From assembly GCA_005884665.1 (NCBI GenBank), contig VBAT01000037.1:76233-140232 (forward strand): a stretch of 64,000 bases of DNA, read 5' to 3'. Origin of the DNA: Bacteroidota bacterium (GTDB lineage Bacteria > Bacteroidota > Bacteroidia > Chitinophagales > Chitinophagaceae). The number at the start of each line of letters is the position of its first letter. Positions within the stretch are counted from its first letter, which is position 1. Shown in pieces: positions 1-64,000 of the stretch. The translations under genes were made by a program, and so were the position numbers. The notes under the pieces were generated by a model that was given only the letters and a program-made list of their open reading frames with translations, ran no database searches and was not told the DNA's origin.

Positions 1-587
1 CTGCCGGCTTCGTTGGCCAGCATGTTGAGCACACGGTTGGCTGCACACACATCAAACGCGAGATACTGTTCAGCATTGGCAGAGATATTGGCGATACCTC
101 CGACATTTAAAAAATAATCATAGTTGCCGAGCAATAATTTTTCACCAATTGGAACAATGGGTGCACCCTGTCCACCAAATGCTACATCCATCGCCCGGAG
201 ATCGGTGACCACGGGTAAATGTGTTTCTGAAGCGATAGCGGATCCATCACCCAATTGAGCTGTCATTTTTCGGGTAGGAAGGTGAAAAGTCGTGTGTCCA
301 TGTGAAGCGATAAGGGCTACCTTATATTGCAGACCGTACTGTTCAATAAACGTATTGACCTGCCGACCGAGATAGTGACCGAAATCAACATGCAATAACT
401 GGTATTCAAGAGCATTTAGCGTGACTGCCTTTGTCAAACGATATGTCCATTCTTCAGGATAGGGATAGCAATCTGCGTGGAGTATCTCATAAGACCATTT
501 ACCGGCATTCTCATGAAATTCGGCGAACGCAATATCCAATCCATCCATTGAGCTGCCACTCATTAAGCCAATAACCCTGTAAACCAT
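1..587 (-). CDS. anmK: anhydro-N-acetylmuramic acid kinase (N-terminal part, runs off the window)
   Basis: Cytoplasmic kinase that phosphorylates and opens 1,6-anhydro-N-acetylmuramic acid, returning cell-wall turnover sugar to metabolism. Translating the minus strand from the ATG at 585-587 gives an N-terminus with the family's GLMSGSSMDGLD phosphate-binding motif near residue 6, then HGHTTFH, a VVTDLR-x-x-D segment and GGQGAPIVP, all in the order seen in AnmK. About 195 codons are present and the reading frame is open to the window edge, so the C-terminal half lies outside. It is divergent from upp, with 42 bases between the two start codons. Family assignment is from visible motifs and is firm. 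Confidence 0.93.
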   Translation of the reverse strand, partial: MVYRVIGLMSGSSMDGLDIAFAEFHENAGKWSYEILHADCYPYPEEWTYRLTKAVTLNALEYQLLHVDFGHYLGRQVNTFIEQYGLQYKVALIASHGHTTFHLPTRKMTAQLGDGSAIASETHLPVVTDLRAMDVAFGGQGAPIVPIGEKLLLGNYDYFLNVGGIANISANAEQYLAFDVCAANRVLNMLANEAG

Positions 588-603
588 TAATCAGAATTTA
601 AAT

Positions 604-611
604 TAGATTTG
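604..611 (+). promoter_or_regulatory. Bacteroidota -7 box (TAGATTTG) for upp
   Basis: TAGATTTG matches the Bacteroidota -7 consensus TAnnTTTG and sits 18 bases before the upp start codon. No convincing -33 TTG was seen at the usual distance, so this is a tentative call. Confidence 0.4.
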
Positions 612-629
612 TAAATGTAAACCAACATA

Positions 630-1280
630 ATGATTGTAAACCTGAGCCAGCAGCATTCTCTCGTCAGCAACTGGATAAGTGAAATACGCGATGTTAATAT
701 ACAGGGTGACAGGATGCGTTTTCGCCGCAACCTGGAACGTATTGGTGAAGTAGCAGCTTACGAGATCAGTAAAGTATTGGCGTTTAAAGAAACAGAAGTC
801 GAGACCCCGTTGGGTACAGCAACCAGCAAATTGCTGGAAACCCAACCTGTGATTGCAACCATTTTACGAGCCGGTCTGCCCCTCCACCAGGGCATCCTGA
901 ACTACTTTGACAAGGCAGATAATGCATTTATTTCAGCCTATCGCAAACACAACAAGGATGGCAGTTTTGAGATCAGCCTGGATTATATTTCCTGCCCCGA
1001 AATTGAGGACAGGGTATTGATCATCTCAGATCCCATGCTGGCAACCGGCTCCTCGCTTGTCAAAACCATTCATTTTCTCAAAGCAGAAGGTCGCCCCAGG
1101 CAGATTCATATTGTTGCAGCCATTGCCTGTACTGTTGGCATTGAATACGTTAAGCGGGAAGACCCCTCAGTCACCATCTGGTGTGGCGATATTGATGATG
1201 AATTGACGGCCAAGGGCTATATTGTTCCCGGCCTGGGAGACGCCGGTGACCTGGCTTTTGGCGTAAAAATACAGATGTAA
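630..1280 (+). CDS. upp: uracil phosphoribosyltransferase
   Basis: Pyrimidine salvage enzyme making UMP from uracil and PRPP in the cytoplasm. At 216 residues it has the normal family length. The PRPP-binding loop is visible as LIISDPMLATGSS (about residues 130-142), and the uracil-binding C-terminal motif as YIVPGLGDAGDLAFG (about residues 197-211). The ATG at 630 is preceded by a -7 box and gives the expected short N-terminus. It stands alone, divergent from anmK, and is followed by a gap of about 220 bases before the next gene. No anomalies were seen. Confidence 0.95.
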   Translation: MIVNLSQQHSLVSNWISEIRDVNIQGDRMRFRRNLERIGEVAAYEISKVLAFKETEVETPLGTATSKLLETQPVIATILRAGLPLHQGILNYFDKADNAFISAYRKHNKDGSFEISLDYISCPEIEDRVLIISDPMLATGSSLVKTIHFLKAEGRPRQIHIVAAIACTVGIEYVKREDPSVTIWCGDIDDELTAKGYIVPGLGDAGDLAFGVKIQM

Positions 1281-1498
1281 TTCCCGGGTCAAAAGCGCAG
1301 CTTTCTCCCTTATTTAATTGTCATAATACCGACGCGAAATTTCCTCTGCTTCCAAATTTGTTGTATTTTCCCGCTTCCTATCTGTGTAGGGGCAAATAAC
1401 TACTGACTGGGCAATTTCGCAGATTTAAACGGCGTTTTAGACGAGAACCGGTAGGGGCTATTTTTCCTATCTGATGGCGAAAAAAACAAATTGCTGAG

Positions 1499-2512
1499 AT
1501 GAAAAAAATCTTAACTACCCTTACTGTCTGCTTTGCATTTGCGACCGTGTCGACTGCTCAAGATCCTAACTTTTCTCAATTCTTTGCATCCCCTCTTACA
1601 TTAAACCCGGCATTGACAGGCAAATTCGATGGCGTCTACCGTTTTGCCATGAATTACAGGAACCAATGGCCTTCGATAAGCAATGCATATATCACTGGTA
1701 CAGCTTCCCTCGATATGGGTATAATGAAAAACAAGATCCCTGAATACGACCAGTTTGGTATCGGGTTTATGGGCTTCACCGATCGCGCTGGCGATGGCGC
1801 TCTTACTAATAATTACATGGGCATGTCGGTCGCTTACCATAAAGCACTTGATGAAAATGGCTATCACCAGATCGGCGCGGGTTTCCAGGGTACTTACGTA
1901 AACAAAAGGCTGAACACGGAAAACCTCAAATTCCAGGACCAGTTAACTCCTTTTGGTTTTACCGGCATCACCAATGAAATATTTACCAACAAACAGGTCA
2001 ACATAAGTTATTTCGACTTGAATGCAGGTGTTCTTTATAACGGATCAACCAATGGTTATAATAATTTTTATGTTGGTGCATCCATGTATCATATCAACCG
2101 GCCAAAGGAAAGTTTCCAGGGCGGCAATTTCGTATTGAATGCCAGGACCACTTTACAGGCGGGCGGTAAAGTCCCCGTGGGCACATACAACTATTTTCAT
2201 TTTGCGGCCAATCACAGTATGCAGGCAAAGGCCCACAACACAATGGCTGGAGCTGCATTCTCTTTGAATGTAAATAACAGCGAAGAAAACCCGACATATG
2301 TTTACCTCGGAACCTGGTACCGTTTGAATGATGCCCTGATCCCTTATGTAGGACTGGAGTTCAACGAATTTCATGTCGGCGTTTCCTATGACGTAAATGT
2401 TTCCAGCCTCAAACCGGCCTCCAATTCAAGAGGCGGAGTGGAAATATCACTCATCTATATCAGGAAATACACCGATCCGAACATGAAGAAATTGAACTGT
2501 CCCAAATTTTAG
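1499..2512 (+). CDS. PorP/SprF family type IX secretion outer-membrane protein
   Basis: The 337-residue protein starts with a signal peptide (KKILTTLTVCFAFATVSTAQ) followed by DPNFSQFFASPLTLNPALTG, the hallmark N-terminus of the PorP/SprF family. The rest is a series of amphipathic beta-strand-like segments ending in a C-terminal phenylalanine, as expected of an outer-membrane barrel. Family members work with type IX secretion and gliding machinery, often as partners of large type B-sorted adhesins. No adhesin gene lies next to it here, so it looks like an isolated paralogue rather than the core PorP of the porKLMN cluster. A terminator hairpin follows directly. Confidence 0.88.
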   Translation: MKKILTTLTVCFAFATVSTAQDPNFSQFFASPLTLNPALTGKFDGVYRFAMNYRNQWPSISNAYITGTASLDMGIMKNKIPEYDQFGIGFMGFTDRAGDGALTNNYMGMSVAYHKALDENGYHQIGAGFQGTYVNKRLNTENLKFQDQLTPFGFTGITNEIFTNKQVNISYFDLNAGVLYNGSTNGYNNFYVGASMYHINRPKESFQGGNFVLNARTTLQAGGKVPVGTYNYFHFAANHSMQAKAHNTMAGAAFSLNVNNSEENPTYVYLGTWYRLNDALIPYVGLEFNEFHVGVSYDVNVSSLKPASNSRGGVEISLIYIRKYTDPNMKKLNCPKF

Positions 2513-2540
2513 GCAACCAAATTCATTATATACTTGAAGT

Positions 2541-2570
2541 AAGTGCTCTGTCCAGGAGCACTTTTTTATT
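2541..2570 (+). terminator. intrinsic terminator after porP/sprF-like gene
   Basis: AAGTGCTC (2541-2548) pairs with GAGCACTT (2556-2563) across a 7-base loop and runs into a stretch of T. It lies 28 bases past the stop codon of the upstream gene. Confidence 0.75.
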
Positions 2571-2634
2571 TCCATTTCATCAACCAGTTCAATTAAGTTA
2601 TTTTACAGCTTCGGGGTTTCCTGTGGATTGAGCT

Positions 2635-3948
2635 ATGAAAAAAATTTTTACCAATCTTACGTTCTGGGTTTTGTTGGCAATAACAGCGGGTGTCCTGGTA
2701 GGTCATTTTGCCCCGGGATTTGCTAAATATAAAGTGCTCGATAAGCCATTTAACACCTGGTTTCTTGGACAGGAAATCAAATTCGGTACTACGCTAGCCG
2801 AGTTCCTGAGTTATTGTTTCATAAATATCATCAAGCAATTTATCAACCCGATCATTTTTGTCACCATTACACTTGGCATTGTCAGTATGGGCAATCTGAA
2901 AAAAGTGGGACGTGTTGGAGGAAAAGCTTTATTGTATTTTGAAATCGTGACCACGCTGGCCCTGCTCTCGGGTATTATTGTGGCCCTGATCATAAGGCCC
3001 GGCAGTGGTTTGGATACTTCGCTCATCAGGAAAGAAGATATTTCCCAGTACACTCACCGGAATATGGCCGGGCTCCTGCGTAAAAATTCAACCATTGTTG
3101 TTCTGATCGTAGCCATTATTGCCGGTGTCCTGCTCAATTTTTATCGTCAAAAAGAGCCGGTGATCTCCTTTTTAAAAAAAATAACCCGTTATCTTTTTAT
3201 GGCTTTACATAAAGTCATGCTATTGGCTCCTATCGGTGCCTTTGGCGGCATGGCTTATACGATCAGTAAATACGGTCTTGAAGCTTTATACCCGCTCGCC
3301 AAATTAATGGTAACGGTCTATGCAACGATGGCGGTTTTTATTTTTGGGGTATTATCCCTTATCCTTCGGATGTACAAAGTCAGCCTGGTGAAATTTCTAA
3401 GGTATATCCGGGAGGAATTACTTATTGTATTGGGCACTTCATCTTCAGAACCAGCTCTACCCTCCTTAATGGAAAAATTGGAACGTATGGGCTGTTCGAA
3501 ACCTGTCGTGGGATTAGTGGTGCCCACCGGTTATTCTTTCAACCTCGATGGAACGACGATCTATCTTTCATTGTGTATGATATTCCTGGCCCAGGTATTT
3601 AATGTCCATCTCACCTGGGGAGAAATGGCTTCGATTGTAGGAATACTCATGATCACCTCAAAAGGAGCTGCGGGAGTTACAGGGGCAGGCTTTGTCGTTT
3701 TTGCATCGACACTTACATCGATAAAAGTGATACCGGTTGAAGGATTGGCTTTACTGGTCGGTGTAGACCGGTTTATGTCCGAAGCAAGGGCCATCACCAA
3801 TTTTATCGGCAATGGAGTAGCCACCATCTGGCTGGCCAATAATGAAAAAGAATTCGACCGCGATAAAATGAACCGGGCATTTGCGACTGTTTTATCCACG
3901 GAAAATATTATGACCGACAATATAAAAAACAGTACAATCGAGCCCTGA
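2635..3948 (+). CDS. dicarboxylate/cation symporter, DctA-like
   Basis: Inner-membrane sodium- or proton-coupled carrier of the DAACS family, 437 residues with about eight hydrophobic segments plus re-entrant loops. The serine-rich loop reads GTSSSEPALPSLMEK, followed by VPTGYSFNLDGTTIY, GVTGAGFVVFASTL and, near the C-terminus, VDRFMSEARAITNFIGN. The last motif has the DRFMSEaRA-TN form typical of C4-dicarboxylate carriers (DctA) rather than the glutamate carriers, so succinate/fumarate/malate uptake is the best guess. It is a single-gene unit between a terminator and a convergent glycosylase gene. Confidence 0.85.
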   Translation: MKKIFTNLTFWVLLAITAGVLVGHFAPGFAKYKVLDKPFNTWFLGQEIKFGTTLAEFLSYCFINIIKQFINPIIFVTITLGIVSMGNLKKVGRVGGKALLYFEIVTTLALLSGIIVALIIRPGSGLDTSLIRKEDISQYTHRNMAGLLRKNSTIVVLIVAIIAGVLLNFYRQKEPVISFLKKITRYLFMALHKVMLLAPIGAFGGMAYTISKYGLEALYPLAKLMVTVYATMAVFIFGVLSLILRMYKVSLVKFLRYIREELLIVLGTSSSEPALPSLMEKLERMGCSKPVVGLVVPTGYSFNLDGTTIYLSLCMIFLAQVFNVHLTWGEMASIVGILMITSKGAAGVTGAGFVVFASTLTSIKVIPVEGLALLVGVDRFMSEARAITNFIGNGVATIWLANNEKEFDRDKMNRAFATVLSTENIMTDNIKNSTIEP

Positions 3949-3958
3949 CTCACGACCT

Positions 3959-3972
3959 GCCTGCCGGCAGGC
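3959..3972. repeat. palindrome GCCTGCCGGCAGGC between convergent genes
   Basis: A perfect 14-base palindrome abutting the stop codon of the glycosylase gene. It resembles short dispersed palindromes common in Bacteroidota intergenic gaps and might also serve as a weak bidirectional terminator; no T-run follows on either side. Confidence 0.5.
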
Positions 3973-4578
3973 TCAATTGGGTTTTCCGCTTACAAATGGA
4001 TTTCCCTTAATAAAAAACCGGTAATGCAATAATGCGTCCTCGCCCGCATAGTCAACTCCTATGCGCGGCGAAGCAACGATTTCCTTTTTCTTATACCTGA
4101 AACCGTCATCGGCAATAAATATTTTTTTATCCAGCAACGACAGGCCGCTGTGACTGGTACCTATACCCAGTGCTTTTGACAGGTTGCCCGGGCCGCGTGT
4201 GAGCGTATGATCCGGTTTTTCTTTCCCTGTACGATTCAGCATTTCTTCTATGCCCTGCAGTGGTTCGGCACCCCGGACAAGTATCGCATGAGGAATGCCA
4301 TGATCATTGGTGACAACATTAAATAAATGATGAATGCCATAGCAGAGATATACATAAGCAAACCCACCTTGCGAATACATGATATCGTTGCGCTTCGTCC
4401 GCCTTGCGCCGTAAGCATGTGAAGCCCTGTCCATGACACCTGCATAGGCTTCTGTCTCCACTATCCGTGCAGACGTTATAGTTTTATTCCATTTTGTAAC
4501 CAGTATTTTTCCCAGTAGCTCTTTTGCAATCAGCAATACGTTGCTGCGCTGATAAAATTCAAGGGGCAATTTTTCCAT
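3973..4578 (-). CDS. DNA-3-methyladenine glycosylase (AAG/MPG family)
   Basis: Base-excision repair enzyme that flips out and removes alkylated purines. At 201 residues it matches the bacterial AAG-type length. Visible signatures are ELLGKILV near the N-terminus, RIVETEAYAGVMDRASHAYGARRTKRN with the catalytic glutamate in VETEAY, the YVYLCYGIHHLFNVVT core that lines the base pocket, AILVRGAEPL, and GPGNLSKALGI. The start ATG at 4576-4578 gives MEKLPLEFYQRS, a normal N-terminus. It converges with the dctA-like gene. Confidence 0.93.
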   Translation of the reverse strand: MEKLPLEFYQRSNVLLIAKELLGKILVTKWNKTITSARIVETEAYAGVMDRASHAYGARRTKRNDIMYSQGGFAYVYLCYGIHHLFNVVTNDHGIPHAILVRGAEPLQGIEEMLNRTGKEKPDHTLTRGPGNLSKALGIGTSHSGLSLLDKKIFIADDGFRYKKKEIVASPRIGVDYAGEDALLHYRFFIKGNPFVSGKPN

Positions 4579-4677
4579 CGTTGATGATTTTCATTGAGTA
4601 TTGCAGGCCCACAATGAAGCCTCCGTTCCTTGTATCTTGTGCTTAATCATTTATATTTACCTTTTCAAAATTAAGTC

Positions 4678-5427
4678 TTGCTTAAAGAAATAGTTATAGC
4701 ATTTCAATCCTGGAGAGAAGCCAATCGTTTTATACAGGAACACAAGCTCTGGAAATGGATCCTTGTTCCAGGTATTGTTTATACCCTTCTCTTTATCGTT
4801 GGCATGTATTTTTTCTGGACCTCTGCCGATGGAGCCGTTTCCTGGATAAGTGACCAGTTGCGGATAGACTCCTGGCTGCAACAACAAAGAAGTGGCTGGA
4901 TAAGCTTTTTGTTCGTGATGGCGGGTATGATGTTGCGCCTGGTACTCTTCCTGTTCTATTTTTCACTCTTCAAATACCTCATCCTGGTCATCGGTTCACC
5001 ACTGTTTGCCTACCTGAGTGAAAAAACTGAAGCCATCATCGAAAATAAAGAGCATTCTTTAAGTTGGAAAGAACTTCGAAAAGATGCAGGCAGGAGTGTT
5101 GGCATGGCGCTACGCAATTGCATGATACAACTATTGTATTTCGCCGGGCTTGTCCTGATGTCGTTATTGCCGCTTATTGGATGGATTACCCCCATCATCG
5201 CGGTGTTGATGGAATGTTACTATTACGGCTTTTCCATGCTGGATTATAGTTTTGCAAGAGCTGGTTTTGCGAGGCAGCAAAGCCTCCGTTTCCAGGGCCG
5301 GCACAGGGGCCTCGCCATCGGCAACGGCTTTCTTTTTTATTTAATGCATGTTGCCATCATATTAGCTCCAGCCTATGCTATTGTTGCCGCCACCTTGAGC
5401 GTACATAAAGTAAAAAACAGTCAGTAA
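4678..5427 (+). CDS. EI24-domain inner-membrane protein (CysZ-like)
   Basis: A 249-residue polytopic membrane protein with four to six hydrophobic stretches; the sequence LWKWILVPGIVYTLLFIVG near the N-terminus and the ECYYYGFSMLDYSFARAGF block near the C-terminus are typical of EI24/CysZ proteins. CysZ transports sulfate in proteobacteria, but the substrate of the Bacteroidota branch is not established. The start is a TTG at 4678; the first in-frame ATG lies about 42 codons later and would remove the first conserved segment, so TTG is preferred. Its stop is one base from the ATG of the next gene, so the two are probably co-translated. Confidence 0.8.
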   Translation: MLKEIVIAFQSWREANRFIQEHKLWKWILVPGIVYTLLFIVGMYFFWTSADGAVSWISDQLRIDSWLQQQRSGWISFLFVMAGMMLRLVLFLFYFSLFKYLILVIGSPLFAYLSEKTEAIIENKEHSLSWKELRKDAGRSVGMALRNCMIQLLYFAGLVLMSLLPLIGWITPIIAVLMECYYYGFSMLDYSFARAGFARQQSLRFQGRHRGLAIGNGFLFYLMHVAIILAPAYAIVAATLSVHKVKNSQ

Positions 5428-5428
5428 A

Positions 5429-6157
5429 ATGGAACAAACAGGGAAAGTTTACCTGATCCCTTCCCTGCTCGATGAGAATGGGGTGGAAGCTGTGCCATTG
5501 TATATCCTGGACGCCGTAAAAAATTGCCAGGTATTGTTCGTGGAAAATGAAAGAACAGCCAGGCGGTACCTGAAGCAATTGTGGAAAGCCCGCTTGCCGG
5601 GAGAACAAATAATTATTGATGATTTTGAATGGTTTGCTATCGATAAAGCCGAGCAGCAAGTTCAAATCATTTTCAGATCGAAACTTAAGGAAGGAAAGAA
5701 CATAGGCATTATCAGCGAAGCCGGCTGCCCGGGTATTGCCGATCCCGGTCAGCTATTGGTTGCAGCGGCGCAGGGAATGAATGCAACAATTCAACCATTG
5801 GTCGGGCCCAGTTCCATCCTGCTGGCATTGATGGCGAGCGGGCTTAACGGCCAACAATTTCAATTCGTGGGATACTTGCCGATAGAAAATGTACAAAGAG
5901 CAAAAGCTATAAAGGACCTGGAAGCCGAATCGCAACAAAGGAATTGCACGCAACTATTTATCGAAACGCCTTACCGGAATAACCAACTCATCGAAGCTTT
6001 ATTGAAAACGTGCAGGCCTTCGACAAAACTTTGCATCGCTGTTGATCTGACGGGGAAGAATGAATGGATCCGGACGAAAACGATTGCTGACTGGAAAAAA
6101 GAGAAAATTGATATCCATAAACGACCTGCCCTCTTTCTCATCCATACTTATCACTGA
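5429..6157 (+). CDS. SAM-dependent methyltransferase, RsmI/tetrapyrrole-methylase family
   Basis: A 242-residue member of the tetrapyrrole (corrin/porphyrin) methylase fold, in the branch that includes RsmI, which 2'-O-methylates C1402 of 16S rRNA. Visible motifs are VEALPLYILD-like material at the N-terminus, LFVENERTARRYL, IGIISEAGCPGIADPGQ (the SAM-loop region), GPSSILLALMASGLNGQQFQFVGYLP and LFIETPYRN. It is shorter than E. coli RsmI (286), a form often seen in Bacteroidota alongside a full-length RsmI, so the target may differ. It is coupled to the EI24 gene upstream and overlaps the convergent next gene by 7 bases. Confidence 0.82.
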   Translation: MEQTGKVYLIPSLLDENGVEAVPLYILDAVKNCQVLFVENERTARRYLKQLWKARLPGEQIIIDDFEWFAIDKAEQQVQIIFRSKLKEGKNIGIISEAGCPGIADPGQLLVAAAQGMNATIQPLVGPSSILLALMASGLNGQQFQFVGYLPIENVQRAKAIKDLEAESQQRNCTQLFIETPYRNNQLIEALLKTCRPSTKLCIAVDLTGKNEWIRTKTIADWKKEKIDIHKRPALFLIHTYH

Positions 6158-6567
6158 TAACCGGCCCGGATCGGAGCTACTCCCGTAACAATATATTTAT
6201 TATCTCCCCGCCAGGGCAACGAGTTTCGGTATTGGACATAATCGACTTGCACACATTCGTCCTGGAGAGTTTTTAATACATTGGCCAGGCTGTCATTGGT
6301 AACAGAAAAATAAAATTTTTCAGGGTTTACCGTCTGCCGGCAGCTCAGCCACATCTCTCCTTCATCAGTTTTAAAAATATTTCCCCGGTGGGTAATTTTG
6401 ATCAGTGTACCTTTTCTTTCCCCATAAGCGTACTTGTTATAGAAGAACCAGTAAATGGCAAAAGCGCCCAACAGCACGATGGCTATTAACATATTTCTGA
6501 AAAAACGCCCCGCTCCGCCGGAGAAGGACTTTTTTCCCCTAACCTCTGTTCGTTTCATCTCATCCAT
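6151..6567 (-). CDS. conserved hypothetical single-pass membrane protein
   Basis: 138 residues: a basic N-terminus, one transmembrane helix (MLIAIVLLGAFAIYWFFYNKYAYG, about residues 26-49), then a soluble domain of about 85 residues with no catalytic motif that I recognise. GTLIKITHRGNIFKTDEGEMWL looks like a beta-rich SH3/OB-like fold. Topology suggests an inner-membrane anchor with the domain on the periplasmic side. Related proteins occur widely in Bacteroidota, but I know of no tested function. It converges on the methylase gene and its 5' side abuts the arginine promoter region. Confidence 0.7.
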   Translation of the reverse strand: MDEMKRTEVRGKKSFSGGAGRFFRNMLIAIVLLGAFAIYWFFYNKYAYGERKGTLIKITHRGNIFKTDEGEMWLSCRQTVNPEKFYFSVTNDSLANVLKTLQDECVQVDYVQYRNSLPWRGDNKYIVTGVAPIRAGYQ

Positions 6568-6589
6568 ATCATTTTTTTATAACAAAAAA

Positions 6590-6624
6590 TTTGTCAGGCT
6601 AAATCAATTATTATTATACATTTG
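6590..6624 (+). promoter_or_regulatory. Bacteroidota promoter for the arginine operon
   Basis: TTTG at 6590-6593 and TACATTTG at 6617-6624 fit the TTG...TAnnTTTG promoter of Bacteroidota with a 23-base spacer, at the long end of the accepted range. Transcription would start near 6631, about 20 bases before the leader ORF. Confidence 0.6.
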
Positions 6625-6649
6625 TACCCAATTTACATTGTTTGTAAAT

Positions 6650-6775
6650 ATGAACAACAGCCTGACACATACAAAACAATTCGCCTTCCATGCGCCCATC
6701 ACCAGTGGCGTGTATGCGGTTGGATTTGATGTGTTCACCTTTTCTCCCCGCCCGCGACGCAGGCCTGTGTGCTGA
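6650..6775 (+). CDS. putative arginine leader peptide (41 aa)
   Basis: A short ORF beginning at ATG 6650 and ending at TGA 6773-6775. Its last residues are SPRPRRRPVC: four arginine codons (CGC 6749, CGA 6755, CGC 6758, AGG 6761) lie within six codons, just before the stop. It sits between a good promoter and the first arginine-biosynthesis gene. The hairpins at 6764-6807 begin at the codon after the last arginine codon, the geometry of a ribosome-stalling attenuator. The N-terminal part has no function I recognise. The call rests on codon content and position, not on a known family. Confidence 0.6.
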   Translation: MNNSLTHTKQFAFHAPITSGVYAVGFDVFTFSPRPRRRPVC

Positions 6776-6807
6776 CAGGACAAACCCCCGACCATGGCCC
6801 CTGTCAG
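6764..6807 (+). promoter_or_regulatory. alternative hairpins, candidate arginine attenuator
   Basis: CTGACAGG (6772-6779) is perfectly complementary to CCTGTCAG (6800-6807). The same CAGG side can instead pair upstream, ACAGG (6775-6779) with CCTGT (6764-6768). The two structures exclude each other, and the upstream arm overlaps the end of the leader ORF. A ribosome paused on the arginine codons would cover the upstream arm and favour the downstream hairpin. No U-tract terminator was seen between 6807 and the start codon at 6868, so control could be translational or Rho-dependent. Confidence 0.5.
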
Positions 6808-6867
6808 TGAACTATCCCCAAAAAACCGTTTTGAACTGGTCGTTCCATATTCAAATAATTTTTCAAA

Positions 6868-7590
6868 GTGGACAATCAACAAATCATTATCAGGGTAGCG
6901 ACTCCGAATGATAAAATCTACTCGAAGATAATTACCGAAGAAATGGAAGCCTCGGCAAAAGCCCGCGGCACAGGTATCGCTAAACGTTCCCCTGAATATA
7001 TTGAACAGAAGATCGATGAAGGCAAGGCTGTCATCGCCGTAACCGGTGATGACAAATGGGTTGGATTTTGCTATATTGAAACCTGGAGCCATGGTGAATA
7101 TGTCGCTAACTCCGGATTGATCGTAGCCCCTGAATACAGGAAAGGAGGCGTTGCCAAAGACATCAAGAAAAAAATATTCAACCTCTCGCGGGAAAAATAT
7201 CCTAGCGCAAAGATCTTCGGGCTGACTACCGGGCTGGCTGTAATGAAGATCAACTCTGATCTCGGCTATGAACCGGTTACTTACTCTGAGCTTACCCAGG
7301 ACGAAGCTTTCTGGTCTGGTTGTAAGAGCTGCGTGAACTACGAAATCCTCATGAGCAAGGAAAGAAAGAATTGTATGTGCACAGCCATGCTCTATGACCC
7401 AAAGGATCACTACGAACCGGAAGAAACCAAAGAATTTTTCAAAGAGAAATCAAAGGGATTGGAACGGTTGCTCCGCCTCAAGGAATGGAAATTTTTCAAG
7501 GCCTTCACCAAAAGAGACAAGCAAGGGAATGACAACAATTCAGGTGGTGGCGGAAAGCTCAGGTCCATATTCCATTTTTTCCATCTCTAA
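6868..7590 (+). CDS. GNAT acetyltransferase of the arginine cluster, probable N-acyl-glutamate synthase
   Basis: A 240-residue GNAT-fold protein with the acetyl-CoA loop visible as VAPEYRKGGVAKDIKKKI (about residues 87-104). It begins the arginine operon, in the position of the missing argA, and is 15 bases before argG. By position it most likely makes N-acetyl- (or N-succinyl-) glutamate, the first step; the sequence alone does not show the substrate. A cysteine-rich stretch (GCKSCVNYEI and NCMCTAM, residues about 151-173) and a charged C-terminal tail are unusual for a minimal GNAT. The start is GTG at 6868, chosen because it gives DNQQIIIRVATPND at the first beta-strand. Confidence 0.78.
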   Translation: MDNQQIIIRVATPNDKIYSKIITEEMEASAKARGTGIAKRSPEYIEQKIDEGKAVIAVTGDDKWVGFCYIETWSHGEYVANSGLIVAPEYRKGGVAKDIKKKIFNLSREKYPSAKIFGLTTGLAVMKINSDLGYEPVTYSELTQDEAFWSGCKSCVNYEILMSKERKNCMCTAMLYDPKDHYEPEETKEFFKEKSKGLERLLRLKEWKFFKAFTKRDKQGNDNNSGGGGKLRSIFHFFHL

Positions 7591-7605
7591 ATTGCGGAAC
7601 AAAAA

Positions 7606-8814
7606 ATGTCAAAAAAGGTAGTACTGGGGTTTAGTGGCGGGCTCGACACGTCTTTTTGTGTGAAATATCTTACTGAAGATCTTGGGTATGAAGTGCATAG
7701 CATTATTGTAAATACCGGCGGGTTTACAGAAGAAGAATTGAAGAATATCGAAGCTCATGCCTACAAACTGGGCGTAAAATTCCACAAGGCAGTAAATGCG
7801 GTAAAGAGCTATTATGACAGTATCATTAAATACCTCGTTTACGGGAATATTTTAAAGAATAATACTTATCCTCTTAGCGTGAGCGCAGAAAGGCTTAGCC
7901 AGGCCCTGCACATAGCCGATCACGTTATCGAATTAAATGCCGAAGCGGTAGCACATGGCAGTACCGGTGCAGGTAACGACCAGGTAAGGTTCGATATGAT
8001 ATTTAATATTATGATCCCCGGTGTGGAGATCCTTACTCCTATTCGCGATTTGAAACTCAGCCGTGAACAGGAGATCGAATACCTGAAGGGTAAAGGAGTC
8101 GGGATGAATTTCGAAAAATCGATGTATTCGATCAATAAAGGCTTGTGGGGAACGAGTGTAGGAGGCAAAGAAACCCTTTCATCAAAAGGCATGTTGCCCG
8201 AAGAAGCGTGGCCGACACAAGCTACAAAGACCGGCAGTGAAGAAGTGAAATTACATTTTGAAAAAGGCGAGCTAAAGAAAGTAAATGACCGGTCGCTTTA
8301 TCATCCCACGGATTCAATTCAATACTTACAAACCATTGCGGGTCCTTATGGTATTGGCCGCGATATCCATGTTGGCGATACGATCATTGGAATAAAAGGA
8401 AGAGTTGGCTTTGAAGCAGCGGCGCCAATGGTAATTCTAAAAGCGCATCATGCGTTGGAAAAACATGTGTTGACCAAATGGCAGTTGACCTTAAAGGACC
8501 AATTGGCACAATTTTATGGCAATTGGCTACATGAAGGACAAATTCTGGATCCAGCCATGAGAGATATCGAGGCTTTCCTGGAAAATTCGCAAAGAAACGT
8601 AACGGGAGATGTATTTGTACAATTATATCCTTATCGTTTCCAGGTTACCGGAATAGAATCGCCATATGATCTGATGAGTAGTAAATTTGGGAAATATGGT
8701 GAAATGAATAGTGGATGGACGGGAGAAGATGTTAGAGGGTTTAGTAAGATATTTGGTAATCAAACCATGATCTATCACCAGGTAAAGGATGCAGCCGGGC
8801 CCAAAAAGCCCTGA
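7606..8814 (+). CDS. argG: argininosuccinate synthase
   Basis: ATP-dependent ligase joining citrulline and aspartate, penultimate step of arginine synthesis. 402 residues, normal length. The ATP-binding P-loop of the N-type ATP pyrophosphatase fold is at the N-terminus (VLGFSGGLDTSFCVKYL); GSTGAGNDQVRFD (about residues 118-130) and SINKGLWGTSVGGKE are also family signatures. ATG start at 7606. It is followed by a 28-base gap holding a 14-base palindrome, CTTATCGCGATAAG (8820-8833), and then argC. Confidence 0.96.
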   Translation: MSKKVVLGFSGGLDTSFCVKYLTEDLGYEVHSIIVNTGGFTEEELKNIEAHAYKLGVKFHKAVNAVKSYYDSIIKYLVYGNILKNNTYPLSVSAERLSQALHIADHVIELNAEAVAHGSTGAGNDQVRFDMIFNIMIPGVEILTPIRDLKLSREQEIEYLKGKGVGMNFEKSMYSINKGLWGTSVGGKETLSSKGMLPEEAWPTQATKTGSEEVKLHFEKGELKKVNDRSLYHPTDSIQYLQTIAGPYGIGRDIHVGDTIIGIKGRVGFEAAAPMVILKAHHALEKHVLTKWQLTLKDQLAQFYGNWLHEGQILDPAMRDIEAFLENSQRNVTGDVFVQLYPYRFQVTGIESPYDLMSSKFGKYGEMNSGWTGEDVRGFSKIFGNQTMIYHQVKDAAGPKKP

Positions 8815-8842
8815 AGCGTCTTATCGCGATAAGTTTATTATA

Positions 8843-9853
8843 ATGCAATCAAAAAAAACACATTCTTCAAATAAACAACTCGTAAAGGTTGGTATAATAG
8901 GTGGAGCAGGTTATACCGGTGGCGAATTAATACGTTTATTGATCCATCACCCGTATACAGCTGTTTCTTTTATTCATAGCCGTAGCAATGCTGGCAAACC
9001 CATTCACTCAGTTCACCAGGATCTGCTGGGTGATACTGACCTGGCTTTTACAGATAAATTGTCCGACAAGATAGATGTGCTCTTTCTTTGCCTGGGACAC
9101 GGCGAGTCAAAAAAATTTTTATCGGAGAACAAGATCGCAGAAAAAATAAAGATCATTGATCTTGCCAATGATTTTCGGTTAAAGCAACAATCCAAATTGG
9201 GAAAACGGCAGTTTGTTTATGGATTACCGGAGATCAACCGGGAGCAGATCAGGTCTGCAAACAATATTGCAAACCCGGGTTGCTTTGCAACGTCTATACA
9301 GCTGGGATTATTACCCCTGGCAAATGCAGGGTTGCTCGATGAAATATATACGACTGGTATTACCGGGTCGACAGGAGCGGGTCAGGGCCTGGCTACCACT
9401 TCGCATTTCAGCTGGCGTGCAAATAATATCCAGGCATATAAAACTCTTACCCACCAACATCTGGGGGAAATTGGTGAATCGTTGTTACAACTCCAGCCAA
9501 AAACCAAGATTGAGCTCAGCTTTGTTCCCTGGAGAGGGGATTTTACAAGAGGGATCTTTGCCAGTTCGACTGTTCATTGTGAAGAGACAATGGAAGAGCT
9601 AACAAAGCTTTATGAACAGTTCTATAAGGATCATGCGTTCACTAATGTCAGCAAAGATTCGATCTTTTTAAAACAGGTTGTCAATACAAACAAGGCTGTA
9701 GTGCAACTGGAAAAAGCCGGTAGCAAACTGGTTGTTCATTCCGCTATCGATAATTTATTGAAAGGCGCAAGCGGGCAGGCGGTACAGAATATGAATTTGA
9801 TGTTTGGATTGGACGAGTGCGCTGGATTGAATTTGAAAGCGACAGCATTTTGA
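8843..9853 (+). CDS. argC: N-acetyl-gamma-glutamyl-phosphate reductase
   Basis: NADPH-dependent reductase of the acylated glutamyl-phosphate in arginine synthesis. The Rossmann motif is VGIIGGAGYTGGELIRLL near residue 13, and the catalytic cysteine is in NIANPGCFATSIQLGLLPL. GSTGAGQGLATTSHFSWRANN and the C-terminal NLLKGASGQAVQNMNLMFG are also diagnostic. The ATG at 8843 is chosen over the in-frame ATG at 8789 because the latter overlaps argG by 26 bases and adds an unconserved extension. About 336 residues, normal length. If the pathway runs through succinylated intermediates, as in Bacteroides, it would act on the succinyl form. Confidence 0.94.
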   Translation: MQSKKTHSSNKQLVKVGIIGGAGYTGGELIRLLIHHPYTAVSFIHSRSNAGKPIHSVHQDLLGDTDLAFTDKLSDKIDVLFLCLGHGESKKFLSENKIAEKIKIIDLANDFRLKQQSKLGKRQFVYGLPEINREQIRSANNIANPGCFATSIQLGLLPLANAGLLDEIYTTGITGSTGAGQGLATTSHFSWRANNIQAYKTLTHQHLGEIGESLLQLQPKTKIELSFVPWRGDFTRGIFASSTVHCEETMEELTKLYEQFYKDHAFTNVSKDSIFLKQVVNTNKAVVQLEKAGSKLVVHSAIDNLLKGASGQAVQNMNLMFGLDECAGLNLKATAF

Positions 9854-9884
9854 GAGTTGCGCGGGCCGAAAGATACGATCAACT

Positions 9885-9931
9885 TAAAACTCATTACTTA
9901 TAACTTAATACTTAAAACTTACAACTTCTAA
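9885..9931. repeat. low-complexity word repeat (ACTTA/AACTT type)
   Basis: Between argC and argD the sequence repeats variations of AACTTA, ATTACTTAT, TAATACTTAAAACTT and ACAACTT. It is an irregular word repeat, not a fixed-unit tandem array, and resembles in style the other gap repeats of this window (14010, 17530, 23727, 57643). Confidence 0.45.
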
Positions 9932-9933
9932 AT

Positions 9934-11082
9934 ATGAACTTATTCGACGTTTACCCTATCAATGACATCACCATCGTAAAAGCTAAAGGATCCTATGTGT
10001 GGGACGATAAAGGTGAGCAATACCTGGATCTCTATGGTGGTCATGCGGTGATCAGCATTGGACACACCCACCCTCATTGGGTGAAACGGATAGAAGACCA
10101 GATAGAAAAAATTGCCTTTTATTCCAACTCAATAAAAATCCCCCTGCAAAAAGAGCTCTCTGATAAACTCGGAAAGATATCGGGGAAAAGCGATTACCAG
10201 CTCTTTCTTTGCAATTCAGGTGCTGAAGCGAATGAAAATGCGTTAAAGTTGGCCAGTTTTCATAACGGCAGAAAAAAGATCGTCGCGTTCAACAAATCCT
10301 TTCATGGACGTACATCCCTCGCTGTAGCGGCTACGGACAATAAGAATTACGTGGCTCCGGTGAATGAAACAGACAATGTGGTCTTTCTTCCTTTAAACGA
10401 TGAAGATGCATTGCAGGAATGTTTTGAGGAAATGGGAAAAGAAATTTCCAGCGTTATTGTTGAAGGTATCCAGGGAGTCGGTGGTATCAATGTGACGGAA
10501 GAATCTTTCCTCAAAAAGATCAGGAGTCTATGCGATAAATATGGGGCGGTCTATATCGCTGACAGTGTTCAATGTGGTTATGGAAGAACCGGGAAATTCT
10601 TCAGCCATGATTTTGCAGGGGTAAATGCCGATATCTACACTATGGCAAAAGGCATGGGCAATGGATTTCCAGTAGCAGGGATCATTATTTCGCCGCATAT
10701 CAAACCCAAACATTTCATGCTGGGCACTACGTTTGGTGGCAATCATCTTGCCTGCGCAGCTGCACTGGCAGTGCTCGAAGTGATAGAAGAAGAAAAACTC
10801 ATGGGCAACGCCGTAATGGTTGGAAAATATCTCAGGGACCAGTTGGAAGAAATACCTGAATTGAAAAACGTGAGAGGCAAGGGGCTCATGATCGGTTTCG
10901 ATGTGCCCGAGGAATTAAAAGACCTTAAGAAAAACCTGTTGTGGAACCAGAAGATCTTCACCGGTGAAGCAAAACCCAACGTGATCCGGTTATTGCCGTC
11001 GCTTGGATTAAAGAAAAGGGATGCGGAGCAATTCATAGATGCGATAAAAGAGGAGATAGAAAAGGTAACTGAACGAGTATAA
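9934..11082 (+). CDS. argD: acetylornithine aminotransferase (class III PLP)
   Basis: PLP-dependent transaminase producing N-acyl-ornithine. 382 residues. Visible motifs are LYGGHAVISIGHTHP, the LCNSGAEANENALKLA cofactor loop (about residues 91-106), FHGRTSLAVAAT, IADSVQCGYGRTGKFF with the PLP-ring aspartate, and MAKGMGNGFPVAGII containing the Schiff-base lysine. The N-terminus MNLFDVYPINDITIVKAKGSY is the usual start. A 66-base gap follows before argF'. Confidence 0.93.
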   Translation: MNLFDVYPINDITIVKAKGSYVWDDKGEQYLDLYGGHAVISIGHTHPHWVKRIEDQIEKIAFYSNSIKIPLQKELSDKLGKISGKSDYQLFLCNSGAEANENALKLASFHNGRKKIVAFNKSFHGRTSLAVAATDNKNYVAPVNETDNVVFLPLNDEDALQECFEEMGKEISSVIVEGIQGVGGINVTEESFLKKIRSLCDKYGAVYIADSVQCGYGRTGKFFSHDFAGVNADIYTMAKGMGNGFPVAGIIISPHIKPKHFMLGTTFGGNHLACAAALAVLEVIEEEKLMGNAVMVGKYLRDQLEEIPELKNVRGKGLMIGFDVPEELKDLKKNLLWNQKIFTGEAKPNVIRLLPSLGLKKRDAEQFIDAIKEEIEKVTERV

Positions 11083-11148
11083 AACCGGTGCCAGATGTTC
11101 GGTGGCGGGTGAAAGGTGTGCTGCTGGCTTTATACTTCAGCAATAAAA

Positions 11149-12155
11149 ATGAAACAATTCATTTCCGTTAATGACGTCACGGGTTCCACCCCTGGTGAGG
11201 GCATTGATGCCCTTGTACAAAAGGCATTGGCCTATAAGGCTGATCCTTTTAAGGATAAGTCTCTTGGCACTAACAAAAGGGTGGGTTGCCTGTTCTGAAC
11301 CCGAGCATGCGTACGAGGCTCAGTACCCAGTTAGGTGCGCAGAACCTGGGAATGGATGCAATCATTTTCAATGTTGGCAGTGAAGGTTGGGCCCTGGAAT
11401 TTGAGGAAGAAGCGATCATGAGTGGAAGTACGGTCGAACATGTCAAGGATGCTGCTCCGGTCATGGGAAAATATTTTGACATCCTTGCAATCCGAACCTT
11501 TCCCTCCCTGAAAAACCGTGAAGATGATTACAGTGAACTTTTCATCAAACAATTTATTAAATACGCCGGGGTCCCCGTGGTCAGCCTGGAAAGCGCTACG
11601 CTTCATCCCCTGCAATCCCTGACGGATATAATTACGATCACGGAAGAAATCCGAAACCCAGGTCCCGATAGCAATCGGGATCTGCTATCGGGACGAAAAC
11701 CGAAGATAGTTCTTACGTGGGCGCCACATGTGAAGCCCTTGCCACAATGTGTCGCCAATAGTTTCTCCCAGTGGATCAACAAATGGGGCAAAGCTGATTT
11801 CGTGATCACCCACCCGGAAGATTATGAATTAAATGAGGAGTTTACCCGCGGAGCCACTATCACGCACGACCAGGACGAAGCACTAAAGGATGCCGACTTC
11901 GTATATGTAAAAAACTGGAGTACTTATACTGACTATGGTAAGATCTATTGCAATGATCCGGAGTGGATGCTTACCAACGAAAAATTACAGCAAAGTAATA
12001 ATGCTAAGGTAATGCATTGCCTGCCAGTAAGAAGAAATGTGGAATTGAGCGATGAGATACTGGATGGCCCTAACAGCCTTGTAACACAGGAAGCAGCCAA
12101 CCGGGTATGGGCAGCGCAGGCAGTATTGTCTGAAATCCTGAAGCCGACGCTATAA
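11149..12155 (+). CDS. argF': N-acetyl/N-succinylornithine carbamoyltransferase, frameshifted as sequenced
   Basis: Carbamoylates acylated ornithine in the Bacteroidota version of arginine synthesis. The frame starting at ATG 11149 (MKQFISVNDV) runs to TGA 11296-11298; the conserved continuation NPSMRTRLSTQLGAQNLGMDA is in another frame. Adding one C near 11295 (TTC CTG AAC) restores GCLFLNPSMRTRLS, so one base appears lost from a CC run. The rest is intact: the SMRTR carbamoyl-phosphate motif, MHCLPVRRNVELSDEIL at the active site, and a normal end overlapping argB by one base. An extra 12-14 residues near PGPDSNRDLLSGR are encoded by a palindrome. Acetyl versus succinyl specificity cannot be read with confidence. 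Confidence 0.85.
11662..11694 (+). repeat. palindromic element inserted in-frame in argF'
   Basis: GTCCCGATAGC (11662-11672) and GCTATCGGGAC (11684-11694) are perfect 11-base inverted arms around an 11-base centre; a nested pair CCCGAT/ATCGGG lies inside. It is translated as GPDSNRDLLSGR between ITEEIRN and KPKIVLTWAPH. My memory of related transcarbamylases has only a few residues there, so it reads as a small dispersed palindrome that entered the coding sequence without breaking the frame. Confidence 0.6.
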
Positions 12156-12940
12156 TGAACAAGCTACTTGTAATAAAGATCGGTGGTAATATTATTGACG
12201 ATGAGACCAGGCTTTCATCGTTCCTGCGGGATTTTGCAAAGATCAAAGACAGGAAAATACTGGTCCACGGCGGAGGCAAGCTGGCAACTGATCTATCAGC
12301 CAAATTGGGAATAGCGCAAAAATTAGTGGAAGGAAGAAGGATAACCGATGCAGAGACATTGAAAATCGTGACAATGGTGTATGCAGGATACATTAATAAA
12401 AATGTCGTCGCAGGACTGCAGGCTAATCACTGCAACGCGATAGGCCTTTGCGGAGCAGACGGTGATGCGATCCTGGCACATAAAAGAAATCACCCGGTTG
12501 TTGACTATGGCTTTGTCGGGGATATTGACAGGATCAATACTTCTTTGATAAAAAACTTGCTGGAGCAGAATATTGCAGTGGTGTTTGCTCCTATTACCCA
12601 CGATCAACAGGGCCAGTTATTAAACACAAATGCCGACACGATTGCACAGGAACTGGCCAAGGGAATGAGCAAGGAATATGACGTGAGTCTTATCTATTCG
12701 TTTGAAAAAAGCGGTGTGTTGCTGGATGCGGGCGATGACTCAACCGTAATTTCAAAGATCACAGCCGGTTATTTTCAGGAGTTAAAGGCCCAGCAAAAGA
12801 TATTCGCAGGCATGATCCCTAAATTAGATAACGCGTTTGCCGCGCTAAATGCCGGGGTAAAGAAAGTGATCATCGGTAAGGCGGAAGAATTAAATAAGCT
12901 GGTCAGCAGCCAGGCCGGAACAGCAATTGTCAATGAATAG
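12155..12940 (+). CDS. argB: acetylglutamate kinase
   Basis: Amino-acid kinase family member that phosphorylates N-acyl-glutamate. 261 residues. The N-terminal nucleotide-binding strand is LLVIKIGGNIID, followed by LVHGGGKLATDLSAKLG (substrate-binding glycine loop, about residues 36-52), GRRITDAETLKIV, and the NTNADTIAQELAKGM segment near residue 155. The A of its ATG is the last base of the argF' stop codon, and its 3' end overlaps argE by 14 bases, so the three genes are translationally coupled. The enzyme has no N-terminal arginine-sensing helix of the type found in feedback-inhibited hexameric kinases. Confidence 0.93.
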   Translation: MNKLLVIKIGGNIIDDETRLSSFLRDFAKIKDRKILVHGGGKLATDLSAKLGIAQKLVEGRRITDAETLKIVTMVYAGYINKNVVAGLQANHCNAIGLCGADGDAILAHKRNHPVVDYGFVGDIDRINTSLIKNLLEQNIAVVFAPITHDQQGQLLNTNADTIAQELAKGMSKEYDVSLIYSFEKSGVLLDAGDDSTVISKITAGYFQELKAQQKIFAGMIPKLDNAFAALNAGVKKVIIGKAEELNKLVSSQAGTAIVNE

Positions 12941-14009
12941 TGATTCAATCCATAATCTGCAGGAGGAAGCCATTGGCTTATTAAAAAAGCTGATTGCCAC
13001 GCCCTCATTCAGCCGCGAGGAAGATAAGACCTCGGAAATACTGGAAGGATTTTTTATGGAAAGAAATATTCCTGCAAAAAAATACCTGTACAATGTTTGG
13101 GCGACAAATAAACATTTTGATACCACAAGGCCTACTTTGTTGCTGAATTCGCATCACGATACGGTAAAACCCAATTCACAATATACCAGGGATCCTTTTA
13201 AACCGGTTATCGAAGATGGGAAATTATACGGCCTTGGTAGCAACGATGCAGGCGGTTCGCTGGTCTCGCTGATTGCAGCTTTTCTCTATTTCTATGACAA
13301 AGAAACCCTGAAATATAACCTCGTACTCGCAGCTTCGGCCGAAGAAGAGATCTCTGGCGCCAATGGCATTGAAGTATTGTTGAATCAACTGGGCGATATC
13401 GATTGTGCCATAGTCGGCGAGCCCACGCAGATGCAGATGGCTGTTGCAGAAAGAGGATTGATGGTCCTGGATTGCATTGCAAAGGGAAAAGCAGGTCATG
13501 CCGCCAGGAAGGAAGGTGATAACGCTATCTACAAAGCTATAAAAGACATCAACTGGTTCACTTCTTATAAATTTCCAAAGGTTTCAGAACTGCTGGGACC
13601 GGTCAATATGGATATATCGGTAATTGAAACCGACAACAAAGCTCACAATGTAGTGCCTGCGCAATGTAAATTTGTCGTTGACGTCAGGGTGAATGAATGC
13701 TATACATTTGAAGAAGTGTTTGAAACCATCAGCCAGAATATTCAAAGTGAACCCAAGGCAAGAAGCTTCAGGCTTCGTTCTACATCTATCGCGAAAGATC
13801 ATCCCCTGGTTAAAGCGGGGCTGGAATTGGGAAGGAGTGGTTATGGTTCCCCGACGACATCCGACAAGGCCCTGATGTTTTTTCCCTCGCTGAAAATGGG
13901 TCCCGGGGATTCCGGCCGCAGCCATTCGGCAGACGAGTATATTTTTGTAGATGAAATAAAGGAAGGAATTGAATTGTATATTGCCCTGTTGAAAAAAGTC
14001 TTGTTATAG
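12927..14009 (+). CDS. argE: M20-family deacylase, acetylornithine deacetylase type
   Basis: Zinc-dependent M20 hydrolase, 360 residues, by context removing the acyl group from acetyl- or succinyl-ornithine/citrulline. Metal ligands are visible in LLLNSHHDTVKPN (about residue 75), GLGSNDAGGSLVSL (bridging aspartate), ASAEEEISGANGIE (catalytic Glu pair) and GPGDSGRSHSADEYIFVDE at the C-terminus. The dimerisation domain in the middle carries GKAGHAARKEGDNAIYKAI. In Bacteroidota that carbamoylate before deacylating, this step yields citrulline, which argG then uses. It starts inside the 3' end of argB. Confidence 0.88.
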   Translation: MSMNSDSIHNLQEEAIGLLKKLIATPSFSREEDKTSEILEGFFMERNIPAKKYLYNVWATNKHFDTTRPTLLLNSHHDTVKPNSQYTRDPFKPVIEDGKLYGLGSNDAGGSLVSLIAAFLYFYDKETLKYNLVLAASAEEEISGANGIEVLLNQLGDIDCAIVGEPTQMQMAVAERGLMVLDCIAKGKAGHAARKEGDNAIYKAIKDINWFTSYKFPKVSELLGPVNMDISVIETDNKAHNVVPAQCKFVVDVRVNECYTFEEVFETISQNIQSEPKARSFRLRSTSIAKDHPLVKAGLELGRSGYGSPTTSDKALMFFPSLKMGPGDSGRSHSADEYIFVDEIKEGIELYIALLKKVLL

Positions 14010-14065
14010 TTACTGGTTACCTGTTTCCTGTTGCCTGTTTCATGTTACCAGTAAAAGTTTTAACA
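14010..14065. repeat. left flank word repeat of the four-helix-bundle unit (GGTTACCTGTTTCCTG type)
   Basis: Repeating words GTTACTGG, GGTTACCTGTTTCCTG, TTGCCTGTTTC and ATGTTACCAGT. Its reverse complement (ACTGGTAAC..GAAACAGG..AACAGGAAACAGG) closely resembles the words found on the other side of the gene at 14448-14480 and 14570-14620, so the gene lies between inverted flanks. Confidence 0.55.
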
Positions 14066-14463
14066 ATGAAAAGTTTCAGAGATTTGGAAATTTACAAAGA
14101 GTCGAAGGCTGGCCATAGAAGTCCATAGGATCAGTCTGAGTTTACCAAAATTCGAAATGTTTGAAGAGGGGTGGGCAGGTACGACGCTCTTCAAAGTCGG
14201 TGACAGCCCTGATTGTGGAAGGATATGACAGGAGAAGGTACAAAGCTGATTTTATAAAATATTTGGTTTATTCACAAGCTGAGTGTGATGAGACAATAAC
14301 ACATCTTGATTTTTTATCCGAGACAAAATCTCTTAGCGATAAAGAATGGTATGCAAAACATCGGCAGGAATATGAAATATTGAGTAAGAAAATAAACAAA
14401 TTCATTCAGTGGGTCGAAGATAACTGGAATGACTTTCCTGATAAAAACACTGGAAACCAGTAA
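14066..14463 (+). pseudogene. four-helix-bundle protein (23S rRNA intervening-sequence type), two frameshifts
   Basis: The N-terminus MKSFRDLEIYKES (from 14066), the middle LAIEVHRISLSLPKFEMFEE and the C-terminal part GGQVRRSSKSVTALIVEGY..RRRYKADFIKYLVYSQAECDET lie in three reading frames but join into the well-known four-helix-bundle (S23/IVP) family, about 125 residues. Frame changes fall near 14107 and 14165-14172. Family members are small dimer- or pentamer-forming helical proteins first found in 23S rRNA intervening sequences; they occur as scattered single genes in Bacteroidota. Here it interrupts the gap between argE and argH, inside flanking inverted repeats. Either decayed or affected by sequence errors. 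Confidence 0.75.
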
Positions 14464-14624
14464 CCGGAAACAGGTAACATCAAGAGGAGTACGATATATT
14501 AAGAAAGTATAAACAAGTTACCCTGGAGACTGAAGATAACTGGAATGATTTTTCGGATAAGAACACCGGCAACCAGTAACAAGTAACCGGTAACTGGCAA
14601 CCGGCAACCGGCAACAATTTTAAT
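14464..14624 (+). repeat. duplicated 3' end of the four-helix-bundle gene with word repeats
   Basis: Positions 14530-14580 repeat the end of the gene at 14414-14463: both encode EDNWNDF(P/S)DKNTGNQ and a stop. The second copy has no gene body before it, only about 65 bases. Both copies are followed by ACCAGTAAC/GGTAACTGGCAACCGGCAAC words that run up to the argH start. This looks like a tandem copy that was almost entirely deleted, or a duplication of the 3' flank. Confidence 0.65.
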
Positions 14625-15930
14625 ATGAAACTCTGGCACAAAGACAAGACCTCATTAAAACAGGTTGAAGAATTTACCGTTGGGAACGACAGGGAAATGG
14701 ATCTCTATTTGGCGGCATTTGATGTATTAGGTTCACTTGCACATGTGCAGATGTTGCAGACAATTGGGCTGATCACCAAAAACGAACTGCCCCGCTTGCA
14801 AACCGAACTAAAAAAGATCTACAATGAGATTGAAGAAGGAAATTTTAACCTGCAGGACGATGTCGAGGATATTCATTCGCAAATAGAGCTGCTGCTTACA
14901 CAGCGGCTTGGTGATGTCGGAAAAAGAATTCATTCAGCCCGTAGCCGGAACGACCAGGTATTGCTGGACATAAAACTTTTTCTAAGAAACGAAATAGAAC
15001 AGCTGGTAAAATCGATCCGCCCTTTCTTCGATTTATTGCAATCGCAAAGCGAGAGATACCAGGAATATTCATTACCAGGTTATACGCATTTACAACTGGC
15101 TATGCCTTCCTCTTTTGGACTTTGGTTCGGAGCGTATGCAGAAAGCCTGGTAGATGATGTGATCACGTTGAAAGCAGGCTATGATTAAAAATCCTCTCGG
15201 CTCGGCCGCCGGCTACGGGTCTTCTTTTCCAATCAACAGGACCATGACCACCAAACTGCTCGGTTTTGACGATCTGAATTATAATGTTGTTTATGCACAG
15301 ATGGGAAGAGGAAAAGCAGAACGGATAGTTGCAGCAGCCCTGGCCAACGTAGCCGATACACTGGCTAAATTATCCATGGATGCCTGTTTATACCTTAATC
15401 AGAATTTTGGTTTTATCAGTTTCCCGGCCGAATTGACCACTGGCAGCAGCATCATGCCACATAAAAAAAACCCGGACGTATTTGAATTGATCCGCTCCCA
15501 TTGCAATCGCATTAAAGCCCTGCCTAACGAGATTATGCTGATGACAACCAACCTGCCTTCCGGTTATCATCGAGATCTCCAGTTGATAAAGGAGCATTTG
15601 TTCCCTGCTTTTAAAACGCTAAAGAATTGCATGGAAATGGCCGGGTTGATGCTTTCAAACGTTGAAATAAAAAAAGATATCCTGGCCGATGAAAGCGTGG
15701 AAGAAGTGAACAGGCTTGTTTTGCAGGGAATGCCTTTCCGGGATGCCTATAAAAAAGTAGGTATGGACATCGAGACAGGTAATTTCTCCTATAGCACCCA
15801 GCTAAATCATACCCACGAAGGAAGTATCGGCTACCTGGCAACGGAAGAAATAAAAAGACAGATGCTGGAGGCTATTGAATCATTTCCTTTCAAGAAAGTT
15901 CATAGCGCAATCAGCAGCCTGCTGAAGTAG
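14625..15930 (+). CDS. argH: argininosuccinate lyase, frameshifted as sequenced
   Basis: Final arginine step, cleaving argininosuccinate to arginine and fumarate. The first frame (14625) carries VEDIHSQIE, IHSARSRNDQVLLDIKLFLR and PGYTHLQLAMPSSFGLWFG, then stops at TAA 15186-15188. The rest continues in the next frame from about 15181, NPLGSAAGYGSSFPINR, and includes the superfamily signature GSSIMPHKKNPDVFE with the catalytic serine loop. Homologues have YxxxNxNPLGSAAGYGSSFP; a few bases seem to be missing between TATGAT and AAAAATCCT (the shift would fit a loss of 2 or 8 bases). No other damage was seen, so it is either a recent mutation or a sequence error. Confidence 0.85.
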
Positions 15931-15987
15931 AGCGAAGAGCGAGAGCGGAGAGCGGAGTATCCAGCATCTAGCATCCTTCCTCAATCA
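15931..15987. repeat. word repeats in the convergent gap after argH
   Basis: GAGCGAAGAGCGAGAGCGGAGAGCGGAG followed by ATCCAGCATCTAGCATCC. The second half belongs to the GCATCCAGCATC family also seen at 23727, 57643 and 59056. Confidence 0.45.
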
Positions 15988-17352
15988 TCACAATCCATAT
16001 TTATCTACCAAATAAATCAGCGCCGCCATATTGATCGCGCCTAATTCCAATTCTCTTTTATTGACGTTCTCAAATACATCGTTGGCCGCATGATGGTAGT
16101 CGAAATAACGTTGCGGATCCGGCAAAAATCCTGCTGCAGGAATACCGTAGGCTCTTTCTAATGGACCGATATCGGCGCCATCACCGCCTTTCGATAAATC
16201 ACCTCCTCCATAAGGCGCCAACAGCGTGCTCCATGCCTGGGCTTTTTTTACCTGTTCGTCTGTGGCATTGAATCCAAAACCCCTGGGTGTAAAGCCACCG
16301 GCATCGCTCTCAAGCGCAAAAATGTGTTTTTCATTTTTCGATTTCGCTTCTTCTGCATATTTATTTCCACCCCTCAACCCGTTTTCCTCATTCGCAAATA
16401 ATACAAACCGGATGCTGTGTCTCGGCTTATATCCCAGGGCCTTGAATGCCCTCAGTATTTCCATGGTCTGTACAACACCAGTTCCATCGTCATGCGCACC
16501 TTCAGCAGGGTCCCATGAGTCCAGGTGTCCTCCGACAGTTATATATTGATCGGGGAATTCGGAACCGGTCAACTCTCCTATCACGTTATGTCCTGTTGTA
16601 TCGGGTAGAAACTTTGCGTTTGTTTTGACGTATACTGAAACATTTTTATTCTTTAATTCTTCACTCAACCAGTCTGCGTCTTTCAGACCTATGGCCACTG
16701 CAGGGATCTTTGCATAGGCGGAATCATATCTCAACGAACCGGTGTGCGGGTAGTTGTCGGTGCTATGACTCATACTCCTGACGATAACGGCCTTCGCTCC
16801 GTATTTAGCGGCCTGGCTGGCGCCACCACCTCGGTATTTTACTGCATCAACATAGGCCTGGAATGGGCTTATAAATGTTGGGTTGAACTTGTAATTATAA
16901 AAAACGATTTTCCCTTTTACCTGGTCTCGTTTTGCATCCAGTTCCTGGAAGGACTCTACCATGACTACGTCGGCGGTTATTCCTTTTGCGCCGGTCCCCA
17001 TTGAATTCCCAAGAGCCAGGACGTTCAGGTTTTTTTTCATTTTGCTTTCTGTAGCGATCGCCTGGTCCTTTCCTCCTCTTACCCAATGCGGCACCTTGCA
17101 TTCCTGCAACCATGCTTTATCAGCGCCGCTTAGCTGCATGGTCTTTAGGCCCCACTGCTCGGCCTTCACCATTTGCGGTGACCCGGATAATCTTCCACCT
17201 ATCTTTTTAGTAAGGTCCCGAAGGTTATCATAAGCCTTCCCGTTTGAAAAGATCTCATCTGAAATGCGTTTTATGAAAATTGAATCCTCCTGTTGTGCAA
17301 AACCGGGTATGATCATGCTCAAAAAAATCCCCGCCAATAATAATGTTCTCAT
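15988..17352 (-). CDS. M28-family metallopeptidase, secreted
   Basis: 454 residues with a clear signal peptide (RTLLLAGIFLSMIIPGFAQQ), so periplasmic or secreted. A PA-like insert lies around residues 110-240, followed by the di-zinc M28 catalytic domain: GGHLDSWDPAEGAHDDGTG gives the first metal ligands (H, D), ANEENGLRGGNKYAEE the catalytic Glu pair, LESDAGGFTPRGFGF the next Asp, and YFDYHHAANDVFENV the last His. This is the layout of the glutamate carboxypeptidase-II-like aminopeptidases common in Bacteroidota. Substrate unknown. It converges with argH. Upstream is a TAACTTTA sequence near the promoter consensus. Confidence 0.87.
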   Translation of the reverse strand: MRTLLLAGIFLSMIIPGFAQQEDSIFIKRISDEIFSNGKAYDNLRDLTKKIGGRLSGSPQMVKAEQWGLKTMQLSGADKAWLQECKVPHWVRGGKDQAIATESKMKKNLNVLALGNSMGTGAKGITADVVMVESFQELDAKRDQVKGKIVFYNYKFNPTFISPFQAYVDAVKYRGGGASQAAKYGAKAVIVRSMSHSTDNYPHTGSLRYDSAYAKIPAVAIGLKDADWLSEELKNKNVSVYVKTNAKFLPDTTGHNVIGELTGSEFPDQYITVGGHLDSWDPAEGAHDDGTGVVQTMEILRAFKALGYKPRHSIRFVLFANEENGLRGGNKYAEEAKSKNEKHIFALESDAGGFTPRGFGFNATDEQVKKAQAWSTLLAPYGGGDLSKGGDGADIGPLERAYGIPAAGFLPDPQRYFDYHHAANDVFENVNKRELELGAINMAALIYLVDKYGL

Positions 17353-17448
17353 GTAAATGAATTTTGATAAAGTTAACAGAAACAGAAAAATGAAAGTAAA
17401 GATTTAAGACAAACGGCAATATCAATTTTATAAAAATTTTCCTATTAG

Positions 17449-17650
17449 ATGGCTACGGATACACACGGATTGGTTGGTATCAGGTGTCCGTGTGAGGTGC
17501 CTGGTGAATTGATAGGATACTGGAACATGACAACTGACATCTGCCACCGACAATTTAGACCTGACAACCGACACCTGACAGCTGACAACTGGCAGATGAG
17601 AACCGGTTCATGGCGTCATATATCAAATATCCGTGTGTATCCGTGGCAAT
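17449..17650. repeat. about 200-bp element bounded by CGGATACACACGGAT inverted repeats
   Basis: GGCTACGGATACACACGGAT (near 17452-17471) is matched in reverse by ATCCGTGTGTATCCGTGGC (near 17628-17646), one mismatch. The inside is word-repeat DNA (CTGACATCTG, CTGACAACCGACACCTGACAGCTGACAACTGGCAG). The ORF across it (17449-17664) is formed by the repeat and is not credible. It has the look of a short non-autonomous element or decayed dispersed repeat between the M28 and bshA promoters. Confidence 0.6.
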
Positions 17651-17728
17651 CAATTAATAAATAGAGACAAACGGTAAACCTTCTTGTTGCAAAACTGTTA
17701 CCTTAGGTGTCGGACGAAAATTGATCTT

Positions 17729-18862
17729 ATGCGAATCGGAATTGTATGTTATCCTACCTTTGGCGGCAGTGGTGTTTTGGCCACGGAATTAGGAAAAGCG
17801 CTTGCTCAAAAAGGACACCACGTTCATTTCATAACCTACCAGCAGCCGGTGAGGCTAAGTGGCTTCATACCTAATATCTTTTATCACGAGGTACAGGTGC
17901 CCACCTATCCCCTGTTCGACTACCCTCCGTATGAAACCGCACTGGCCAGCGCTATGGTCGATGTGATCAAAAATAATAACCTGGACCTCCTGCATGTGCA
18001 CTATGCCATTCCCCATGCATCCGCTGCTTATATGGCAAAAAAAATACTGGAAGCAGAGGGAAAAACTATTCCTGTGGTAACCACCCTGCACGGTACCGAT
18101 ATAACCCTGGTAGGGCGGGACAAGACCTACGCACCGGTGGTAGCTTTCTCTATCAATCAAAGTGACGCCATAACGGCTGTTTCAAATGATCTCAGGGATG
18201 AAACCCGGAAGATCTTTCATATCGAAAAAGAGATAGAGGTCATCTACAATTTCGTGGACGTTGAACGTTTCAATCGCAAACCTATCGATGCCTTTAGAAA
18301 AGTTATTGCTCCTGAAGGCGAACGGATACTATTACATGCTTCCAATTTCCGTAAGCTGAAACGCGTGCAGGACGTAGTTAAGATCTTTTATGAAGTGCAA
18401 AAAAAGATGCCTGCTAAATTGTTGTTTGTAGGTGACGGACCGGAGCGACAGGCTGCTGAAGAGCTTGCCCGCTCTCTGGGCATAGGCGAAGAGATCCGTT
18501 TCGTAGGTAAACAGGAGCAGATGGAAGATATACTGGCAATCGCCGACCTGTTTCTTTTACCCTCGGAATATGAAAGCTTCGGCCTTGCAGCATTGGAGGC
18601 GATGGCCGCAGGGGTACCGGTTGTATCAAGCAATGCAGGTGGATTAAAAGAGATTAATATCGACGGTGAGACCGGTTATATGGCACATGTTGGCGATGTA
18701 CTTAGCATGAGCCGGAAAGCCCTGGATATTTTGAAGGATGATGACACGCTGAATGTCTTTAAGAAAAAAGCAGCCGAACACGCAAGAAAATATGATATTG
18801 CCAATATCGTTCCCCTCTACGAAAAGCTGTATGAAAGGTTTTTAGTGCTGCAGGATGCCTGA
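17729..18862 (+). CDS. bshA: N-acetyl-alpha-D-glucosaminyl L-malate synthase
   Basis: GT4-family glycosyltransferase that makes GlcNAc-malate, the first step of bacillithiol, the low-molecular-weight thiol of Firmicutes and many Bacteroidota. 377 residues from ATG 17729. The N-terminal PTFGGSGVLATELGKALAQKGHHVHFITYQQPVRL is characteristic of BshA, as are HVHYAIPHASAAYMAK and TTLHGTDITLVG; the UDP-sugar binding motif is LPSEYESFGLAALEAMAAGVPVVSSNAGG. An in-frame upstream start at 17684 would add 15 unconserved residues. bshB and bshC are not in the window. Confidence 0.93.
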   Translation: MRIGIVCYPTFGGSGVLATELGKALAQKGHHVHFITYQQPVRLSGFIPNIFYHEVQVPTYPLFDYPPYETALASAMVDVIKNNNLDLLHVHYAIPHASAAYMAKKILEAEGKTIPVVTTLHGTDITLVGRDKTYAPVVAFSINQSDAITAVSNDLRDETRKIFHIEKEIEVIYNFVDVERFNRKPIDAFRKVIAPEGERILLHASNFRKLKRVQDVVKIFYEVQKKMPAKLLFVGDGPERQAAEELARSLGIGEEIRFVGKQEQMEDILAIADLFLLPSEYESFGLAALEAMAAGVPVVSSNAGGLKEINIDGETGYMAHVGDVLSMSRKALDILKDDDTLNVFKKKAAEHARKYDIANIVPLYEKLYERFLVLQDA

Positions 18863-18875
18863 GTGAACCAGGATA

Positions 18876-20177
18876 TTAGCGATGTAACCATAGTTCCGGG
18901 TTCACGTTCTTGCTTTCTATCATCAACATAAAATCAACCTGGCCGCCGCCACCGTCCTGCGCTTCTCCAACGCGGCCAATGACCTGCCCGGTTTTTACTT
19001 CTGTTCCTTTGCTGACAGTAACGCCAGAGAGGTTACTATAAGAGGTGAAATATTTTCCATGGCGGATAACTACTGCCACCCCATCTCCATAATTGTGAAT
19101 TGCTGCTACCTCACCATCAAAGACGGCTTTGACTGATCCTCCTGCATTTGGAGTGGCGATGGTAACACCCGGGTTATTATCTTTTAATTTAGTGCCTTCA
19201 ATTGTATAAGGTCCGAAATGCACAGCCACAAAACCATTGTCAACCGGCCAGGGCAACTTTCCTTTGTTTTGTTCAAACTGACCATTAAGTTTGACATCGC
19301 TCGCATTTAAGTTAAGATAGCTTTCAGGTTTTTTTGTGGCGGTAGTCGGCCTGGAAGTGGTGGTAGTCGGGTTTGTGACCGGATTGGTAACGGGCGCTTT
19401 TGCCCTGTCCTCTGCCGCTTTTCTCTCAGCTTCTTTGCGTGCTGCTTCAATTTCGCGGCGTATAATTGCGGCTATGGCGTTCTGGAGATCACGATCACGT
19501 TTCTTTTTTGCAGTTATCTCTTTATTCAGGTCTTTTTCCTGTGTTTTCAATTCAGACACCACTGCGTCTTTTTCTTTGCGCTGCACATCCAGTTCATTTC
19601 TTTCTTTGGTCTGGCTTTGCAAAGCAAGATTCTTTTGCTCTTTTCTGCCCAGTTGTTGTTGCTGCCTCTTAGCAATCAGCTGCTGGGTTTCCAGGATCGT
19701 GGTAACCTGCTTTTCCCGGTAAGCCCTGTAGCTTTTCAGGTAGGAGACCCTTTTGATGGCATCATTAAAACTATTGGCCGAAAAAATAAAATTGACATAA
19801 TCGTAGTTGCTTCGATGTTTGTAAGCATACACAATCGTCCTTGCATACTGTGCTTTCAGGGTATCAAGCTGTCTTTGGAGGCGATATATTTCCAGGTTGC
19901 TGAGATAAATGTCATCATCAATCATTTTCAGCTCCCGGTTAATGCTATTGATATATCGTTCCTGGAGACTGATCTTTTTCTTCAGAATATTCAACTGGCG
20001 AAGGGATAGTTTGGTTTTGCCTTTAACGTTGTTATACATGTCCTGCATCTGCCTCAACTCATTCTGGATTTCCTGTCTTTCTTTTTCCAGCTGGCCTTTA
20101 TCGGAGCCGGTCTGAGCATATGCAGCCGTAAGGGTGCCTGTGGAGAATAATACGATGAACAGGAGTTGTTTTAGCAT
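18876..20177 (-). CDS. EnvC-like murein hydrolase activator (degenerate M23)
   Basis: 433 residues: signal peptide (LKQLLFIVLFSTGTLTAAYAQ), a long coiled coil (about 22-270), a T/P-rich linker, and a C-terminal LytM/M23 domain (about 315-433). The catalytic residues of active M23 enzymes are not kept: the HxxxD motif is replaced by the NNPGVTIATP region, and the HxH motif reads GGQVDFMLMI. This is the pattern of EnvC/NlpD-type activators that switch on cell-division amidases in the periplasm. It follows DUF4292 and dut on the same strand, a conserved Bacteroidota arrangement, and is probably co-transcribed with them. Confidence 0.87.
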   Translation of the reverse strand: MLKQLLFIVLFSTGTLTAAYAQTGSDKGQLEKERQEIQNELRQMQDMYNNVKGKTKLSLRQLNILKKKISLQERYINSINRELKMIDDDIYLSNLEIYRLQRQLDTLKAQYARTIVYAYKHRSNYDYVNFIFSANSFNDAIKRVSYLKSYRAYREKQVTTILETQQLIAKRQQQQLGRKEQKNLALQSQTKERNELDVQRKEKDAVVSELKTQEKDLNKEITAKKKRDRDLQNAIAAIIRREIEAARKEAERKAAEDRAKAPVTNPVTNPTTTTSRPTTATKKPESYLNLNASDVKLNGQFEQNKGKLPWPVDNGFVAVHFGPYTIEGTKLKDNNPGVTIATPNAGGSVKAVFDGEVAAIHNYGDGVAVVIRHGKYFTSYSNLSGVTVSKGTEVKTGQVIGRVGEAQDGGGGQVDFMLMIESKNVNPELWLHR

Positions 20178-20257
20178 AGTTTATTGTTTGTCCGATGAAT
20201 AAAACAGGGTGCGAATGGGATGCTTATAACGACAGATCGCGAAATAAATTATTTACA

Positions 20258-21070
20258 TTAGTTCCATGTATAATTCTTTGGCACAGAAAAGGGAAAACTT
20301 AACGTTTCATTAAAATTATACGATTTGAAATCCAGCTTGAGATCGAGTTTTGATTTTTCCGATACTGTTATTCTTCGTTTCGCAGAGAAATTCACGCCTT
20401 TCTTATTCTCATAGTCGTCATAACTCAGATCACATGTCCGGTTCCTGGTAATATCTTTATCATCCAGTTTGCTGTGATGTAATATTCCTTCAACAAGCGT
20501 GATCAGGTTTTTAAACCGGGGACCAATGCTCAACAATGAAACCGAATTTCCGGACCGACTATAGGAAACAATATTGCTATCGAGGAAAAGAGGGTTCCCA
20601 ATCAACAGATCCTGCAAAGCTGTGAGATCAAGCGGCAGACCGGCTACTTCCTGGATATAAGCCACACTGCGGCCTGTATAGATCTTATCGAGTTTATTAA
20701 TTATTTTGATCGAATCCTTTGTGATCAATGCCCGCAATCCTTCAATCCCCAGTAGACCGGTAACAGAGATCCAGATCACGCTGTCCTTATACATTCTCAA
20801 TGTCGCATTTACATTTTCCCTTCTTCCATCGCCTCCAACATAATCAACATCGAGCTTACCTGAAAAAGTAGTGAAGGAAATTTTCTGCGCCGTGATCCTG
20901 CCCAGCGTTTCCCTGATAAATGATATGGAATCTTCACCAGTTTGAACAGGTGGCTTCACTACACTTACCGTATCTTTTTTGGTAATAGCTGTCTGGATCT
21001 TCCTTGTAGAGCGACAAGCTGCCAGCAATAATATTGATCCAACTGTTATAATGATCAGAACTAACCTCAT
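20258..21070 (-). CDS. DUF4292 outer-membrane lipoprotein
   Basis: 270 residues with a lipobox (IITVGSILLLAAC, cysteine at about 19) and a beta-rich body; sequences such as TFSGKLDVDYVGGDGRRENVNATLRMYKDSVIWISVTGLLGIEGLRALIT resemble the LolA/LolB half-barrel that shields lipid chains. No proven role is known to me. Sits between dut (6-base gap) and envC (80-base gap), which hints at envelope lipid or lipoprotein handling during growth. Confidence 0.8.
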   Translation of the reverse strand: MRLVLIIITVGSILLLAACRSTRKIQTAITKKDTVSVVKPPVQTGEDSISFIRETLGRITAQKISFTTFSGKLDVDYVGGDGRRENVNATLRMYKDSVIWISVTGLLGIEGLRALITKDSIKIINKLDKIYTGRSVAYIQEVAGLPLDLTALQDLLIGNPLFLDSNIVSYSRSGNSVSLLSIGPRFKNLITLVEGILHHSKLDDKDITRNRTCDLSYDDYENKKGVNFSAKRRITVSEKSKLDLKLDFKSYNFNETLSFPFSVPKNYTWN

Positions 21071-21076
21071 CGTATG

Positions 21077-21520
21077 TTATTGTTTTCCCGTGTGACCAAA
21101 ACCACCCGCATTTCTTTCCGTCATCTCCAATTCCGGAACGGATATCCATTCTATTTTTTCTACTTTTTGAATAACCATTTGCGCAATGCGATCACCCGGG
21201 TGTATGACTTGTTCTTCCTGGGAAAGGTTGATTAAGATTATCTTAATTTCTCCCCGGTAATCTGCATCGATTGTACCCGGCGTATTCAGGCAGGTAATAC
21301 CATACTTGATTGCCAAACCGCTCCGGGGCCTCACCTGTACCTCGTACCCTTGCGGTAGCTCAATAAATATACCAGTAGGAATTAACGCTCTCTCGAGGGG
21401 TTGGAGTAACCTGGGGCCGTCGAGGAAAGCTCTGACATCCATACCCGATGATCCAGCAGTTGCATACGCTGGCAGGTCATTGGGAGATTTATTTACGATC
21501 TTGACTCCGATTGTTGGCAT
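21077..21520 (-). CDS. dut: dUTP diphosphatase
   Basis: Trimeric dUTPase that removes dUTP and supplies dUMP for thymidylate. 147 residues. All five motifs are visible: [10 protein letters not shown] (1), [11 protein letters not shown] (2), [14 protein letters not shown] (3, with the catalytic Asp), [11 protein letters not shown] (4) and [11 protein letters not shown] (5, the P-loop-like C-terminal arm). First gene of the dut-DUF4292-envC unit. Confidence 0.96.
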
Positions 21521-21557
21521 ACGGGCAAAGATAGTTTGTTCGAAATTTTAATTTGCC

Positions 21558-21654
21558 AAATTTCTCGCTACGGCGCGATTGCGCAACGAACCCTGATTGA
21601 TTGTGTTCTTATATGAAAATAAAATGTGGCGTCGCTGCGGCGTGGCGAGAATTT
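21558..21654. repeat. inverted-repeat element between ispF and dut
   Basis: AAATTTCTCGCTACGGCGC (21558-21576) and GCGGCGTGGCGAGAATTT (21637-21654) are inverted copies with a few mismatches, around about 60 bases of centre containing GCGATTGCGC. The right arm ends within the last bases of ispF. It could be a small dispersed element; nothing coding is seen. Confidence 0.5.
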
Positions 21655-22139
21655 CACACCTCAAACTTTTTCAATAGTATGGTAGCATAGGCCATCAGCC
21701 CTTCTTCCCTCCCTACAAACCCCATTTGCTCCGTGGTAGTAGCCTTTATAGAAATGTCTTTTATCGCGATGCCAGCAATGGTAGCAATAGCCTTTTGCAT
21801 TTCCGGCACATAACCTCGAATCTTTGGAGCCTGCAGGCAAAGAGTGGTGTCCATGTTGATAATTGCGTATCCCTTGCGACTGATGAGTGCGATCGTTTTT
21901 TCGAGTAGAATTTTGCTGTCAATATTTTTATAAGCAGGATCAGTGTCAGGAAAATGAACACCAATATCACCCAGGCAAAGAGCTCCGAGCAATGCATCGC
22001 AGATAGCATGAAGTAATACATCTGCGTCACTGTGACCAACGGCTCCTTTATGATGAGGAATTTTTACCCCTCCTATCCAAAGCTCGCGACCTTCAGCCAG
22101 TTTATGAAAATCGACTCCTTGTCCAATGCGGTATGACAT
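21654..22139 (-). CDS. ispF: 2-C-methyl-D-erythritol 2,4-cyclodiphosphate synthase
   Basis: Fifth enzyme of the MEP isoprenoid pathway. 161 residues, standard length. Zinc ligands are visible in GQGVDFHKL (Asp, His) and GHSDADVLLHAICDALLGALCLGDIG (His), and the CDP-binding segment in DISIKATTTEQMGFVGREEGLMAYA. The start is ATG at 22137-22139 (MSYRIGQGVDFH). Confidence 0.96.
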   Translation of the reverse strand: MSYRIGQGVDFHKLAEGRELWIGGVKIPHHKGAVGHSDADVLLHAICDALLGALCLGDIGVHFPDTDPAYKNIDSKILLEKTIALISRKGYAIINMDTTLCLQAPKIRGYVPEMQKAIATIAGIAIKDISIKATTTEQMGFVGREEGLMAYATILLKKFEV

Positions 22140-22164
22140 AAGTTGAACTTACCTGTAAATATAA

Positions 22165-22200
22165 ATAAAAACGTCCCGGGGTTGCCGGGACGTTTATTTA
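22165..22200 (-). terminator. intrinsic terminator after porV
   Basis: AAACGTCCCGG (22169-22179) pairs with CCGGGACGTTT (22185-22195) over a 5-base loop; on the minus strand it ends in a T-rich run. It lies about 20 bases past the porV stop codon. Confidence 0.88.
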
Positions 22201-22214
22201 AAGATCTTTATAGT

Positions 22215-23414
22215 TTATTTGCCGTCGCCGCTTGTGGTAGACGCGTTGCTACCGCCATCCAGATCAAACAACACTGAAAAACGGAGTGTATTTGACAACG
22301 GGTTACGGCTTACACCACTTCCTGAAGGCAGAAGGTAAGAGAAATTCAAACCGAAAACATTGTACTTAATACCAACGCCAGTTGTGAAATATCGGCGATT
22401 TCCTTTTGTTTTATCTTCCCAGAAATAACCTGCACGAAGAGCGAACTGGTTATTGTACCAGTACTCAGCGCCAACAGATACCTGGAATTCCCTGATCTCT
22501 TCGCTGAAACCATCGGGAGCATCTCCGAATGAGCTGAACCAGCTTCCTACAACGCTTTTCTTCCTGTAATTAGCTACAGCGTTAGGATCGGGGAAGTTAC
22601 CCTGTGCATCGGTAGCAGGAGGAGTAGGTACCAATAGTTTATTTACATCGAGACCAAACGTGAGTTTGTTCTGATCGTTGAAGCTTTTTGTCCATGCAGT
22701 TCCTAAACCGAGGTTGGCAGGAATAAAATCTTTCATATCTGCATTATCTGTGTAAGATATTTTTCCTCCGAGGTTAGTTAATGTAGCTCCGAATGCCCAA
22801 CCGTTTCCAGCTGCATTTTTACCGTCATAGTAAAAGCCGATATCGCCAGCTACTGAACTACCTACTTTATAGGTTACGCCGCTTACAGTCGTACCGCCAC
22901 CGGTAAGGTTTGAATTAATATATCTCAAAGCAACACCGAGACCCACCCTTGAAGAGAGCCTGCGGGAATAGCCGAGATCAACTCCGAATTCCCTCGGTTT
23001 TGCTGCACCCCAGCTTTGACCACTTCCGTCGGTAAATTCGATATTACCAAGGCTGAAATAACGCAGTGATAAATTCAAAGCTTCGTTGTCATTAAATTTA
23101 TAGTAGCCGGCAAGTGAAGCGAGGTAAACATCGTTTACGAGATCTTTCAGCCAGGGGGTATAAGTAGCGGCAATACCACCTTTTGATTCATTGAAAGCGA
23201 CCTTTCCGATATTCCAGAACCCAGCACTTGCATCGGGAGCAGTAGCTACGCCGATGTCTCCCATACCGCCTGCGCGGGCATCTGGAGAAATACGCAAAAA
23301 AGGAACAGCTGTGGTAACTACGTTGATCGGTTTGATATCCTGAGCTTGCAACCCGGAAAATGTAACACAAATCAGAAGAATTCCGGCAGTTAGTTTTAAA
23401 GCAGTTGGTCTCAT
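22215..23414 (-). CDS. porV: type IX secretion outer-membrane protein PorV (LptO)
   Basis: Shuttle protein of the type IX secretion system that moves cargo from the translocon to the PorU sortase at the outer membrane. 399 residues: signal peptide ending LQAQ, then INVVTTAVPFLRISPDARAGGMGDIGVATAPDASAGFWNIGK, the diagnostic PorV N-terminus of the FadL-like barrel family, and beta-strand repeats with aromatic girdles. In many Bacteroidota porU lies next to porV; no porU is present here. It is divergent from gldJ, another component of the machinery, across a 738-base gap. Confidence 0.92.
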   Translation of the reverse strand: MRPTALKLTAGILLICVTFSGLQAQDIKPINVVTTAVPFLRISPDARAGGMGDIGVATAPDASAGFWNIGKVAFNESKGGIAATYTPWLKDLVNDVYLASLAGYYKFNDNEALNLSLRYFSLGNIEFTDGSGQSWGAAKPREFGVDLGYSRRLSSRVGLGVALRYINSNLTGGGTTVSGVTYKVGSSVAGDIGFYYDGKNAAGNGWAFGATLTNLGGKISYTDNADMKDFIPANLGLGTAWTKSFNDQNKLTFGLDVNKLLVPTPPATDAQGNFPDPNAVANYRKKSVVGSWFSSFGDAPDGFSEEIREFQVSVGAEYWYNNQFALRAGYFWEDKTKGNRRYFTTGVGIKYNVFGLNFSYLLPSGSGVSRNPLSNTLRFSVLFDLDGGSNASTTSGDGK

Positions 23415-24152
23415 TAGAAATTGTTTAGTTATGGATGTAAATATATACGAGTTTTGGTAAAATGAGCGGCTAAAATATTGAATTTTACGTGAAACTAAAA
23501 AATCACAATTTCATTATTTTGCGCCTTCTTAGTTTAACCGGAGCAGCAACGAAGACCTGTTTTCAACTCGAATTTCCGGCCGATTTTATCTTGATTTGGC
23601 CCTTCCGTCCTGTCCCAGATCAATTGAACGGATACGCGGCGACTTTATTGTATTTAAAACCAGTTTTTATTACTATTCCCGCTAAGTGTAATCACCTGAA
23701 GTCTAGCCGATAACTGGGGTTCAGCTGCCGGATGCCAGATACTGGATGATGGTCACTGGATACTGGATGCGCACAATTAAAGTCGGGATGATGGATAATT
23801 GCTGCATCTGGCATCTGCCATCCAGCATCTGTGCCTATTCAATTAATGAAAAATTAATCCCCGATAGCTGTTAGAATAGAGGCTTCAATAAGCCAATGAA
23901 ATTTTTCTTTTTTAAGTACTGAAGCCGGTACTCTTTCTGATGTCATCAATGAGTCAATCATATAGTAATTTCTTACTCGTTTTCGCTTCATTACCAATTC
24001 TTCCGCAGTAAATACACGCGTTTAAAAAAAGTATTTATGCTAAAAGAGATTCTGGGTAAAGTATTTATATTCGCAGTTCCGGTTGTATAATTTTTGCAGG
24101 GTGCAATATTTTTACCTTTACCGGCGTTAAATTTATTCCAATTCATAGGTTT
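23415..24152. other. 738-bp divergent gap porV/gldJ with GGATACTGGATGC word repeat
   Basis: No credible gene was seen. 23727-23840 is a word repeat: GGATGCCAGATACTGGATGATGG and GGATACTGGATGC on one side, and their inverted partners GCATCTGGCATCTGCCATCCAGCATC on the other, so it can fold into a long imperfect hairpin. The remaining sequence, including 23489-23713 and 23880-24130, shows no motif that I recognise apart from AT-rich stretches near gldJ that presumably hold its promoter. Confidence 0.6.
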
Positions 24153-25727
24153 ATGATAAAAACAATGAGCGTGAAAAACTTAGCTATTCTGTTGTTATCC
24201 TTTGCGGTGCTGGTCGCTTTGTCGTCCTGCAGCAAGAAAGGATCTTCCAGTAAAAACAAGTCGGAGATGACCGGCTGGAACTACAATGATAAAAACATGG
24301 GTGGTTACCAGGTGGCCAAAGCGAAAGAACAGAATACAGGTCCCGGCCTGGTATTCGTCCAGGGTGGTACGTTCACCATGGGTCAGACAGATGAAGACGT
24401 AATGGCCGAATGGAACAATATTCCCCGTCGTGTGTCTGTTCCGTCGTTTTATATCGATCGTACCGAGGTCGCTAATGTGCACTACCGCGAATATCTTTTC
24501 TGGTTACAAAGGGTATTTGACCCGACCGATCCAGCAAATCTCCCGATCATTGAAGGTGCGTTACCCGATACACTGGTTTGGAGAAGTGAGTTGAGTTATA
24601 ATGAACCGCTCGTTGAATATTATTTACGTCACCCAGGTTTTAATAACTACCCGGTTGTGGGTGTTAGCTGGAGACAGGCCAGTGATTTCTGTCTTTGGAG
24701 AAGTGACAGGGTGAACGAAGGAATACTTTTAAAGAAAGGATATATCAACAAACAGGGCTTACAGGGACAACAGGGTAGCAATAACTTTACTACCAGGTCT
24801 TACCTGCTCGACCTTTACCAGACAGCACCTGGTAAAACAGCTACTTCGAAAAAAAGTAATCCTTTAAAAACATCTACAGGTCAGCCCAGGACAAAAGTTT
24901 CCATGGAAGACGGTTTACTGTTGCCAGATTATCGTCTGCCTTTCGAAGCTGAATGGGAATACGCAGCTTATGGTTTGATCAACCAGAACCCCCGCCCTTC
25001 TTTGAAAGAAGGAAAACGTGGTGAAGAGTTGCAGTCTAACAAACAGATCTATCCCTGGTCGCAAAATGTAAACGGTTTGCGTGATACACGTCACGGAAGC
25101 TGGCAGGGTCAGTTCCTGGCAAACTTCAAACGTGGATCAGGTGACAATGCCGGTGTGGCTGGTGGTTTGAATGACCGCGCTTTCTACACGGCTGACGTAA
25201 ACTCTTTCTATCCTAACGGTTTCGGTATTTACAATATGGCCGGTAACGTTAGCGAGTGGGTACAGGACGTATACAGACCGCTTTCTTCACTGGACTTCGA
25301 TGATATGCCTGCTCCTATGCGTGGTAACAAATTCCAGAAATTATACAAAGATCCTACAACCGGTGAAGCTCAGATCAATGATACTACTGGTAGAGTAAGG
25401 ATGGTCGATGTAACCGATGCTGAAAGCAAAAACCGCCGCAACTACCAGAGAGGAAATGTGATCAACTACCTTGATGGAGATACTGCTTCACAGTCAAGTT
25501 ATGGATACGGTGTCACTACTTTGATCAGTGATAAATCAAGAGTATATAAAGGTGGTAGCTGGAATGACCGCGCTTACTGGCTCAGCCCCGGTACCCGCCG
25601 CTTCCTGGAAGAAGATCAATCATTGAGCACATTAGGTTTCCGTTGTGCCATGGATCGTATGGGTAGCCCTGAAGGTAATAAGCGTAAGACAGGTCAGTTC
25701 TTCCCGACCAAAAGACAAAAGAGATAA
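24153..25727 (+). CDS. gldJ: gliding motility / type IX secretion lipoprotein GldJ
   Basis: 524-residue lipoprotein (lipobox LVALSSC, about residues 20-26) with a formylglycine-generating-enzyme (SUMF1) fold: GPGLVFVQGGTFTMGQTDEDVMAEWNN, DRTEVANVHYREYLFWL, PVVGVSWRQASDFCLWRSDRVNE, LPFEAEWEYAAYG, NMAGNVSEWVQDVY, GSWNDRAYWLSPGTRRF and LGFRCAMD. The VFVQGGTFTMG..DVM..WNN form matches GldJ rather than GldK. It is essential for gliding and type IX secretion in Flavobacterium. murF follows, as in other Bacteroidota. ATG at 24153; MSVKN (24168) is an alternative start that keeps the signal peptide. Confidence 0.9.
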   Translation: MIKTMSVKNLAILLLSFAVLVALSSCSKKGSSSKNKSEMTGWNYNDKNMGGYQVAKAKEQNTGPGLVFVQGGTFTMGQTDEDVMAEWNNIPRRVSVPSFYIDRTEVANVHYREYLFWLQRVFDPTDPANLPIIEGALPDTLVWRSELSYNEPLVEYYLRHPGFNNYPVVGVSWRQASDFCLWRSDRVNEGILLKKGYINKQGLQGQQGSNNFTTRSYLLDLYQTAPGKTATSKKSNPLKTSTGQPRTKVSMEDGLLLPDYRLPFEAEWEYAAYGLINQNPRPSLKEGKRGEELQSNKQIYPWSQNVNGLRDTRHGSWQGQFLANFKRGSGDNAGVAGGLNDRAFYTADVNSFYPNGFGIYNMAGNVSEWVQDVYRPLSSLDFDDMPAPMRGNKFQKLYKDPTTGEAQINDTTGRVRMVDVTDAESKNRRNYQRGNVINYLDGDTASQSSYGYGVTTLISDKSRVYKGGSWNDRAYWLSPGTRRFLEEDQSLSTLGFRCAMDRMGSPEGNKRKTGQFFPTKRQKR

Positions 25728-25751
25728 TTCAAGTCTTGAAATAAATTCCTT

Positions 25752-25778
25752 AATCCCGCCAAATGGCGGGATTTTTAT
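25752..25778 (+). terminator. intrinsic terminator after gldJ
   Basis: AATCCCGCC (25752-25760) pairs with GGCGGGATT (25765-25773) over AAAT, followed by TTTTATTA. Confidence 0.92.
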
Positions 25779-25790
25779 TAGCTCCCCGTC

Positions 25791-25798
25791 TAACTTTG
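25791..25798 (+). promoter_or_regulatory. -7 box TAACTTTG, nearly leaderless murF promoter
   Basis: TAACTTTG matches the TAnnTTTG consensus and ends only four bases before the murF ATG at 25803, so the transcript would be close to leaderless. Confidence 0.5.
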
Positions 25799-25802
25799 CA
25801 GC

Positions 25803-27104
25803 ATGACAATTGAACAACTCTATGAGCTGTACAAACAATTTCCTTCGGTACAGACGGATACCCGCAAGCTGAAAGCAGGAGATATTTTTTTTGCATTAAA
25901 AGGAGAAAATTTTAATGGCAACCGTTTCGCAAAGCAGGCCATCGAAGCCGGAGCTTCCTATGCCGTGATCGATGAAAAAGAATTCTCGGAAGGGGAAAAG
26001 ACCATTCTCGTTGATGGAGTCCTGGAAACATTACAACAACTGGCGAGGCATCATCGTGAACAATTTAATACGCTACCGAGGCAAGTACCGTTTATCGCCA
26101 TTACCGGCAGCAATGGCAAGACAACGACGAAGGAGCTGATTCACGCAGTGCTATCGTCCACTTACAAAACGTACACTACAGAAGGTAACCTGAACAATCA
26201 TATCGGTATCCCGCTAACTATTTTGAAAATAAAACCCGATGCCGAAATAGCCGTGATAGAAATGGGAGCCAATCATATTGGTGAGATCGCCAGCTACTGC
26301 AAGTATACATTGCCTACCCATGGATTAATCACCAATTGCGGCAAAGCCCACCTGGAAGGATTTGGTAGCGTTGAGGGCGTGAAAAAAGGAAAAGGAGAAC
26401 TCTTCGATCACCTGCGCACGCTCACTCATGGTACAGCATTCGTGATGTGGGACTACGATTACCTGCAGGAAATGAGCAAAGGCATCAGCGGTATCATCAA
26501 GTACGGCACCCGTGATGATGCACATGTGATCGGCAATGTAAAGAAGAGCGAACCCTACCTGGAAGTGGCGATAACACAGGGGCTCGATGACGGCCTGATC
26601 CAAACCCAACTTGTCGGGGATTATAATTTACCGAATGTACTTGCAGCAGTGACGGTCGGCAAAACATTCAAGGTAGGTGAAGAGAAGATCAAATCTGCCA
26701 TTGAAAACTATGTGCCTTCCAATAGTCGCTCTCAAATGGTGATCAAAGGAACCAATAAAATAATCCTGGATGCGTATAATGCGAATCCCAGCAGCATGAA
26801 ACTGGCAATAGAAAATTTTGCAGGCCTTCCTGTCAACAATAAGATACTGATGCTTGGAGGAATGGCTGAACTGGGAAAGGAAAGCTTGAATGAACATAAA
26901 GCAATTATCGACCTGATCGGCAGAAGTAAATGGCAGTGGGTAGCGTTGGTTGGCGGCGATTTTTTAAAACTTCAACACTCTTTTTTATCTTTCGAAAATT
27001 CACAACAGGCTAAAGAATGGTGGCAGCAGCAACATTTTGAAAACACGCATGTGCTTATCAAGGGCAGCCGCAGCATGCAAATGGAAAAAATACTTGGAAA
27101 CTAA
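25803..27104 (+). CDS. murF: UDP-N-acetylmuramoyl-tripeptide--D-alanyl-D-alanine ligase
   Basis: Mur ligase adding D-Ala-D-Ala to the peptidoglycan precursor in the cytoplasm. 433 residues. The ATP P-loop is ITGSNGKTTTKELI (about residues 100-113), followed by TEGNLNNHIGIPLTIL, VIEMGANHIGEIASYC and, in the C-terminal domain, DAYNANPSSMKLAIENF and LMLGGMAELG, the latter two typical of MurF. Separated from gldJ by a terminator. Confidence 0.95.
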   Translation: MTIEQLYELYKQFPSVQTDTRKLKAGDIFFALKGENFNGNRFAKQAIEAGASYAVIDEKEFSEGEKTILVDGVLETLQQLARHHREQFNTLPRQVPFIAITGSNGKTTTKELIHAVLSSTYKTYTTEGNLNNHIGIPLTILKIKPDAEIAVIEMGANHIGEIASYCKYTLPTHGLITNCGKAHLEGFGSVEGVKKGKGELFDHLRTLTHGTAFVMWDYDYLQEMSKGISGIIKYGTRDDAHVIGNVKKSEPYLEVAITQGLDDGLIQTQLVGDYNLPNVLAAVTVGKTFKVGEEKIKSAIENYVPSNSRSQMVIKGTNKIILDAYNANPSSMKLAIENFAGLPVNNKILMLGGMAELGKESLNEHKAIIDLIGRSKWQWVALVGGDFLKLQHSFLSFENSQQAKEWWQQQHFENTHVLIKGSRSMQMEKILGN

Positions 27105-27182
27105 CCTGTCATATAAATTCTTCTTCAATTTCTTCTGCCGGTATGTAAAATCCCCGGTGTTTTATTGTTCCTGCACCATTCT

Positions 27183-27989
27183 ATGGAAATAATCGGCTAC
27201 ATAGCGTCGATCTTGATCGGTTTATCCCTTGGGATGATCGGGAGCGGCGGATCTATACTCACGGTCCCTGTATTGGTTTACTTGATGCATGTCAATCCAT
27301 CTCTTGCAACCACAAGTTCATTATTCATTGTCGGAACTACCAGCCTTATCGGTGGATTGAGAGCCTATTCAAAAGAGTTAGTTGATTTCAAGGCCGTAAC
27401 AGTATTTGGCATCCCTTCTATCGTCACCATATTCATCACCCGTCATTTCATTTTGCCCGAGCTACGCGATATGCATTTTACTGTCGGATCGATTATAGTT
27501 TCCAGGGATGTGTTCCTAATGATTGTGTTCGCGATTCTAATGCTGGCAGCCTCTTTTTCAATGATAATAAACAGCCGGGCAGAGACAGGGGACGATATCC
27601 AAAGGCAAATAGCTACTTCACATAAGGGCTGGCTGCTTTTATTACTGGGTTTGCTGGTCGGCATTGTGACTGGCTTTCTTGGCGCCGGTGGAGGGTTTTT
27701 AATCATTCCTTCGCTCGTCTTGTTCCTGAAACTTCCAATGAAAACCGCAATTGGGACCTCCCTGTTTATTATTGCCATCAACTCATTGTTGGGTTTTCTT
27801 TTCAGTCTTAAGCAATTTGAGTACAACTGGACAATACTCATCGTATTCACCGTTTTGGCGATCGTTGGCATTTTTATCGGTGGCAAACTAGCTGAAAAGG
27901 TCCCAAATACCTCACTCCGCAAAGGATTTGGATGGTTTGTGCTGGTTATGGCCGTCTATATTTTCATCAAAGAGCTATTTTTAAAATAA
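27183..27989 (+). CDS. TSUP family (TauE/SafE) anion permease
   Basis: 268 residues, eight hydrophobic segments in two repeats of the TauE/SafE fold, each with the family glycine-rich turn: GSGGSILTVPVLVYLM (first) and GAGGGFLIIPSLVLFL (second), the latter also TAIGTSLFIIAINSLLG. These permeases move sulfite, thiosulfate or organosulfonates across the inner membrane. The ATG at 27183 is preferred over the in-frame TTG at 27165. Two YeeE/YedE-type genes follow, which supports a role in sulfur compound transport. Confidence 0.87.
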   Translation: MEIIGYIASILIGLSLGMIGSGGSILTVPVLVYLMHVNPSLATTSSLFIVGTTSLIGGLRAYSKELVDFKAVTVFGIPSIVTIFITRHFILPELRDMHFTVGSIIVSRDVFLMIVFAILMLAASFSMIINSRAETGDDIQRQIATSHKGWLLLLLGLLVGIVTGFLGAGGGFLIIPSLVLFLKLPMKTAIGTSLFIIAINSLLGFLFSLKQFEYNWTILIVFTVLAIVGIFIGGKLAEKVPNTSLRKGFGWFVLVMAVYIFIKELFLK

Positions 27990-28029
27990 TACCATTGGCG
28001 TTAGACTGGAATACGCAGTACAGAGCCAA

Positions 28030-28076
28030 CTCAGGTATCTAACCACCGGCTCACGGCTCACCCACTCACACCTGGT
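28030..28076. repeat. word repeat CCGGCTCACGGCTCACCCACTCAC
   Basis: Short repeated words (GGCTCAC x2, CACTCACACC) in the gap between the TSUP and YeeE genes; same style as other gap repeats in the window. Confidence 0.35.
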
Positions 28077-28105
28077 TGCAATCCCCTCTTCCTAATTTAT
28101 CTTTG
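28076..28105 (+). promoter_or_regulatory. Bacteroidota promoter for the YeeE pair
   Basis: TTG at 28076-28078 and TATCTTTG at 28098-28105 with a 19-base spacer fit the TTG..TAnnTTTG consensus; the start codon lies 15 bases downstream. The YeeE pair therefore may be expressed apart from the TSUP gene. Confidence 0.6.
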
Positions 28106-28119
28106 TAAAAAATTCAGCA

Positions 28120-28683
28120 ATGCCTGACTGGTTAAGACATCCGTGGCCCTGGTATGTAGCGGGTCCGCTGATCGGGTTGATGGTTCCGTTTCTCCTGTTA
28201 ACGGGCAATAAAGCCTTTGGCATTTCGTCGTCATTCCGCCATATCTGTGCTGCATTTGTGCCCTCTCGTATACCTTTTTTCAACTATAACTGGAAAAACG
28301 AATTATGGAACCTGTTTTTTGTTACCGGTATCATCATCGGCGCCTTTGTTACCGTCCAGCTTTTCAATAACCCCGCGCCTGTTGCTTTAAATCCAAAAAT
28401 GGCGGCCGACCTGCAATCGGTTGGTATTACAGATCAGCACGGAGTGCTTCCAATTGAGCTGTTCAACTGGCAAAATTTATTCACGCTAAAAGGTATTTTG
28501 TTAATGGTTGTTGGCGGATTCCTTGTTGGCCTTGGTACACGGTATGGTGGAGGATGTACCAGCGGCCATGCTATTATGGGGTTGTCTACCCTGCAACTAC
28601 CCTCTTTTATTGCAACGATCAGTTTTATGGGCGGTGGTTTCGCTGTAGCCAATCTTGTTGTTCCCTATATCTTAAAATTATAA
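28120..28683 (+). CDS. YeeE/YedE (DUF395) transporter half, first
   Basis: 187 residues with four or five transmembrane helices. Near the C-terminus is [27 protein letters not shown], containing the conserved cysteine of the YeeE/YedE channel motif GxGCTSGH. In the thiosulfate importer YeeE (TsuA) such cysteines pass thiosulfate by transient hydrogen bonding. Here the usual two-repeat protein is split into two genes; the second follows after 7 bases. Probable thiosulfate or other sulfur-species uptake. Confidence 0.87.
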
Positions 28684-28690
28684 AGCATCC

Positions 28691-29224
28691 ATGGAGATAA
28701 AAGAAGAAATAGAAACCGGGATTAATAAACCGGTCTTTTCGCAAAATACAGACTTCGAAGTGAGGTCGATGGATGCTGTTTGTATAAATGAGTCGGAATT
28801 AAAACATCCATGGTGGCATAATCTCAAATACTTCGCGGCCGGTATAGCATTCGGAATTATCCTGGTAAAATCAGAAGTACTTTCCTGGTTCCGTATACAG
28901 GAAATGTTCCGGTTGCAAAGTTTTCATATGTATGGCGTTATAGGCTCGGCTGTAGCAACAGGTATGCTTTCCGTTTGGCTTATCAAAAAATTCAATGTCA
29001 AAACCATTTACGGGGAACCAATCCGGTTTGCCGTAAAAAAATTTAATAAAGGAAATATTTATGGTGGCCTGCTGTTTGGCTTCGGCTGGGCACTGACCGG
29101 AGCCTGTCCTGGCCCCCTTTATGCGCAGATCGGCGCAGGTTCAACAGTTACTGTCATTACGCTTTTGAGCGCCATTGCCGGCACGTGGGTATACGGACGT
29201 TTTCGTGACTCATTCCCCCACTGA
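28691..29224 (+). CDS. YeeE/YedE transporter half, second (DUF6691-like)
   Basis: 177 residues. A polar N-terminus of about 35 residues precedes four membrane helices; GLLFGFGWALTGACPGPLYAQIGAG carries the second-half motif GACPGP with the conserved cysteine. Pairs with the preceding half to form one permease. 7-base spacing indicates an operon. Confidence 0.87.
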   Translation: MEIKEEIETGINKPVFSQNTDFEVRSMDAVCINESELKHPWWHNLKYFAAGIAFGIILVKSEVLSWFRIQEMFRLQSFHMYGVIGSAVATGMLSVWLIKKFNVKTIYGEPIRFAVKKFNKGNIYGGLLFGFGWALTGACPGPLYAQIGAGSTVTVITLLSAIAGTWVYGRFRDSFPH

Positions 29225-29298
29225 TTTTTTCAACAGTAATCCCGTTTCATTGACCGAACTTTGCGGCTGGAAAAAAAAATTGATTTAATCTATTTGAA

Positions 29299-29757
29299 AT
29301 GGCCGGAAAAAAGATAAGTAGAGGTTATTTAAGATCCACGCTGGGTTGTCGCTGTCCCCGTTGCCGGGACGGAAAGCTGTTCAAAAATCGTATCAGCGTG
29401 AACATGAAAAAAAATATGGAAATGAATCCGCAATGCCCCGTATGCGGGCAACCGACCGAAATCGAAGTTGGGTTTTATTATGGCACCAGCTATGTCAGTT
29501 ACGCTTTGGCCATAGGTTTAAGCGTCGCCAGCCTCGTTGCCTGGTGGTTGATCGTCGGGTTGTCAACAAACGATGACCGGTTCTTTTACTGGTTGGGGTT
29601 CAATGCAGTTTTCCTGATCCTGCTGCAACCCTGGCTAATGCGGGTTAGCCGGAGTTTTTGGATATCCTGGTTTGTAAAATACGATCCGGACTGGGAAATG
29701 CATAAGCCCGAAGATGTATCAGAACGAATGAATACTGATCAGGCGAATAACTGGTAA
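29299..29757 (+). CDS. DUF983 membrane protein with zinc-ribbon-like N-terminus
   Basis: 152 residues. Cys-rich N-terminal part (GCRCPRCRDGKLF, then CPVCGQPTEIEVGFYYGTSYVSYAL) looks like a treble-clef/zinc-ribbon pair and leads into two transmembrane helices. This is the DUF983 arrangement. The function is not known; some members lie near cytochrome oxidase genes, but not here. Convergent with the glycosidase gene, 12 bases between stops. Confidence 0.8.
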   Translation: MAGKKISRGYLRSTLGCRCPRCRDGKLFKNRISVNMKKNMEMNPQCPVCGQPTEIEVGFYYGTSYVSYALAIGLSVASLVAWWLIVGLSTNDDRFFYWLGFNAVFLILLQPWLMRVSRSFWISWFVKYDPDWEMHKPEDVSERMNTDQANNW

Positions 29758-29769
29758 CCTATTGTTTGC

Positions 29770-32643
29770 TTACCGGAGTGATACCGCCTGTCCCACTCCG
29801 CTGTATTTTATCAATACTCCATCTCTCTTATCAAACACAAGTGGTAAAGCTTTTTCCTTCGTAATATATTTCACGCGGAAATAGCGGGTGACCAGCATAC
29901 CCGGAAATTGTCCCTCGCGTTTTCCTATGGTAAGTTTTTTGTCAGGCTCCGAATAGTGAAACACTGTAGTAGCATATATTCCTCTCTCATAATTATAGTT
30001 TGTGCCCTCATCTTCATACAACGTAAAATCGGCATCTTTACCAGCATACACATACAGGACGATCGTGTCAGCCTTTTTTTCCGTCGTATACTGCAATGCA
30101 GGACCAAAGGGAAGGATCGAGCCGGCTTTTACAAAAACCGGTATTTTTTCATACGGAGCTTCTGTGTTTATCATCTTCCCTCCTTCATTATAAGCTCCTG
30201 AATACAGGTCGTACCAACCCTGCCCTGCAGGTAAATACACTTCCTTTTGCCGTTGCCTGTAACTATAAACCGGGCTTATTAATAGCGAGGGGCCGAACAT
30301 ATACTCATCTGCTATATTGTTTACTGCGTTGTCGTTTGAAAAATCCATCACCAGACCTCTCATGATTGTATAGTTACCGTGATACGCCTGCCCAGCCAGT
30401 GAATAGATATAAGGAAGAAGGCGGTAACGAAGCCTGTCATAATACAGCATACTTTGATAACAAGGATGATTTTCCGGTGCCATATTAAACATCTCCCTGT
30501 ACGGGAACTGGCCATGAGCCCTGAACAAAGGAACAAACGCGCCGAACTGGTGCCAGCGTGCATTCATCTCGCGCCACTCTTCAAGATTAGCGGTGTCAGG
30601 GTGTTCATATCTTCTTTCAACAGCAAAGCCTCCAATGTCCATTGTCCAGTACGGCAATCCCGACATGGAAAAATTCACACCAGCACCTATCTGCAATTTC
30701 ATATCATGCCAACGGCAGGAAATATCTCCGCTCCAGGTAGCGGCAGCAAAACGTTGCATACCCGCAAAGGCCGATCGCGTAAGAATGAATACTCTTTTGC
30801 CCGGATCAGCTGACCGTTGGCCTTCATAAATCCCTCTTGCATTCATTAAGGGATATGCATTCAGGAATTCGGCGGTAATACCTTTGGCAAGGGGATACAT
30901 TTGCTGCTTCCTTTTTTGCGGACTTACATTGGAAAGTATATCCGGCTCACTGGCATCCATCCACCAGGCATCCACTCCTTTTTTATAAAGGTTATTATTG
31001 AGAAGGTCCCAAAAACCTTTCTGTGCTCCTTCATTAAATACGTCATAAAACGTAGAAATATATCCCCGGCCTACCCAATCACGTTGCCGGTCTGCAATAT
31101 TTCTTTTATAAAGCCAGCCTTTGTTTTCAAAATCATTATACGTTGTTACACCTTCATAAAACTTAGGCCATACCGAGATCATAAAGCGGGCATTGTATTT
31201 TTCATGCAATACTTTAATCATACTATCCGGATTGGGGAACCTGGAATGATCGAACTCCTGGCTACCCCACTGGTCTTCTTTCCAGTAAAACCAGTCCTGT
31301 ACAATATTATCCAGCGGGATGTTCCTTTTTCTGAATTCCTGGACGGTATTTAATACCTCATCCTGCGTCTTGTATCTTTCCCTGCTTTGCCAAAACCCAA
31401 ATGCCCAGATCGGTAATAAGGTGGCTTTTCCTGTCAGGGTGCGGTAACCACCGATCACCTCATCCATGTTTTTTCCATAAATAAAATAGTAATCTTCCTG
31501 TTTCCCTGCTTCCGAAGAAAACCCGAATGAATTCTCTTCTCCGGCTTCCAACGGGCCAAGCCATTTAAAAGAAGTATAAGACTCGCCTCCATCGGGTGTC
31601 CATTCAATTTTGATCGGGATCTTTTTATCTTTTTCAAAAGGAATATTAATGATTGCCGAGCCGGGGTTCCATGATTGACGCCAGCGATCCAATATCATGT
31701 TTCCATTGATCCACACTTTCATGTAACCGCCGTACGTAAGCCTAAGTTTATGAGTGCCGGTCACACCGGAGGCGAGACTTCCTTCCCAAACGATCATTCC
31801 TGTTGCCGGTTTAAAATCCGCAGGTAAATAGAGTTTTGAATCATTGAGGAATTCATACTTAATATCTGATTCTGCTTTTTGCATTAATACCTCACCGGGT
31901 TTAGTCCGGTCATTGAAATACGTTGCGGTAAGCCATCCGGCTTCGTTGTTTTTTGAAAACAATTTCAACTGTGAAAGCTCCTGGTAGTTCCTGGTATCGC
32001 CTGCTTTGGTCAGGGAATTATTGTCCCAGAGAATGCCATAGTTTTTCCGGGAAATCAAAAAAGGTACAGCAACCTCCGTATTATTCTGGAACAGAAAAAC
32101 CTGGTAGCCTTTGTAATTCATCAGCCCGTCCTGGTGCTGCCCGAGGCCATACCAGGCATCATCCGGGGTTGTTTCAAAACCCTGGTGAATGCTGTATGTC
32201 TTTTCACCTTCTAAAATGACCGGTTCCATTTTTCTTCCATCGTCTTGCTCGGCCAATATCATCATCCCTTTAGCAGGATCACCATAGACTATCCTTCCAG
32301 TTTGTAAATTGACGACGACCATCATTCCTTTAGTTCTAAGGACAACAGCATTTTTCATCTCACCGTCCAGTACTTGCCAGGCTGGCTTGGTTGCGCCTGC
32401 ATTGATGACAGCCAGGCTCTTTACCTGCGGAAATACTTTTTCCGGGCTAGCTGTGACACGTATAATATTATCGCCTATAACCTGCAGCCTTACAGCTTTA
32501 ACACCATTACTGATCATTGTATCCGGATAAACAATAATTGCATCATCGGTCCTGGTATAGCCGCTGGTAACCTGGGAAAATGAAACGGTAGCGAAGAGAA
32601 AGAGTTGACAAAGGATAAGGAATGATTTTGGCAAAGCAGTCAT
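29770..32643 (-). CDS. glycoside hydrolase family 31 with PA14-like insert
   Basis: 957 residues, exported (signal peptide LPKSFLILCQLFLFATVSFSQ). The N-terminal beta-sandwich carries an inserted PA14-like domain (about residues 235-360, GTHKLRLTYGGYMKVWINGNMILDRWRQSWNP), found in alpha-xylosidases and dextranase-type GH31 enzymes. The catalytic barrel has WWMDASEPD (nucleophile Asp), ARWHQFGAFVPLFRAHG and SGLPYWTMDIGGF, and the C-terminal sandwich DADFTLYEDEGTNYNYERG. Likely removes alpha-xylosyl or alpha-glucosyl residues from polysaccharide fragments in the periplasm. No SusCD pair or other glycosidase is adjacent. The ATG at 32643 is chosen because the upstream one lacks a signal-peptide fit. 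Confidence 0.9.
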   Translation of the reverse strand: MTALPKSFLILCQLFLFATVSFSQVTSGYTRTDDAIIVYPDTMISNGVKAVRLQVIGDNIIRVTASPEKVFPQVKSLAVINAGATKPAWQVLDGEMKNAVVLRTKGMMVVVNLQTGRIVYGDPAKGMMILAEQDDGRKMEPVILEGEKTYSIHQGFETTPDDAWYGLGQHQDGLMNYKGYQVFLFQNNTEVAVPFLISRKNYGILWDNNSLTKAGDTRNYQELSQLKLFSKNNEAGWLTATYFNDRTKPGEVLMQKAESDIKYEFLNDSKLYLPADFKPATGMIVWEGSLASGVTGTHKLRLTYGGYMKVWINGNMILDRWRQSWNPGSAIINIPFEKDKKIPIKIEWTPDGGESYTSFKWLGPLEAGEENSFGFSSEAGKQEDYYFIYGKNMDEVIGGYRTLTGKATLLPIWAFGFWQSRERYKTQDEVLNTVQEFRKRNIPLDNIVQDWFYWKEDQWGSQEFDHSRFPNPDSMIKVLHEKYNARFMISVWPKFYEGVTTYNDFENKGWLYKRNIADRQRDWVGRGYISTFYDVFNEGAQKGFWDLLNNNLYKKGVDAWWMDASEPDILSNVSPQKRKQQMYPLAKGITAEFLNAYPLMNARGIYEGQRSADPGKRVFILTRSAFAGMQRFAAATWSGDISCRWHDMKLQIGAGVNFSMSGLPYWTMDIGGFAVERRYEHPDTANLEEWREMNARWHQFGAFVPLFRAHGQFPYREMFNMAPENHPCYQSMLYYDRLRYRLLPYIYSLAGQAYHGNYTIMRGLVMDFSNDNAVNNIADEYMFGPSLLISPVYSYRQRQKEVYLPAGQGWYDLYSGAYNEGGKMINTEAPYEKIPVFVKAGSILPFGPALQYTTEKKADTIVLYVYAGKDADFTLYEDEGTNYNYERGIYATTVFHYSEPDKKLTIGKREGQFPGMLVTRYFRVKYITKEKALPLVFDKRDGVLIKYSGVGQAVSLR

Positions 32644-32747
32644 ACAGAGTGTTTTCGAAACAAATTTGTAATAAAAATACATAGCAAATTGATACTATTT
32701 TAGCCATAACAGGCGGATTGTGGCATTATTTTTCTGAACGATACCAT

Positions 32748-33683
32748 ATGGCCGGTATCACACGTAAGCTCATCGGCGAATTTTTTATTGAATTCGCAGC
32801 CAACAAGGTGCCCAAGCTAGCAGCGGCTCTCGCCTACTATACTATTTTTGCTTTTCCCCCTCTCCTGCTGATCGTGATGCGGCTGAGTGATATATTCTAT
32901 GGACACGAAGCCGCGGAAGGAAGAATTTACCAGGAACTGGTAACTCTTATTGGGAAAGATGGTGCACTCCAGATACAGGATATTATCCGGAATACTGCCC
33001 ATTCCCCAGGTGGACGTTTCGCAGCCATAATAGGTGTTATCACTTTAATACTGGGAGCCACAGGAGTATTTGCGGAAATACAGGATTCGATCAACACGAT
33101 ATGGCATCTTAAGGCAAAGCCGCGAAAAGGCAGGGGCTTCTTAAGGATGGTCATAAACCGGCTGCTGTCATTCTCAATGGTTGCCGCATTGGGCTTCTTG
33201 TTATTAGTCACACTTACGGCCAACAGCCTGATGGATATTTTTTTGCAGGGTTTCTCGGAACGATTCCCCAAGGTCGAAACAGTGATTATTTATATACTCA
33301 ACCTCGTTTTATCATTCTTCATCATTGCATTCCTGGTAGGGCTAATTTTTAAAGTCTTACCGGATGCAAAGATCAGGTGGAGAGATGTCAGGCCGGGTGT
33401 AATAATAACCGCATTGCTTTTTATGGGAGGAAAGTTCCTCATCGGTTATTACCTCGGGAGAAGCCGCTTATCTTCTACTTATGGAGCGGCAGGTTCAGTG
33501 ATCATTACCATTCTTTGGGTTTATTATTCTGCTATTATCCTGTTTATAGGCGCCATTTTTACCCGGTTATACATTATGCATAAGAAAGGTTCACGGATCT
33601 ATCCAAATGACTACGCGGTATGGGTGGAAAACAAAGAGATCACGGTTGAAAAACCCCAGATGGTTACCACCAAGCATGTGTAA
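32748..33683 (+). CDS. YihY/BrkB family inner-membrane protein
   Basis: 311 residues from ATG 32748, with six transmembrane helices. Family signatures: KVPKLAAALAYYTIFAFPPLLLIV at the first helix, IIGVITLILGATGVFAEIQDSINTIWHLKAKPR, and GAAGSVIITILWVYYSAIILFIGAIFTRLY at the C-terminal pair. The family was once mis-named ribonuclease BN; its true role, perhaps lipid-related transport, is not settled. An in-frame TTG at 32718 is an alternative start. A TGGCAT element at 32721 resembles the -24 half of the motif described elsewhere in this window but with one base less spacing. Confidence 0.87.
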   Translation: MAGITRKLIGEFFIEFAANKVPKLAAALAYYTIFAFPPLLLIVMRLSDIFYGHEAAEGRIYQELVTLIGKDGALQIQDIIRNTAHSPGGRFAAIIGVITLILGATGVFAEIQDSINTIWHLKAKPRKGRGFLRMVINRLLSFSMVAALGFLLLVTLTANSLMDIFLQGFSERFPKVETVIIYILNLVLSFFIIAFLVGLIFKVLPDAKIRWRDVRPGVIITALLFMGGKFLIGYYLGRSRLSSTYGAAGSVIITILWVYYSAIILFIGAIFTRLYIMHKKGSRIYPNDYAVWVENKEITVEKPQMVTTKHV

Positions 33684-33706
33684 CAATTTACCCGATCAGC
33701 AAAAGC

Positions 33707-33736
33707 AAACAGGTCATAATTACTTATGACCTGTTT
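33707..33736 (+). terminator. hairpin terminator after YihY
   Basis: AAACAGGTCATAA (33707-33719) pairs perfectly with TTATGACCTGTTT (33724-33736) around a TTAC loop. Confidence 0.85.
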
Positions 33737-33770
33737 TGTTATCGGTACTCATTAGTATATCTGCGAAGAA

Positions 33771-33796
33771 AAAAGTTCCGGAAAAAAATCCGGAAC
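33771..33796 (-). terminator. hairpin terminator on the minus strand after the receiver gene
   Basis: GTTCCGGA (33775-33782) pairs with TCCGGAAC (33789-33796); on the minus strand the stem is followed by a run of T. It is about 180 bases beyond the receiver stop; the intervening bases 33800-33980 show nothing else. Confidence 0.7.
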
Positions 33797-33980
33797 CTTG
33801 AAGCTTCTTTGTCTTTCAACGGTTTTCACCGAATTAAGATATTTCGAGAATTATACTGAAAACAATTATATCATTGCTGTTATTATCACTTTCAATATGA
33901 CACTCTGTGAAGCTCTGGATAATAGAATGAAAGAATTATGCCATTGAGCCTGAATGTTAATAATTAAATAACCAGGCAGT

Positions 33981-34364
33981 CTACTGCTTATTCACAAGGT
34001 GACTAATCCTTGACAGGATATCATTCATATCAAAGGGTTTTGAAATAAAATCATCAGCTCCTGCCTGCAGGCAGATCTCTTTCGCATTCGGATGAGCCGA
34101 GATCATCAGCACAGGGCATTGGGCCGTGCTTTGGTTGTTCCGGATGCGGCTGCAGATATCTATGCCGCTAACCCCGGATAAAAGCATATCAATAATAGCC
34201 ATGCTATAATTATTACCTTCCAGGGTTTTGACCGTCTCCTCGACCTTTGACAAAACGGTAACCGAATAACCTTTATACTCAAGCATTAATTTAAGCATCA
34301 TGCTTATATCGGGATCGTCATCAACAACCAATATACTATGCGTGGAACTGCCTGCTGGTTTCAT
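33981..34364 (-). CDS. single-domain response regulator
   Basis: 127-residue CheY-like receiver with no output domain. Acidic pocket VVDDDPDIS, phosphoacceptor Asp in AIIDMLLSGVSG (about residue 59), Thr/Ser switch in VLMISAHPNAK and the conserved Lys in DDFISKPFD. Its ATG overlaps the kinase stop codon by 4 bases, so the two are translationally coupled and the kinase upstream is the likely phosphodonor. Output must be by protein contact. Confidence 0.92.
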   Translation of the reverse strand: MKPAGSSTHSILVVDDDPDISMMLKLMLEYKGYSVTVLSKVEETVKTLEGNNYSMAIIDMLLSGVSGIDICSRIRNNQSTAQCPVLMISAHPNAKEICLQAGADDFISKPFDMNDILSRISHLVNKQ

Positions 34365-37300
34365 TGGCGGAAATCACGAGGTAAGTTAACTGTAAATATA
34401 GACCCTTTTCCTTTTTCACTCGAAACATCGATTGTCCCGTTATGGCGGTGGACTATCTCACTGGCGATAAATAAGCCGATGCCAAAACCGGGATAAGTCT
34501 GCTCTGCTTTTCCTTCTGCACGGTAAAACCGTTCAAATATTTTCGTAAAATCTTTTTTATCAATTCCGATGCCATGATCCCTCACTTGTATAGACGCTTT
34601 TTTACTGTCGCCTTCCAGGTAGACCTCCACGCTATCAGCCTCCGGCGAATACTTGATAGCATTATTGATCAGGTTCATCAGCACCTGGCCGAGACGGTCC
34701 TTATCGCCATAGAACATACCCTCAAAATTGCTTTCCACTATAATAGCATGTTTTGAAGTAGTAAGACGAATATCCTGGACCACTTCCTCCACCATCTCGG
34801 TCAGGTCAAACCCGGTATAGTTCAAATCCAGCTTACCAGATTCAATTTTGGTAAGATCTAAAAGCTCGGAGATCAGTCTTGTCAATTTCACAACCTGCTT
34901 GGCTATCGTTCCCAGCGATGATTTCACTGTGTTCCTCGATAGCTGCAGCGCCTCGCCTTCCGCATCCTGGTAAATGTTTAGTAACAGCTGCACATACCCA
35001 TTTATCGAAGTGATCGGGGTCTTTAATTCATGGCTGGCCATCTTGATAAAATCATCCTTGCGTTGCTCCAGGCTCTTCAATTCAGTAATATCCGCAACCG
35101 AACCGGCATAGCCGGCAAATGCGCCATTGATATCATAATACGGTTTTCCTTCTGTAAGACACCAGCGCACCTTACCATCTGAACCCATGAGGCGGAATTC
35201 CGCGGTAAAATTCTTGCGCTCATTAAAACACTCAAAAAAACGTTCAATTGTTTTTTCCCGTTCATCTTCATAAATGGCAGAAAACCATCCCCGCTTGATT
35301 TCTTCATTAAAAGTTCTGCCGGTCCACCTAAGCCAGGTTTCGCTGACGAAAATATTATTCCGATCCCGGTCAGTCATCCATAAAGCGGCGGGAGATGTGT
35401 TGGATATTGTTTTAAACAGGAGTTCGCTGTCCTGGATCTGATTTCTATAGATGCGCTGATAAATCCAAGGAAAGATCCATCCTTTGAGTACCGGGGCACG
35501 CTATTGTCCGCGACCCAGCGATATTTGCCATCATAGCGGCGCAGGCGATATTCTAAATAAAACCCTTTTTGTTCCTTTAATGATTGATTATAGGTCTCAA
35601 TACATTTCTGACGGTCGTCAACGTGTACTCCATTCAGCCATCCTTCATTACTTTCTTCTGCGAGGGTCCGACCGGTGAATTCCAGCCAGGTCTTGTTGAA
35701 ATAATCATTGAATTTATCGCTGCCAGACATCCAGATCATGGCCGGTACATTTTCTGCCATTGTCTGGAAGAGCTCAACACTTTCAATCAACTCTTCCTGT
35801 TGCATCCTTTCTTTTGTAATATCGAGAACGGTACCTATAAATCGTTCGGGTTGCTGGTGTTCATCGACGAAAACTTTTCCCTGTGCTCTTATCCATCGTA
35901 GCTGTTTGTCGCTATAGCGAAGTATGCGAAAACTGGTATCATAGTTTCCATCGCTGGAAAGCTCAAGCGCTTTTTTCATTTCATCCTCCACCTGCTGCCT
36001 GTCTTCGGGATATACGTGTTTAACGAAAAAATCCAAATTAACTTCGACATCAGCGGGTACCTGGTAAATGCGCCGGCATTCATTTGACCATTCCAGTTTG
36101 CCGGTTGAAAGCTCTAAGTCCCATGTTCCCAGTCCTGTTGCTTCCACAGCCATCCTGAATCGTTCCTCATTTTCATGCGCCAGTTTCGCGGCTTCTTTTT
36201 GCTGGCTGATATCCCTGGCGATTTTGGAAGCCCCGATTATATTTCCATGAATATCCTTGACGGGTGAAATGGTCAGCGACAGGTCGATAATTTTCCCATC
36301 TTTAGAAATTCGTTTTGTCTCAAAATGGTCTACTCTCTCCCCTTTTTTCAAACGTTCCAATATCTTCGGTTCTTCATCTAAACGGTCAGCCGGGATTAAT
36401 TTCGTTATAGATTGTCCGACTATTTCTTCTTTTTTATACCCAAATAATCTTTCAGCCGATTCGTTCCAGCTGGTAATAATTCCTTCCAGTGTTTTACTAA
36501 TAATAACATCGTCGGAGGACTGGACAATTGCGGCAAGCTGTGCCCGATATTCGTCAGCTTCCTTTTTTCCCGTCACATCCAAAAGCATGTTGATAGCACC
36601 GGTTATGTTTCCGTCGCTATCGTATAGTAGCTCCGGGTTTGCTAACACATTTCCGCGACTGCCGTCGCCTCGTTCAACCAGCAGTTCTTCTCCCGGGATC
36701 TTCCTTCCACCTTTCAACAGAATAGCCATTGGAATAGCATCAAATGGAACAAGCGTGACGCCATCCGGCTTGTATATTTTTGAAAATCCACTCCATTTAT
36801 CCTTGCCAATAACAGGATGACGGCCCCATAATCGGGCTGCCGCCTCGTTGTAAAAAGTGATATAACCGTTTTTATCGGTTGTATAGACGGCTGCCGGAAG
36901 CATGGCCAATAATTTTTCATAGTGCTCCCTGCTGTTTTTTAATTCCTGTTGTTTATTTTGGAGGTCTCTTTCTGTTTGCTTTTTTCGAGTAACATCGTTC
37001 AGTATAACTACATATCCTCTTACTACACCATCTTCGTCAAAATCAGGAGTATAGCTGGCTTCAACAAATGCACGGCCATGCCTGTAAAGAACTTCTATTT
37101 CATTTTGAACCTCATTCCCTTTCAATGATGGGCCCATGTGGTCTTTGACAGCTGCAAATACCTCGTATCCTGGTAATTCTTTTACCTGTCGACCAGCTAT
37201 TTCGACGGCGGGAATGCCAATCCAGTCGGCATAAACCTTATTAGCGTACTTATATCGAAAATCCCTGGTAACATACAAAATTGAGCAGGTTGCTTTGTCT

Positions 37301-37386
37301 AGCAGGATGGAAAAAAAACCAGTGTCACCAGGTTCTGAACCGTTGCCGGCAATAAATTTGACTTGATCGATCCTGGCGCTGTCCAT
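34361..37386 (-). CDS. multi-PAS sensor histidine kinase, frameshifted as sequenced
   Basis: About 1008 codons if repaired. The first part (start 37386) holds several PAS/PAC units (DYKYANKVYADWIG-like, YITFYNEAAARLWG, ITSWNESAERLFGYKKEEIVGQSI, MIWMSGSDKFNDYFNKTWLEFTGR), with no membrane helix, so it is a cytoplasmic sensor. That frame ends early after SIEIRSRT; adding one base to the TTT at 35442-35444 gives SIENQIQDSELLFKTISNTSPAALWMTDRD and joins the second part: a last PAS, HisKA (ASHELKTPITSINGYVQLL) and HATPase_c (NLINNAIKYS, DHGIGIDKKDFTKIFERFYR, GFGIGLFIASEIV). A single lost A in a homopolymer explains it. Confidence 0.87.
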
Positions 37387-37542
37387 AATGATTGTTTGCA
37401 GTGATAGCTGATTATCACTATTGCGATTTTTCGCGAACTGTTTTTAATGAAAGAAATTTACAAATAATGCTGATAATAGCCTGGCTGATGGATGAGCTTA
37501 TTCTCTTTTTATGCAGTTCGGTGGATTATCGCTCCTAATTAT

Positions 37543-37558
37543 TGTAAAGATTATGCCA
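37543..37558 (-). promoter_or_regulatory. -24/-12-like element (TGGCAT-N5-TTACA) before the PAS kinase
   Basis: Minus-strand TGGCATAATCTTTACA, nearly the same sequence as the element at 37912-37927 (TGGCACAATCTTTTCA). It lies about 157 bases upstream of the kinase start and 88 bases past the small exported protein gene. Weaker -12 part than the best copies. Confidence 0.35.
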
Positions 37559-37645
37559 ATAAAACCTAACGTAAACCGATCGATGAGCATAAAGCCTGGG
37601 GAATTTTTTACACACTTATTTTATTAAAATCCATTATTGATCAAG

Positions 37646-37894
37646 TCAATAAAAGGCCAGCCGACGCAAGATCGGCTGCTTCTTTACCGGGGCCCGGTAA
37701 ATCGTATTATCATCCTTGTATAAAAGGATCGCATTTTGATATTCCTTGTCGTCGTTTGTAAGCTTATAATCTTTGACTGGGAGATCTTTTTGTGTGCCTG
37801 AATCATCAATCCGAAGTTTTTCTTTTTTATAGCTCTGGTAAAAAATCAATGAATAGATGGCCACTAGCAGGAGGAAAAGTTTCATAATCGACAT
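37646..37894 (-). CDS. small exported or membrane-anchored hypothetical protein
   Basis: 82 residues from ATG 37894, or 79 from the second ATG at 37885. One hydrophobic helix at the N-terminus (KLFLLLVAIYSLIFY), then a charged region of about 55 residues with a basic proline-containing C-terminus (PVKKQPILRRLAFY). No family recognised. A strong copy of the TGGCAC-N5-TTTCA element lies 18-33 bases upstream of the first ATG. It lies between two signalling genes and could be a stress-induced membrane peptide. Confidence 0.6.
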   Translation of the reverse strand: MSIMKLFLLLVAIYSLIFYQSYKKEKLRIDDSGTQKDLPVKDYKLTNDDKEYQNAILLYKDDNTIYRAPVKKQPILRRLAFY

Positions 37895-37911
37895 GTGTAA
37901 GAATCATTTGC

Positions 37912-37927
37912 TGAAAAGATTGTGCCA
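37912..37927 (-). promoter_or_regulatory. -24/-12-like promoter element TGGCACAATCTTTTCA
   Basis: Minus-strand TGGCAC-AATCT-TTTCA. If the C of TTTCA marks position -12, transcription would start near 37901, a few bases before the start codon of the 82-residue protein gene. It is one of the exact TGGCAY-N5-TTTCA copies. Confidence 0.55.
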
Positions 37928-38079
37928 TCCTTGTGCACCTTTTTTATACGATAGAATGAACTGAGTAATATGCAAAAAGTGGGGCAAATACTAATTGTTG
38001 TTAGCATGATGGGAAAAATTTCATCATTCAGAAATAAAATATCGCTATGTGGTGGGAATTATTTGCACAGGGTCTATAT

Positions 38080-38116
38080 AAACAAAATTGCCTGCATTAA
38101 GCAGGCAATTTTGTTT
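38080..38116 (-). terminator. long perfect hairpin terminator after the NtrC-type gene
   Basis: AAACAAAATTGCCTGC (38080-38095) pairs perfectly with GCAGGCAATTTTGTTT (38101-38116) around ATTAA. It lies 24 bases past the stop codon of the regulator and can act on both strands. Confidence 0.93.
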
Positions 38117-38139
38117 ATATGCTTTTGCTCAAAAAAAGC

Positions 38140-39591
38140 TTAGACCTTATTAATAGGTTGAAAGTTTTTTATCTTATTGTATAATGTTTTCCTGTCTATT
38201 TTCAATAATTCGGCTGCCTTCTTTTTATTGAAATTTACCTGCTGGAGCACGGACATAATAGTTTCATATTCTGCTTTTCCCGCAGCTTCTCTGAGTATAT
38301 CTTTTTCTTCGCTCAGGTTGACGGGAGGCAAAGTAGAGGTAGACGTTGCGGTCATTTTAATATCCTGGTTGGCATCGGGGTAAGGAGCGGCATTAGTTCC
38401 GCAGATTTCCCAGGGCATCGTTTCGGATGTAATCTTGCCGCCAGGTTTTGTCAGCAGCACAGCTCGTCTTATCACGTTTCTAAACTCTCGCAAATTGCCG
38501 GGCCAACTGTATTGCTGGAATATTTGTAATACCCCATCATCAATTCCAGCTATTTCTTTGTTTATTTCGGCCTTGGCCTTGGAAAGGAAGAATTCTGTCA
38601 GTGGCATGATATCCTCTCTACGGCTTCTTAACGGTGGCAGGTTAATGGAGAATTCATTAAAGCGATGATAGAGATCCTCCCTGAATTTACCTTTTCGATA
38701 AGCTTCCTGAAGGTTTTCATTGGAGGCCACGATTAATCTCACATCTACCTCCATCTCCTTGTTGCCACCAACTCTCCGGATCTTTCGTTCCTGTATTACT
38801 CTGAGTAAAGTAGCCTGGACCTCAACGGAAAGATTGCCAACTTCATCGAGAAACAGGGTGCCCCCATTGGCCAGTTCAAAATGTCCAACCTTATCCTGCA
38901 GTGCACCGGTAAAAGCTCCTTTCACGTGACCAAATAATTCACTGCCGGCTAATTCTTTTGATAATGTGCCGCAATCCATGGCGACAAAAGGTTTATCACT
39001 ACGCTGGCTCATGTTGTGGATCGTTCTGGCGATTACTTCTTTCCCTGTACCACTTTCTCCATACAATATTATGCTGTAGTTGGTGCCTGCCACTATCCGC
39101 ACCTGGGCATACAAAGCACGAGCGGCCGGCGATTGCCCCTCGAAGAAATCATTGTCTGAACTTATGGGGCCTTCTTCTTGCGAAGATTCTATGGATCTTG
39201 TCCTGCTGTCAGTTGCACCGCTTTCCACTGGCTTCTGCAATAAATTGTTCAATATAGAAACGACCTCGTCAGGTATCAGCGGTTTTGTGATGTAGTCGTA
39301 TGCTCCCAGCTTAATAACTTCAACAGCTGTTTTTATGTCCGAGTAACCTGTAATAACAAGCACTTTTACGGAAGGCACTTTTTCTTTGAGTGCCGCGATC
39401 AACTCTTTTCCATCCATATCGCCGAGACGATAATCGCATATTACGGCGTCAAACTTCTTGTCGGCGAACTTGGCAATTCCTTTTGCACCCGTATGGGCTG
39501 TTTCGGTTTCGAATCCTTTTCTGAGAAGATAATTACTCAACAGCGTGCATAAATCTACATCATCATCGATGATTAGTATTTTCTTATTCAT
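38140..39591 (-). CDS. sigma-54-dependent response regulator, NtrC type
   Basis: 483 residues: receiver (1-120; DDDVDLC pocket, phosphoacceptor Asp in VICDYRLGDMDG, Lys in DYITKPL), AAA+ ATPase (about 155-390; Walker A GESGTGKE, sigma-54-contact loop GAFTGA in HVKGAFTGALQDK, Walker B GGTLFLDEVGN, R-fingers FREDLYHRFNEFSINLPPLRSRRED), and a Fis-type helix-turn-helix (KKKAAELLKIDRKTLYNKIKNF). The intact GAFTGA loop means that this organism should use sigma-54. A minus-strand CGGCAT-N5-GAGCA element at 39666-39681 lies upstream. The neighbouring kinases are candidate partners. Confidence 0.95.
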   Translation of the reverse strand: MNKKILIIDDDVDLCTLLSNYLLRKGFETETAHTGAKGIAKFADKKFDAVICDYRLGDMDGKELIAALKEKVPSVKVLVITGYSDIKTAVEVIKLGAYDYITKPLIPDEVVSILNNLLQKPVESGATDSRTRSIESSQEEGPISSDNDFFEGQSPAARALYAQVRIVAGTNYSIILYGESGTGKEVIARTIHNMSQRSDKPFVAMDCGTLSKELAGSELFGHVKGAFTGALQDKVGHFELANGGTLFLDEVGNLSVEVQATLLRVIQERKIRRVGGNKEMEVDVRLIVASNENLQEAYRKGKFREDLYHRFNEFSINLPPLRSRREDIMPLTEFFLSKAKAEINKEIAGIDDGVLQIFQQYSWPGNLREFRNVIRRAVLLTKPGGKITSETMPWEICGTNAAPYPDANQDIKMTATSTSTLPPVNLSEEKDILREAAGKAEYETIMSVLQQVNFNKKKAAELLKIDRKTLYNKIKNFQPINKV

Positions 39592-39665
39592 AGCGAACTT
39601 GGGAGGGGGTTTAATAAAAACAAATCTACTTTATTCCGTCAAAATTGTGTGTCAGCTTATTACTA

Positions 39666-39681
39666 TGCTCAAACTATGCCG
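39666..39681 (-). promoter_or_regulatory. candidate -24/-12 promoter of the NtrC-type gene (CGGCATAGTTTGAGCA)
   Basis: GG and GC are separated by exactly ten bases, the sigma-54 rule; only the first T of the -24 box differs. The predicted start is near 39654, about 63 bases before the regulator ATG, which would suit autoregulation. Confidence 0.4.
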
Positions 39682-39712
39682 ATTTTGAAAATTTGGAAAA
39701 AATAGTTCTTCT

Positions 39713-39728
39713 TGGCAGCATAATTGAA
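39713..39728 (+). promoter_or_regulatory. -24/-12-like element TGGCAGCATAATTGAA before the plus-strand receiver
   Basis: TGGCA-N6-TTGA, 54 bases before the ATG at 39782. The -12 C is replaced by A. Divergent to the element at 39666-39681. Confidence 0.35.
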
Positions 39729-39781
39729 ACAAAACATTGTGAATGATAGTCATATAGTTTAATCTTACCAATACGTTAGTT

Positions 39782-40159
39782 ATGAATGACTCTATGCAAA
39801 ACCGGGAGATCCTCATTGTAGACGACGAAACGGATATTCGTTTTTTACTTGGCAGTATTTTAAAGCAGAAAAATATTCAAACTGTCTTTGCCTCAAGCCT
39901 TTCCGAAGCTGATAATATCCTGAAAAACAAGAAAAAATTCGACTGTATTTTCCTGGATAACTTTCTTCCTGATGGGCTGGGCGTAAACCACATAAAACAA
40001 ATTAAAAACAACTATCCCCAGGCCAAAATTGTGATGATTACAGCCCATGATAATCAGACTGATAGGGAAAAAGCGAGCAATGAGGGAGCGGATTATTTTA
40101 TCGGGAAACCGTTTTCCTCGGAAAGCATCCTAAAAACGATTGACCGCCTGGCTGTGTAA
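39782..40159 (+). CDS. single-domain response regulator
   Basis: 125-residue CheY-like receiver without output domain: VDDETDIRF acidic pocket, phosphoacceptor Asp in CIFLDNFLPDGLG, switch Thr in KIVMITAHDN and Lys in ADYFIGKPFSS. It is divergent from the NtrC-type gene and convergent with the CHASE3 kinase, so it may take phosphate from either kinase. Confidence 0.9.
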   Translation: MNDSMQNREILIVDDETDIRFLLGSILKQKNIQTVFASSLSEADNILKNKKKFDCIFLDNFLPDGLGVNHIKQIKNNYPQAKIVMITAHDNQTDREKASNEGADYFIGKPFSSESILKTIDRLAV

Positions 40160-40180
40160 TTGGGGAATTTTTTCTACAAT

Positions 40181-41605
40181 TTATTGCTTTTGATCCTCGA
40201 CTGGGTTCAATTCGATCGAAAACATTGTGCCCGCACCTGGCTTACTGTAGACATTAATCCTTCCATTATGATTTAATATAATACTTTGGGTATTTGTAAG
40301 ACCTAGCCCATTGCCCTTTGATTTGGTTGTAAAATAAGGATCGAATAATTTCTGTAACGTTTCCCCATCCATTCCTTTTCCATTATCTTTTATTTCGATC
40401 AAATATTTATCATCCTCCTGCCTTGTCGTTATCTCGAGTTTTTTGTCAGAGTCACCGTCCATAGCCTCTATCGCATTCACCACAATATTAAGCAAAGCTA
40501 CTTTTATCTTTTCCCTGTCAACATAAACGTCACATTTTTCTTTTGTATAGTTTTTTTCTATGGAAACCTTGTTTAGCCCCACCCTGTCTTTCGCCATTTC
40601 CAGCGTTTCTTCCATTAATTGATTGATCGGTACATGAGCAAAATCCAGTTGTGTGAACCGGGTAGCATTCAGCAGGTCCGAGACAAGCTGATTGATCCGG
40701 TTAGCGTTCCGGTTTATCAGGTCCAGCAAAACAGCTGTTTCCTGCGTTACACTTCCACTTTCCTTCAATTGTCCTGTCGCCAGCAAGATATTGGTCAACG
40801 GGTTTCGCACTTCATGTGCAATGGTTCGGGCAATGCGCCCTGTGGTCGTGAACTTTTCCTGGTCCTTCAATGCCTTCAACTCCGTATCTTTTTCCTTGAG
40901 CTCACTCTTATTGCTTTCAAGGTCCACTTCGTATTGTTCCGCCTTTTTAACTGCTCTTTCTTTTTCTTTATTTTCCATACTTAAGGTTATCAATGAGTAA
41001 ACGAGCGCAGCAAATATTATGACCAATGATATAATAGCCATGATCTTGGCGCCCTTAAAAAGATCTGACAGGTTTTGTTCCCCGTCCTTCATCAATTTTT
41101 GTTCCGCAAGGGTCAGTCTTGCAACATATAGTCTTAGGCTATCCATGCTTTTCTTGCCAACCTGCCGCTGCTGCTTCCATTCATCGCTAACAGCGTAATC
41201 GTGGTCCCGGAAGTTAGCCAGCCCGTTTGCCATTATGGTCGTTCTTCTTTGAATTATCGGACCGATCGAATCCACCCTTTTCGTTTGGTCATTGTTGTCT
41301 GACACAAGTATCTTAAGGTCATCGAGAATAACTGGAACTTTCTTCAGACCATCGAAATAGGGTTGCAAAAAACTGCTGTCCTGCGTGATGACATAACCCC
41401 TCGCTCCTGCTTCCGCTTCAGTAAGTTTTGTTTTTAGCAATTCGGCGGTATTGATCACGCTGTAGCTATGTGTCACCAATCCCGCCTCTTTGACCTGCTT
41501 TTGCTGGACATAAAAAAGAAGGATGTAAGACAAAAGCAGCAACACAAACGACGATATGTAGCCGGTCTTGATCTTCTTTTTGAATTTGAATAATGCCTGT
41601 GCCAT
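40181..41605 (-). CDS. CHASE3-domain sensor histidine kinase
   Basis: 474 residues from ATG 41605. Transmembrane helix (ISSFVLLLLSYILLFYV), an extracytoplasmic CHASE3 domain (about 40-185, with the hallmark TKLTEAEAGARGYVITQDSSFLQPY), second helix (IMAIISLVIIFAALVYSLI), a coiled coil, HisKA (RTIAHEVRNPLTNILLATGQL) and HATPase_c (NIVVNAIEAMDG, DNGKGMDGETLQKLFDPYFTTKSKGNGLGLTNTQSI). The HEVRNPL H-box is of the NtrB type, which suits a pair with the NtrC-type regulator. An in-frame start at 41701 would add 32 residues without helix or domain. Confidence 0.92.
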   Translation of the reverse strand: MAQALFKFKKKIKTGYISSFVLLLLSYILLFYVQQKQVKEAGLVTHSYSVINTAELLKTKLTEAEAGARGYVITQDSSFLQPYFDGLKKVPVILDDLKILVSDNNDQTKRVDSIGPIIQRRTTIMANGLANFRDHDYAVSDEWKQQRQVGKKSMDSLRLYVARLTLAEQKLMKDGEQNLSDLFKGAKIMAIISLVIIFAALVYSLITLSMENKEKERAVKKAEQYEVDLESNKSELKEKDTELKALKDQEKFTTTGRIARTIAHEVRNPLTNILLATGQLKESGSVTQETAVLLDLINRNANRINQLVSDLLNATRFTQLDFAHVPINQLMEETLEMAKDRVGLNKVSIEKNYTKEKCDVYVDREKIKVALLNIVVNAIEAMDGDSDKKLEITTRQEDDKYLIEIKDNGKGMDGETLQKLFDPYFTTKSKGNGLGLTNTQSIILNHNGRINVYSKPGAGTMFSIELNPVEDQKQ

Positions 41606-41807
41606 CTCTTTCCTGAATAATAGAAATATAAAAACTATACCAGTTCTACGATCATTTCCATTCTGCAGGCAACAGCCGGGTAAAGGCGGGATAACGTTCA
41701 ATTTAACAATAGTGGAAGCGTCTGCGGCAAAAATGGAGCTTATTCATAGCAAAAGCGGAATAATAGTTGCCAGTAAGGTTCGCATATCGAATCTGAATGT
41801 ATGAAAT

Positions 41808-43448
41808 ATGAAGAAGATCACTGGATTTATTTTAGCAGGACTTATCATCTTGTTGACTGGAAGTAGCTGGTACTGGAGTACGCATAAGAAAAAGATCATC
41901 CACAACCAGTTGGAAAAAGCGATAGCCAAGAAAAGCCAGGGGCTTTACAGGGTTCGCTATGACAGTCTCGACCTGGACGAGGTCAGGGGACAATTGATCC
42001 TCTCTTCATTTACTCTAACATATGATAGCGCCAAGCTGAAACAGCTGGAACAGGAGAAGACTCCATATCTCCTGTTTAATGTCTCTATTCCAGAAATAAG
42101 GATAACCGGGATCGAAACCCCGAGAGCCCTTATCGAAAAAGAGATCAGTGGCCGTCGTCTTGTACTCACAAGTCCCATCATTGAAATCATGTACACCAAT
42201 GCCGGGAAAGACTCGGCCCGCAGCATACCGGACGAAGAAATATACCGGCAGATCTTAGGTGACCTCCACCTCATCAGGTTTGATACGGTTATTATCTCCA
42301 ATGCGGATATAGTAACCAAAAATATCAAGACCGGGAAAATCTCCGTCCATTTTGCCGGTACTTCCATTTCGTTGTTTAATATGGTTATCGATAGTACAGC
42401 CAATGCCGACACTTCCAGGCTCTTATTTGCAAAAGAGATCAGCGTAGCTTGTGACAGGTTTACATGGCAAAGCCGGAATGGTTTATATAACTACCAGGTA
42501 AATTCATTCAAACTGCAATCTTCCAGTTCCGCTATGACTATGGGGAGCTTTTTTGTGCGACCCACATTCAGCGAAGACGTCTTTGTAAAAAAATTCCCGG
42601 TTCAAAAGGACCGGTTCGATTTCGCTTTACATAATATCGAGTTCAGGAACACCACTTTTTCCAGGTTGCTTGAAGAATCGATCATAGCGGAAACCCTGCT
42701 GGTGGGATCGGCTTCCTTCGATATATACCGCGATCGCAACAGGCCAGAAGACAAAAGCAGCAAGTTGGGAAATTACCCCCACCAGGAAATACAAAAAATA
42801 CCAATTCCATTCGAGATAAAAACAGTGGTGATAAGAAACGCCGATATCGAATACAAAGAGAAAAGTGCTATTACTCACCAGCCAGGAAGGGTAAAACTAA
42901 TAAACGCTTCGGCCCGCATCACTAACATCACAAACAGGAAAGCAAGCATTGCCCGGAACAACCTGATGAAAGTGGATATGCAGGGCAATTTGTTAGGAAA
43001 GATATCCATGTCAGCCAAATGGACTTTTTACCTCGGAAACACCAATGGCCGCTTTTCTGTCAGTGGAAGAGCCGGCAGCGGTAAAGCCACTGATCTCAAC
43101 GTTCTTGTTGTTCCCATGGGTCCCGTGGAATTCAAAAGCGGCGAAATCAATAGTCTTAGTTTCGACCTCTCAGGCTCTGACGATATGATGAAGGGGAAGG
43201 TTGATCTGTTGTATAAAGATTTCCACGTAGCGTTACTCAAGAAGGATGCTGATTCGGTTCATTTCAAAAGAAAAAAGGTAACAAGCCTGTTTGCAAACAT
43301 GAAAATAAAAAACAATAACCCCGAAGACGATCGTAAACCAGCCCGAACAGCCAGCATCTATATTCAAAGAGATGTCACCCGGTCAATGTTCAACCTGGTG
43401 TGGAAAGGAATGTTTGCAGGAATTAAAGAAATCACAGGAGCACCTTAA
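41808..43448 (+). CDS. AsmA/TamB-like envelope protein (hypothetical)
   Basis: 546 residues: an N-terminal membrane anchor (KKITGFILAGLIILLTGSSWYW) followed by a long, beta-strand-rich body with segments such as VRYDSLDLDEVRGQLILSSFTLTYDSA and FDTVIISNADIVTKNIKTGKISVHFAGTSISL. The repeated 'SLDLDE..G.L.LSSFTL' pattern resembles AsmA-like and DUF748-type proteins that span the periplasm as lipid-conducting bridges. The family is inferred from pattern only. Stands alone. Confidence 0.6.
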   Translation: MKKITGFILAGLIILLTGSSWYWSTHKKKIIHNQLEKAIAKKSQGLYRVRYDSLDLDEVRGQLILSSFTLTYDSAKLKQLEQEKTPYLLFNVSIPEIRITGIETPRALIEKEISGRRLVLTSPIIEIMYTNAGKDSARSIPDEEIYRQILGDLHLIRFDTVIISNADIVTKNIKTGKISVHFAGTSISLFNMVIDSTANADTSRLLFAKEISVACDRFTWQSRNGLYNYQVNSFKLQSSSSAMTMGSFFVRPTFSEDVFVKKFPVQKDRFDFALHNIEFRNTTFSRLLEESIIAETLLVGSASFDIYRDRNRPEDKSSKLGNYPHQEIQKIPIPFEIKTVVIRNADIEYKEKSAITHQPGRVKLINASARITNITNRKASIARNNLMKVDMQGNLLGKISMSAKWTFYLGNTNGRFSVSGRAGSGKATDLNVLVVPMGPVEFKSGEINSLSFDLSGSDDMMKGKVDLLYKDFHVALLKKDADSVHFKRKKVTSLFANMKIKNNNPEDDRKPARTASIYIQRDVTRSMFNLVWKGMFAGIKEITGAP

Positions 43449-43472
43449 AAGAATTAAAGGGTGAGGCCGCTC

Positions 43473-43640
43473 TCACTTTTCAATCACCTTTTTTCTCGAG
43501 ATCAGGATAATCCCCTGCAGCCAGAACAGAACGGCCAGGAGGATCAAAATATGAACTACGGATCCAGGGTGGCCTATAAAAAATATAGAAGCCCATGAAA
43601 CAAAAAGGAGAACGGAAACTATAAAGCACATTGTTTTCAT
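43473..43640 (-). CDS. small two-helix membrane protein (55 aa)
   Basis: Reading the minus strand from ATG 43638-43640 gives 55 residues with two hydrophobic helices (CFIVSVLLFVSWASIFFIG and VVHILILLAVLFWLQGIILI) split by a short HPGS turn, and a basic tail SRKKVIEK. Size and layout match the small Lmo0937-type stress membrane proteins; the match is by pattern. An exact TGGCAT-N5-TTTCA element lies 12-27 bases upstream. Downstream is the AsmA-like gene in convergent orientation. Confidence 0.65.
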   Translation of the reverse strand: MKTMCFIVSVLLFVSWASIFFIGHPGSVVHILILLAVLFWLQGIILISRKKVIEK

Positions 43641-43651
43641 ATCCCTGTTAA

Positions 43652-43667
43652 TGAAAAAACAATGCCA
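43652..43667 (-). promoter_or_regulatory. -24/-12-like promoter element TGGCATTGTTTTTTCA
   Basis: Minus-strand TGGCAT-TGTTT-TTTCA, an exact consensus copy. The predicted start falls at about 43641, next to the first ATG; the second ATG (43631) would give a short leader. Confidence 0.55.
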
Positions 43668-43745
43668 ACGCCATCAAAGGAAACAAAACATTTTTTAATA
43701 AGATTCGTACAAAATAAATGGCTCATTTTTAGAAGAGTAATATAT

Positions 43746-44948
43746 ATGGATCTTAGATCAGGTTTCCCTTACTCTTTGCTGCAATATGGCATTATCGCAA
43801 GTTATCCCTCACTGCAGCAAAATATCGCCACAGATGTAGCAATTATCGGCGGTGGTATTAGCGGCGCACTCACCGCCTGGTATCTTTCACAAGCAGGTTT
43901 CGATGTCGTAGTGGTTGACCGCCGGCATATCGGGATGGGAAGCACTGCGGCAAGCACTTCGCTGTTGCAATATGAAATTGATGTTCCTTTATATGAATTG
44001 ATTAACAAGATTGGCGAAAAAAATGCAACCAGGAGCTATCATTTATGCCGGGAAGCAATACATATCATGGCAAGCCTGGCTCACAAACTCCGGGTAAAGG
44101 ATGGCTTTCGCACTAAATCAAGTTTCCAGTTTGCCTCCTTCCTGAAACACCAAACCAACCTGCAGAAAGAATTCTCCTTACGAAAGAAGATTGGGTTCCG
44201 TGTTCAATGGTTGGATGAAAAAGATATCCGTGACAGGTATGGTTTTCGAAAGCCCGGTGGCATTTTATCAGCAGATGGCGCCGAAGCAGATGCCTATTTA
44301 CTGACACATGCATTGTTGCAAAAAAGCATCGGCCGGGGCTTGAAAGTATTTGATCATACAGAAATCACCAGGATCAGCCACCATAAGAGAGGGATTGAGC
44401 TGATAACAAACAACAGAAAAAAGATTAGCGCCCGCAAGCTCATCATCGCCTGCGGATATGAATCGCAACGTTATATTCCCAAAAAGGTGCAGGATCTGAA
44501 TTCCACTTATGCCATCGTCAGTGAACCGGGCCCTAAAAAAGAGCTTTGGTATAAGAATTCCCTGATCTGGGAAACGAAAGATCCTTATCTCTACCTTCGG
44601 ACGACTGCGGACAACCGGATCATTGTTGGCGGAAAAGACGTACCATCGTCTGATCCGCGGAAAAGAGATGAACTGATTCCTTCCAAGGCTAAGGCGCTTG
44701 AACTTGCCTTTAAACAACTTTTCCCAGCTATTCCTTTTCGTACCGATTTCAAATGGGCGGGAAGTTTTGCATCTACAAAAGACGGGTTACCGTATATAGG
44801 TTCAATTCGCCAAAGGCCTCATACTTCCTTTGCTTTAGGATTGGGAGGGAATGGCATTACCTTCAGCATTATTGCTGCAAGAATTATCCGCGATAATTTA
44901 ATGGGAAAGAGAAATCCCGACGCCGGGCTATTTTCCTTTGAAAGGTAG
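43746..44948 (+). CDS. FAD-dependent oxidoreductase (DAO family)
   Basis: 400 residues from ATG 43746. The dinucleotide-binding motif is VAIIGGGISGALTAWYLSQAGFDVVVVDRR (about residues 31-60), followed by GMGSTAASTSLLQYEID, which in this family sits near the flavin; FKWAGSFASTKDGLPYIGSI and GLGGNGITFSIIAARII near the C-terminus complete the DAO fold. Relatives oxidise amino acids, glycine or glycerol-type substrates; no neighbour identifies this one. An in-frame start at 43662 would add 28 residues that do not look conserved. A weak TGGCTC element lies at 43719. Confidence 0.85.
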   Translation: MDLRSGFPYSLLQYGIIASYPSLQQNIATDVAIIGGGISGALTAWYLSQAGFDVVVVDRRHIGMGSTAASTSLLQYEIDVPLYELINKIGEKNATRSYHLCREAIHIMASLAHKLRVKDGFRTKSSFQFASFLKHQTNLQKEFSLRKKIGFRVQWLDEKDIRDRYGFRKPGGILSADGAEADAYLLTHALLQKSIGRGLKVFDHTEITRISHHKRGIELITNNRKKISARKLIIACGYESQRYIPKKVQDLNSTYAIVSEPGPKKELWYKNSLIWETKDPYLYLRTTADNRIIVGGKDVPSSDPRKRDELIPSKAKALELAFKQLFPAIPFRTDFKWAGSFASTKDGLPYIGSIRQRPHTSFALGLGGNGITFSIIAARIIRDNLMGKRNPDAGLFSFER

Positions 44949-44953
44949 TTTAC

Positions 44954-45352
44954 TCAGGAAGCATTGCGAAGAAGCTCACGCTGGTGTTCGTAAATACATT
45001 TTTCACTAAACCAGGTCACACTGCCTCTTCTTTTTCTTACAAACCAGCAGGCCTTGTTAACAGCTATGGATAAGATCCTGGTGTTGTCCCTGACAATGTT
45101 ATCTACATGCCCTGTGATAAAAAAGTAATCGTCACGATATTTCTGGATAAGATGTATCGCCTTATTCTTGATCCTGGCCTTCGGCGGTACATCGCCAGAA
45201 ATAACGCAATGCAATGAATTGTCTTCACCGGAGGTCACCCTTACCTGGTAAGACTGGCGATTTTCGCCGTCGTTTGATACTTTCAACAGCCCTGACTGGA
45301 TAGAACTAACTGCCCTTAGAATGCTGTTCAGCTTTTTATTTTTTTCATTCAT
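44954..45352 (-). CDS. hypothetical protein downstream of a PPOX-type gene
   Basis: 132 residues, no membrane segment. The body (YQVRVTSGEDNSLHCVISGDVPPKARIKNKAIHLIQKYRDDYFFITGHVDNIVRDNTRILSIAVNKACWFVRKRRGSVTWFS) has mixed alpha/beta character, and I recognise no family. Its ATG is 4 bases after the stop of the PPOX-type gene, so the two form an operon. Confidence 0.6.
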   Translation of the reverse strand: MNEKNKKLNSILRAVSSIQSGLLKVSNDGENRQSYQVRVTSGEDNSLHCVISGDVPPKARIKNKAIHLIQKYRDDYFFITGHVDNIVRDNTRILSIAVNKACWFVRKRRGSVTWFSEKCIYEHQRELLRNAS

Positions 45353-45356
45353 AACC

Positions 45357-45857
45357 TTAATTTGTTTGCCTCAATTTTTTAAGAACAGAACTTGCATCAT
45401 GCTGAACGGCAATTGTACGTAAGAACCAACTGTACCAGCTTTCAACCATCGTCTCGATCTTTCCTTTTGGTTTTTTTGCGTGGGGTTCGGTGTATTCTAT
45501 ATTCTTCATTTCCAGCTTTACCAGTACTTTCTTGGGATCACCTTTTCTCCGGATAGTATTCATGTCATTAAAAGCGTAATCGCTGCTAACAATGCTAGCT
45601 TTCCCACTCACCTCGAGGTAATAGTCAACACCTTTTCTGTAAAACCGAAGCCTTGCCGGAAAACTTTGTTCGCATTGTGACACCATATGGGCCGGTCGGT
45701 TGGTGACAAACCACAATACACCGTCCTCATCAACTTTTACAGCTGTTACAATATCATTACCCAATTTTACCAGTCCGTTACAGGATACATACATAACTGC
45801 GTTTTGCAGTGCACCTACCTTTTCTCGTATGAATTGCAGGTTGGAATCATTTACCAT
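45357..45857 (-). CDS. pyridoxamine 5'-phosphate oxidase-like general stress protein
   Basis: 167 residues from ATG 45857. A split-barrel flavin-binding fold: NAVMYVSCNGLVKLGNDIVTAVKVDEDGVLWFVTNRPAHMVSQ, PARLRFYRKGVDYYLEVSGKASIVS. Same style as the general-stress-protein-26 branch of PPOX proteins. First gene of a two-gene unit. A TGGTAT-N5-TTGAT sequence at 45880-45895 on the minus strand is a weak relative of the -24/-12-like element. An in-frame start at 45896 would overlap this element. Confidence 0.75.
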   Translation of the reverse strand: MVNDSNLQFIREKVGALQNAVMYVSCNGLVKLGNDIVTAVKVDEDGVLWFVTNRPAHMVSQCEQSFPARLRFYRKGVDYYLEVSGKASIVSSDYAFNDMNTIRRKGDPKKVLVKLEMKNIEYTEPHAKKPKGKIETMVESWYSWFLRTIAVQHDASSVLKKLRQTN

Positions 45858-46101
45858 AACTAAGAATTTCCTTATAAAAATCAAATGTGATACCAAAGGT
45901 CAGTTTCCTGATACATTTGCTAAAAAAGCAAGAGCCGGGAAATTATTTCCACAGTCAATGGACTTACAGATATGTTTCATGGCGTTATTTCCTTTCTGAT
46001 AATTAATGGTAAAATAACGTTCGGAGCGTTTTTGTATCAACTCACCATTTATAGCACGATATTTTCTATACTACCAACATACATTTCAATACCAACCGTA
46101 G

Positions 46102-49100
46102 ATGGACCAGCCGACCAGGAGAAACAGACTTCTTAAACGAGTACTAAGGATTACCCTTAAATCCATTCTATTTATTTTAATCTTTATCATTCTTATCGGC
46201 TTGTCGATACTGACACCCCCTGTGCAGAACATGCTCCGGAAACGAGCTGTCACCTACCTCGAAAAAAAATTGCAGACCCATGTTGAAGTTGGGAAGATAT
46301 ATATCGGCCTGCCTAAAAAAGTAGTAATTGAGGATGTATACGTGGAAGACAGGCAAAAGGACACTTTATTATCAGCCGGCAGCCTGAAAATGAACATTGA
46401 TATTCTTAAACTTGTATTCCATGGAGTGGTAGACATCAATAAAACAGAATTAAGAAATGCCACGGCTAAAATAAAAAGGCAGTTACCGGATACAACATTC
46501 AATTTCCAATTCATCGTCGACGCATTTGCTCCTAAAAAAGATACCGGTACAAGTGCCACCGATACCAGTGCTACCGCTTTTGCACTCGGTACCATACAAC
46601 TGGATAATGTACGGGTTGTCTATAAAGATGTGATCACCGGCAGCGATATGGACACCTGGATAAATCATCTGGATACTAAAGTGGATGAATTCGATGCGGA
46701 ACACTCGCATTTTTCCATCCCTGAAACCAATATTGATGGGGCTACAGCCCGGATATACCAGGTAAAGCCACTGGCAAGGCCAGAACCCGAGATAAAAGAT
46801 ATGGTGGAGGCAAAGGAGCCTTTCCAGCTTCGTGTGGGTGTTAAACACGTAAACCTGAAAAATTTCAAACTGGATTATCGCAATGATGTTTCCGCAACCT
46901 ACGCCAAACTCGACCTGGGTAACCTGAACATACAACCCAATTCAACCGATTTTGCCAATCGCATCGTCAACCTGGAGAACATCTCCCTGGATAATACGGT
47001 AGCCTCTATACGACTGGGCAAAAAAGAGGCTGCAAAGGTTGTGGCCAATGAAGTAAAGAAGGAGGCGAAAAGCCAGGCTGCAGCCGGCTGGCAGATAAGG
47101 GCGGGTTCTGTGTCCCTTAATAATAATAGCATTCGCTTTGATAATGATAATAGCCCGCGAATGAAAACCGGGATGGATTATGCTCACCTGAAGGCAGATG
47201 ACCTGACTCTGCAAATTGACAATCTTATTTTGAACCAGGACTCCATTGGAGGGCAGATCAAAAAAGGGCAGTTCAGGGAGCAAAGTGGTTTTGTTTTAAA
47301 TGAGTTGCAGGGCGAGGTGCTATACGCTAATAACCAATCGTACCTAAAAGATCTCCTTATCAAAACCCCCGGTAGCGAAGTAAAACGTTATGCATTGCTG
47401 ACCTACGGTTCGTATGATGCGTTGGCGAAAAGTTTTGAAAGAACACAGATCGATGCAGATATTGAGAACAGCCACGTGCAGGTGAAAGACATATTGACCT
47501 TTGCCCCGCAGTTAAGATCACAACCAGCTTTCAGCAATCCAAACGATACCTGGTATCTAAACCTGCAGGGAAACGGGACTATCCAGGCACTTCGTATCCG
47601 AAATCTTCAATTTGACGGATTAAAGAATACGCAAATAGATGCCAGCGGTACCATGGCGACCAACAATGATCCGAACCGCACCGGCGCTAAATTGACGATT
47701 AGGAAATTACATACGACTCAAACTGATATCGCATTGTTTACCGGGAAGCGTTTGTCCAATGAGCAGGTGAATTTACCCGAAGACATCAATGCACGCGGAA
47801 CGCTTGCCGGTTCATTGAACAACCTTTCGGCCAACCTGGCGATAGCTACAAACCAGGGTAGTGTTGCCATCAATGGACGTTTTACCCAACTCAGCAATCC
47901 TGACGCCGCTACTTATACGGCAACTGTAAAAACAAATTCGCTCAACATAGGTCATATCCTCCGCAACAGCCAACTGACAACAATCAGCACTGATATGTCC
48001 GTATCCGGGCAGGGTTTCACCCCCGAAAAAATGAATACGAAATTCAAAGGCTCCATTCATTCGATTGGATACAATAATTATACATACAGGAATATTGATC
48101 TTTCAGGCCAGGTGCAGCAAACCAGGTATAGTGTAACAACTGACATCCGTGATCCCAATATTGACATGGATGGTACTGCGACCGGGAATTTTTCAGCCAA
48201 TCCCTCTTTCCGGTTTGAAGGTATGATAGACAGTATTAAAACTCTTCCCTTGCATTTGACGACCCAACCATTGGTCGTGCGCGGAAAGGTAGATGCGGAC
48301 GTTCCAGTTATGAATCAAAATTATCTCGAAGCAAATATTTTAATTACCAAAGCTCTGTTGGTTTCAAACGCCCAGCGATTGACTCTCGATACGATCCGGT
48401 TTGTCTCAGGAGGAACGGGTACTGAACAATTCATGCAACTTAACAGCGATGTTGCGAATGCCCGCATAAGCGGCCAGTATCGGTATACTGATCTCGGAAA
48501 GATCTTTCAAAAAAGCATTGAACCTTATTTTTCTGTTACCCCGGCCGGGGCAATTGCAGATGTACAGCCTTACAATTTCTCGTTTGTTGCAGATGTGAGC
48601 AATGCGCCTGTATTGTCGGCTTTGGTACCGGGGTTAAATTCTTTTGAGCCTATACATATCAATGGAAGCGCTGCTACCGGGCAGGGATTGACGGCTACGA
48701 TGACAACAGCCCATATCAACTATAACGGTAATGAAATAAACGGTCTTAACCTGAACATTAATACAACCGACCAGGCCATACACCTGGTGGGAGAAGTCCA
48801 ACGAATGAAAGGCATCGGTCTTGACATCTATCATACAAGACTGAATGCGACGGCATCTAATAATACAATAGATTTTAACCTCGGGATTGACGACCAGCTT
48901 GCAAGAAATAAATATCATCTCAGCGGAGTTTTTACTAAAGCATCCTCTTCGGCTTATACATTGAACCTGCGACCGGATAGCCTGTTGCTTAACTATGAAC
49001 GATGGACGGTTTCTCCCAATAACGCATTAACGTTTACAGCTGATAATATTGTTGCCAACAATTTTGTTCTCCAGAAAGGAGGACAGCAACTGACGCTCCA

Positions 49101-51135
49101 AAGCGAAGGCGAGATATTAAATGCCGGCTTTAGCAATTTCCAACTATCTACCATTACAGCATTCACCAAATCCGATTCATTGCTGGTAAATGGATCAATG
49201 AATGGAAGGGTCAGCTTCAGGAATATTTTGCGTCAACCGGTTTTCACCAGCGATCTTACTATTAGTGACCTCAGCATGAAGGGGGATACCTTGGGCAACG
49301 CCGTTATTAAAATAGATAATGCGGCAGGGAACCGTTACAATACAAACGCCACGATAACTGGAAGAGGGAATGACATTGCATTGACGGGTTCATTTGCACC
49401 GTCGGGAAGTAGCGATATTTCGCTTGATCTTGAATTAGGTATCCGGCAATTACAACTGGCTACCATCGAAGGAGCTTTTGGCAACATGATAAAAAATGCT
49501 TCTGGCAGCGTAAATGGAAATATCACCATTAAAGGGACTACCAGTGAGCCAAAGATCAATGGTCCTATCAACTTTGACAAAGCAAGTTTTGCAGTAAGTG
49601 CGCTGGGAAGCCAGTTCAGGATGGATGGCGAAAAAATTACGGTAACGCAGACCGGTTTTCATTTTGATAATTTCCTGATAAGGGATACGGCTAATAACGA
49701 GTTACGTTTGAACGGGCTTGTCCAGACTCCCAACTTCACGAATTATTTCTTTGATTTTGATGTCAATGCAACAAATTTCCAGATACTTAACTCAACCAAG
49801 AAGGATAATAAACTCTATTACGGAAAACTGGTGATCACATCAACGCTACATGTGGACGGTTCCGAAACCAGACCTATTGTTGATGGCAATATCACTGTAA
49901 ATGATGGAACCAACCTCACTGTGGTGATGCCCCAACAGGAACCGGGTGTGATCGAAAGGGAGGGCATCGTGGAGTTTGTTGACATGGATGCCCCTGAAAA
50001 TGATTCGCTCTTTCGCTCCGCATATGATTCATTGAATATATCCCAATTCACGGGTTTGGACATCACCGCCAATATCGAAGTAAAGAAGGAAGCGATCCTT
50101 AACCTCGTTGTTGATGAGGCTAACGGTGATTTTTTAAATGTCCAGGGCGAAGCATTGATATCTACAGGTATTGATCCCAGTGGTAAGATAACGATGGTAG
50201 GAAACTATGAGATAGAAAAAGGTGCATATGAAATAACTTTCAATTTCCTGCATCGCCGTTTCGAGATCCAGAAAGGAAGCAAGATCACCTGGCTGAATGA
50301 ACCGACGAAGGCCAATGTCGACGTGACGGCGATATATGTTGCCAATACCGCTCCTATTGACCTTGTAGAAAACCAGATTGCGGCTTCTGCACCGGCTATT
50401 CGCAACACCTATATGCAAAAGCTTCCTTTTGAAGTTCATCTCTATATGACCGGTGAATTACTCGAACCGAAGATCTCATTCGACATCATATTACCCGACA
50501 ATAAGAATTATGGCGTTTCCAATGATATCATTACCCAGGTTGACACACGATTGGAACAGTTGCGGCAGGAACAGGGGGAGATCGACAAACAGGTATTTGC
50601 GCTCTTGTTGCTTAATCGCTTTGTGGGTCAAAATCCACTGGAAAGCAGTTCGCCAGTTTTCAGCGCTACCAGTTATGCCCGAGCAAGCGTAAGTAAGTTA
50701 TTGACAAACCAGCTGAATAAACTGGCAGCTAATCTTATTGATGGGGTTGACCTGACTTTCGATGTAAACTCGATAGATGACTACACTACCGGTGAACGTC
50801 GCAGTCGCACCGATTTAACTATTGGCGTAAGTAAAAGATTGTTGAACGAGCGTCTTACAGTGGCTGTGGGGAGCGACTACGAGCTGGAAGGACCGAAGAA
50901 CAGCAACCAGAAGCCCAGCAATATCATTGGGAATCTTTCTGTCAATTATGCTTTGAGCCGCGACGGCAAGTACATGATACGTATGTACCGCAAAAACGAA
51001 TATGAAGGCATCGTGGACGGGTATATCATTGAATCGGGGTTGAGTTTTATTATCAGCGTAGACTATAACCGGTTTATGGAATTATTCCGCAGGAAGAAGA
51101 AACAGAAAGTTGATGGAGTAAGCTATACAAATTAA
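46102..51135 (+). CDS. tamB: translocation and assembly module protein TamB
   Basis: 1677 residues. An N-terminal anchor helix (LKSILFILIFIILIGLSILTPP) leads into a very long beta-helical repeat region with alternating hydrophobic strands, and ends in the DUF490 domain (about 1240-1677; KITMVGNYEIEKGAYEITFNFLHRRFEIQKGSKITWLNEPTKANVDVTAIY, and GVDLTFDVNSIDDYTTGERRSRTDLTIGVSKRLLNERLTVAVGSDYELEG). TamB spans the periplasm as a groove for lipids and works with a TamA partner; the partner (TamL type) is the next gene, 6 bases later. Larger than proteobacterial TamB (about 1260), as usual in Bacteroidota. Confidence 0.93.
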   Translation: MDQPTRRNRLLKRVLRITLKSILFILIFIILIGLSILTPPVQNMLRKRAVTYLEKKLQTHVEVGKIYIGLPKKVVIEDVYVEDRQKDTLLSAGSLKMNIDILKLVFHGVVDINKTELRNATAKIKRQLPDTTFNFQFIVDAFAPKKDTGTSATDTSATAFALGTIQLDNVRVVYKDVITGSDMDTWINHLDTKVDEFDAEHSHFSIPETNIDGATARIYQVKPLARPEPEIKDMVEAKEPFQLRVGVKHVNLKNFKLDYRNDVSATYAKLDLGNLNIQPNSTDFANRIVNLENISLDNTVASIRLGKKEAAKVVANEVKKEAKSQAAAGWQIRAGSVSLNNNSIRFDNDNSPRMKTGMDYAHLKADDLTLQIDNLILNQDSIGGQIKKGQFREQSGFVLNELQGEVLYANNQSYLKDLLIKTPGSEVKRYALLTYGSYDALAKSFERTQIDADIENSHVQVKDILTFAPQLRSQPAFSNPNDTWYLNLQGNGTIQALRIRNLQFDGLKNTQIDASGTMATNNDPNRTGAKLTIRKLHTTQTDIALFTGKRLSNEQVNLPEDINARGTLAGSLNNLSANLAIATNQGSVAINGRFTQLSNPDAATYTATVKTNSLNIGHILRNSQLTTISTDMSVSGQGFTPEKMNTKFKGSIHSIGYNNYTYRNIDLSGQVQQTRYSVTTDIRDPNIDMDGTATGNFSANPSFRFEGMIDSIKTLPLHLTTQPLVVRGKVDADVPVMNQNYLEANILITKALLVSNAQRLTLDTIRFVSGGTGTEQFMQLNSDVANARISGQYRYTDLGKIFQKSIEPYFSVTPAGAIADVQPYNFSFVADVSNAPVLSALVPGLNSFEPIHINGSAATGQGLTATMTTAHINYNGNEINGLNLNINTTDQAIHLVGEVQRMKGIGLDIYHTRLNATASNNTIDFNLGIDDQLARNKYHLSGVFTKASSSAYTLNLRPDSLLLNYERWTVSPNNALTFTADNIVANNFVLQKGGQQLTLQSEGEILNAGFSNFQLSTITAFTKSDSLLVNGSMNGRVSFRNILRQPVFTSDLTISDLSMKGDTLGNAVIKIDNAAGNRYNTNATITGRGNDIALTGSFAPSGSSDISLDLELGIRQLQLATIEGAFGNMIKNASGSVNGNITIKGTTSEPKINGPINFDKASFAVSALGSQFRMDGEKITVTQTGFHFDNFLIRDTANNELRLNGLVQTPNFTNYFFDFDVNATNFQILNSTKKDNKLYYGKLVITSTLHVDGSETRPIVDGNITVNDGTNLTVVMPQQEPGVIEREGIVEFVDMDAPENDSLFRSAYDSLNISQFTGLDITANIEVKKEAILNLVVDEANGDFLNVQGEALISTGIDPSGKITMVGNYEIEKGAYEITFNFLHRRFEIQKGSKITWLNEPTKANVDVTAIYVANTAPIDLVENQIAASAPAIRNTYMQKLPFEVHLYMTGELLEPKISFDIILPDNKNYGVSNDIITQVDTRLEQLRQEQGEIDKQVFALLLLNRFVGQNPLESSSPVFSATSYARASVSKLLTNQLNKLAANLIDGVDLTFDVNSIDDYTTGERRSRTDLTIGVSKRLLNERLTVAVGSDYELEGPKNSNQKPSNIIGNLSVNYALSRDGKYMIRMYRKNEYEGIVDGYIIESGLSFIISVDYNRFMELFRRKKKQKVDGVSYTN

Positions 51136-51141
51136 CAGGAG

Positions 51142-53444
51142 ATGAAAACAGCAAGGACATTAATCGCTATTTCCACGGCAGGTTGTTTTTTCCTGGCAGG
51201 ATGCAGTGGCACCCGGCATTTGCCGGCGGGAGATAAATTATACACCGGCGCCCGTGTATCTGTGACAGGCACCGAAACCACCCGCGAAAAAAAAGTTTTG
51301 CAGGAAGATCTACAGGGATTGACAAGACCCAAACCCAACACAAAATTTTTAGGGATCCCGATCAAGCTTGGCATTTATAACCTGTTCCGCAAAAGCAAGG
51401 AGGGCTCCTTCTTCGGAAAAATAAGGGACAAGAACGGTGAGCCTCCTGTGTTGCTCAGCCAGCTGGATCTTGCACATAATACGTTAGTACTGCAAAATCA
51501 CCTTGAGAATAAAGGCTATTTCAGGGCGAAGGTGACAGGTGATACAGTTGTGAGAAGAAAAAAAGCAAGGGCTACCTATGCAGCCGAAGCAGGTCCACAA
51601 TACAAGATTGCCAGCGTGCATTTCCCTGATGACAGTAGCGTACTGGTTCAAACGATCCGTCAATACATGGACAAATCATTATTGCTGCCGGGTAAGCCTT
51701 TCGATATAGATGTCATAACATAAGAGCCGAACGTAACCGCATCGATGCCTCTCTAAAAGAAAATGGATTTTATTTTTTCAGCCCGGACTTTATTTTATTG
51801 AAAACAGATACCACGATTGGTAGTCACCAGGTGGATATGTATGTCACTGTCAAACCTGATATACCAAGAGAGGCCCGGCAGGTTTACCACATCAAGAATG
51901 TTTCGATTTATGCCGGCTACAGTCTCAACATGGCGAAGATTGATACCAGCAGAACAGAGGGTGAATATTATAAAGGCTATTATATTATTGATCGCGCAAA
52001 AAGATACAAACCTTCGCTTTTTGAAGAAACTCTGAAATTCCACCCTGGAGATGTATACAACCGTACGAATCATAATCTCACACTGAGCCGTCTCACGAAT
52101 CTTGATCTGTTTAAATTTGTCAAGAACAGGTTTGCGATCAATTACGACACCGACTCAGCTTACCTTGATGCATATTATTACCTGACGCCGTTAACAAAAA
52201 AAGCCCTGGCAGCAGAAGTGACCACTATGACAAGGTCTAATAACCTGAACGGTTCAGTCATCTCCGTAAAATGGAGGAACAGGAATACTTTCCGCAAGGG
52301 TGAACAGGTCACTTTTTCGGCCTATGCCGGGTCTGATGTGCAATTCAGTGGCGCTCTGAAAGGGTATAATGCCGTGCGTTACGGCGCTGAAGTGAATCTT
52401 GGCATTCCCAGGTTTTTGGTGCCTTTTAAAAAAATAAAGAGCCGGGGTGGTTATATGCCGCGTACCAATATAATACTGGGTTACGATATGCTAAGCCGGA
52501 CAAAATTGTATACTTTGAATTCTTTCCGTTTTGCATATGGCTATTTATGGAAAGAGAATGTCCGCAAACAGCATGAGCTTTATCCTATCAGTGTTACTTA
52601 CGTTCAACCCAGGAATGTTACAGCAGCTTATCACGTGCTGATCGCACAGGATACTCTCCTGGCACAGGCCATTCAAAGACAGTTTATCCTGGGCTCAACA
52701 TATCAATATAACTATAACCAGCTTGCGGGCGGGTTGCAACCAGACAATGCATACTATTTTAATGGCCTTGTCGATATCTCAGGTAACATTGCGGGTCTTA
52801 TAACAGGTGCCAATGTAAAAGCGGGTAAAGAAGTAACTATAAATGGCGTACCTTTTTCACAATATATAAAGTTTGAGATCGATGCACGGTATTATCGCCG
52901 CCTTGGACTCCATTCCACCTGGGCTAATCGGGCGATCGTTGGGGTTGGCGTTCCTTATGGTAACTCTGTGCAATTGCCATTCGTTAAACAATTCTTCATC
53001 GGCGGCAATAACAGCCTTCGCGGGTTCAGGAGCCGGTCAGTAGGTCCCGGTACTTATAAGTTCCCTTCACCTGTTGACTTTTTACCTGATGAAACCGGTG
53101 ACATTAAACTGGAATTGAATACTGAAATGCGCTTCCGGATCAACGGTCCTCTCTACGGCGCCCTGTTCATTGAAGGTGGAAATATCTGGTTGTGGAATGA
53201 CAGTACCTATACCCATAAGCCCGGCGGAAAATTTACAAGTAAGTTCTTAAGCCAACTCGCAGTAGACGCGGGTGCGGGTCTTCGCTTCGATATAACACTG
53301 TTTGTGATCCGTTTTGATGTTGGTTTCCCTTTGCGCAAGCCCTGGGAACAAAACCCCTGGGTCATGAACCAGATCCATATGCTGGATGGTAATTGGAGAA
53401 AAGAGAACATCGTTTATAACCTGGGAATCGGTTATCCTTTTTAA
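51142..53444 (+). CDS. tamL: TamL: lipoprotein BamA/TamA-family outer-membrane protein, frameshifted as sequenced
   Basis: Partner of TamB. Lipoprotein N-terminus (STAGCFFLAGCSGTRHLPAGDKLYTGA), POTRA-like region, and an Omp85 barrel with FFIGGNNSLRGFRSRSVGPG (lid-lock motif) and a C-terminal F. The first frame stops at TAA 51721-51723 after PFDIDVIT; the next frame gives IRAERNRIDASLKENGFYFFSPD. The junction contains ATAACATAAG; removing one ATAAC copy restores PFDIDVIRAERNRID, so a five-base tandem duplication is the simplest cause. No further damage. Barrel and POTRA are complete, about 766 residues. Confidence 0.87.
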
Positions 53445-53468
53445 TAGCAATTCATAAGCAAAAAATAT

Positions 53469-53507
53469 CACGCAACTCTTTTAGCTGTGTTTGAAGAGTT
53501 GCGTGAA
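53469..53507 (+). terminator. hairpin terminator between TamL and DUF4142 genes
   Basis: TCACGCAACTCTT (53469-53481) pairs perfectly with AAGAGTTGCGTGA (53495-53507). Between convergent genes, so possibly bidirectional. Confidence 0.85.
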
Positions 53508-53555
53508 CCTATCATCTTTGAGAGGGCTTTAAAAAAGTCAGGGTACGGATCGAAA

Positions 53556-54143
53556 TTACTTTAATGACTTACGAATAGCCTTTGCCGAATCGAGATGTTC
53601 CTTGATCTTGGGCAATGTATTATTAATAAATGTTTTTACTTCCGTGTCATTTACTTTATTGCTGGATTTTTCCAGCATGTCGACCACTTTCTCATGTCCT
53701 TTTACCATATCGTCCATATATGCTTTGTCAAAATCCTTCCCTGTCTTCTTCTGCAGGTCTTTCATCATCTTCATGTGATCTTCGCTTACTGAATCAGGAA
53801 GGACGACATTGCGCTGGGATGCCAGGGATTTTACCTGGTCATTACCGGCAGAATGATCACGGACCATCATATCCGCAAAACCCTTTACTCTTGCATTAAC
53901 GGCTTTGGATTGGGCGTCTTTTCCCATTTGCACTTCGGCCATACCGGCATCAGCAACGTGGACCAGGAAACTTGAAGTTTCTGCATCAGTTGTTATAGTC
54001 TGATTGCTCTTGCCGGCGTTCGCCGAGTCAATATTTGCTTTATTGGTAGAATCCGCCGTTTCTACGCTGTCTTTTGTTTCGGTGCTATTGCAAGCCCACA
54101 GTATAGTGGCTGCAACAACTACTGCTGCTGTTACTTTTTTCAT
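53556..54143 (-). CDS. DUF4142 lipoprotein
   Basis: 195 residues with a lipobox (AAVVVAATILWAC, Cys about 18) and a polar linker, then a helical DUF4142 domain of the ferritin-like class: SFLVHVADAGMAEVQMGKDAQSKAVNARVKGFADMMVRDHSAGNDQVKSLA and DKAYMDDMVKGHEKVVDMLEKSS. The metal ligands of true ferritins are only partly matched. Members are frequent in stress and osmolarity regulons. A TGGCAT-N5-TTTCA element lies 44-59 bases upstream of the ATG. Confidence 0.83.
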   Translation of the reverse strand: MKKVTAAVVVAATILWACNSTETKDSVETADSTNKANIDSANAGKSNQTITTDAETSSFLVHVADAGMAEVQMGKDAQSKAVNARVKGFADMMVRDHSAGNDQVKSLASQRNVVLPDSVSEDHMKMMKDLQKKTGKDFDKAYMDDMVKGHEKVVDMLEKSSNKVNDTEVKTFINNTLPKIKEHLDSAKAIRKSLK

Positions 54144-54186
54144 ACGTATTTTGTTTTTTAATAAAAGTTGGTTGGCAGATAAGGGC

Positions 54187-54202
54187 TGAAATTTTCATGC
54201 CA
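54187..54202 (-). promoter_or_regulatory. -24/-12-like promoter element TGGCATGAAAATTTCA
   Basis: Minus-strand TGGCAT-GAAAA-TTTCA, exact consensus copy; predicted start near 54176 gives a 33-base leader for the DUF4142 gene. Confidence 0.6.
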
Positions 54203-54225
54203 GCAAAGTCAGATTGTGAATAAAT

Positions 54226-55095
54226 TCATCCGTTAATGATCTCACCGCCATTTGGATGTAGAAACTGTCCGGATATATAACTGGCATCTTCACAGGCCAA
54301 AAAAAGGTAACTGGGAGCTATTTCCACGGGCTGCGCCGCTCTTTGCATAGGCGAATCACTCCCATGTTTTGCCGCTTTTTTCGCTTTAAAACTGGAAATG
54401 ATGAGCGGGGTCCATACCGGCCCGGGTGCTACACCGTTTACACGAATGCCCCTCCGGATAAGGTTAGCTGACAGGCTTCTGGTAAACGCAACAATAGCTC
54501 CCTTCGTTGCTGAATAGTCCATCAGGGAAGGACTTCCCCGATATGCAGTAACTGATGAAGAGTTGATGATACAACTCCCCTCCTTCATTCCTTTGAGAGC
54601 AGACTTTGTAATCCAGATGTAAGAAAAAATATTAGTGTAAAATGTCTTCAGCATTTCCCGGGTTGTAAGTTCCTCCAGTGTCTTATTATCATAATGAACC
54701 GCTGCGTTGTTGACAAGTATATCAATTCGCCCGAACTCTTTAGTTGTCTTTTTAACCACCGTGGTGCAATGCTTTTCTTTCGTAAGGTCTCCCGGGATCA
54801 GCAGGCACTGCCTTCCGTATTGCTCTTCAATTATCTTCTTCGTTTCCCTGGCATCTTTGTTCTCCCTGAGGTAGGCTATGGCCACATTGGCTCCTTCTTT
54901 GGCAAACAGGATCGCCACGGCTTTTCCGATACCACTGTCTCCGCCGGTGATCAGCGCGATCTTGTTGACCAGTTTATTATTCCCTTTTATTTCGGGACGA
55001 TCGAAAACCGGTTCCGGATCCATTTCGGTCTCTGATCCCGGCCGCGGCTGGTGCTGTGGTTTAAAAATTTGTTTTTTACTTCCGCCTTTCTGCAT
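54226..55095 (-). CDS. SDR-family oxidoreductase (general-stress type)
   Basis: 289 residues. N-terminal extension with QHQPRPGSETEMDPEP as in the YghA/YdaD-type stress dehydrogenases, then a Rossmann fold with ALITGGDSGIGKAVAILFAKEGANVAIAY (NAD(P) loop), DILVNNAAVHYD, and the catalytic Ser-Tyr-Lys in NSSSVTAYRGSPSLMDYSATKGAIVAF. Ends in GEIING, as usual for the branch. Substrate unknown. A TGGTAC-N5-TTTCA element sits 31-46 bases upstream. Confidence 0.88.
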   Translation of the reverse strand: MQKGGSKKQIFKPQHQPRPGSETEMDPEPVFDRPEIKGNNKLVNKIALITGGDSGIGKAVAILFAKEGANVAIAYLRENKDARETKKIIEEQYGRQCLLIPGDLTKEKHCTTVVKKTTKEFGRIDILVNNAAVHYDNKTLEELTTREMLKTFYTNIFSYIWITKSALKGMKEGSCIINSSSVTAYRGSPSLMDYSATKGAIVAFTRSLSANLIRRGIRVNGVAPGPVWTPLIISSFKAKKAAKHGSDSPMQRAAQPVEIAPSYLFLACEDASYISGQFLHPNGGEIING

Positions 55096-55125
55096 CGTGA
55101 ATAACTATTCAGGAACGTTATCCAC

Positions 55126-55141
55126 TGAAATTTTTGTACCA
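55126..55141 (-). promoter_or_regulatory. -24/-12-like element TGGTACAAAAATTTCA before the SDR gene
   Basis: Same as the consensus except C to T at position 4; predicted start near 55115, a 20-base leader. Confidence 0.5.
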
Positions 55142-55247
55142 TTTTTTACTGGCAAATAATAACAATTGAGGTAATGCTGAAAAAATTCCACACTCTACCG
55201 GCTTGCCGGTTCAATAATTTATGGCATGGATTTTTGACATATAATTC

Positions 55248-55334
55248 AACTACGCAGAAATCCTGAAGAACCAATATTAAAATCGATTAAGACCCTATCA
55301 GCAAAGAGGGACCGGCAATAAGCCGGTTTTTTTA
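55248..55334 (+). ncRNA. candidate small RNA between SDR and Ku genes
   Basis: A terminator at 55311-55334 lies in a divergent gap where no plus-strand gene precedes it. A TGGCAT-GGATT-TTTGA element (55222-55237) stands about 75 bases before the terminator. Together they bound a transcript of roughly 87 bases with no ORF. The terminator runs directly into the Ku promoter element. Position and structure only; expression unproven. Confidence 0.4.
55311..55334 (+). terminator. intrinsic terminator in the SDR/Ku gap
   Basis: ACCGGC (55311-55316), AATAA loop, GCCGGT (55322-55327), then seven T. It lies in a gap between divergent genes. Confidence 0.8.
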
Positions 55335-55350
55335 TGGCACAGGAATTTCA
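55335..55350 (+). promoter_or_regulatory. -24/-12-like promoter element TGGCACAGGAATTTCA before Ku
   Basis: Exact TGGCAC-N5-TTTCA, immediately after the terminator T-run; predicted start near 55361, 11 bases before the Ku ATG. Confidence 0.55.
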
Positions 55351-55371
55351 TGTTTACTATTAAAAATCATT

Positions 55372-56145
55372 ATGAGAGCTATTTGGAGTGGTGCTATCGG
55401 TTTTGGTCTTGTCAACATTCCCATAAAACTTTATAGCGCAGTGCAGCAGAGTGAGCTGGACCTTGATATGCTGGATAAGAAGGATCTTGCAAACATAAAG
55501 TTCCAACGGGTAAATGCCAATACCGGCAAGGAAGTGCCTTGGGGTAATATTGTCAAAGGCTACAAAATGGATGATCGTTATGTTGTATTAGGCAATGAGG
55601 ATTTCGAACGCGCAAGCCCCGAAAAAACCAAGATCATCGAAATAGCAGAATTTACCGACGAAAAAGAGATCGATAGCATCTATTACGATACCCCTTATTA
55701 TTTGCAACCTGACAAGAACGGGGCTAAAGCTTACAACCTATTGCTGGATGCATTGGAAAAAACGGGAAAGGTCGGATTGGGCAGTTTTGTTTTACGCAAC
55801 AGGGAGAGCCTGGCAGTCATCAAGCCTTACGATGGCATCCTGTTACTGAACAAAATCCGTTTTGCGGAAGAAATAAGGGAAACATCGGAGATAAAAGTTC
55901 CAAAAGCAACAAATAAGCCGGCCGAACTGAAAATGGCCATACAATTGATTGATCAGCTGACACAGGAATTCGATATCTCGCAGTATAAGGACACCTATTC
56001 AGCCAACCTGATGAAAGTGATCAAAGAAAAAGCAAAAGGAAAGAAACCGGCCAAGCCTCATATGCAGGTAGTACATTCTCGTAGTCGCGACCTGATGGAA
56101 CAATTAAAAGCCAGTCTTGAACCTGTGAAAAAGAAAGCATCCTGA
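55372..56145 (+). CDS. ku: Ku protein, NHEJ end-binding
   Basis: 257-residue bacterial Ku homodimer subunit that threads onto double-strand ends and recruits the LigD machinery. N-terminal RAIWSGAIGFGLVNIPIKLYSAV is the family hallmark, followed by GNEDFERASPEKTKIIEI and EEIDSIYYDTPYYLQPDK. The basic C-terminal tail (KAKGKKPAKPH..VKKKAS) is typical. Its stop overlaps the ATG of the next gene by one base. First gene of a three-gene repair operon. Confidence 0.96.
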   Translation: MRAIWSGAIGFGLVNIPIKLYSAVQQSELDLDMLDKKDLANIKFQRVNANTGKEVPWGNIVKGYKMDDRYVVLGNEDFERASPEKTKIIEIAEFTDEKEIDSIYYDTPYYLQPDKNGAKAYNLLLDALEKTGKVGLGSFVLRNRESLAVIKPYDGILLLNKIRFAEEIRETSEIKVPKATNKPAELKMAIQLIDQLTQEFDISQYKDTYSANLMKVIKEKAKGKKPAKPHMQVVHSRSRDLMEQLKASLEPVKKKAS

Positions 56146-56726
56146 TGGCATTAACGACCTACAATAAGAAAAGGAATTTCAAAGAAACTTCTGAGCCGAA
56201 AGGAAAATCCGAAAAGAAAAACCTTTTCCGTTTCGTGGTACAGCGTCATGATGCGTCACGATTGCATTATGATTTCCGCCTTGAATTGGGAGGAGTATTG
56301 AAAAGCTGGGCTGTTCCAAAAGGACCTTCTATGAACCCGGCTGACAAACGCCTGGCTGTAATGGTAGAAGATCATCCCGTGAGCTACATCGGTTTTGAAG
56401 GAAATATCCCTGAGGGCAATTATGGAGCAGGAACGGTAGAGGTATGGGACGCTGGTGTTTATTTTCCCGTTAATGAAGACCTGGAAAAAATCCCCGGGCA
56501 GCAGGCTTTAAAAGACCTGGACAAAGGCGAACTAAAATTCTTCTTAAAGGGCAGCAAGCTGGAAGGTGGATTTGTGCTTGTCCGTTTTAAAAAAGATGAC
56601 AAAAACTGGCTTCTCATAAAACACAAGGACGAATATGCTGTAAACAAAAAGTATGACAGCGAACAGTTTTCCAAAGCGGCATTAAAAAAAACCGTTAAGG
56701 CAAGGAAAAAGGTTTCTTCAAAATAA
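56145..56726 (+). CDS. LigD 3'-phosphoesterase domain, stand-alone
   Basis: 193 residues covering only the PE domain of LigD: RFVVQRHDASRLHYDFRLELGGVLKSWAVPKGPSMNP and VEDHPVSYIGFEGNIPEGNYGAGTVEVWDAG supply the His/Asp/His metal site. It trims 3'-phosphate and ribonucleotide ends before ligation. Bacterial PE domains are often fused to Pol and ligase; here it is a separate gene coupled to ku. Confidence 0.95.
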   Translation: MALTTYNKKRNFKETSEPKGKSEKKNLFRFVVQRHDASRLHYDFRLELGGVLKSWAVPKGPSMNPADKRLAVMVEDHPVSYIGFEGNIPEGNYGAGTVEVWDAGVYFPVNEDLEKIPGQQALKDLDKGELKFFLKGSKLEGGFVLVRFKKDDKNWLLIKHKDEYAVNKKYDSEQFSKAALKKTVKARKKVSSK

Positions 56727-56736
56727 ATTCCGTGTG

Positions 56737-57639
56737 ATGGCACAAACAAAACCGGCCTTCTCAAACCTTGGCAAATTATACTGGCCTGATGAAGGTATTA
56801 CAAAAGGCGACCTGATCCATTACTATGAATCTATGGCACCTTATATCCTTCCCTACCTGAAAAACAGGCCGCTCTCGTTGAAGAGGAACCCAAACGGGAT
56901 AAAAGACAATGGGTTTTATCATAAAGATGCGGGGGATATTGCTCCATCATGGATGAAAACGGCTGATATACACGCAGAGTCTGTCAATAAGATCATCCAT
57001 TACCTGGTTTGCAATAACACAAGAAGCCTTTTATTTATCGCCAATCTCGGTTGCATTGAAATGAATCCCTGGAACTCTGTGATCGCCAGTCTCGATAAAC
57101 CCGATTACCTGATTCTTGATATCGATCCTTCAGAAAAAAACAGTTTTGACGATGTGATAGAAGTTGCACTATGCGCCCGGGAAATTTTAGACCGGCTCAA
57201 GATCCAGTCCTGTTGTAAGACCTCCGGGGCCAGCGGTATGCATATTTATATTCCCTGTGGCCGTAAATATGAATATGATTTAATAAGGGAGTTCGCCCGG
57301 ATACTGGCTACGATGATCCACGAGCAATTAAGTTCGCTCACAACCCTTGAAAGATCACTCGCCAAACGTAAAAAGAACCAGGTCTATGTAGACTTTTTAC
57401 AAAACAGCCGCGGCCAAACTTTAGCTTCTGCTTACAGCGTAAGACCAAAACCGGGCGCTACTGTTTCGGCACCATTAGAGTGGAAAGAAGTTAAACATGG
57501 CCTGCATCCATCGCAGTTCACGCTAAAAAATATAAAAAAGCGGGTAGATAAAAAAGGTGACCTGTTCAAAAACGTGTTAGGAAAAGGGATTAATATCCCG
57601 GCTATTTTGAAAGAAGTTCAACCTGAGATGGCGGAGTAG
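56737..57639 (+). CDS. LigD polymerase/primase domain, stand-alone
   Basis: 300 residues, AEP-superfamily NHEJ polymerase. Metal site in LILDIDPSEKNSFDD, then SCCKTSGASGMHIYIPCG (His) and YVDFLQNSRGQTLASAYSVRPKPGATVSAPLEW (third Asp). Adds ribonucleotides to fill gaps at broken ends. ATG at 56737 chosen; the preceding in-frame GTG adds one residue. No ATP-dependent ligase domain lies in the window, so the sealing enzyme must be encoded elsewhere. Confidence 0.94.
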   Translation: MAQTKPAFSNLGKLYWPDEGITKGDLIHYYESMAPYILPYLKNRPLSLKRNPNGIKDNGFYHKDAGDIAPSWMKTADIHAESVNKIIHYLVCNNTRSLLFIANLGCIEMNPWNSVIASLDKPDYLILDIDPSEKNSFDDVIEVALCAREILDRLKIQSCCKTSGASGMHIYIPCGRKYEYDLIREFARILATMIHEQLSSLTTLERSLAKRKKNQVYVDFLQNSRGQTLASAYSVRPKPGATVSAPLEWKEVKHGLHPSQFTLKNIKKRVDKKGDLFKNVLGKGINIPAILKEVQPEMAE

Positions 57640-57642
57640 AGA

Positions 57643-57743
57643 TGATGCTGGATAGTGGATGCTGGATGCGACCTATAATCTAATCGACTAAAATTAAGTA
57701 GTTAGCATCCAGTGATCAGCATCCCGTCCCGCATCTGGCATCC
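57643..57743. repeat. GATGCTGGATGC word repeat and inverted partner
   Basis: GATGATGCTGGATAGTGGATGCTGGATGC on the left and GCATCCAGTGATCAGCATCC..GCATCTGGCATCC on the right face each other around about 45 bases of AT-rich spacer. Same family as 23727-23840 and 59056-59190. Confidence 0.6.
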
Positions 57744-58244
57744 TTATTCTTTCTTCAAAATAAAACTGATTCGACCATTTGTTTCAAGGTAGGCGGTTTC
57801 AACCTGCTCCAGTGAACTGCTCTTTGTTTCAAGGCGAAGGCTTTCTTCGAGGTCTTCGCGGCTTAAAGAACTTTTTTCAAGATTCTTCTTCACTATCCTG
57901 TCTTTATCATAGAGCACAAGGTGATCCCCCTTTATAATTTTTTCAAAGCGCCGGTTTATTGACGATAACCAACCTAGTAACCGGTGAATGACGATCATGA
58001 CAGCCGATGCGGCGATCGTAGCTAAAAAAGGAGAAGCACCGACAATGCCCCGGGCAAGTACAGACCCCATAGTAATGACGATCACCGTATCAAAACCCGA
58101 TCTTCTTCCGAAAATTCGAACCCCTCCTACGCGGATCAGGAAAAGCAGTACAATAAAGATGATCGTTGCCCTTACCGACATCTGCAGAGCAGAAAGATTT
58201 TCTCCATGGCCTATCCACCTGTCAATGATATTTATGAGGTACAT
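57744..58244 (-). CDS. DUF421 (YetF-type) membrane protein
   Basis: 166 residues with three transmembrane helices (SALQMSVRATIIFIVLLFLIRVGGVRIFG, TVIVITMGSVLARGIVG, ATIAASAVMIVIHRLLGW), then a cytoplasmic alpha/beta domain with GDHLVLYDKDRIVKKNLEKSSLSREDLEESLR. This is the DUF421/YetF layout; related B. subtilis proteins have been tied to sporulation and stress. A TGGCAT-N5-TTTGG sequence lies 14-29 bases upstream on the minus strand (58258-58273), a weak member of the promoter-like set. Confidence 0.85.
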   Translation of the reverse strand: MYLINIIDRWIGHGENLSALQMSVRATIIFIVLLFLIRVGGVRIFGRRSGFDTVIVITMGSVLARGIVGASPFLATIAASAVMIVIHRLLGWLSSINRRFEKIIKGDHLVLYDKDRIVKKNLEKSSLSREDLEESLRLETKSSSLEQVETAYLETNGRISFILKKE

Positions 58245-58284
58245 CTATGATAGAAGTCCAAAATTTTATGCCATCTTCTTTTAC

Positions 58285-58300
58285 TGGCATATTTTTTTCG
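58285..58300 (+). promoter_or_regulatory. -24/-12-like promoter element TGGCATATTTTTTTCG before the CinA gene
   Basis: TGGCAT-ATTTT-TTTCG, last base differs from the consensus. Predicted start near 58311, 10 bases before the TTG start of the CinA gene, which supports that start. Confidence 0.5.
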
Positions 58301-58320
58301 TCTTTTTGCCAATAAAAACA

Positions 58321-58815
58321 TTGCCCAATATAGAAATCAATCAAAGGCTTGTCAACCCGGTCAAAGACTGGATGCTTTCGCATAATGAAACGATCGCAGT
58401 AGCTGAAAGTGTCAGTTCCGGACTACTCCAGCTCTTATTATCTTCCGCCGACCAGGCCATGGATTTCTACCAGGGAGGCATTACTGCCTATAATCTTGGA
58501 CAAAAAAGCCGGCACTTGCTGGTTGACCCGATACATGCCTTATCCTGTAGCTGCGTTTCGGCAAAAGTATCCGCAGAAATGGCGCTGAATGTATGCAGGC
58601 TATTTACCAGTAACTGGGGAATCGGGATAACGGGCTATGCTTCGCCGGTGCCTGAATCCGGAAATAAACTTTTTGCCTATTATGCCATCGCCCGGAATGG
58701 CGAAATCATTGTCTCCAAAAAAATTGACGCAGACAAAGACGAGCCCGCTAAGATTCAATTGCTTTATGTAGAAAACGTATTGAAAGAACTGGCAGCTCAT
58801 TTATTATCCCGATAG
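58321..58815 (+). CDS. CinA-type nicotinamide-nucleotide amidohydrolase domain
   Basis: 164 residues from TTG 58321; this is the stand-alone C-terminal CinA domain that deamidates nicotinamide mononucleotide. Signatures: NETIAVAESVSSGLLQLLLSSADQAMDFYQGGITAYN, ALNVCRLFTSNWGIGITGYASPVPESGNK. The usual AESCTGG serine region reads AESVSSG. The frame is open upstream, so the start rests on the promoter-like element and the TTG; a later start at the ATG in DWMLSHNE would cut into the domain. Convergent with KTSC. Confidence 0.8.
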   Translation: MPNIEINQRLVNPVKDWMLSHNETIAVAESVSSGLLQLLLSSADQAMDFYQGGITAYNLGQKSRHLLVDPIHALSCSCVSAKVSAEMALNVCRLFTSNWGIGITGYASPVPESGNKLFAYYAIARNGEIIVSKKIDADKDEPAKIQLLYVENVLKELAAHLLSR

Positions 58816-58819
58816 TTAA

Positions 58820-59017
58820 TTATTTTATTTTTTTGAACTTATATCGTGTCTTTATATGATCGTTCAGGTATCTTCCCTTTGAAAAGGCTTTCTTCATTTC
58901 TTCGTAAGCCTCAGGCGGAACATTAGTGTAATCGTATATCATTCCTGAAGTAAAGATGACTCGGAGTTTTGCGGAAGGCTGGTCATAATAGAAAGCGGAT
59001 ATGGCAGAAGAAGGCAT
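58820..59017 (-). CDS. KTSC-domain protein
   Basis: 65 residues that nearly all form the KTSC domain: SSAISAFYYDQPSAKLRVIFTSGMIYDYTNVPPEAYEEMKKAFSKGRYLNDHIKTRYKFKK. The family name comes from the C-terminal KTSC, here read as KTRYKFKK. The domain occurs with lysyl-tRNA synthetases and as single proteins; biochemical role unknown. The ATG at 59015-59017 follows AAAGG. A near-consensus TGGCAC..TTGCT element, one base short, lies 24-38 bases upstream. Confidence 0.83.
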   Translation of the reverse strand: MPSSAISAFYYDQPSAKLRVIFTSGMIYDYTNVPPEAYEEMKKAFSKGRYLNDHIKTRYKFKKIK

Positions 59018-59040
59018 ACGATACCTTTAAAAGAACTTTC

Positions 59041-59055
59041 AGCAAAATTGTGCCA
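59041..59055 (-). promoter_or_regulatory. -24/-12 element TGGCACAATTTTGCT before KTSC, one base short
   Basis: Both halves match the sigma-54 consensus (TGGCAC and TTGCT), but GG and GC are nine, not ten, bases apart. One missing T in the TTTT run would make it exact. Confidence 0.4.
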
Positions 59056-59190
59056 ATTATAGATGCTGTGAGCTGGATACTCGATGCTGGAAGCCCACTA
59101 TATTTTTACCGGCTGAACTGGAGTAGTCATCATCCAGTTGCTTCGCCGCTTCGCTTCTCGCAATGACGCATCCGATATCTGGCATCTATC
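59056..59190. repeat. word-repeat region with GATGCTGGA and CATTGCGAGAAGCGAAG units
   Basis: GATGCTGTGAGCTGGATACTCGATGCTGGA at the left and CATCATCCAGTTG..GACGCATCCGATATCTGGCATC at the right are inverted partners. Between them (59143-59166) the reverse strand reads CATTGCGAGAAGCGAAGCGG, a dispersed repeat seen in many environmental bacterial genomes. Confidence 0.55.
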
Positions 59191-59191
59191 G

Positions 59192-59239
59192 AAAAGAGAA
59201 AGCCCGGATAATATACAGGCTTCCTTTCATTCTCTTTTT
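59192..59239 (-). terminator. terminator expression platform of the TPP riboswitch
   Basis: On the minus strand AAAAGAGAA..AGCC pairs with GGCT..TTCTCTTTT, with an 8-base bulge on the 5' side, and ends in TTTT. Its 5' arm starts at the end of the riboswitch, as expected for ligand-controlled termination. Confidence 0.75.
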
Positions 59240-59309
59240 TCCCTTCGCTGGCATTGACCAGATCAGGTAATATGGGTCTCTCTCAGATTCTTTTAGAAAC
59301 ACCCCAAAA
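59236..59309 (-). ncRNA. TPP riboswitch (THI element), no thiamine gene behind it
   Basis: The minus strand reads GGGGTG..., CTGAGAGAGACCC, ACCTGATCTGG, AATGCCAGCG, AAGGGAA in order: all the conserved blocks of the thiamine pyrophosphate aptamer (P1 base, CUGAGA pyrimidine-sensing loop, ACCUGAUCUGG and CAGCG-AGGGA pyrophosphate helix). A terminator follows directly. The next ORF on that strand is KTSC at 59017, about 175 bases beyond the terminator and with its own promoter-like element. No thi, tenA or thiamine transporter gene is in the window. Confidence 0.9.
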
Positions 59310-59396
59310 AAAGAGAACGTTAATGAGTATATAGTTGTAAAAAATGTGCCAGTATTATATTTCAATGATCCTAGTTACTCACATTAAAACAATCAT

Positions 59397-60506
59397 TCAA
59401 GCGGAAGCATGCCGGGTGAATTTTTTTTGCAATCCGCGCAAAGTTGTCGAAGGCACGCCCTTGTGTTGAATCAAAACATTAAACTTTTGTCCCATGTCCA
59501 CTAAAAAAATATATTTCAGGAATGCATATTCCCGAAAGCCCAAATAAGTATCTTTTGCTTTCAGAAGAACCTTATTCAAATGTTCCTCCCAGTCGAGCGA
59601 CAGGAAAAAGCCTGCCTGGTTGATATACCCGCTGGTATGTAAGCCGCATTTTGAACCCCAGTGTGACAAAGCAGAAAAATTAACGTGCGAGGTGATATCC
59701 TGCTTCCCAATATTGCGATAAGGCTCATCATTTATTGTGTGTTGGTGATAGCAAAGAAGAGTACCATTACTCCTGCATTGTTTATATAATTCACCGGACA
59801 GGTAACCATAATCGATCGTAAGAACATATCCTTTTTTGAGGCATGTGCCTATCTCTTTAATCCATTCCGTCGCTTCGAGATTGATCTCCGTGCAAAATCC
59901 AACCGGCAGTTCGACACCCAGCTCTTCAAAATAATATATCAATACTTTATCCGCGGGCTTCAGCAACTCTACGAAACCATTGCGGTAGTCCACATATACT
60001 TCCTTCAACTCATCCTGCATGACAACTTTATGCACTGAAAAATTGTCCAGCAATTCATTGGAAATGATACAGCCTGTGACAGGGCAGAGATCGCGGATCG
60101 ATTCGACCCAGGTAACCTTTTCCGCCAAAAGAACTTTCTCCTTCTGTCGCATTGATGGGCTTTTTTCAATGATATAATATTTCAGCACCGAATAAAACTC
60201 TTTGTTATTTTTCAGGTATTCCAGTATATCATTGCAAAGCCTGCCGGTACCGGCGCCATATTCTACAATGGAAAATTCATTTCCACCCATTATGCGCCAC
60301 ATTTCTTCTAACTGTTTTCCTATCATGGCGCCAAACAGTTCACTAACTTCTGAACTGGTATAAAAATCCCCATTTACACCGATCTTTTCTTCCAGGGAAG
60401 TATAATATCCGGCATCCGGGTAGTACAGGCACATTTCCATAAAATCACGAAACGATATGGGTCCTTTGCGCCTTATTTTATCAATAATAATGTCTGAAAG
60501 CTGCAT
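59397..60506 (-). CDS. SAM-dependent methyltransferase, MidA/NDUFAF7 family
   Basis: 369 residues. Family signatures are GPISFRDFMEMCLYYPDAGYYTS at the N-terminus, GDFYTSSEVSELFGAMIGKQLEEMW, FSIVEYGAGTGRLCNDILEYL (SAM-binding motif I), CIISNELLDNFSVHKV and VLTIDYGYLSGELY. The eukaryotic member NDUFAF7 symmetrically dimethylates an arginine of complex I; the bacterial target is not known. Starts at ATG 60506. The riboswitch lies in the gap beyond its 3' end, on the same strand. Confidence 0.9.
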   Translation of the reverse strand: MQLSDIIIDKIRRKGPISFRDFMEMCLYYPDAGYYTSLEEKIGVNGDFYTSSEVSELFGAMIGKQLEEMWRIMGGNEFSIVEYGAGTGRLCNDILEYLKNNKEFYSVLKYYIIEKSPSMRQKEKVLLAEKVTWVESIRDLCPVTGCIISNELLDNFSVHKVVMQDELKEVYVDYRNGFVELLKPADKVLIYYFEELGVELPVGFCTEINLEATEWIKEIGTCLKKGYVLTIDYGYLSGELYKQCRSNGTLLCYHQHTINDEPYRNIGKQDITSHVNFSALSHWGSKCGLHTSGYINQAGFFLSLDWEEHLNKVLLKAKDTYLGFREYAFLKYIFLVDMGQKFNVLIQHKGVPSTTLRGLQKKFTRHASA

Positions 60507-60638
60507 CAGCTAAATATTAATCAACTTTAATACCATTGCAGCCAAATAAAATATGTAACTCTGCCTGATTAGATTTGAATGACAATTTCAATTAAATCTA
60601 CGTAGTAATATTCCATTGCCTGCTGCCACAAGTCATCG

Positions 60639-61097
60639 CTACACTTTCACTTTTTTGCGGCTATATCTTCCCACCAGTTCTCCAGTGGCGAGGATATGCC
60701 CTTCTATTGCTTCCAGGAGCGAGTTCTTATCTTCTCCAGCCACGATCGTCAACTCCCTGTCTAGAGCGAAGACTTTGAAATAATAGCGGTGTGTTCCGGA
60801 CGGCGGGCAAGGGCCTCCATATCCCGTCTTACCAAAACTGTTTATACCACTGACTCCTATTGATGTTCTTTCTGTTATTTTTTCATGGGGATAAACATTC
60901 CATAATAGCCAATGGGTAAAAGTACCAGATGGTGCATCGGGATCTTCCATGATGAGTGCTAAAGTCTTTGTGCCTTCCGGTATGTTGATAATATCTATTG
61001 GCGGGTTAATATTTTCCCCATCGCAAGTGTATTGTAGAGGAATATGCCCATTCTGACTGAACTCAGGGCTTTCAACGGTGAGCTTATTATTTTCCAT
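60639..61097 (-). CDS. YbhB/YbcL Raf kinase inhibitor-like protein
   Basis: 152 residues of PEBP fold: PLQYTCDGENINPPIDI, LALIMEDPDAPSGTFTHWLLWNVYPHE (the DPDAP ligand-pocket motif), YGGPCPPSGTHRYYFKVFALD and the C-terminal HILATGELVGRYSRKK. Cytoplasmic, no signal peptide. Function in bacteria is not established. A TGGCAT-N5-ATGAA sequence at 61133-61148 is a weak relative of the promoter-like element. Confidence 0.92.
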   Translation of the reverse strand: MENNKLTVESPEFSQNGHIPLQYTCDGENINPPIDIINIPEGTKTLALIMEDPDAPSGTFTHWLLWNVYPHEKITERTSIGVSGINSFGKTGYGGPCPPSGTHRYYFKVFALDRELTIVAGEDKNSLLEAIEGHILATGELVGRYSRKKVKV

Positions 61098-61219
61098 ATT
61101 GTTGATTTTATTTTTATATTCTATTGATATCTTTCATAATATATGCCAGAAGTCAATTGTTAGCGGTAAATTAAAAGTATTCACCGCTGAATAATTTAAA
61201 AGAGAAACGATTTTTTAAA

Positions 61220-61549
61220 TCAGGCAGCAACCATACTCATACATTCAGCCGCGCAGTCCCGGCACATCTTTGCGCAGTAACGACAATGCTCATGTTCATG
61301 TTTTTCGCATTCTTCTGCGCAGGCAATGCAGATGTCCGCGCAAACCTGGCAAACTACATTAGCATGATTGCTCTCGAGATTCATGATTTGAACAGCTGCG
61401 CGGCAAATGGCAGCACATTCAAGGTCCAGCCTGATGCAGGCGAGCATTTTGTTTGCATTCGGCTCTTTCATGCAGGCTGTCGCACATTGTTCACAGGCGA
61501 TCTCGCACCGCGAACATGCCTCAATACAGGATTGATATTCGTTAAACAT
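61220..61549 (-). CDS. cysteine-rich four-helix-bundle copper-storage protein (Csp/DUF326)
   Basis: 109 residues with 19 cysteines in C-x3-C and C-x2-C spacings (YQSCIEACSRCEIACEQCATAC, CRAAV.., VCQVCADICIACAEECEKHEHEHCRYCAKMCRDCAAEC) along four helices. In Csp proteins these cysteines line the bundle core and hold many Cu(I) ions. The HEHEH patch is probably the opening. No signal peptide, so a cytosolic Csp3-like form. The dehydrogenase gene lies 31 bases upstream on the same strand, so the two may be one unit. Confidence 0.9.
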   Translation of the reverse strand: MFNEYQSCIEACSRCEIACEQCATACMKEPNANKMLACIRLDLECAAICRAAVQIMNLESNHANVVCQVCADICIACAEECEKHEHEHCRYCAKMCRDCAAECMSMVAA

Positions 61550-61580
61550 TGTTTTTCGGGTATTTCATGAACGATTGATC

Positions 61581-62846
61581 TCATTTTTTATAACTCACTT
61601 TCCAGATTGTATTGCCACCGTCATCCGCTACCAGCAATGAGCCATCCTTCAACACAGCCACACCTACGGGGCGACCATATACCTCGTTCTTGTCCTCATT
61701 CGCAATGAAGCCGGTCAGAAAATCCCTGGGGTTACCTGAAGGCTGGCCATTTTTAAAAGGAACAAACACGACTTTATATCCTGAAAAAACAGAGCGGTTC
61801 CAGGATCCATGTTGCCCGATAAATGCACCATTTTGGTATTCAGCGGGAAAATTACCTTTTGTATAAAATGCCAATCCCAGTGATGCAGTATGCGATCCCA
61901 GGCTCACATCGGGTTTTATTGTTTTGGAGACAAGATCTGTCCGTTGATCCTTTATACGAGGATCAGCGTTCTGTCCGAAATATGCATAAGGCCATCCATA
62001 AAAACCACCTTCCTTTACCGAGGTGAGATAGTCAGGGGGAACATCGTCGCCCAGTTCATCCCGCTCATTGACTGCTGCCCATAACACATTTGTGCCCGGC
62101 GCCCAATCCATGCCGACGGGATTTCTCAGCCCACTGGCATAAATTTTTTCATTACTGCCATCGGCATTAACCTCCAGTATCAGGGCTCTCCTTTTTTCCT
62201 TGTCAATTCCGTTTTCGGCAACATTAGTCGAAGAACCAACAGCTATATAAATCTTATCTCCAGCCTTATTGCTTATAATGTTTCTTGTCCAGTGGCGCGG
62301 ACCTCCGGGCAATGAAACGATGTTTTTACCAGCATCAGCGATGGAGGTCACTCCTTCTTTGTAAGGATATTCCATCAGTGCGTCAGTGTTGGCAACATAG
62401 AATTTGTTACCCAGGATCAGCATACCGAATGGCATGTTCAGCCCTTTCAGGAAAACGGACTTTGTTTCATAGACCCCGTCTTTATTGCTGTCCCTGAAAA
62501 GCAAAATATTGTTTGCGCTTTTATCCTTATCAGCCTGTGAAACAAAAACATCTCCGTTAGCGGCGGTATAGATCCACCTGGGGTGCTGCAGGTTATCTGC
62601 AAACTTCGATACAACAAACCCATCCGGAGCTACCGGTAGCCGGTCTTTCTTCCAACCTATGACATCACTTTTTTTGTTGGCCGATTTGGTCGCATAAGGA
62701 GGCGGCAAAGAGTCGCCTTTATCCACCACTTTCATTTCCTGTTTTTCCATGGAATCCGCTTTCGCTTTTTCAGCAGAGTCAGTTTTTTCATTGTTGCAAT
62801 GGCTGAATAAGAACAGGATGGCTGCGATGACCATTAATCGAGTCAT
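61581..62846 (-). CDS. PQQ-type sugar (sorbosone) dehydrogenase-like lipoprotein
   Basis: 421 residues: lipobox (AAILFLFSHC, Cys about 17), a charged linker, and a six-bladed propeller with WKKDRLPVAPDGFVVSKFADNLQHPRWIYTAANGDVFVSQ, ASGLRNPVGMDWAPGTNVLWAAVNERDELGDDVPPDYL and YGRPVGVAVLKDGSLLVADDGGNTIWKVSY. The pattern is that of sorbosone/glucose dehydrogenase-like proteins; PQQ binding is not proven from sequence. Likely an outer-membrane lipoprotein on the periplasmic side. 31 bases upstream of the copper protein gene. Confidence 0.87.
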   Translation of the reverse strand: MTRLMVIAAILFLFSHCNNEKTDSAEKAKADSMEKQEMKVVDKGDSLPPPYATKSANKKSDVIGWKKDRLPVAPDGFVVSKFADNLQHPRWIYTAANGDVFVSQADKDKSANNILLFRDSNKDGVYETKSVFLKGLNMPFGMLILGNKFYVANTDALMEYPYKEGVTSIADAGKNIVSLPGGPRHWTRNIISNKAGDKIYIAVGSSTNVAENGIDKEKRRALILEVNADGSNEKIYASGLRNPVGMDWAPGTNVLWAAVNERDELGDDVPPDYLTSVKEGGFYGWPYAYFGQNADPRIKDQRTDLVSKTIKPDVSLGSHTASLGLAFYTKGNFPAEYQNGAFIGQHGSWNRSVFSGYKVVFVPFKNGQPSGNPRDFLTGFIANEDKNEVYGRPVGVAVLKDGSLLVADDGGNTIWKVSYKK

Positions 62847-63027
62847 ATTAAAGTTTTAGACTTACGACGGCTCAAATTTCAGGCCGTACAAATTGAAGAT
62901 TTTGAGGAAAACCGGGGGTTCAAAGAGAAAAATTTTACACGGAAATGATTTTACGGTTAAATTAAATTTTCGAAGAAGAGTGGTTAATTAAGGCACGGTT
63001 TTATATGCTTTTTTTATAAAAAAGTGT

Positions 63028-63420
63028 ATGCAGGCAAAATATAACGAGGCCACAGTTAACAGGCCCAAGGGAGATCGTGTAATAGATGCTCCATTCGTCC
63101 AGATAGACGTCGAAAAATACAGCAGGCAGTTAAAAAAAGAACCGGCCTGGGAAAAAAGCGATCGCAATAGCATAACCGTTTTTAAAACAGTCGGTTTTAC
63201 AATGGTGATTATGCGGTTGCATAAAGACGCTTCGATGAATAATTCGGTTGACGGCCTGTTGACCATACAGGTACTTGAAGGAAGCATAGAATGCATGGTG
63301 GGCAGCAAAACCACGACCGTGGAAAAGAATCAATTGGTGACCCTGCACCCCGAGGTGGTTCATACGATCAGGGCTCGTGAAGATTCACTACTTCTGCTGA
63401 CAAATAACATTGCAATTTGA
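63028..63420 (+). CDS. cupin-domain protein
   Basis: 130 residues. A helical N-terminus, then a small cupin: VIMRLHKDASMNNSVDGLLTIQVLEGSIECMVGSKTTTVEKNQLVTLHPEVVHTIRAREDSLLLLTNN. The first cupin motif has lost most His ligands (LHKDASMNNSVDG), the second keeps one in PEVVHTI, so metal binding is doubtful. Substrate unknown. The last plus-strand pair of the window. Confidence 0.8.
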   Translation: MQAKYNEATVNRPKGDRVIDAPFVQIDVEKYSRQLKKEPAWEKSDRNSITVFKTVGFTMVIMRLHKDASMNNSVDGLLTIQVLEGSIECMVGSKTTTVEKNQLVTLHPEVVHTIRAREDSLLLLTNNIAI

Positions 63421-63455
63421 TTTTCTGGTATTGAATCCGGCACCCTTCAAAACAA

Positions 63456-63992
63456 ATGGGTATGAACGAAGAAAAAATATCCGCATTATCTGATTCGCAG
63501 CTTTGTGATTTCTTTGTTGACCAGGTAAACGAGATATTTCATGCTGAGAAAAGAATTTTTATTGCCTGGCCCCGTTTCGAAAACGAGGCCCAGGTTCCGT
63601 CCCTCAAGGAATCATTTGAAGAGTATTACCAGCAGCTGCAAAAACAAATTATCCGTCTCGAAGGCATATTCACCATTCTGGATATAAAACCCGACGAAAG
63701 GAATCCTGAAGCTATAGAAGGATTGCTAAGAGAAACCGATGCAATCATTGACAAAACTACTGAAGGCAGCCATACCCGCGATGCTGCCATCGTGGTTGCC
63801 GTCCAGAAAATCGGTCACTATAAAATCGCTACTTACGGAAGCCTGCAACAACTTGCCAGTACATTAGGGATGGAAGACATTAGTAATCTCCTGGGCCAAT
63901 CGTTGCAGGAAGAAAAGAACAGTGATCTTCTCCTTTCGGGGATAGCCGACAAAAAAATAAACTGGCTGGCTGAGATCGAAACAAAGGAATAA
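63456..63992 (+). CDS. DUF892 (YciE/YciF) ferritin-like protein
   Basis: 178 residues of an all-helical DUF892 fold: CDFFVDQVNEIFHAEKRIFIAWPRFENEAQ, SLKESFEEYYQQLQKQIIRLEGIFTIL, RDAAIVVAVQKIGHYKIATYGSLQQLASTLG, LGQSLQEEKNSDLLLSGIA. Glu and His residues of helix 1 and 3 can form a di-iron site, as in YciE/YciF, which are stress-induced. 35 bases after the cupin gene, probably one unit. Ends 8 bases before the window edge. Confidence 0.92.
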   Translation: MGMNEEKISALSDSQLCDFFVDQVNEIFHAEKRIFIAWPRFENEAQVPSLKESFEEYYQQLQKQIIRLEGIFTILDIKPDERNPEAIEGLLRETDAIIDKTTEGSHTRDAAIVVAVQKIGHYKIATYGSLQQLASTLGMEDISNLLGQSLQEEKNSDLLLSGIADKKINWLAEIETKE

Positions 63993-64000
63993 AACAGCAG

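Follow-up and report, generated by a model that had tools for sequence, protein, structure and literature searches.

The window, by which we mean the whole stretch of 64,000 nt analyzed here, covers positions 76,233-140,232 (forward strand) of contig VBAT01000037.1 in assembly GCA_005884665.1, from a Bacteroidota bacterium of the Chitinophagaceae. The assembly is a draft (5.7 Mb, 124 contigs, rated 94% complete), and comparison of the first gene of the cluster described here places its nearest named relatives among Chitinophagaceae and unclassified Bacteroidota assemblies. A short leader ORF lies between a promoter and an arginine biosynthesis cluster (Table 1). A sequence-only reading had proposed a promoter, a 41-codon ORF with Arg codons, two mutually exclusive hairpins, and a 92-base gap between the leader stop and the first gene; all of these held, with a GTG start at 6868, and all coordinates were confirmed.

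Table 1. Features of the leader region and the arginine cluster, in window positions.
Feature	Position	Strand	Basis
Promoter, Bacteroidota type, TTG-N23-TACATTTG (TTG-N23-TAnnTTTG)	6591-6624	+	sequence
Leader ORF, 41 codons, C-terminus SPRPRRRPVC*, stop UGA 6773-6775	6650-6775	+	homologous leaders in relatives
Arg codon cluster CGC-CCG-CGA-CGC-AGG	6749-6763	+	sequence, comparison
Small alternative hairpin, CCUGU 6764-6768 with ACAGG 6775-6779	6764-6779	+	sequence
Hairpin P1, CUGACAGG 6772-6779 (holds the stop) with CCUGUCAG 6800-6807	6772-6807	+	comparison
Short inner stem of P1	6785-6786 with 6796-6797	+	comparison
Pseudoknot helix, CGACCA 6789-6794 with UGGUCG 6837-6842	6789-6842	+	covariation
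First cluster gene, GNAT-type acetyltransferase, GTG start 6868	6868-7590	+	PF00583 just over cut-off
argG	7606-8814	+	argininosuccinate synthase models, under curated cut-offs
argC, true start probably 3' of 8789	8789-9853	+	TIGR01850 above cut-off
argD-like transaminase	9934-11082	+	model match under cut-off
argF', N-acetylornithine-type carbamoyltransferase, two frames	11116-12155	+	second piece scanned, under cut-off
argB	12155-12940	+	TIGR00761 above cut-off
argE-like deacylase	12927-14009	+	model match under cut-off
argH, two frames	14625-15930	+	first piece scanned, under cut-off

Two cluster genes are split between frames, the carbamoyltransferase gene (11116-11298 and 11286-12155, overlapping at 11286-11298) and argH (14625-15188 and 15181-15930, overlapping at 15181-15188). 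Assembly or sequencing errors in the draft are the simplest reading of both. Leader, hairpin, and first gene occur a second time in the assembly, on another contig (locus L002, contig C31, 3274 bases), in a copy that is 75% identical and has internal stops in the first gene; it probably comes from a contaminating relative.

The promoter at 6591-6624, of the Bacteroidota type, has counterparts in the family. TTG-N17-24-TAnnTTTG is found 5' of the leader tail at 31 of 141 family loci, compared with a mean of 2.2 in mononucleotide shuffles, and at none of the 141 between the tail and the gene. A spacer of 17-21 gave 4/141, and the range was widened to 17-24 after the window's own spacer, so the larger count is not a blind one.

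The four Arg codons of the leader (CGC 6749-6751, CGA 6755-6757, CGC 6758-6760, and AGG 6761-6763) stand at -8, -6, -5, and -4 relative to the stop, within the last nine codons as had been claimed. The peptide has no match in Pfam (up to E 1) or NCBIfam, nor, at the same Pfam limit, to the SpeFL/orf34 family PF10940 (number from PMC6386406). The tail, on the other hand, can be followed through the family. The first gene is present in 155 of 195 family genomes, and upstream regions were collected from 148 of these and from the second copy in the window's own assembly (n = 149). A frame with at least three Arg among its last ten codons is found in 124 of the 149 regions, as against 1-9 in ten dinucleotide shuffles and five in the reverse complement; the next amino acid by the same count is Leu (28 regions), with none higher apart from Arg. 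Frames were counted stop-to-stop if they had at least 20 codons and a stop 60-170 nt before the gene start; no start codon was required, and the gene start was set at the base where the aligned match begins, which can lie up to ~50 bases inside the gene.

The tails fall into three types, set by pattern: G1 (stop then YAGG; RPRRRPVC, PRPRRGC), G2 (RR.R. ending; RRPRI-like), and G3 (RR ending after V, L or AV; VRVRR-like). These cover 141 of the 149 regions (58, 51, and 32, respectively) and all 80 named loci of another collection with overlapping organisms (65, 5, and 10). Terrimonas ferruginea and Niabella drilacis are among the named species with a G1 leader. Because the types are defined by pattern, RR is a given in G2 and G3, as is the 5' arm of P1 in G1; independent of the definitions are the CGA codon, the 3' arm of P1, and the pseudoknot. 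No type fits the remaining eight regions, although four of them (L123, L127, L146, and L148) have an RR-ending frame. Fewer than three Arg in the last ten codons are seen in 13 of 58 family G1 leaders, 7 of 32 G3 leaders, and 11 of 65 named G1 leaders. Pooling the 58 and 65 G1 loci, whose organisms overlap, gives 123 loci, of which 106 are distinct and 87 remain at <90% similarity; two of the 87 (L143 and L144) have type-2-like endings and lack the P1 pattern. In G3 leaders such as L055, L058, and L098, in-frame GGG-(G/T)TT-TTT and GTT-TTT are kept even at third positions, from which we infer an additional constraint of unknown kind.

The tails are selective not just for arginine. CGA makes up 7.5% of the 717 Arg codons in 38 long ORFs of the window, but 211 of the 417 Arg codons in the 124 tails chosen by Arg count alone; 119 of these tails hold a CGA, and in 117 the CGA is followed by another Arg codon. 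In the window leader this conserved pair is CGA-CGC (6755-6760). For a column-wise view the codon sets were thinned to 95, 47, and 38 leaders (from 123, 56, and 42 for G1, G2, and G3). CGA-CGA is present in 47/47 thinned G2 leaders without third-base variation, and the Pro and Arg codons 3' of it vary synonymously. CGA is found in 37/38 thinned G3 leaders, with an adjacent CGT in 37/38, and in 80/94 thinned G1 leaders, followed by CGT or CGC in 78/94. CGA, as opposed to just Arg, lies outside the type definitions and is constant all the same, which indicates that the codon is kept beyond the amino acid. A programmed frameshift at the CGA pair was considered and rejected: in the close relatives L004, L006, and L009 the +1 frame closes 16 nt past the stop.

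The tRNA complement offers a setting for this codon choice. All 44 tRNA places in the assembly were typed with ARAGORN. The Arg anticodons are TCT, CCT, ACG, and CCG, and TCG is absent among the 44 places of this 94% complete assembly; hence CGA is decoded by the ACG tRNA. The ACG anticodon is modified to inosine and is a poor reader of CGA. Support for poor reading of CGA comes from Salmonella, where CGA-containing Arg pairs also relieve his attenuation (PMC4046918), and CGA-CGA pairs are poorly read in yeast (PMC6301793). Rare and frequent Arg codons are equally effective in the speF leader of Salmonella (PMC6386406), a result that by analogy would speak against any need for CGA.

The two hairpins both use 6775-6779 and are thus mutually exclusive. 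Of the two, P1 is general in G1: each of its positions pairs in 86-87 of the 87 non-redundant sequences, with exchanges among C-G, U-A, and U-G at one pair and between G-C and A-U in the inner stem. In the window itself an A stands opposite a C at the covarying inner pair. As G1 was selected by the 5' arm of P1 (stop then YAGG), the test is independent for the 3' arm only. The small hairpin, put forward earlier as a feature of the leader, is limited to a subset (CCUG 5' of the stop in 37/87 G1 sequences). The Pro codon at -3 is CCT in 43 of the 46 G1 leaders with Pro there; that at -7 is CCC in 24, CCG in 23, CCA in 18, and CCT in two.

The pseudoknot between the loop of P1 and a strand further downstream was missed by the earlier reading. 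The base beside its ACC/UGGU core pairs in 43 of 65 sequences, versus 26.8 expected (0 of 5000 permutations), with C-G, G-C, U-A, and A-U all observed; the next base outward is uninformative (57/65 versus 53.0 expected). Of 85 sequences, 79 either have both the loop ACC and the downstream UGG or lack both. When loop and downstream strand were swapped among the 65 loci with both motifs, the signal was modest (13.42 for own pairs, a mean of 12.83 for swapped ones, 2 of 200 as high). An alignment of 31 sequences, made up of 30 of the 65 named G1 loci and the window, excludes loci without the UGGU pattern by design. In it 96% of cells pair, and all of the P1 cells do, compared with 23-40% in slid controls; two-sided changes number 17 cells versus 5.5 in shuffles (0 of 500 as high) and fall on four pairs versus 2.2 (15 of 500 as high), counts that are inflated by the relatedness of the sequences. 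Bases outside the helices are almost invariant, UGAA after P1 for example. UGGU ends 27 nt 5' of the first gene. It was also tried as the loop of a hairpin, GGAY-UGGU-N-RUCC. The outer two pairs of this hairpin form in 61/65 and 63/65 sequences and the inner two in only 39/65 and 30/65; since only the outer pairs are common, we read UGGU as a strand of the pseudoknot. Comparison thus shows that G1 leaders form P1 over their stop codon together with a pseudoknot.

Folding adds little to this. The leader RNA folded alone is unexceptional (z -1.08), so the structural evidence is comparative; stop-to-gene folds give weak median z values (-0.74 for G1, -0.95 for G2, and -1.21 for G3), and an Rfam search of 6000-8000 in the window found no match up to E 1. 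The RNAalifold consensus for G2 and G3 has next to no structure. Pairing of the stop codon exceeds shuffles at 97% of 58 G1, 24% of 51 G2, 3% of 32 G3, and 13% of 30 other-family loci. It is convincing in G1 alone, and the RNA half of the model set out below therefore covers one type. An alternative pairing in G3, CAUAG/CUAUG, was noticed by eye.

A covariance model built from the 31 sequences, the window included, finds 31 matches in 30 of 98 family genomes, one per genome except in the window's own assembly, where the second, diverged copy on a 3.3-kb contig is also found; all 31 lie just 5' of the first gene. A search of 198 genomes of the class gave two matches, both in the window's own family, and none in the 194 others. 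With 43 (family) or 21 (class) candidates scored per genome under strict filters, weak copies may have been missed. When homologous clusters were checked for a conserved ORF or hairpin, as the earlier reading had called for, the Arg-tailed frame was found to be conserved, the stop hairpin to covary in G1, and the matches all to lie at the cluster.

Arg tails are not confined to the family. The first gene matches in 71 of the 198 class genomes; four of these belong to the window's own family, one weak match (genome G238) was left out, and five with ArgR were set apart. The remaining 61 regions, from 24 families and from genomes without an ArgR match, were searched with a stop window of 60-200 nt. 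At least three Arg in the tail are found in 30 of the 61 (0-6 in 20 shuffles, seven in the reverse complement, 14 for Leu), and at least four in 16 (0-1, one, and three, respectively). Arg tails occur in 17 of the 24 ArgR-less families, and seven families have none. The commonest Arg codon in these outside tails is AGG (40/116), with CGA at 26/116, so the strong preference for CGA is a trait of the window's own family. By eye, seven loci in other families (L169, L170, L176, L263, L268, L277, and L287) have a small hairpin with a UACGY/UAYGY loop (e.g., CC-UACGC-GG) in the interval between leader and gene, and in L169 and L176 a GCGUA directly 3' of the stop could pair with such a loop.

The arginine repressor is nearly missing from this picture. 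ArgR (PF02863) has no match in the window's own genome (94% complete) and one in 98 family genomes, a borderline one (25 bits, at the cut-off) in family member G004; it is found in nine of 198 class genomes. As a positive control, the same search gives matches in eight of 14 named genomes, Bacteroides ihuae among them. ArgR and the GNAT gene occur together in six class genomes, and in five of these ArgR lies directly 5' of the GNAT gene, which means that repressor gene and leader share the same place. The best tails of the five regions with ArgR adjoining the gene hold 0, 1, 2, 3, and 2 Arg. The sixth genome is that of G004, in which the match, to the C-terminal part of ArgR, lies far off (C1:4849371-4849505, L151) and has an internal stop; it may not be functional.

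In the leaders closest to that of the window (HTKQFAFHAPITSGVYAVGFDVFTF...; 61 'HTK' leaders of type G1, thinned to 47 non-redundant ones), the peptide body is itself conserved. Diversity over the 25-codon body is 0.13/0.12/0.53 at codon positions 1/2/3, and pN/pS is 0.19, or 0.23 without the five selecting codons (HTK, GV); the last nine codons give a pS of 0.46 and a pN of 0.34. HTK and GV are invariant because leaders were picked by them, and the other invariant residues are F, Y, V, and D, at one position each. This codon-position pattern is that of a translated frame and shows selection at the peptide level in the 'HTK' subgroup. For whole types peptide conservation is weak (pN/pS pairs of 0.41/0.65 in G1, 0.44/0.65 in G2, and 0.42/0.47 in G3), and peptide selection is therefore not general. 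A conserved body is more than a plain codon counter needs, which counts against a simple leader model.

How the leader acts on the operon is less clear. The sequence-only reading had seen no U-tract terminator, and that holds for the window: no terminator-like site was found on the + strand of 6500-7000. With G-U pairs allowed, a setting at which the script recovers the his terminator of the same genome, there is no excess in G1 (4/58; shuffles 2-5). The window leader is accordingly not classed as a terminator-based attenuator of the classical kind, and the output step is a guess, given that no intrinsic terminator is seen in the window and G1 has no excess of them. Sites exceed shuffles in G2 (7/51 versus 0-2) and G3 (9/32 versus 1-2), so that intrinsic termination is possible there and the output may differ between types. 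Terminator-like hairpins lie between leader and gene at G2/G3 loci such as L046, L055, L084, and L131, and some of these could be genuine. The C/G ratio from stop to gene is 1.48 in G1, 1.25 in G2, and 1.39 in G3 (upstream control, 1.06).

Ahead of hisG, this genome encodes a leader with a run of His (MIINTHIHHHHLTH...). This His leader, MIINTHIHHHHLTHAVSCDGIM (locus L352, contig C72, ~1224-1340, 5' of hisG), has a U-tract terminator-like hairpin at 1316-1339 and, by eye, a competing GGTAAGC/GCTTACC pair. It appears, then, that the organism uses the textbook form elsewhere and that the arginine leader differs from it.

On balance we favor, with moderate confidence, a ribosome-controlled, arginine-responsive leader of the arginine cluster, a reading in which the arginine response and the output are inferred and for which there are no expression data. 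In this reading the promoter at 6591-6624 would transcribe a short ORF with a slow CGA-Arg pair near its end. A shortage of charged arginine tRNA would make the ribosome pause at that pair, a few codons before the stop, and leave the 5' arm of P1 largely uncovered; the pseudoknot would form beside the ribosome, and the operon would be expressed. With arginine plentiful, a ribosome at the stop would sit on the 5' arm of P1, no pseudoknot would form, and expression would drop, probably because Rho stops transcription within the C-rich RNA that separates leader from gene, or else because the first gene is less well translated or its transcript less stable. In the family, where ArgR is nearly absent, the leader would substitute for this repressor.

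The geometry of this proposal rests on the reach of the ribosome. A ribosome covers ~12 nt beyond the first base of the A-site codon, and footprints extend up to 12 nt downstream (PMC4833913). Paused at 6755, it would end at ~6767 and leave the P1 arm at 6772-6779 free, while at the stop it would cover the arm; from this we infer that P1 and the pseudoknot can form on a pause only. That starvation switches the operon on is an assumption drawn from the pathway. It also counts against the model that a ribosome paused on the last Arg codons, which stand close to the stop, would partly cover P1; in G3, where 30 of 32 leaders have CGA a single codon ahead of the stop, a paused ribosome would cover the P1-equivalent place entirely.

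Among the alternatives, the one with most in its favor, though we think it unlikely, is that of an arrest peptide, in which the nascent chain itself stalls the ribosome, perhaps with the exit tunnel as the site where arginine or some other metabolite is sensed. Fungal AAP and SpeFL act as arrest peptides. The conserved body of the 47 'HTK' leaders fits such a role, and by inference the conserved stretch would fill the tunnel while the Arg codons are decoded. Against this, conservation of the body is weak outside the 'HTK' subgroup, Arg tails persist with other bodies in other families, and a kept third base of CGA would not be expected if the amino acid alone mattered.

The remaining explanations fare worse. 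It is very unlikely that the pseudoknot is a riboswitch-like RNA that binds a ligand or protein, with the ORF secondary: the near-invariant bases outside the helices speak for it, but Rfam offers no match up to E 1 and Arg-tailed frames are kept in types and families where the RNA element is not seen. Also very unlikely is a role of the 41-residue peptide in trans, as a small protein. Peptide-level selection in the nearest relatives could be read that way; the divergent body, the constant Arg tail, the fixed place before the cluster, and the lack of Pfam and NCBIfam matches speak against it. A chance ORF in a GC-rich stretch, with which the unexceptional fold of the whole leader would agree, is all but ruled out, as it is contradicted by the shuffle controls, the covariation, and the codon-position pattern.

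The favored reading, a ribosome-controlled leader, places this locus among known systems. Like trp- and his-type attenuators, the window leader has a short ORF with codons for the end product before a biosynthetic operon and an RNA pairing that a ribosome can block; it differs from the His leader of its own genome in that no terminator-like U-tract hairpin is seen and a pseudoknot lies over its own stop instead. The Salmonella speF leader (orf34/SpeFL) likewise senses arginine with paired Arg codons in a leader ORF and has alternative RNA structures, with Rho involved (PMC6386406); unlike the leader described here, it controls ornithine decarboxylase, has its Arg pair at codons 12-13, and is indifferent to codon rarity, whereas the window type keeps CGA. 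rbfL of Staphylococcus aureus also uses rare Arg codons to sense arginine limitation, but it is an eight-residue leader that overlaps a biofilm regulator's ribosome-binding site and represses this regulator at low arginine (PMC13009471). The fungal arginine attenuator peptide (the term is used in PMC3130931) is, as here, an arginine-linked leader with a conserved peptide before an arginine biosynthetic gene; unlike the window leader, it is eukaryotic, stalls at its own stop when arginine is high, and is not known to have a C-terminal Arg run.

The earlier proposal of arginine-dependent attenuation is therefore supported by comparison, with the arginine response itself still an inference. Its statement that such control is not known in Bacteroidota can hold for arginine only, since clues of leader-peptide attenuation before amino-acid operons, with the amino acids unnamed, come from Flavobacterium psychrophilum (PMC9723704). 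For Bacteroidota, the largely open-access literature searched gave no earlier description of an arginine leader ahead of an arginine operon; most subscription papers, supplements, and the 2010 comparative survey of attenuation by Lopatovskaya and colleagues were outside the scope of that search. The leader is real, conserved, and tied to the arginine cluster wherever it is found, and we infer that it regulates as a variant of known leader-peptide control.

A bolder reading is possible, though less likely than not, in which these elements act jointly. The CGA-Arg pair, read by an ACG (inosine) tRNA, would be a built-in slow site, a tunnel-filling peptide would strengthen the pause, and the stop-codon pseudoknot would be the switch, the whole replacing ArgR in the Chitinophagaceae, with Arg-tailed leaders of other designs doing so in other ArgR-less Bacteroidia. 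If the favored reading is true, many members of a bacterial class would control arginine synthesis through ribosomes reading Arg codons and not through ArgR, and these leaders would provide a natural setting in which to ask whether a poorly read CGA is selected as a starvation sensor and how an operon is switched without an intrinsic terminator, by way of a pseudoknot on the leader's own stop.
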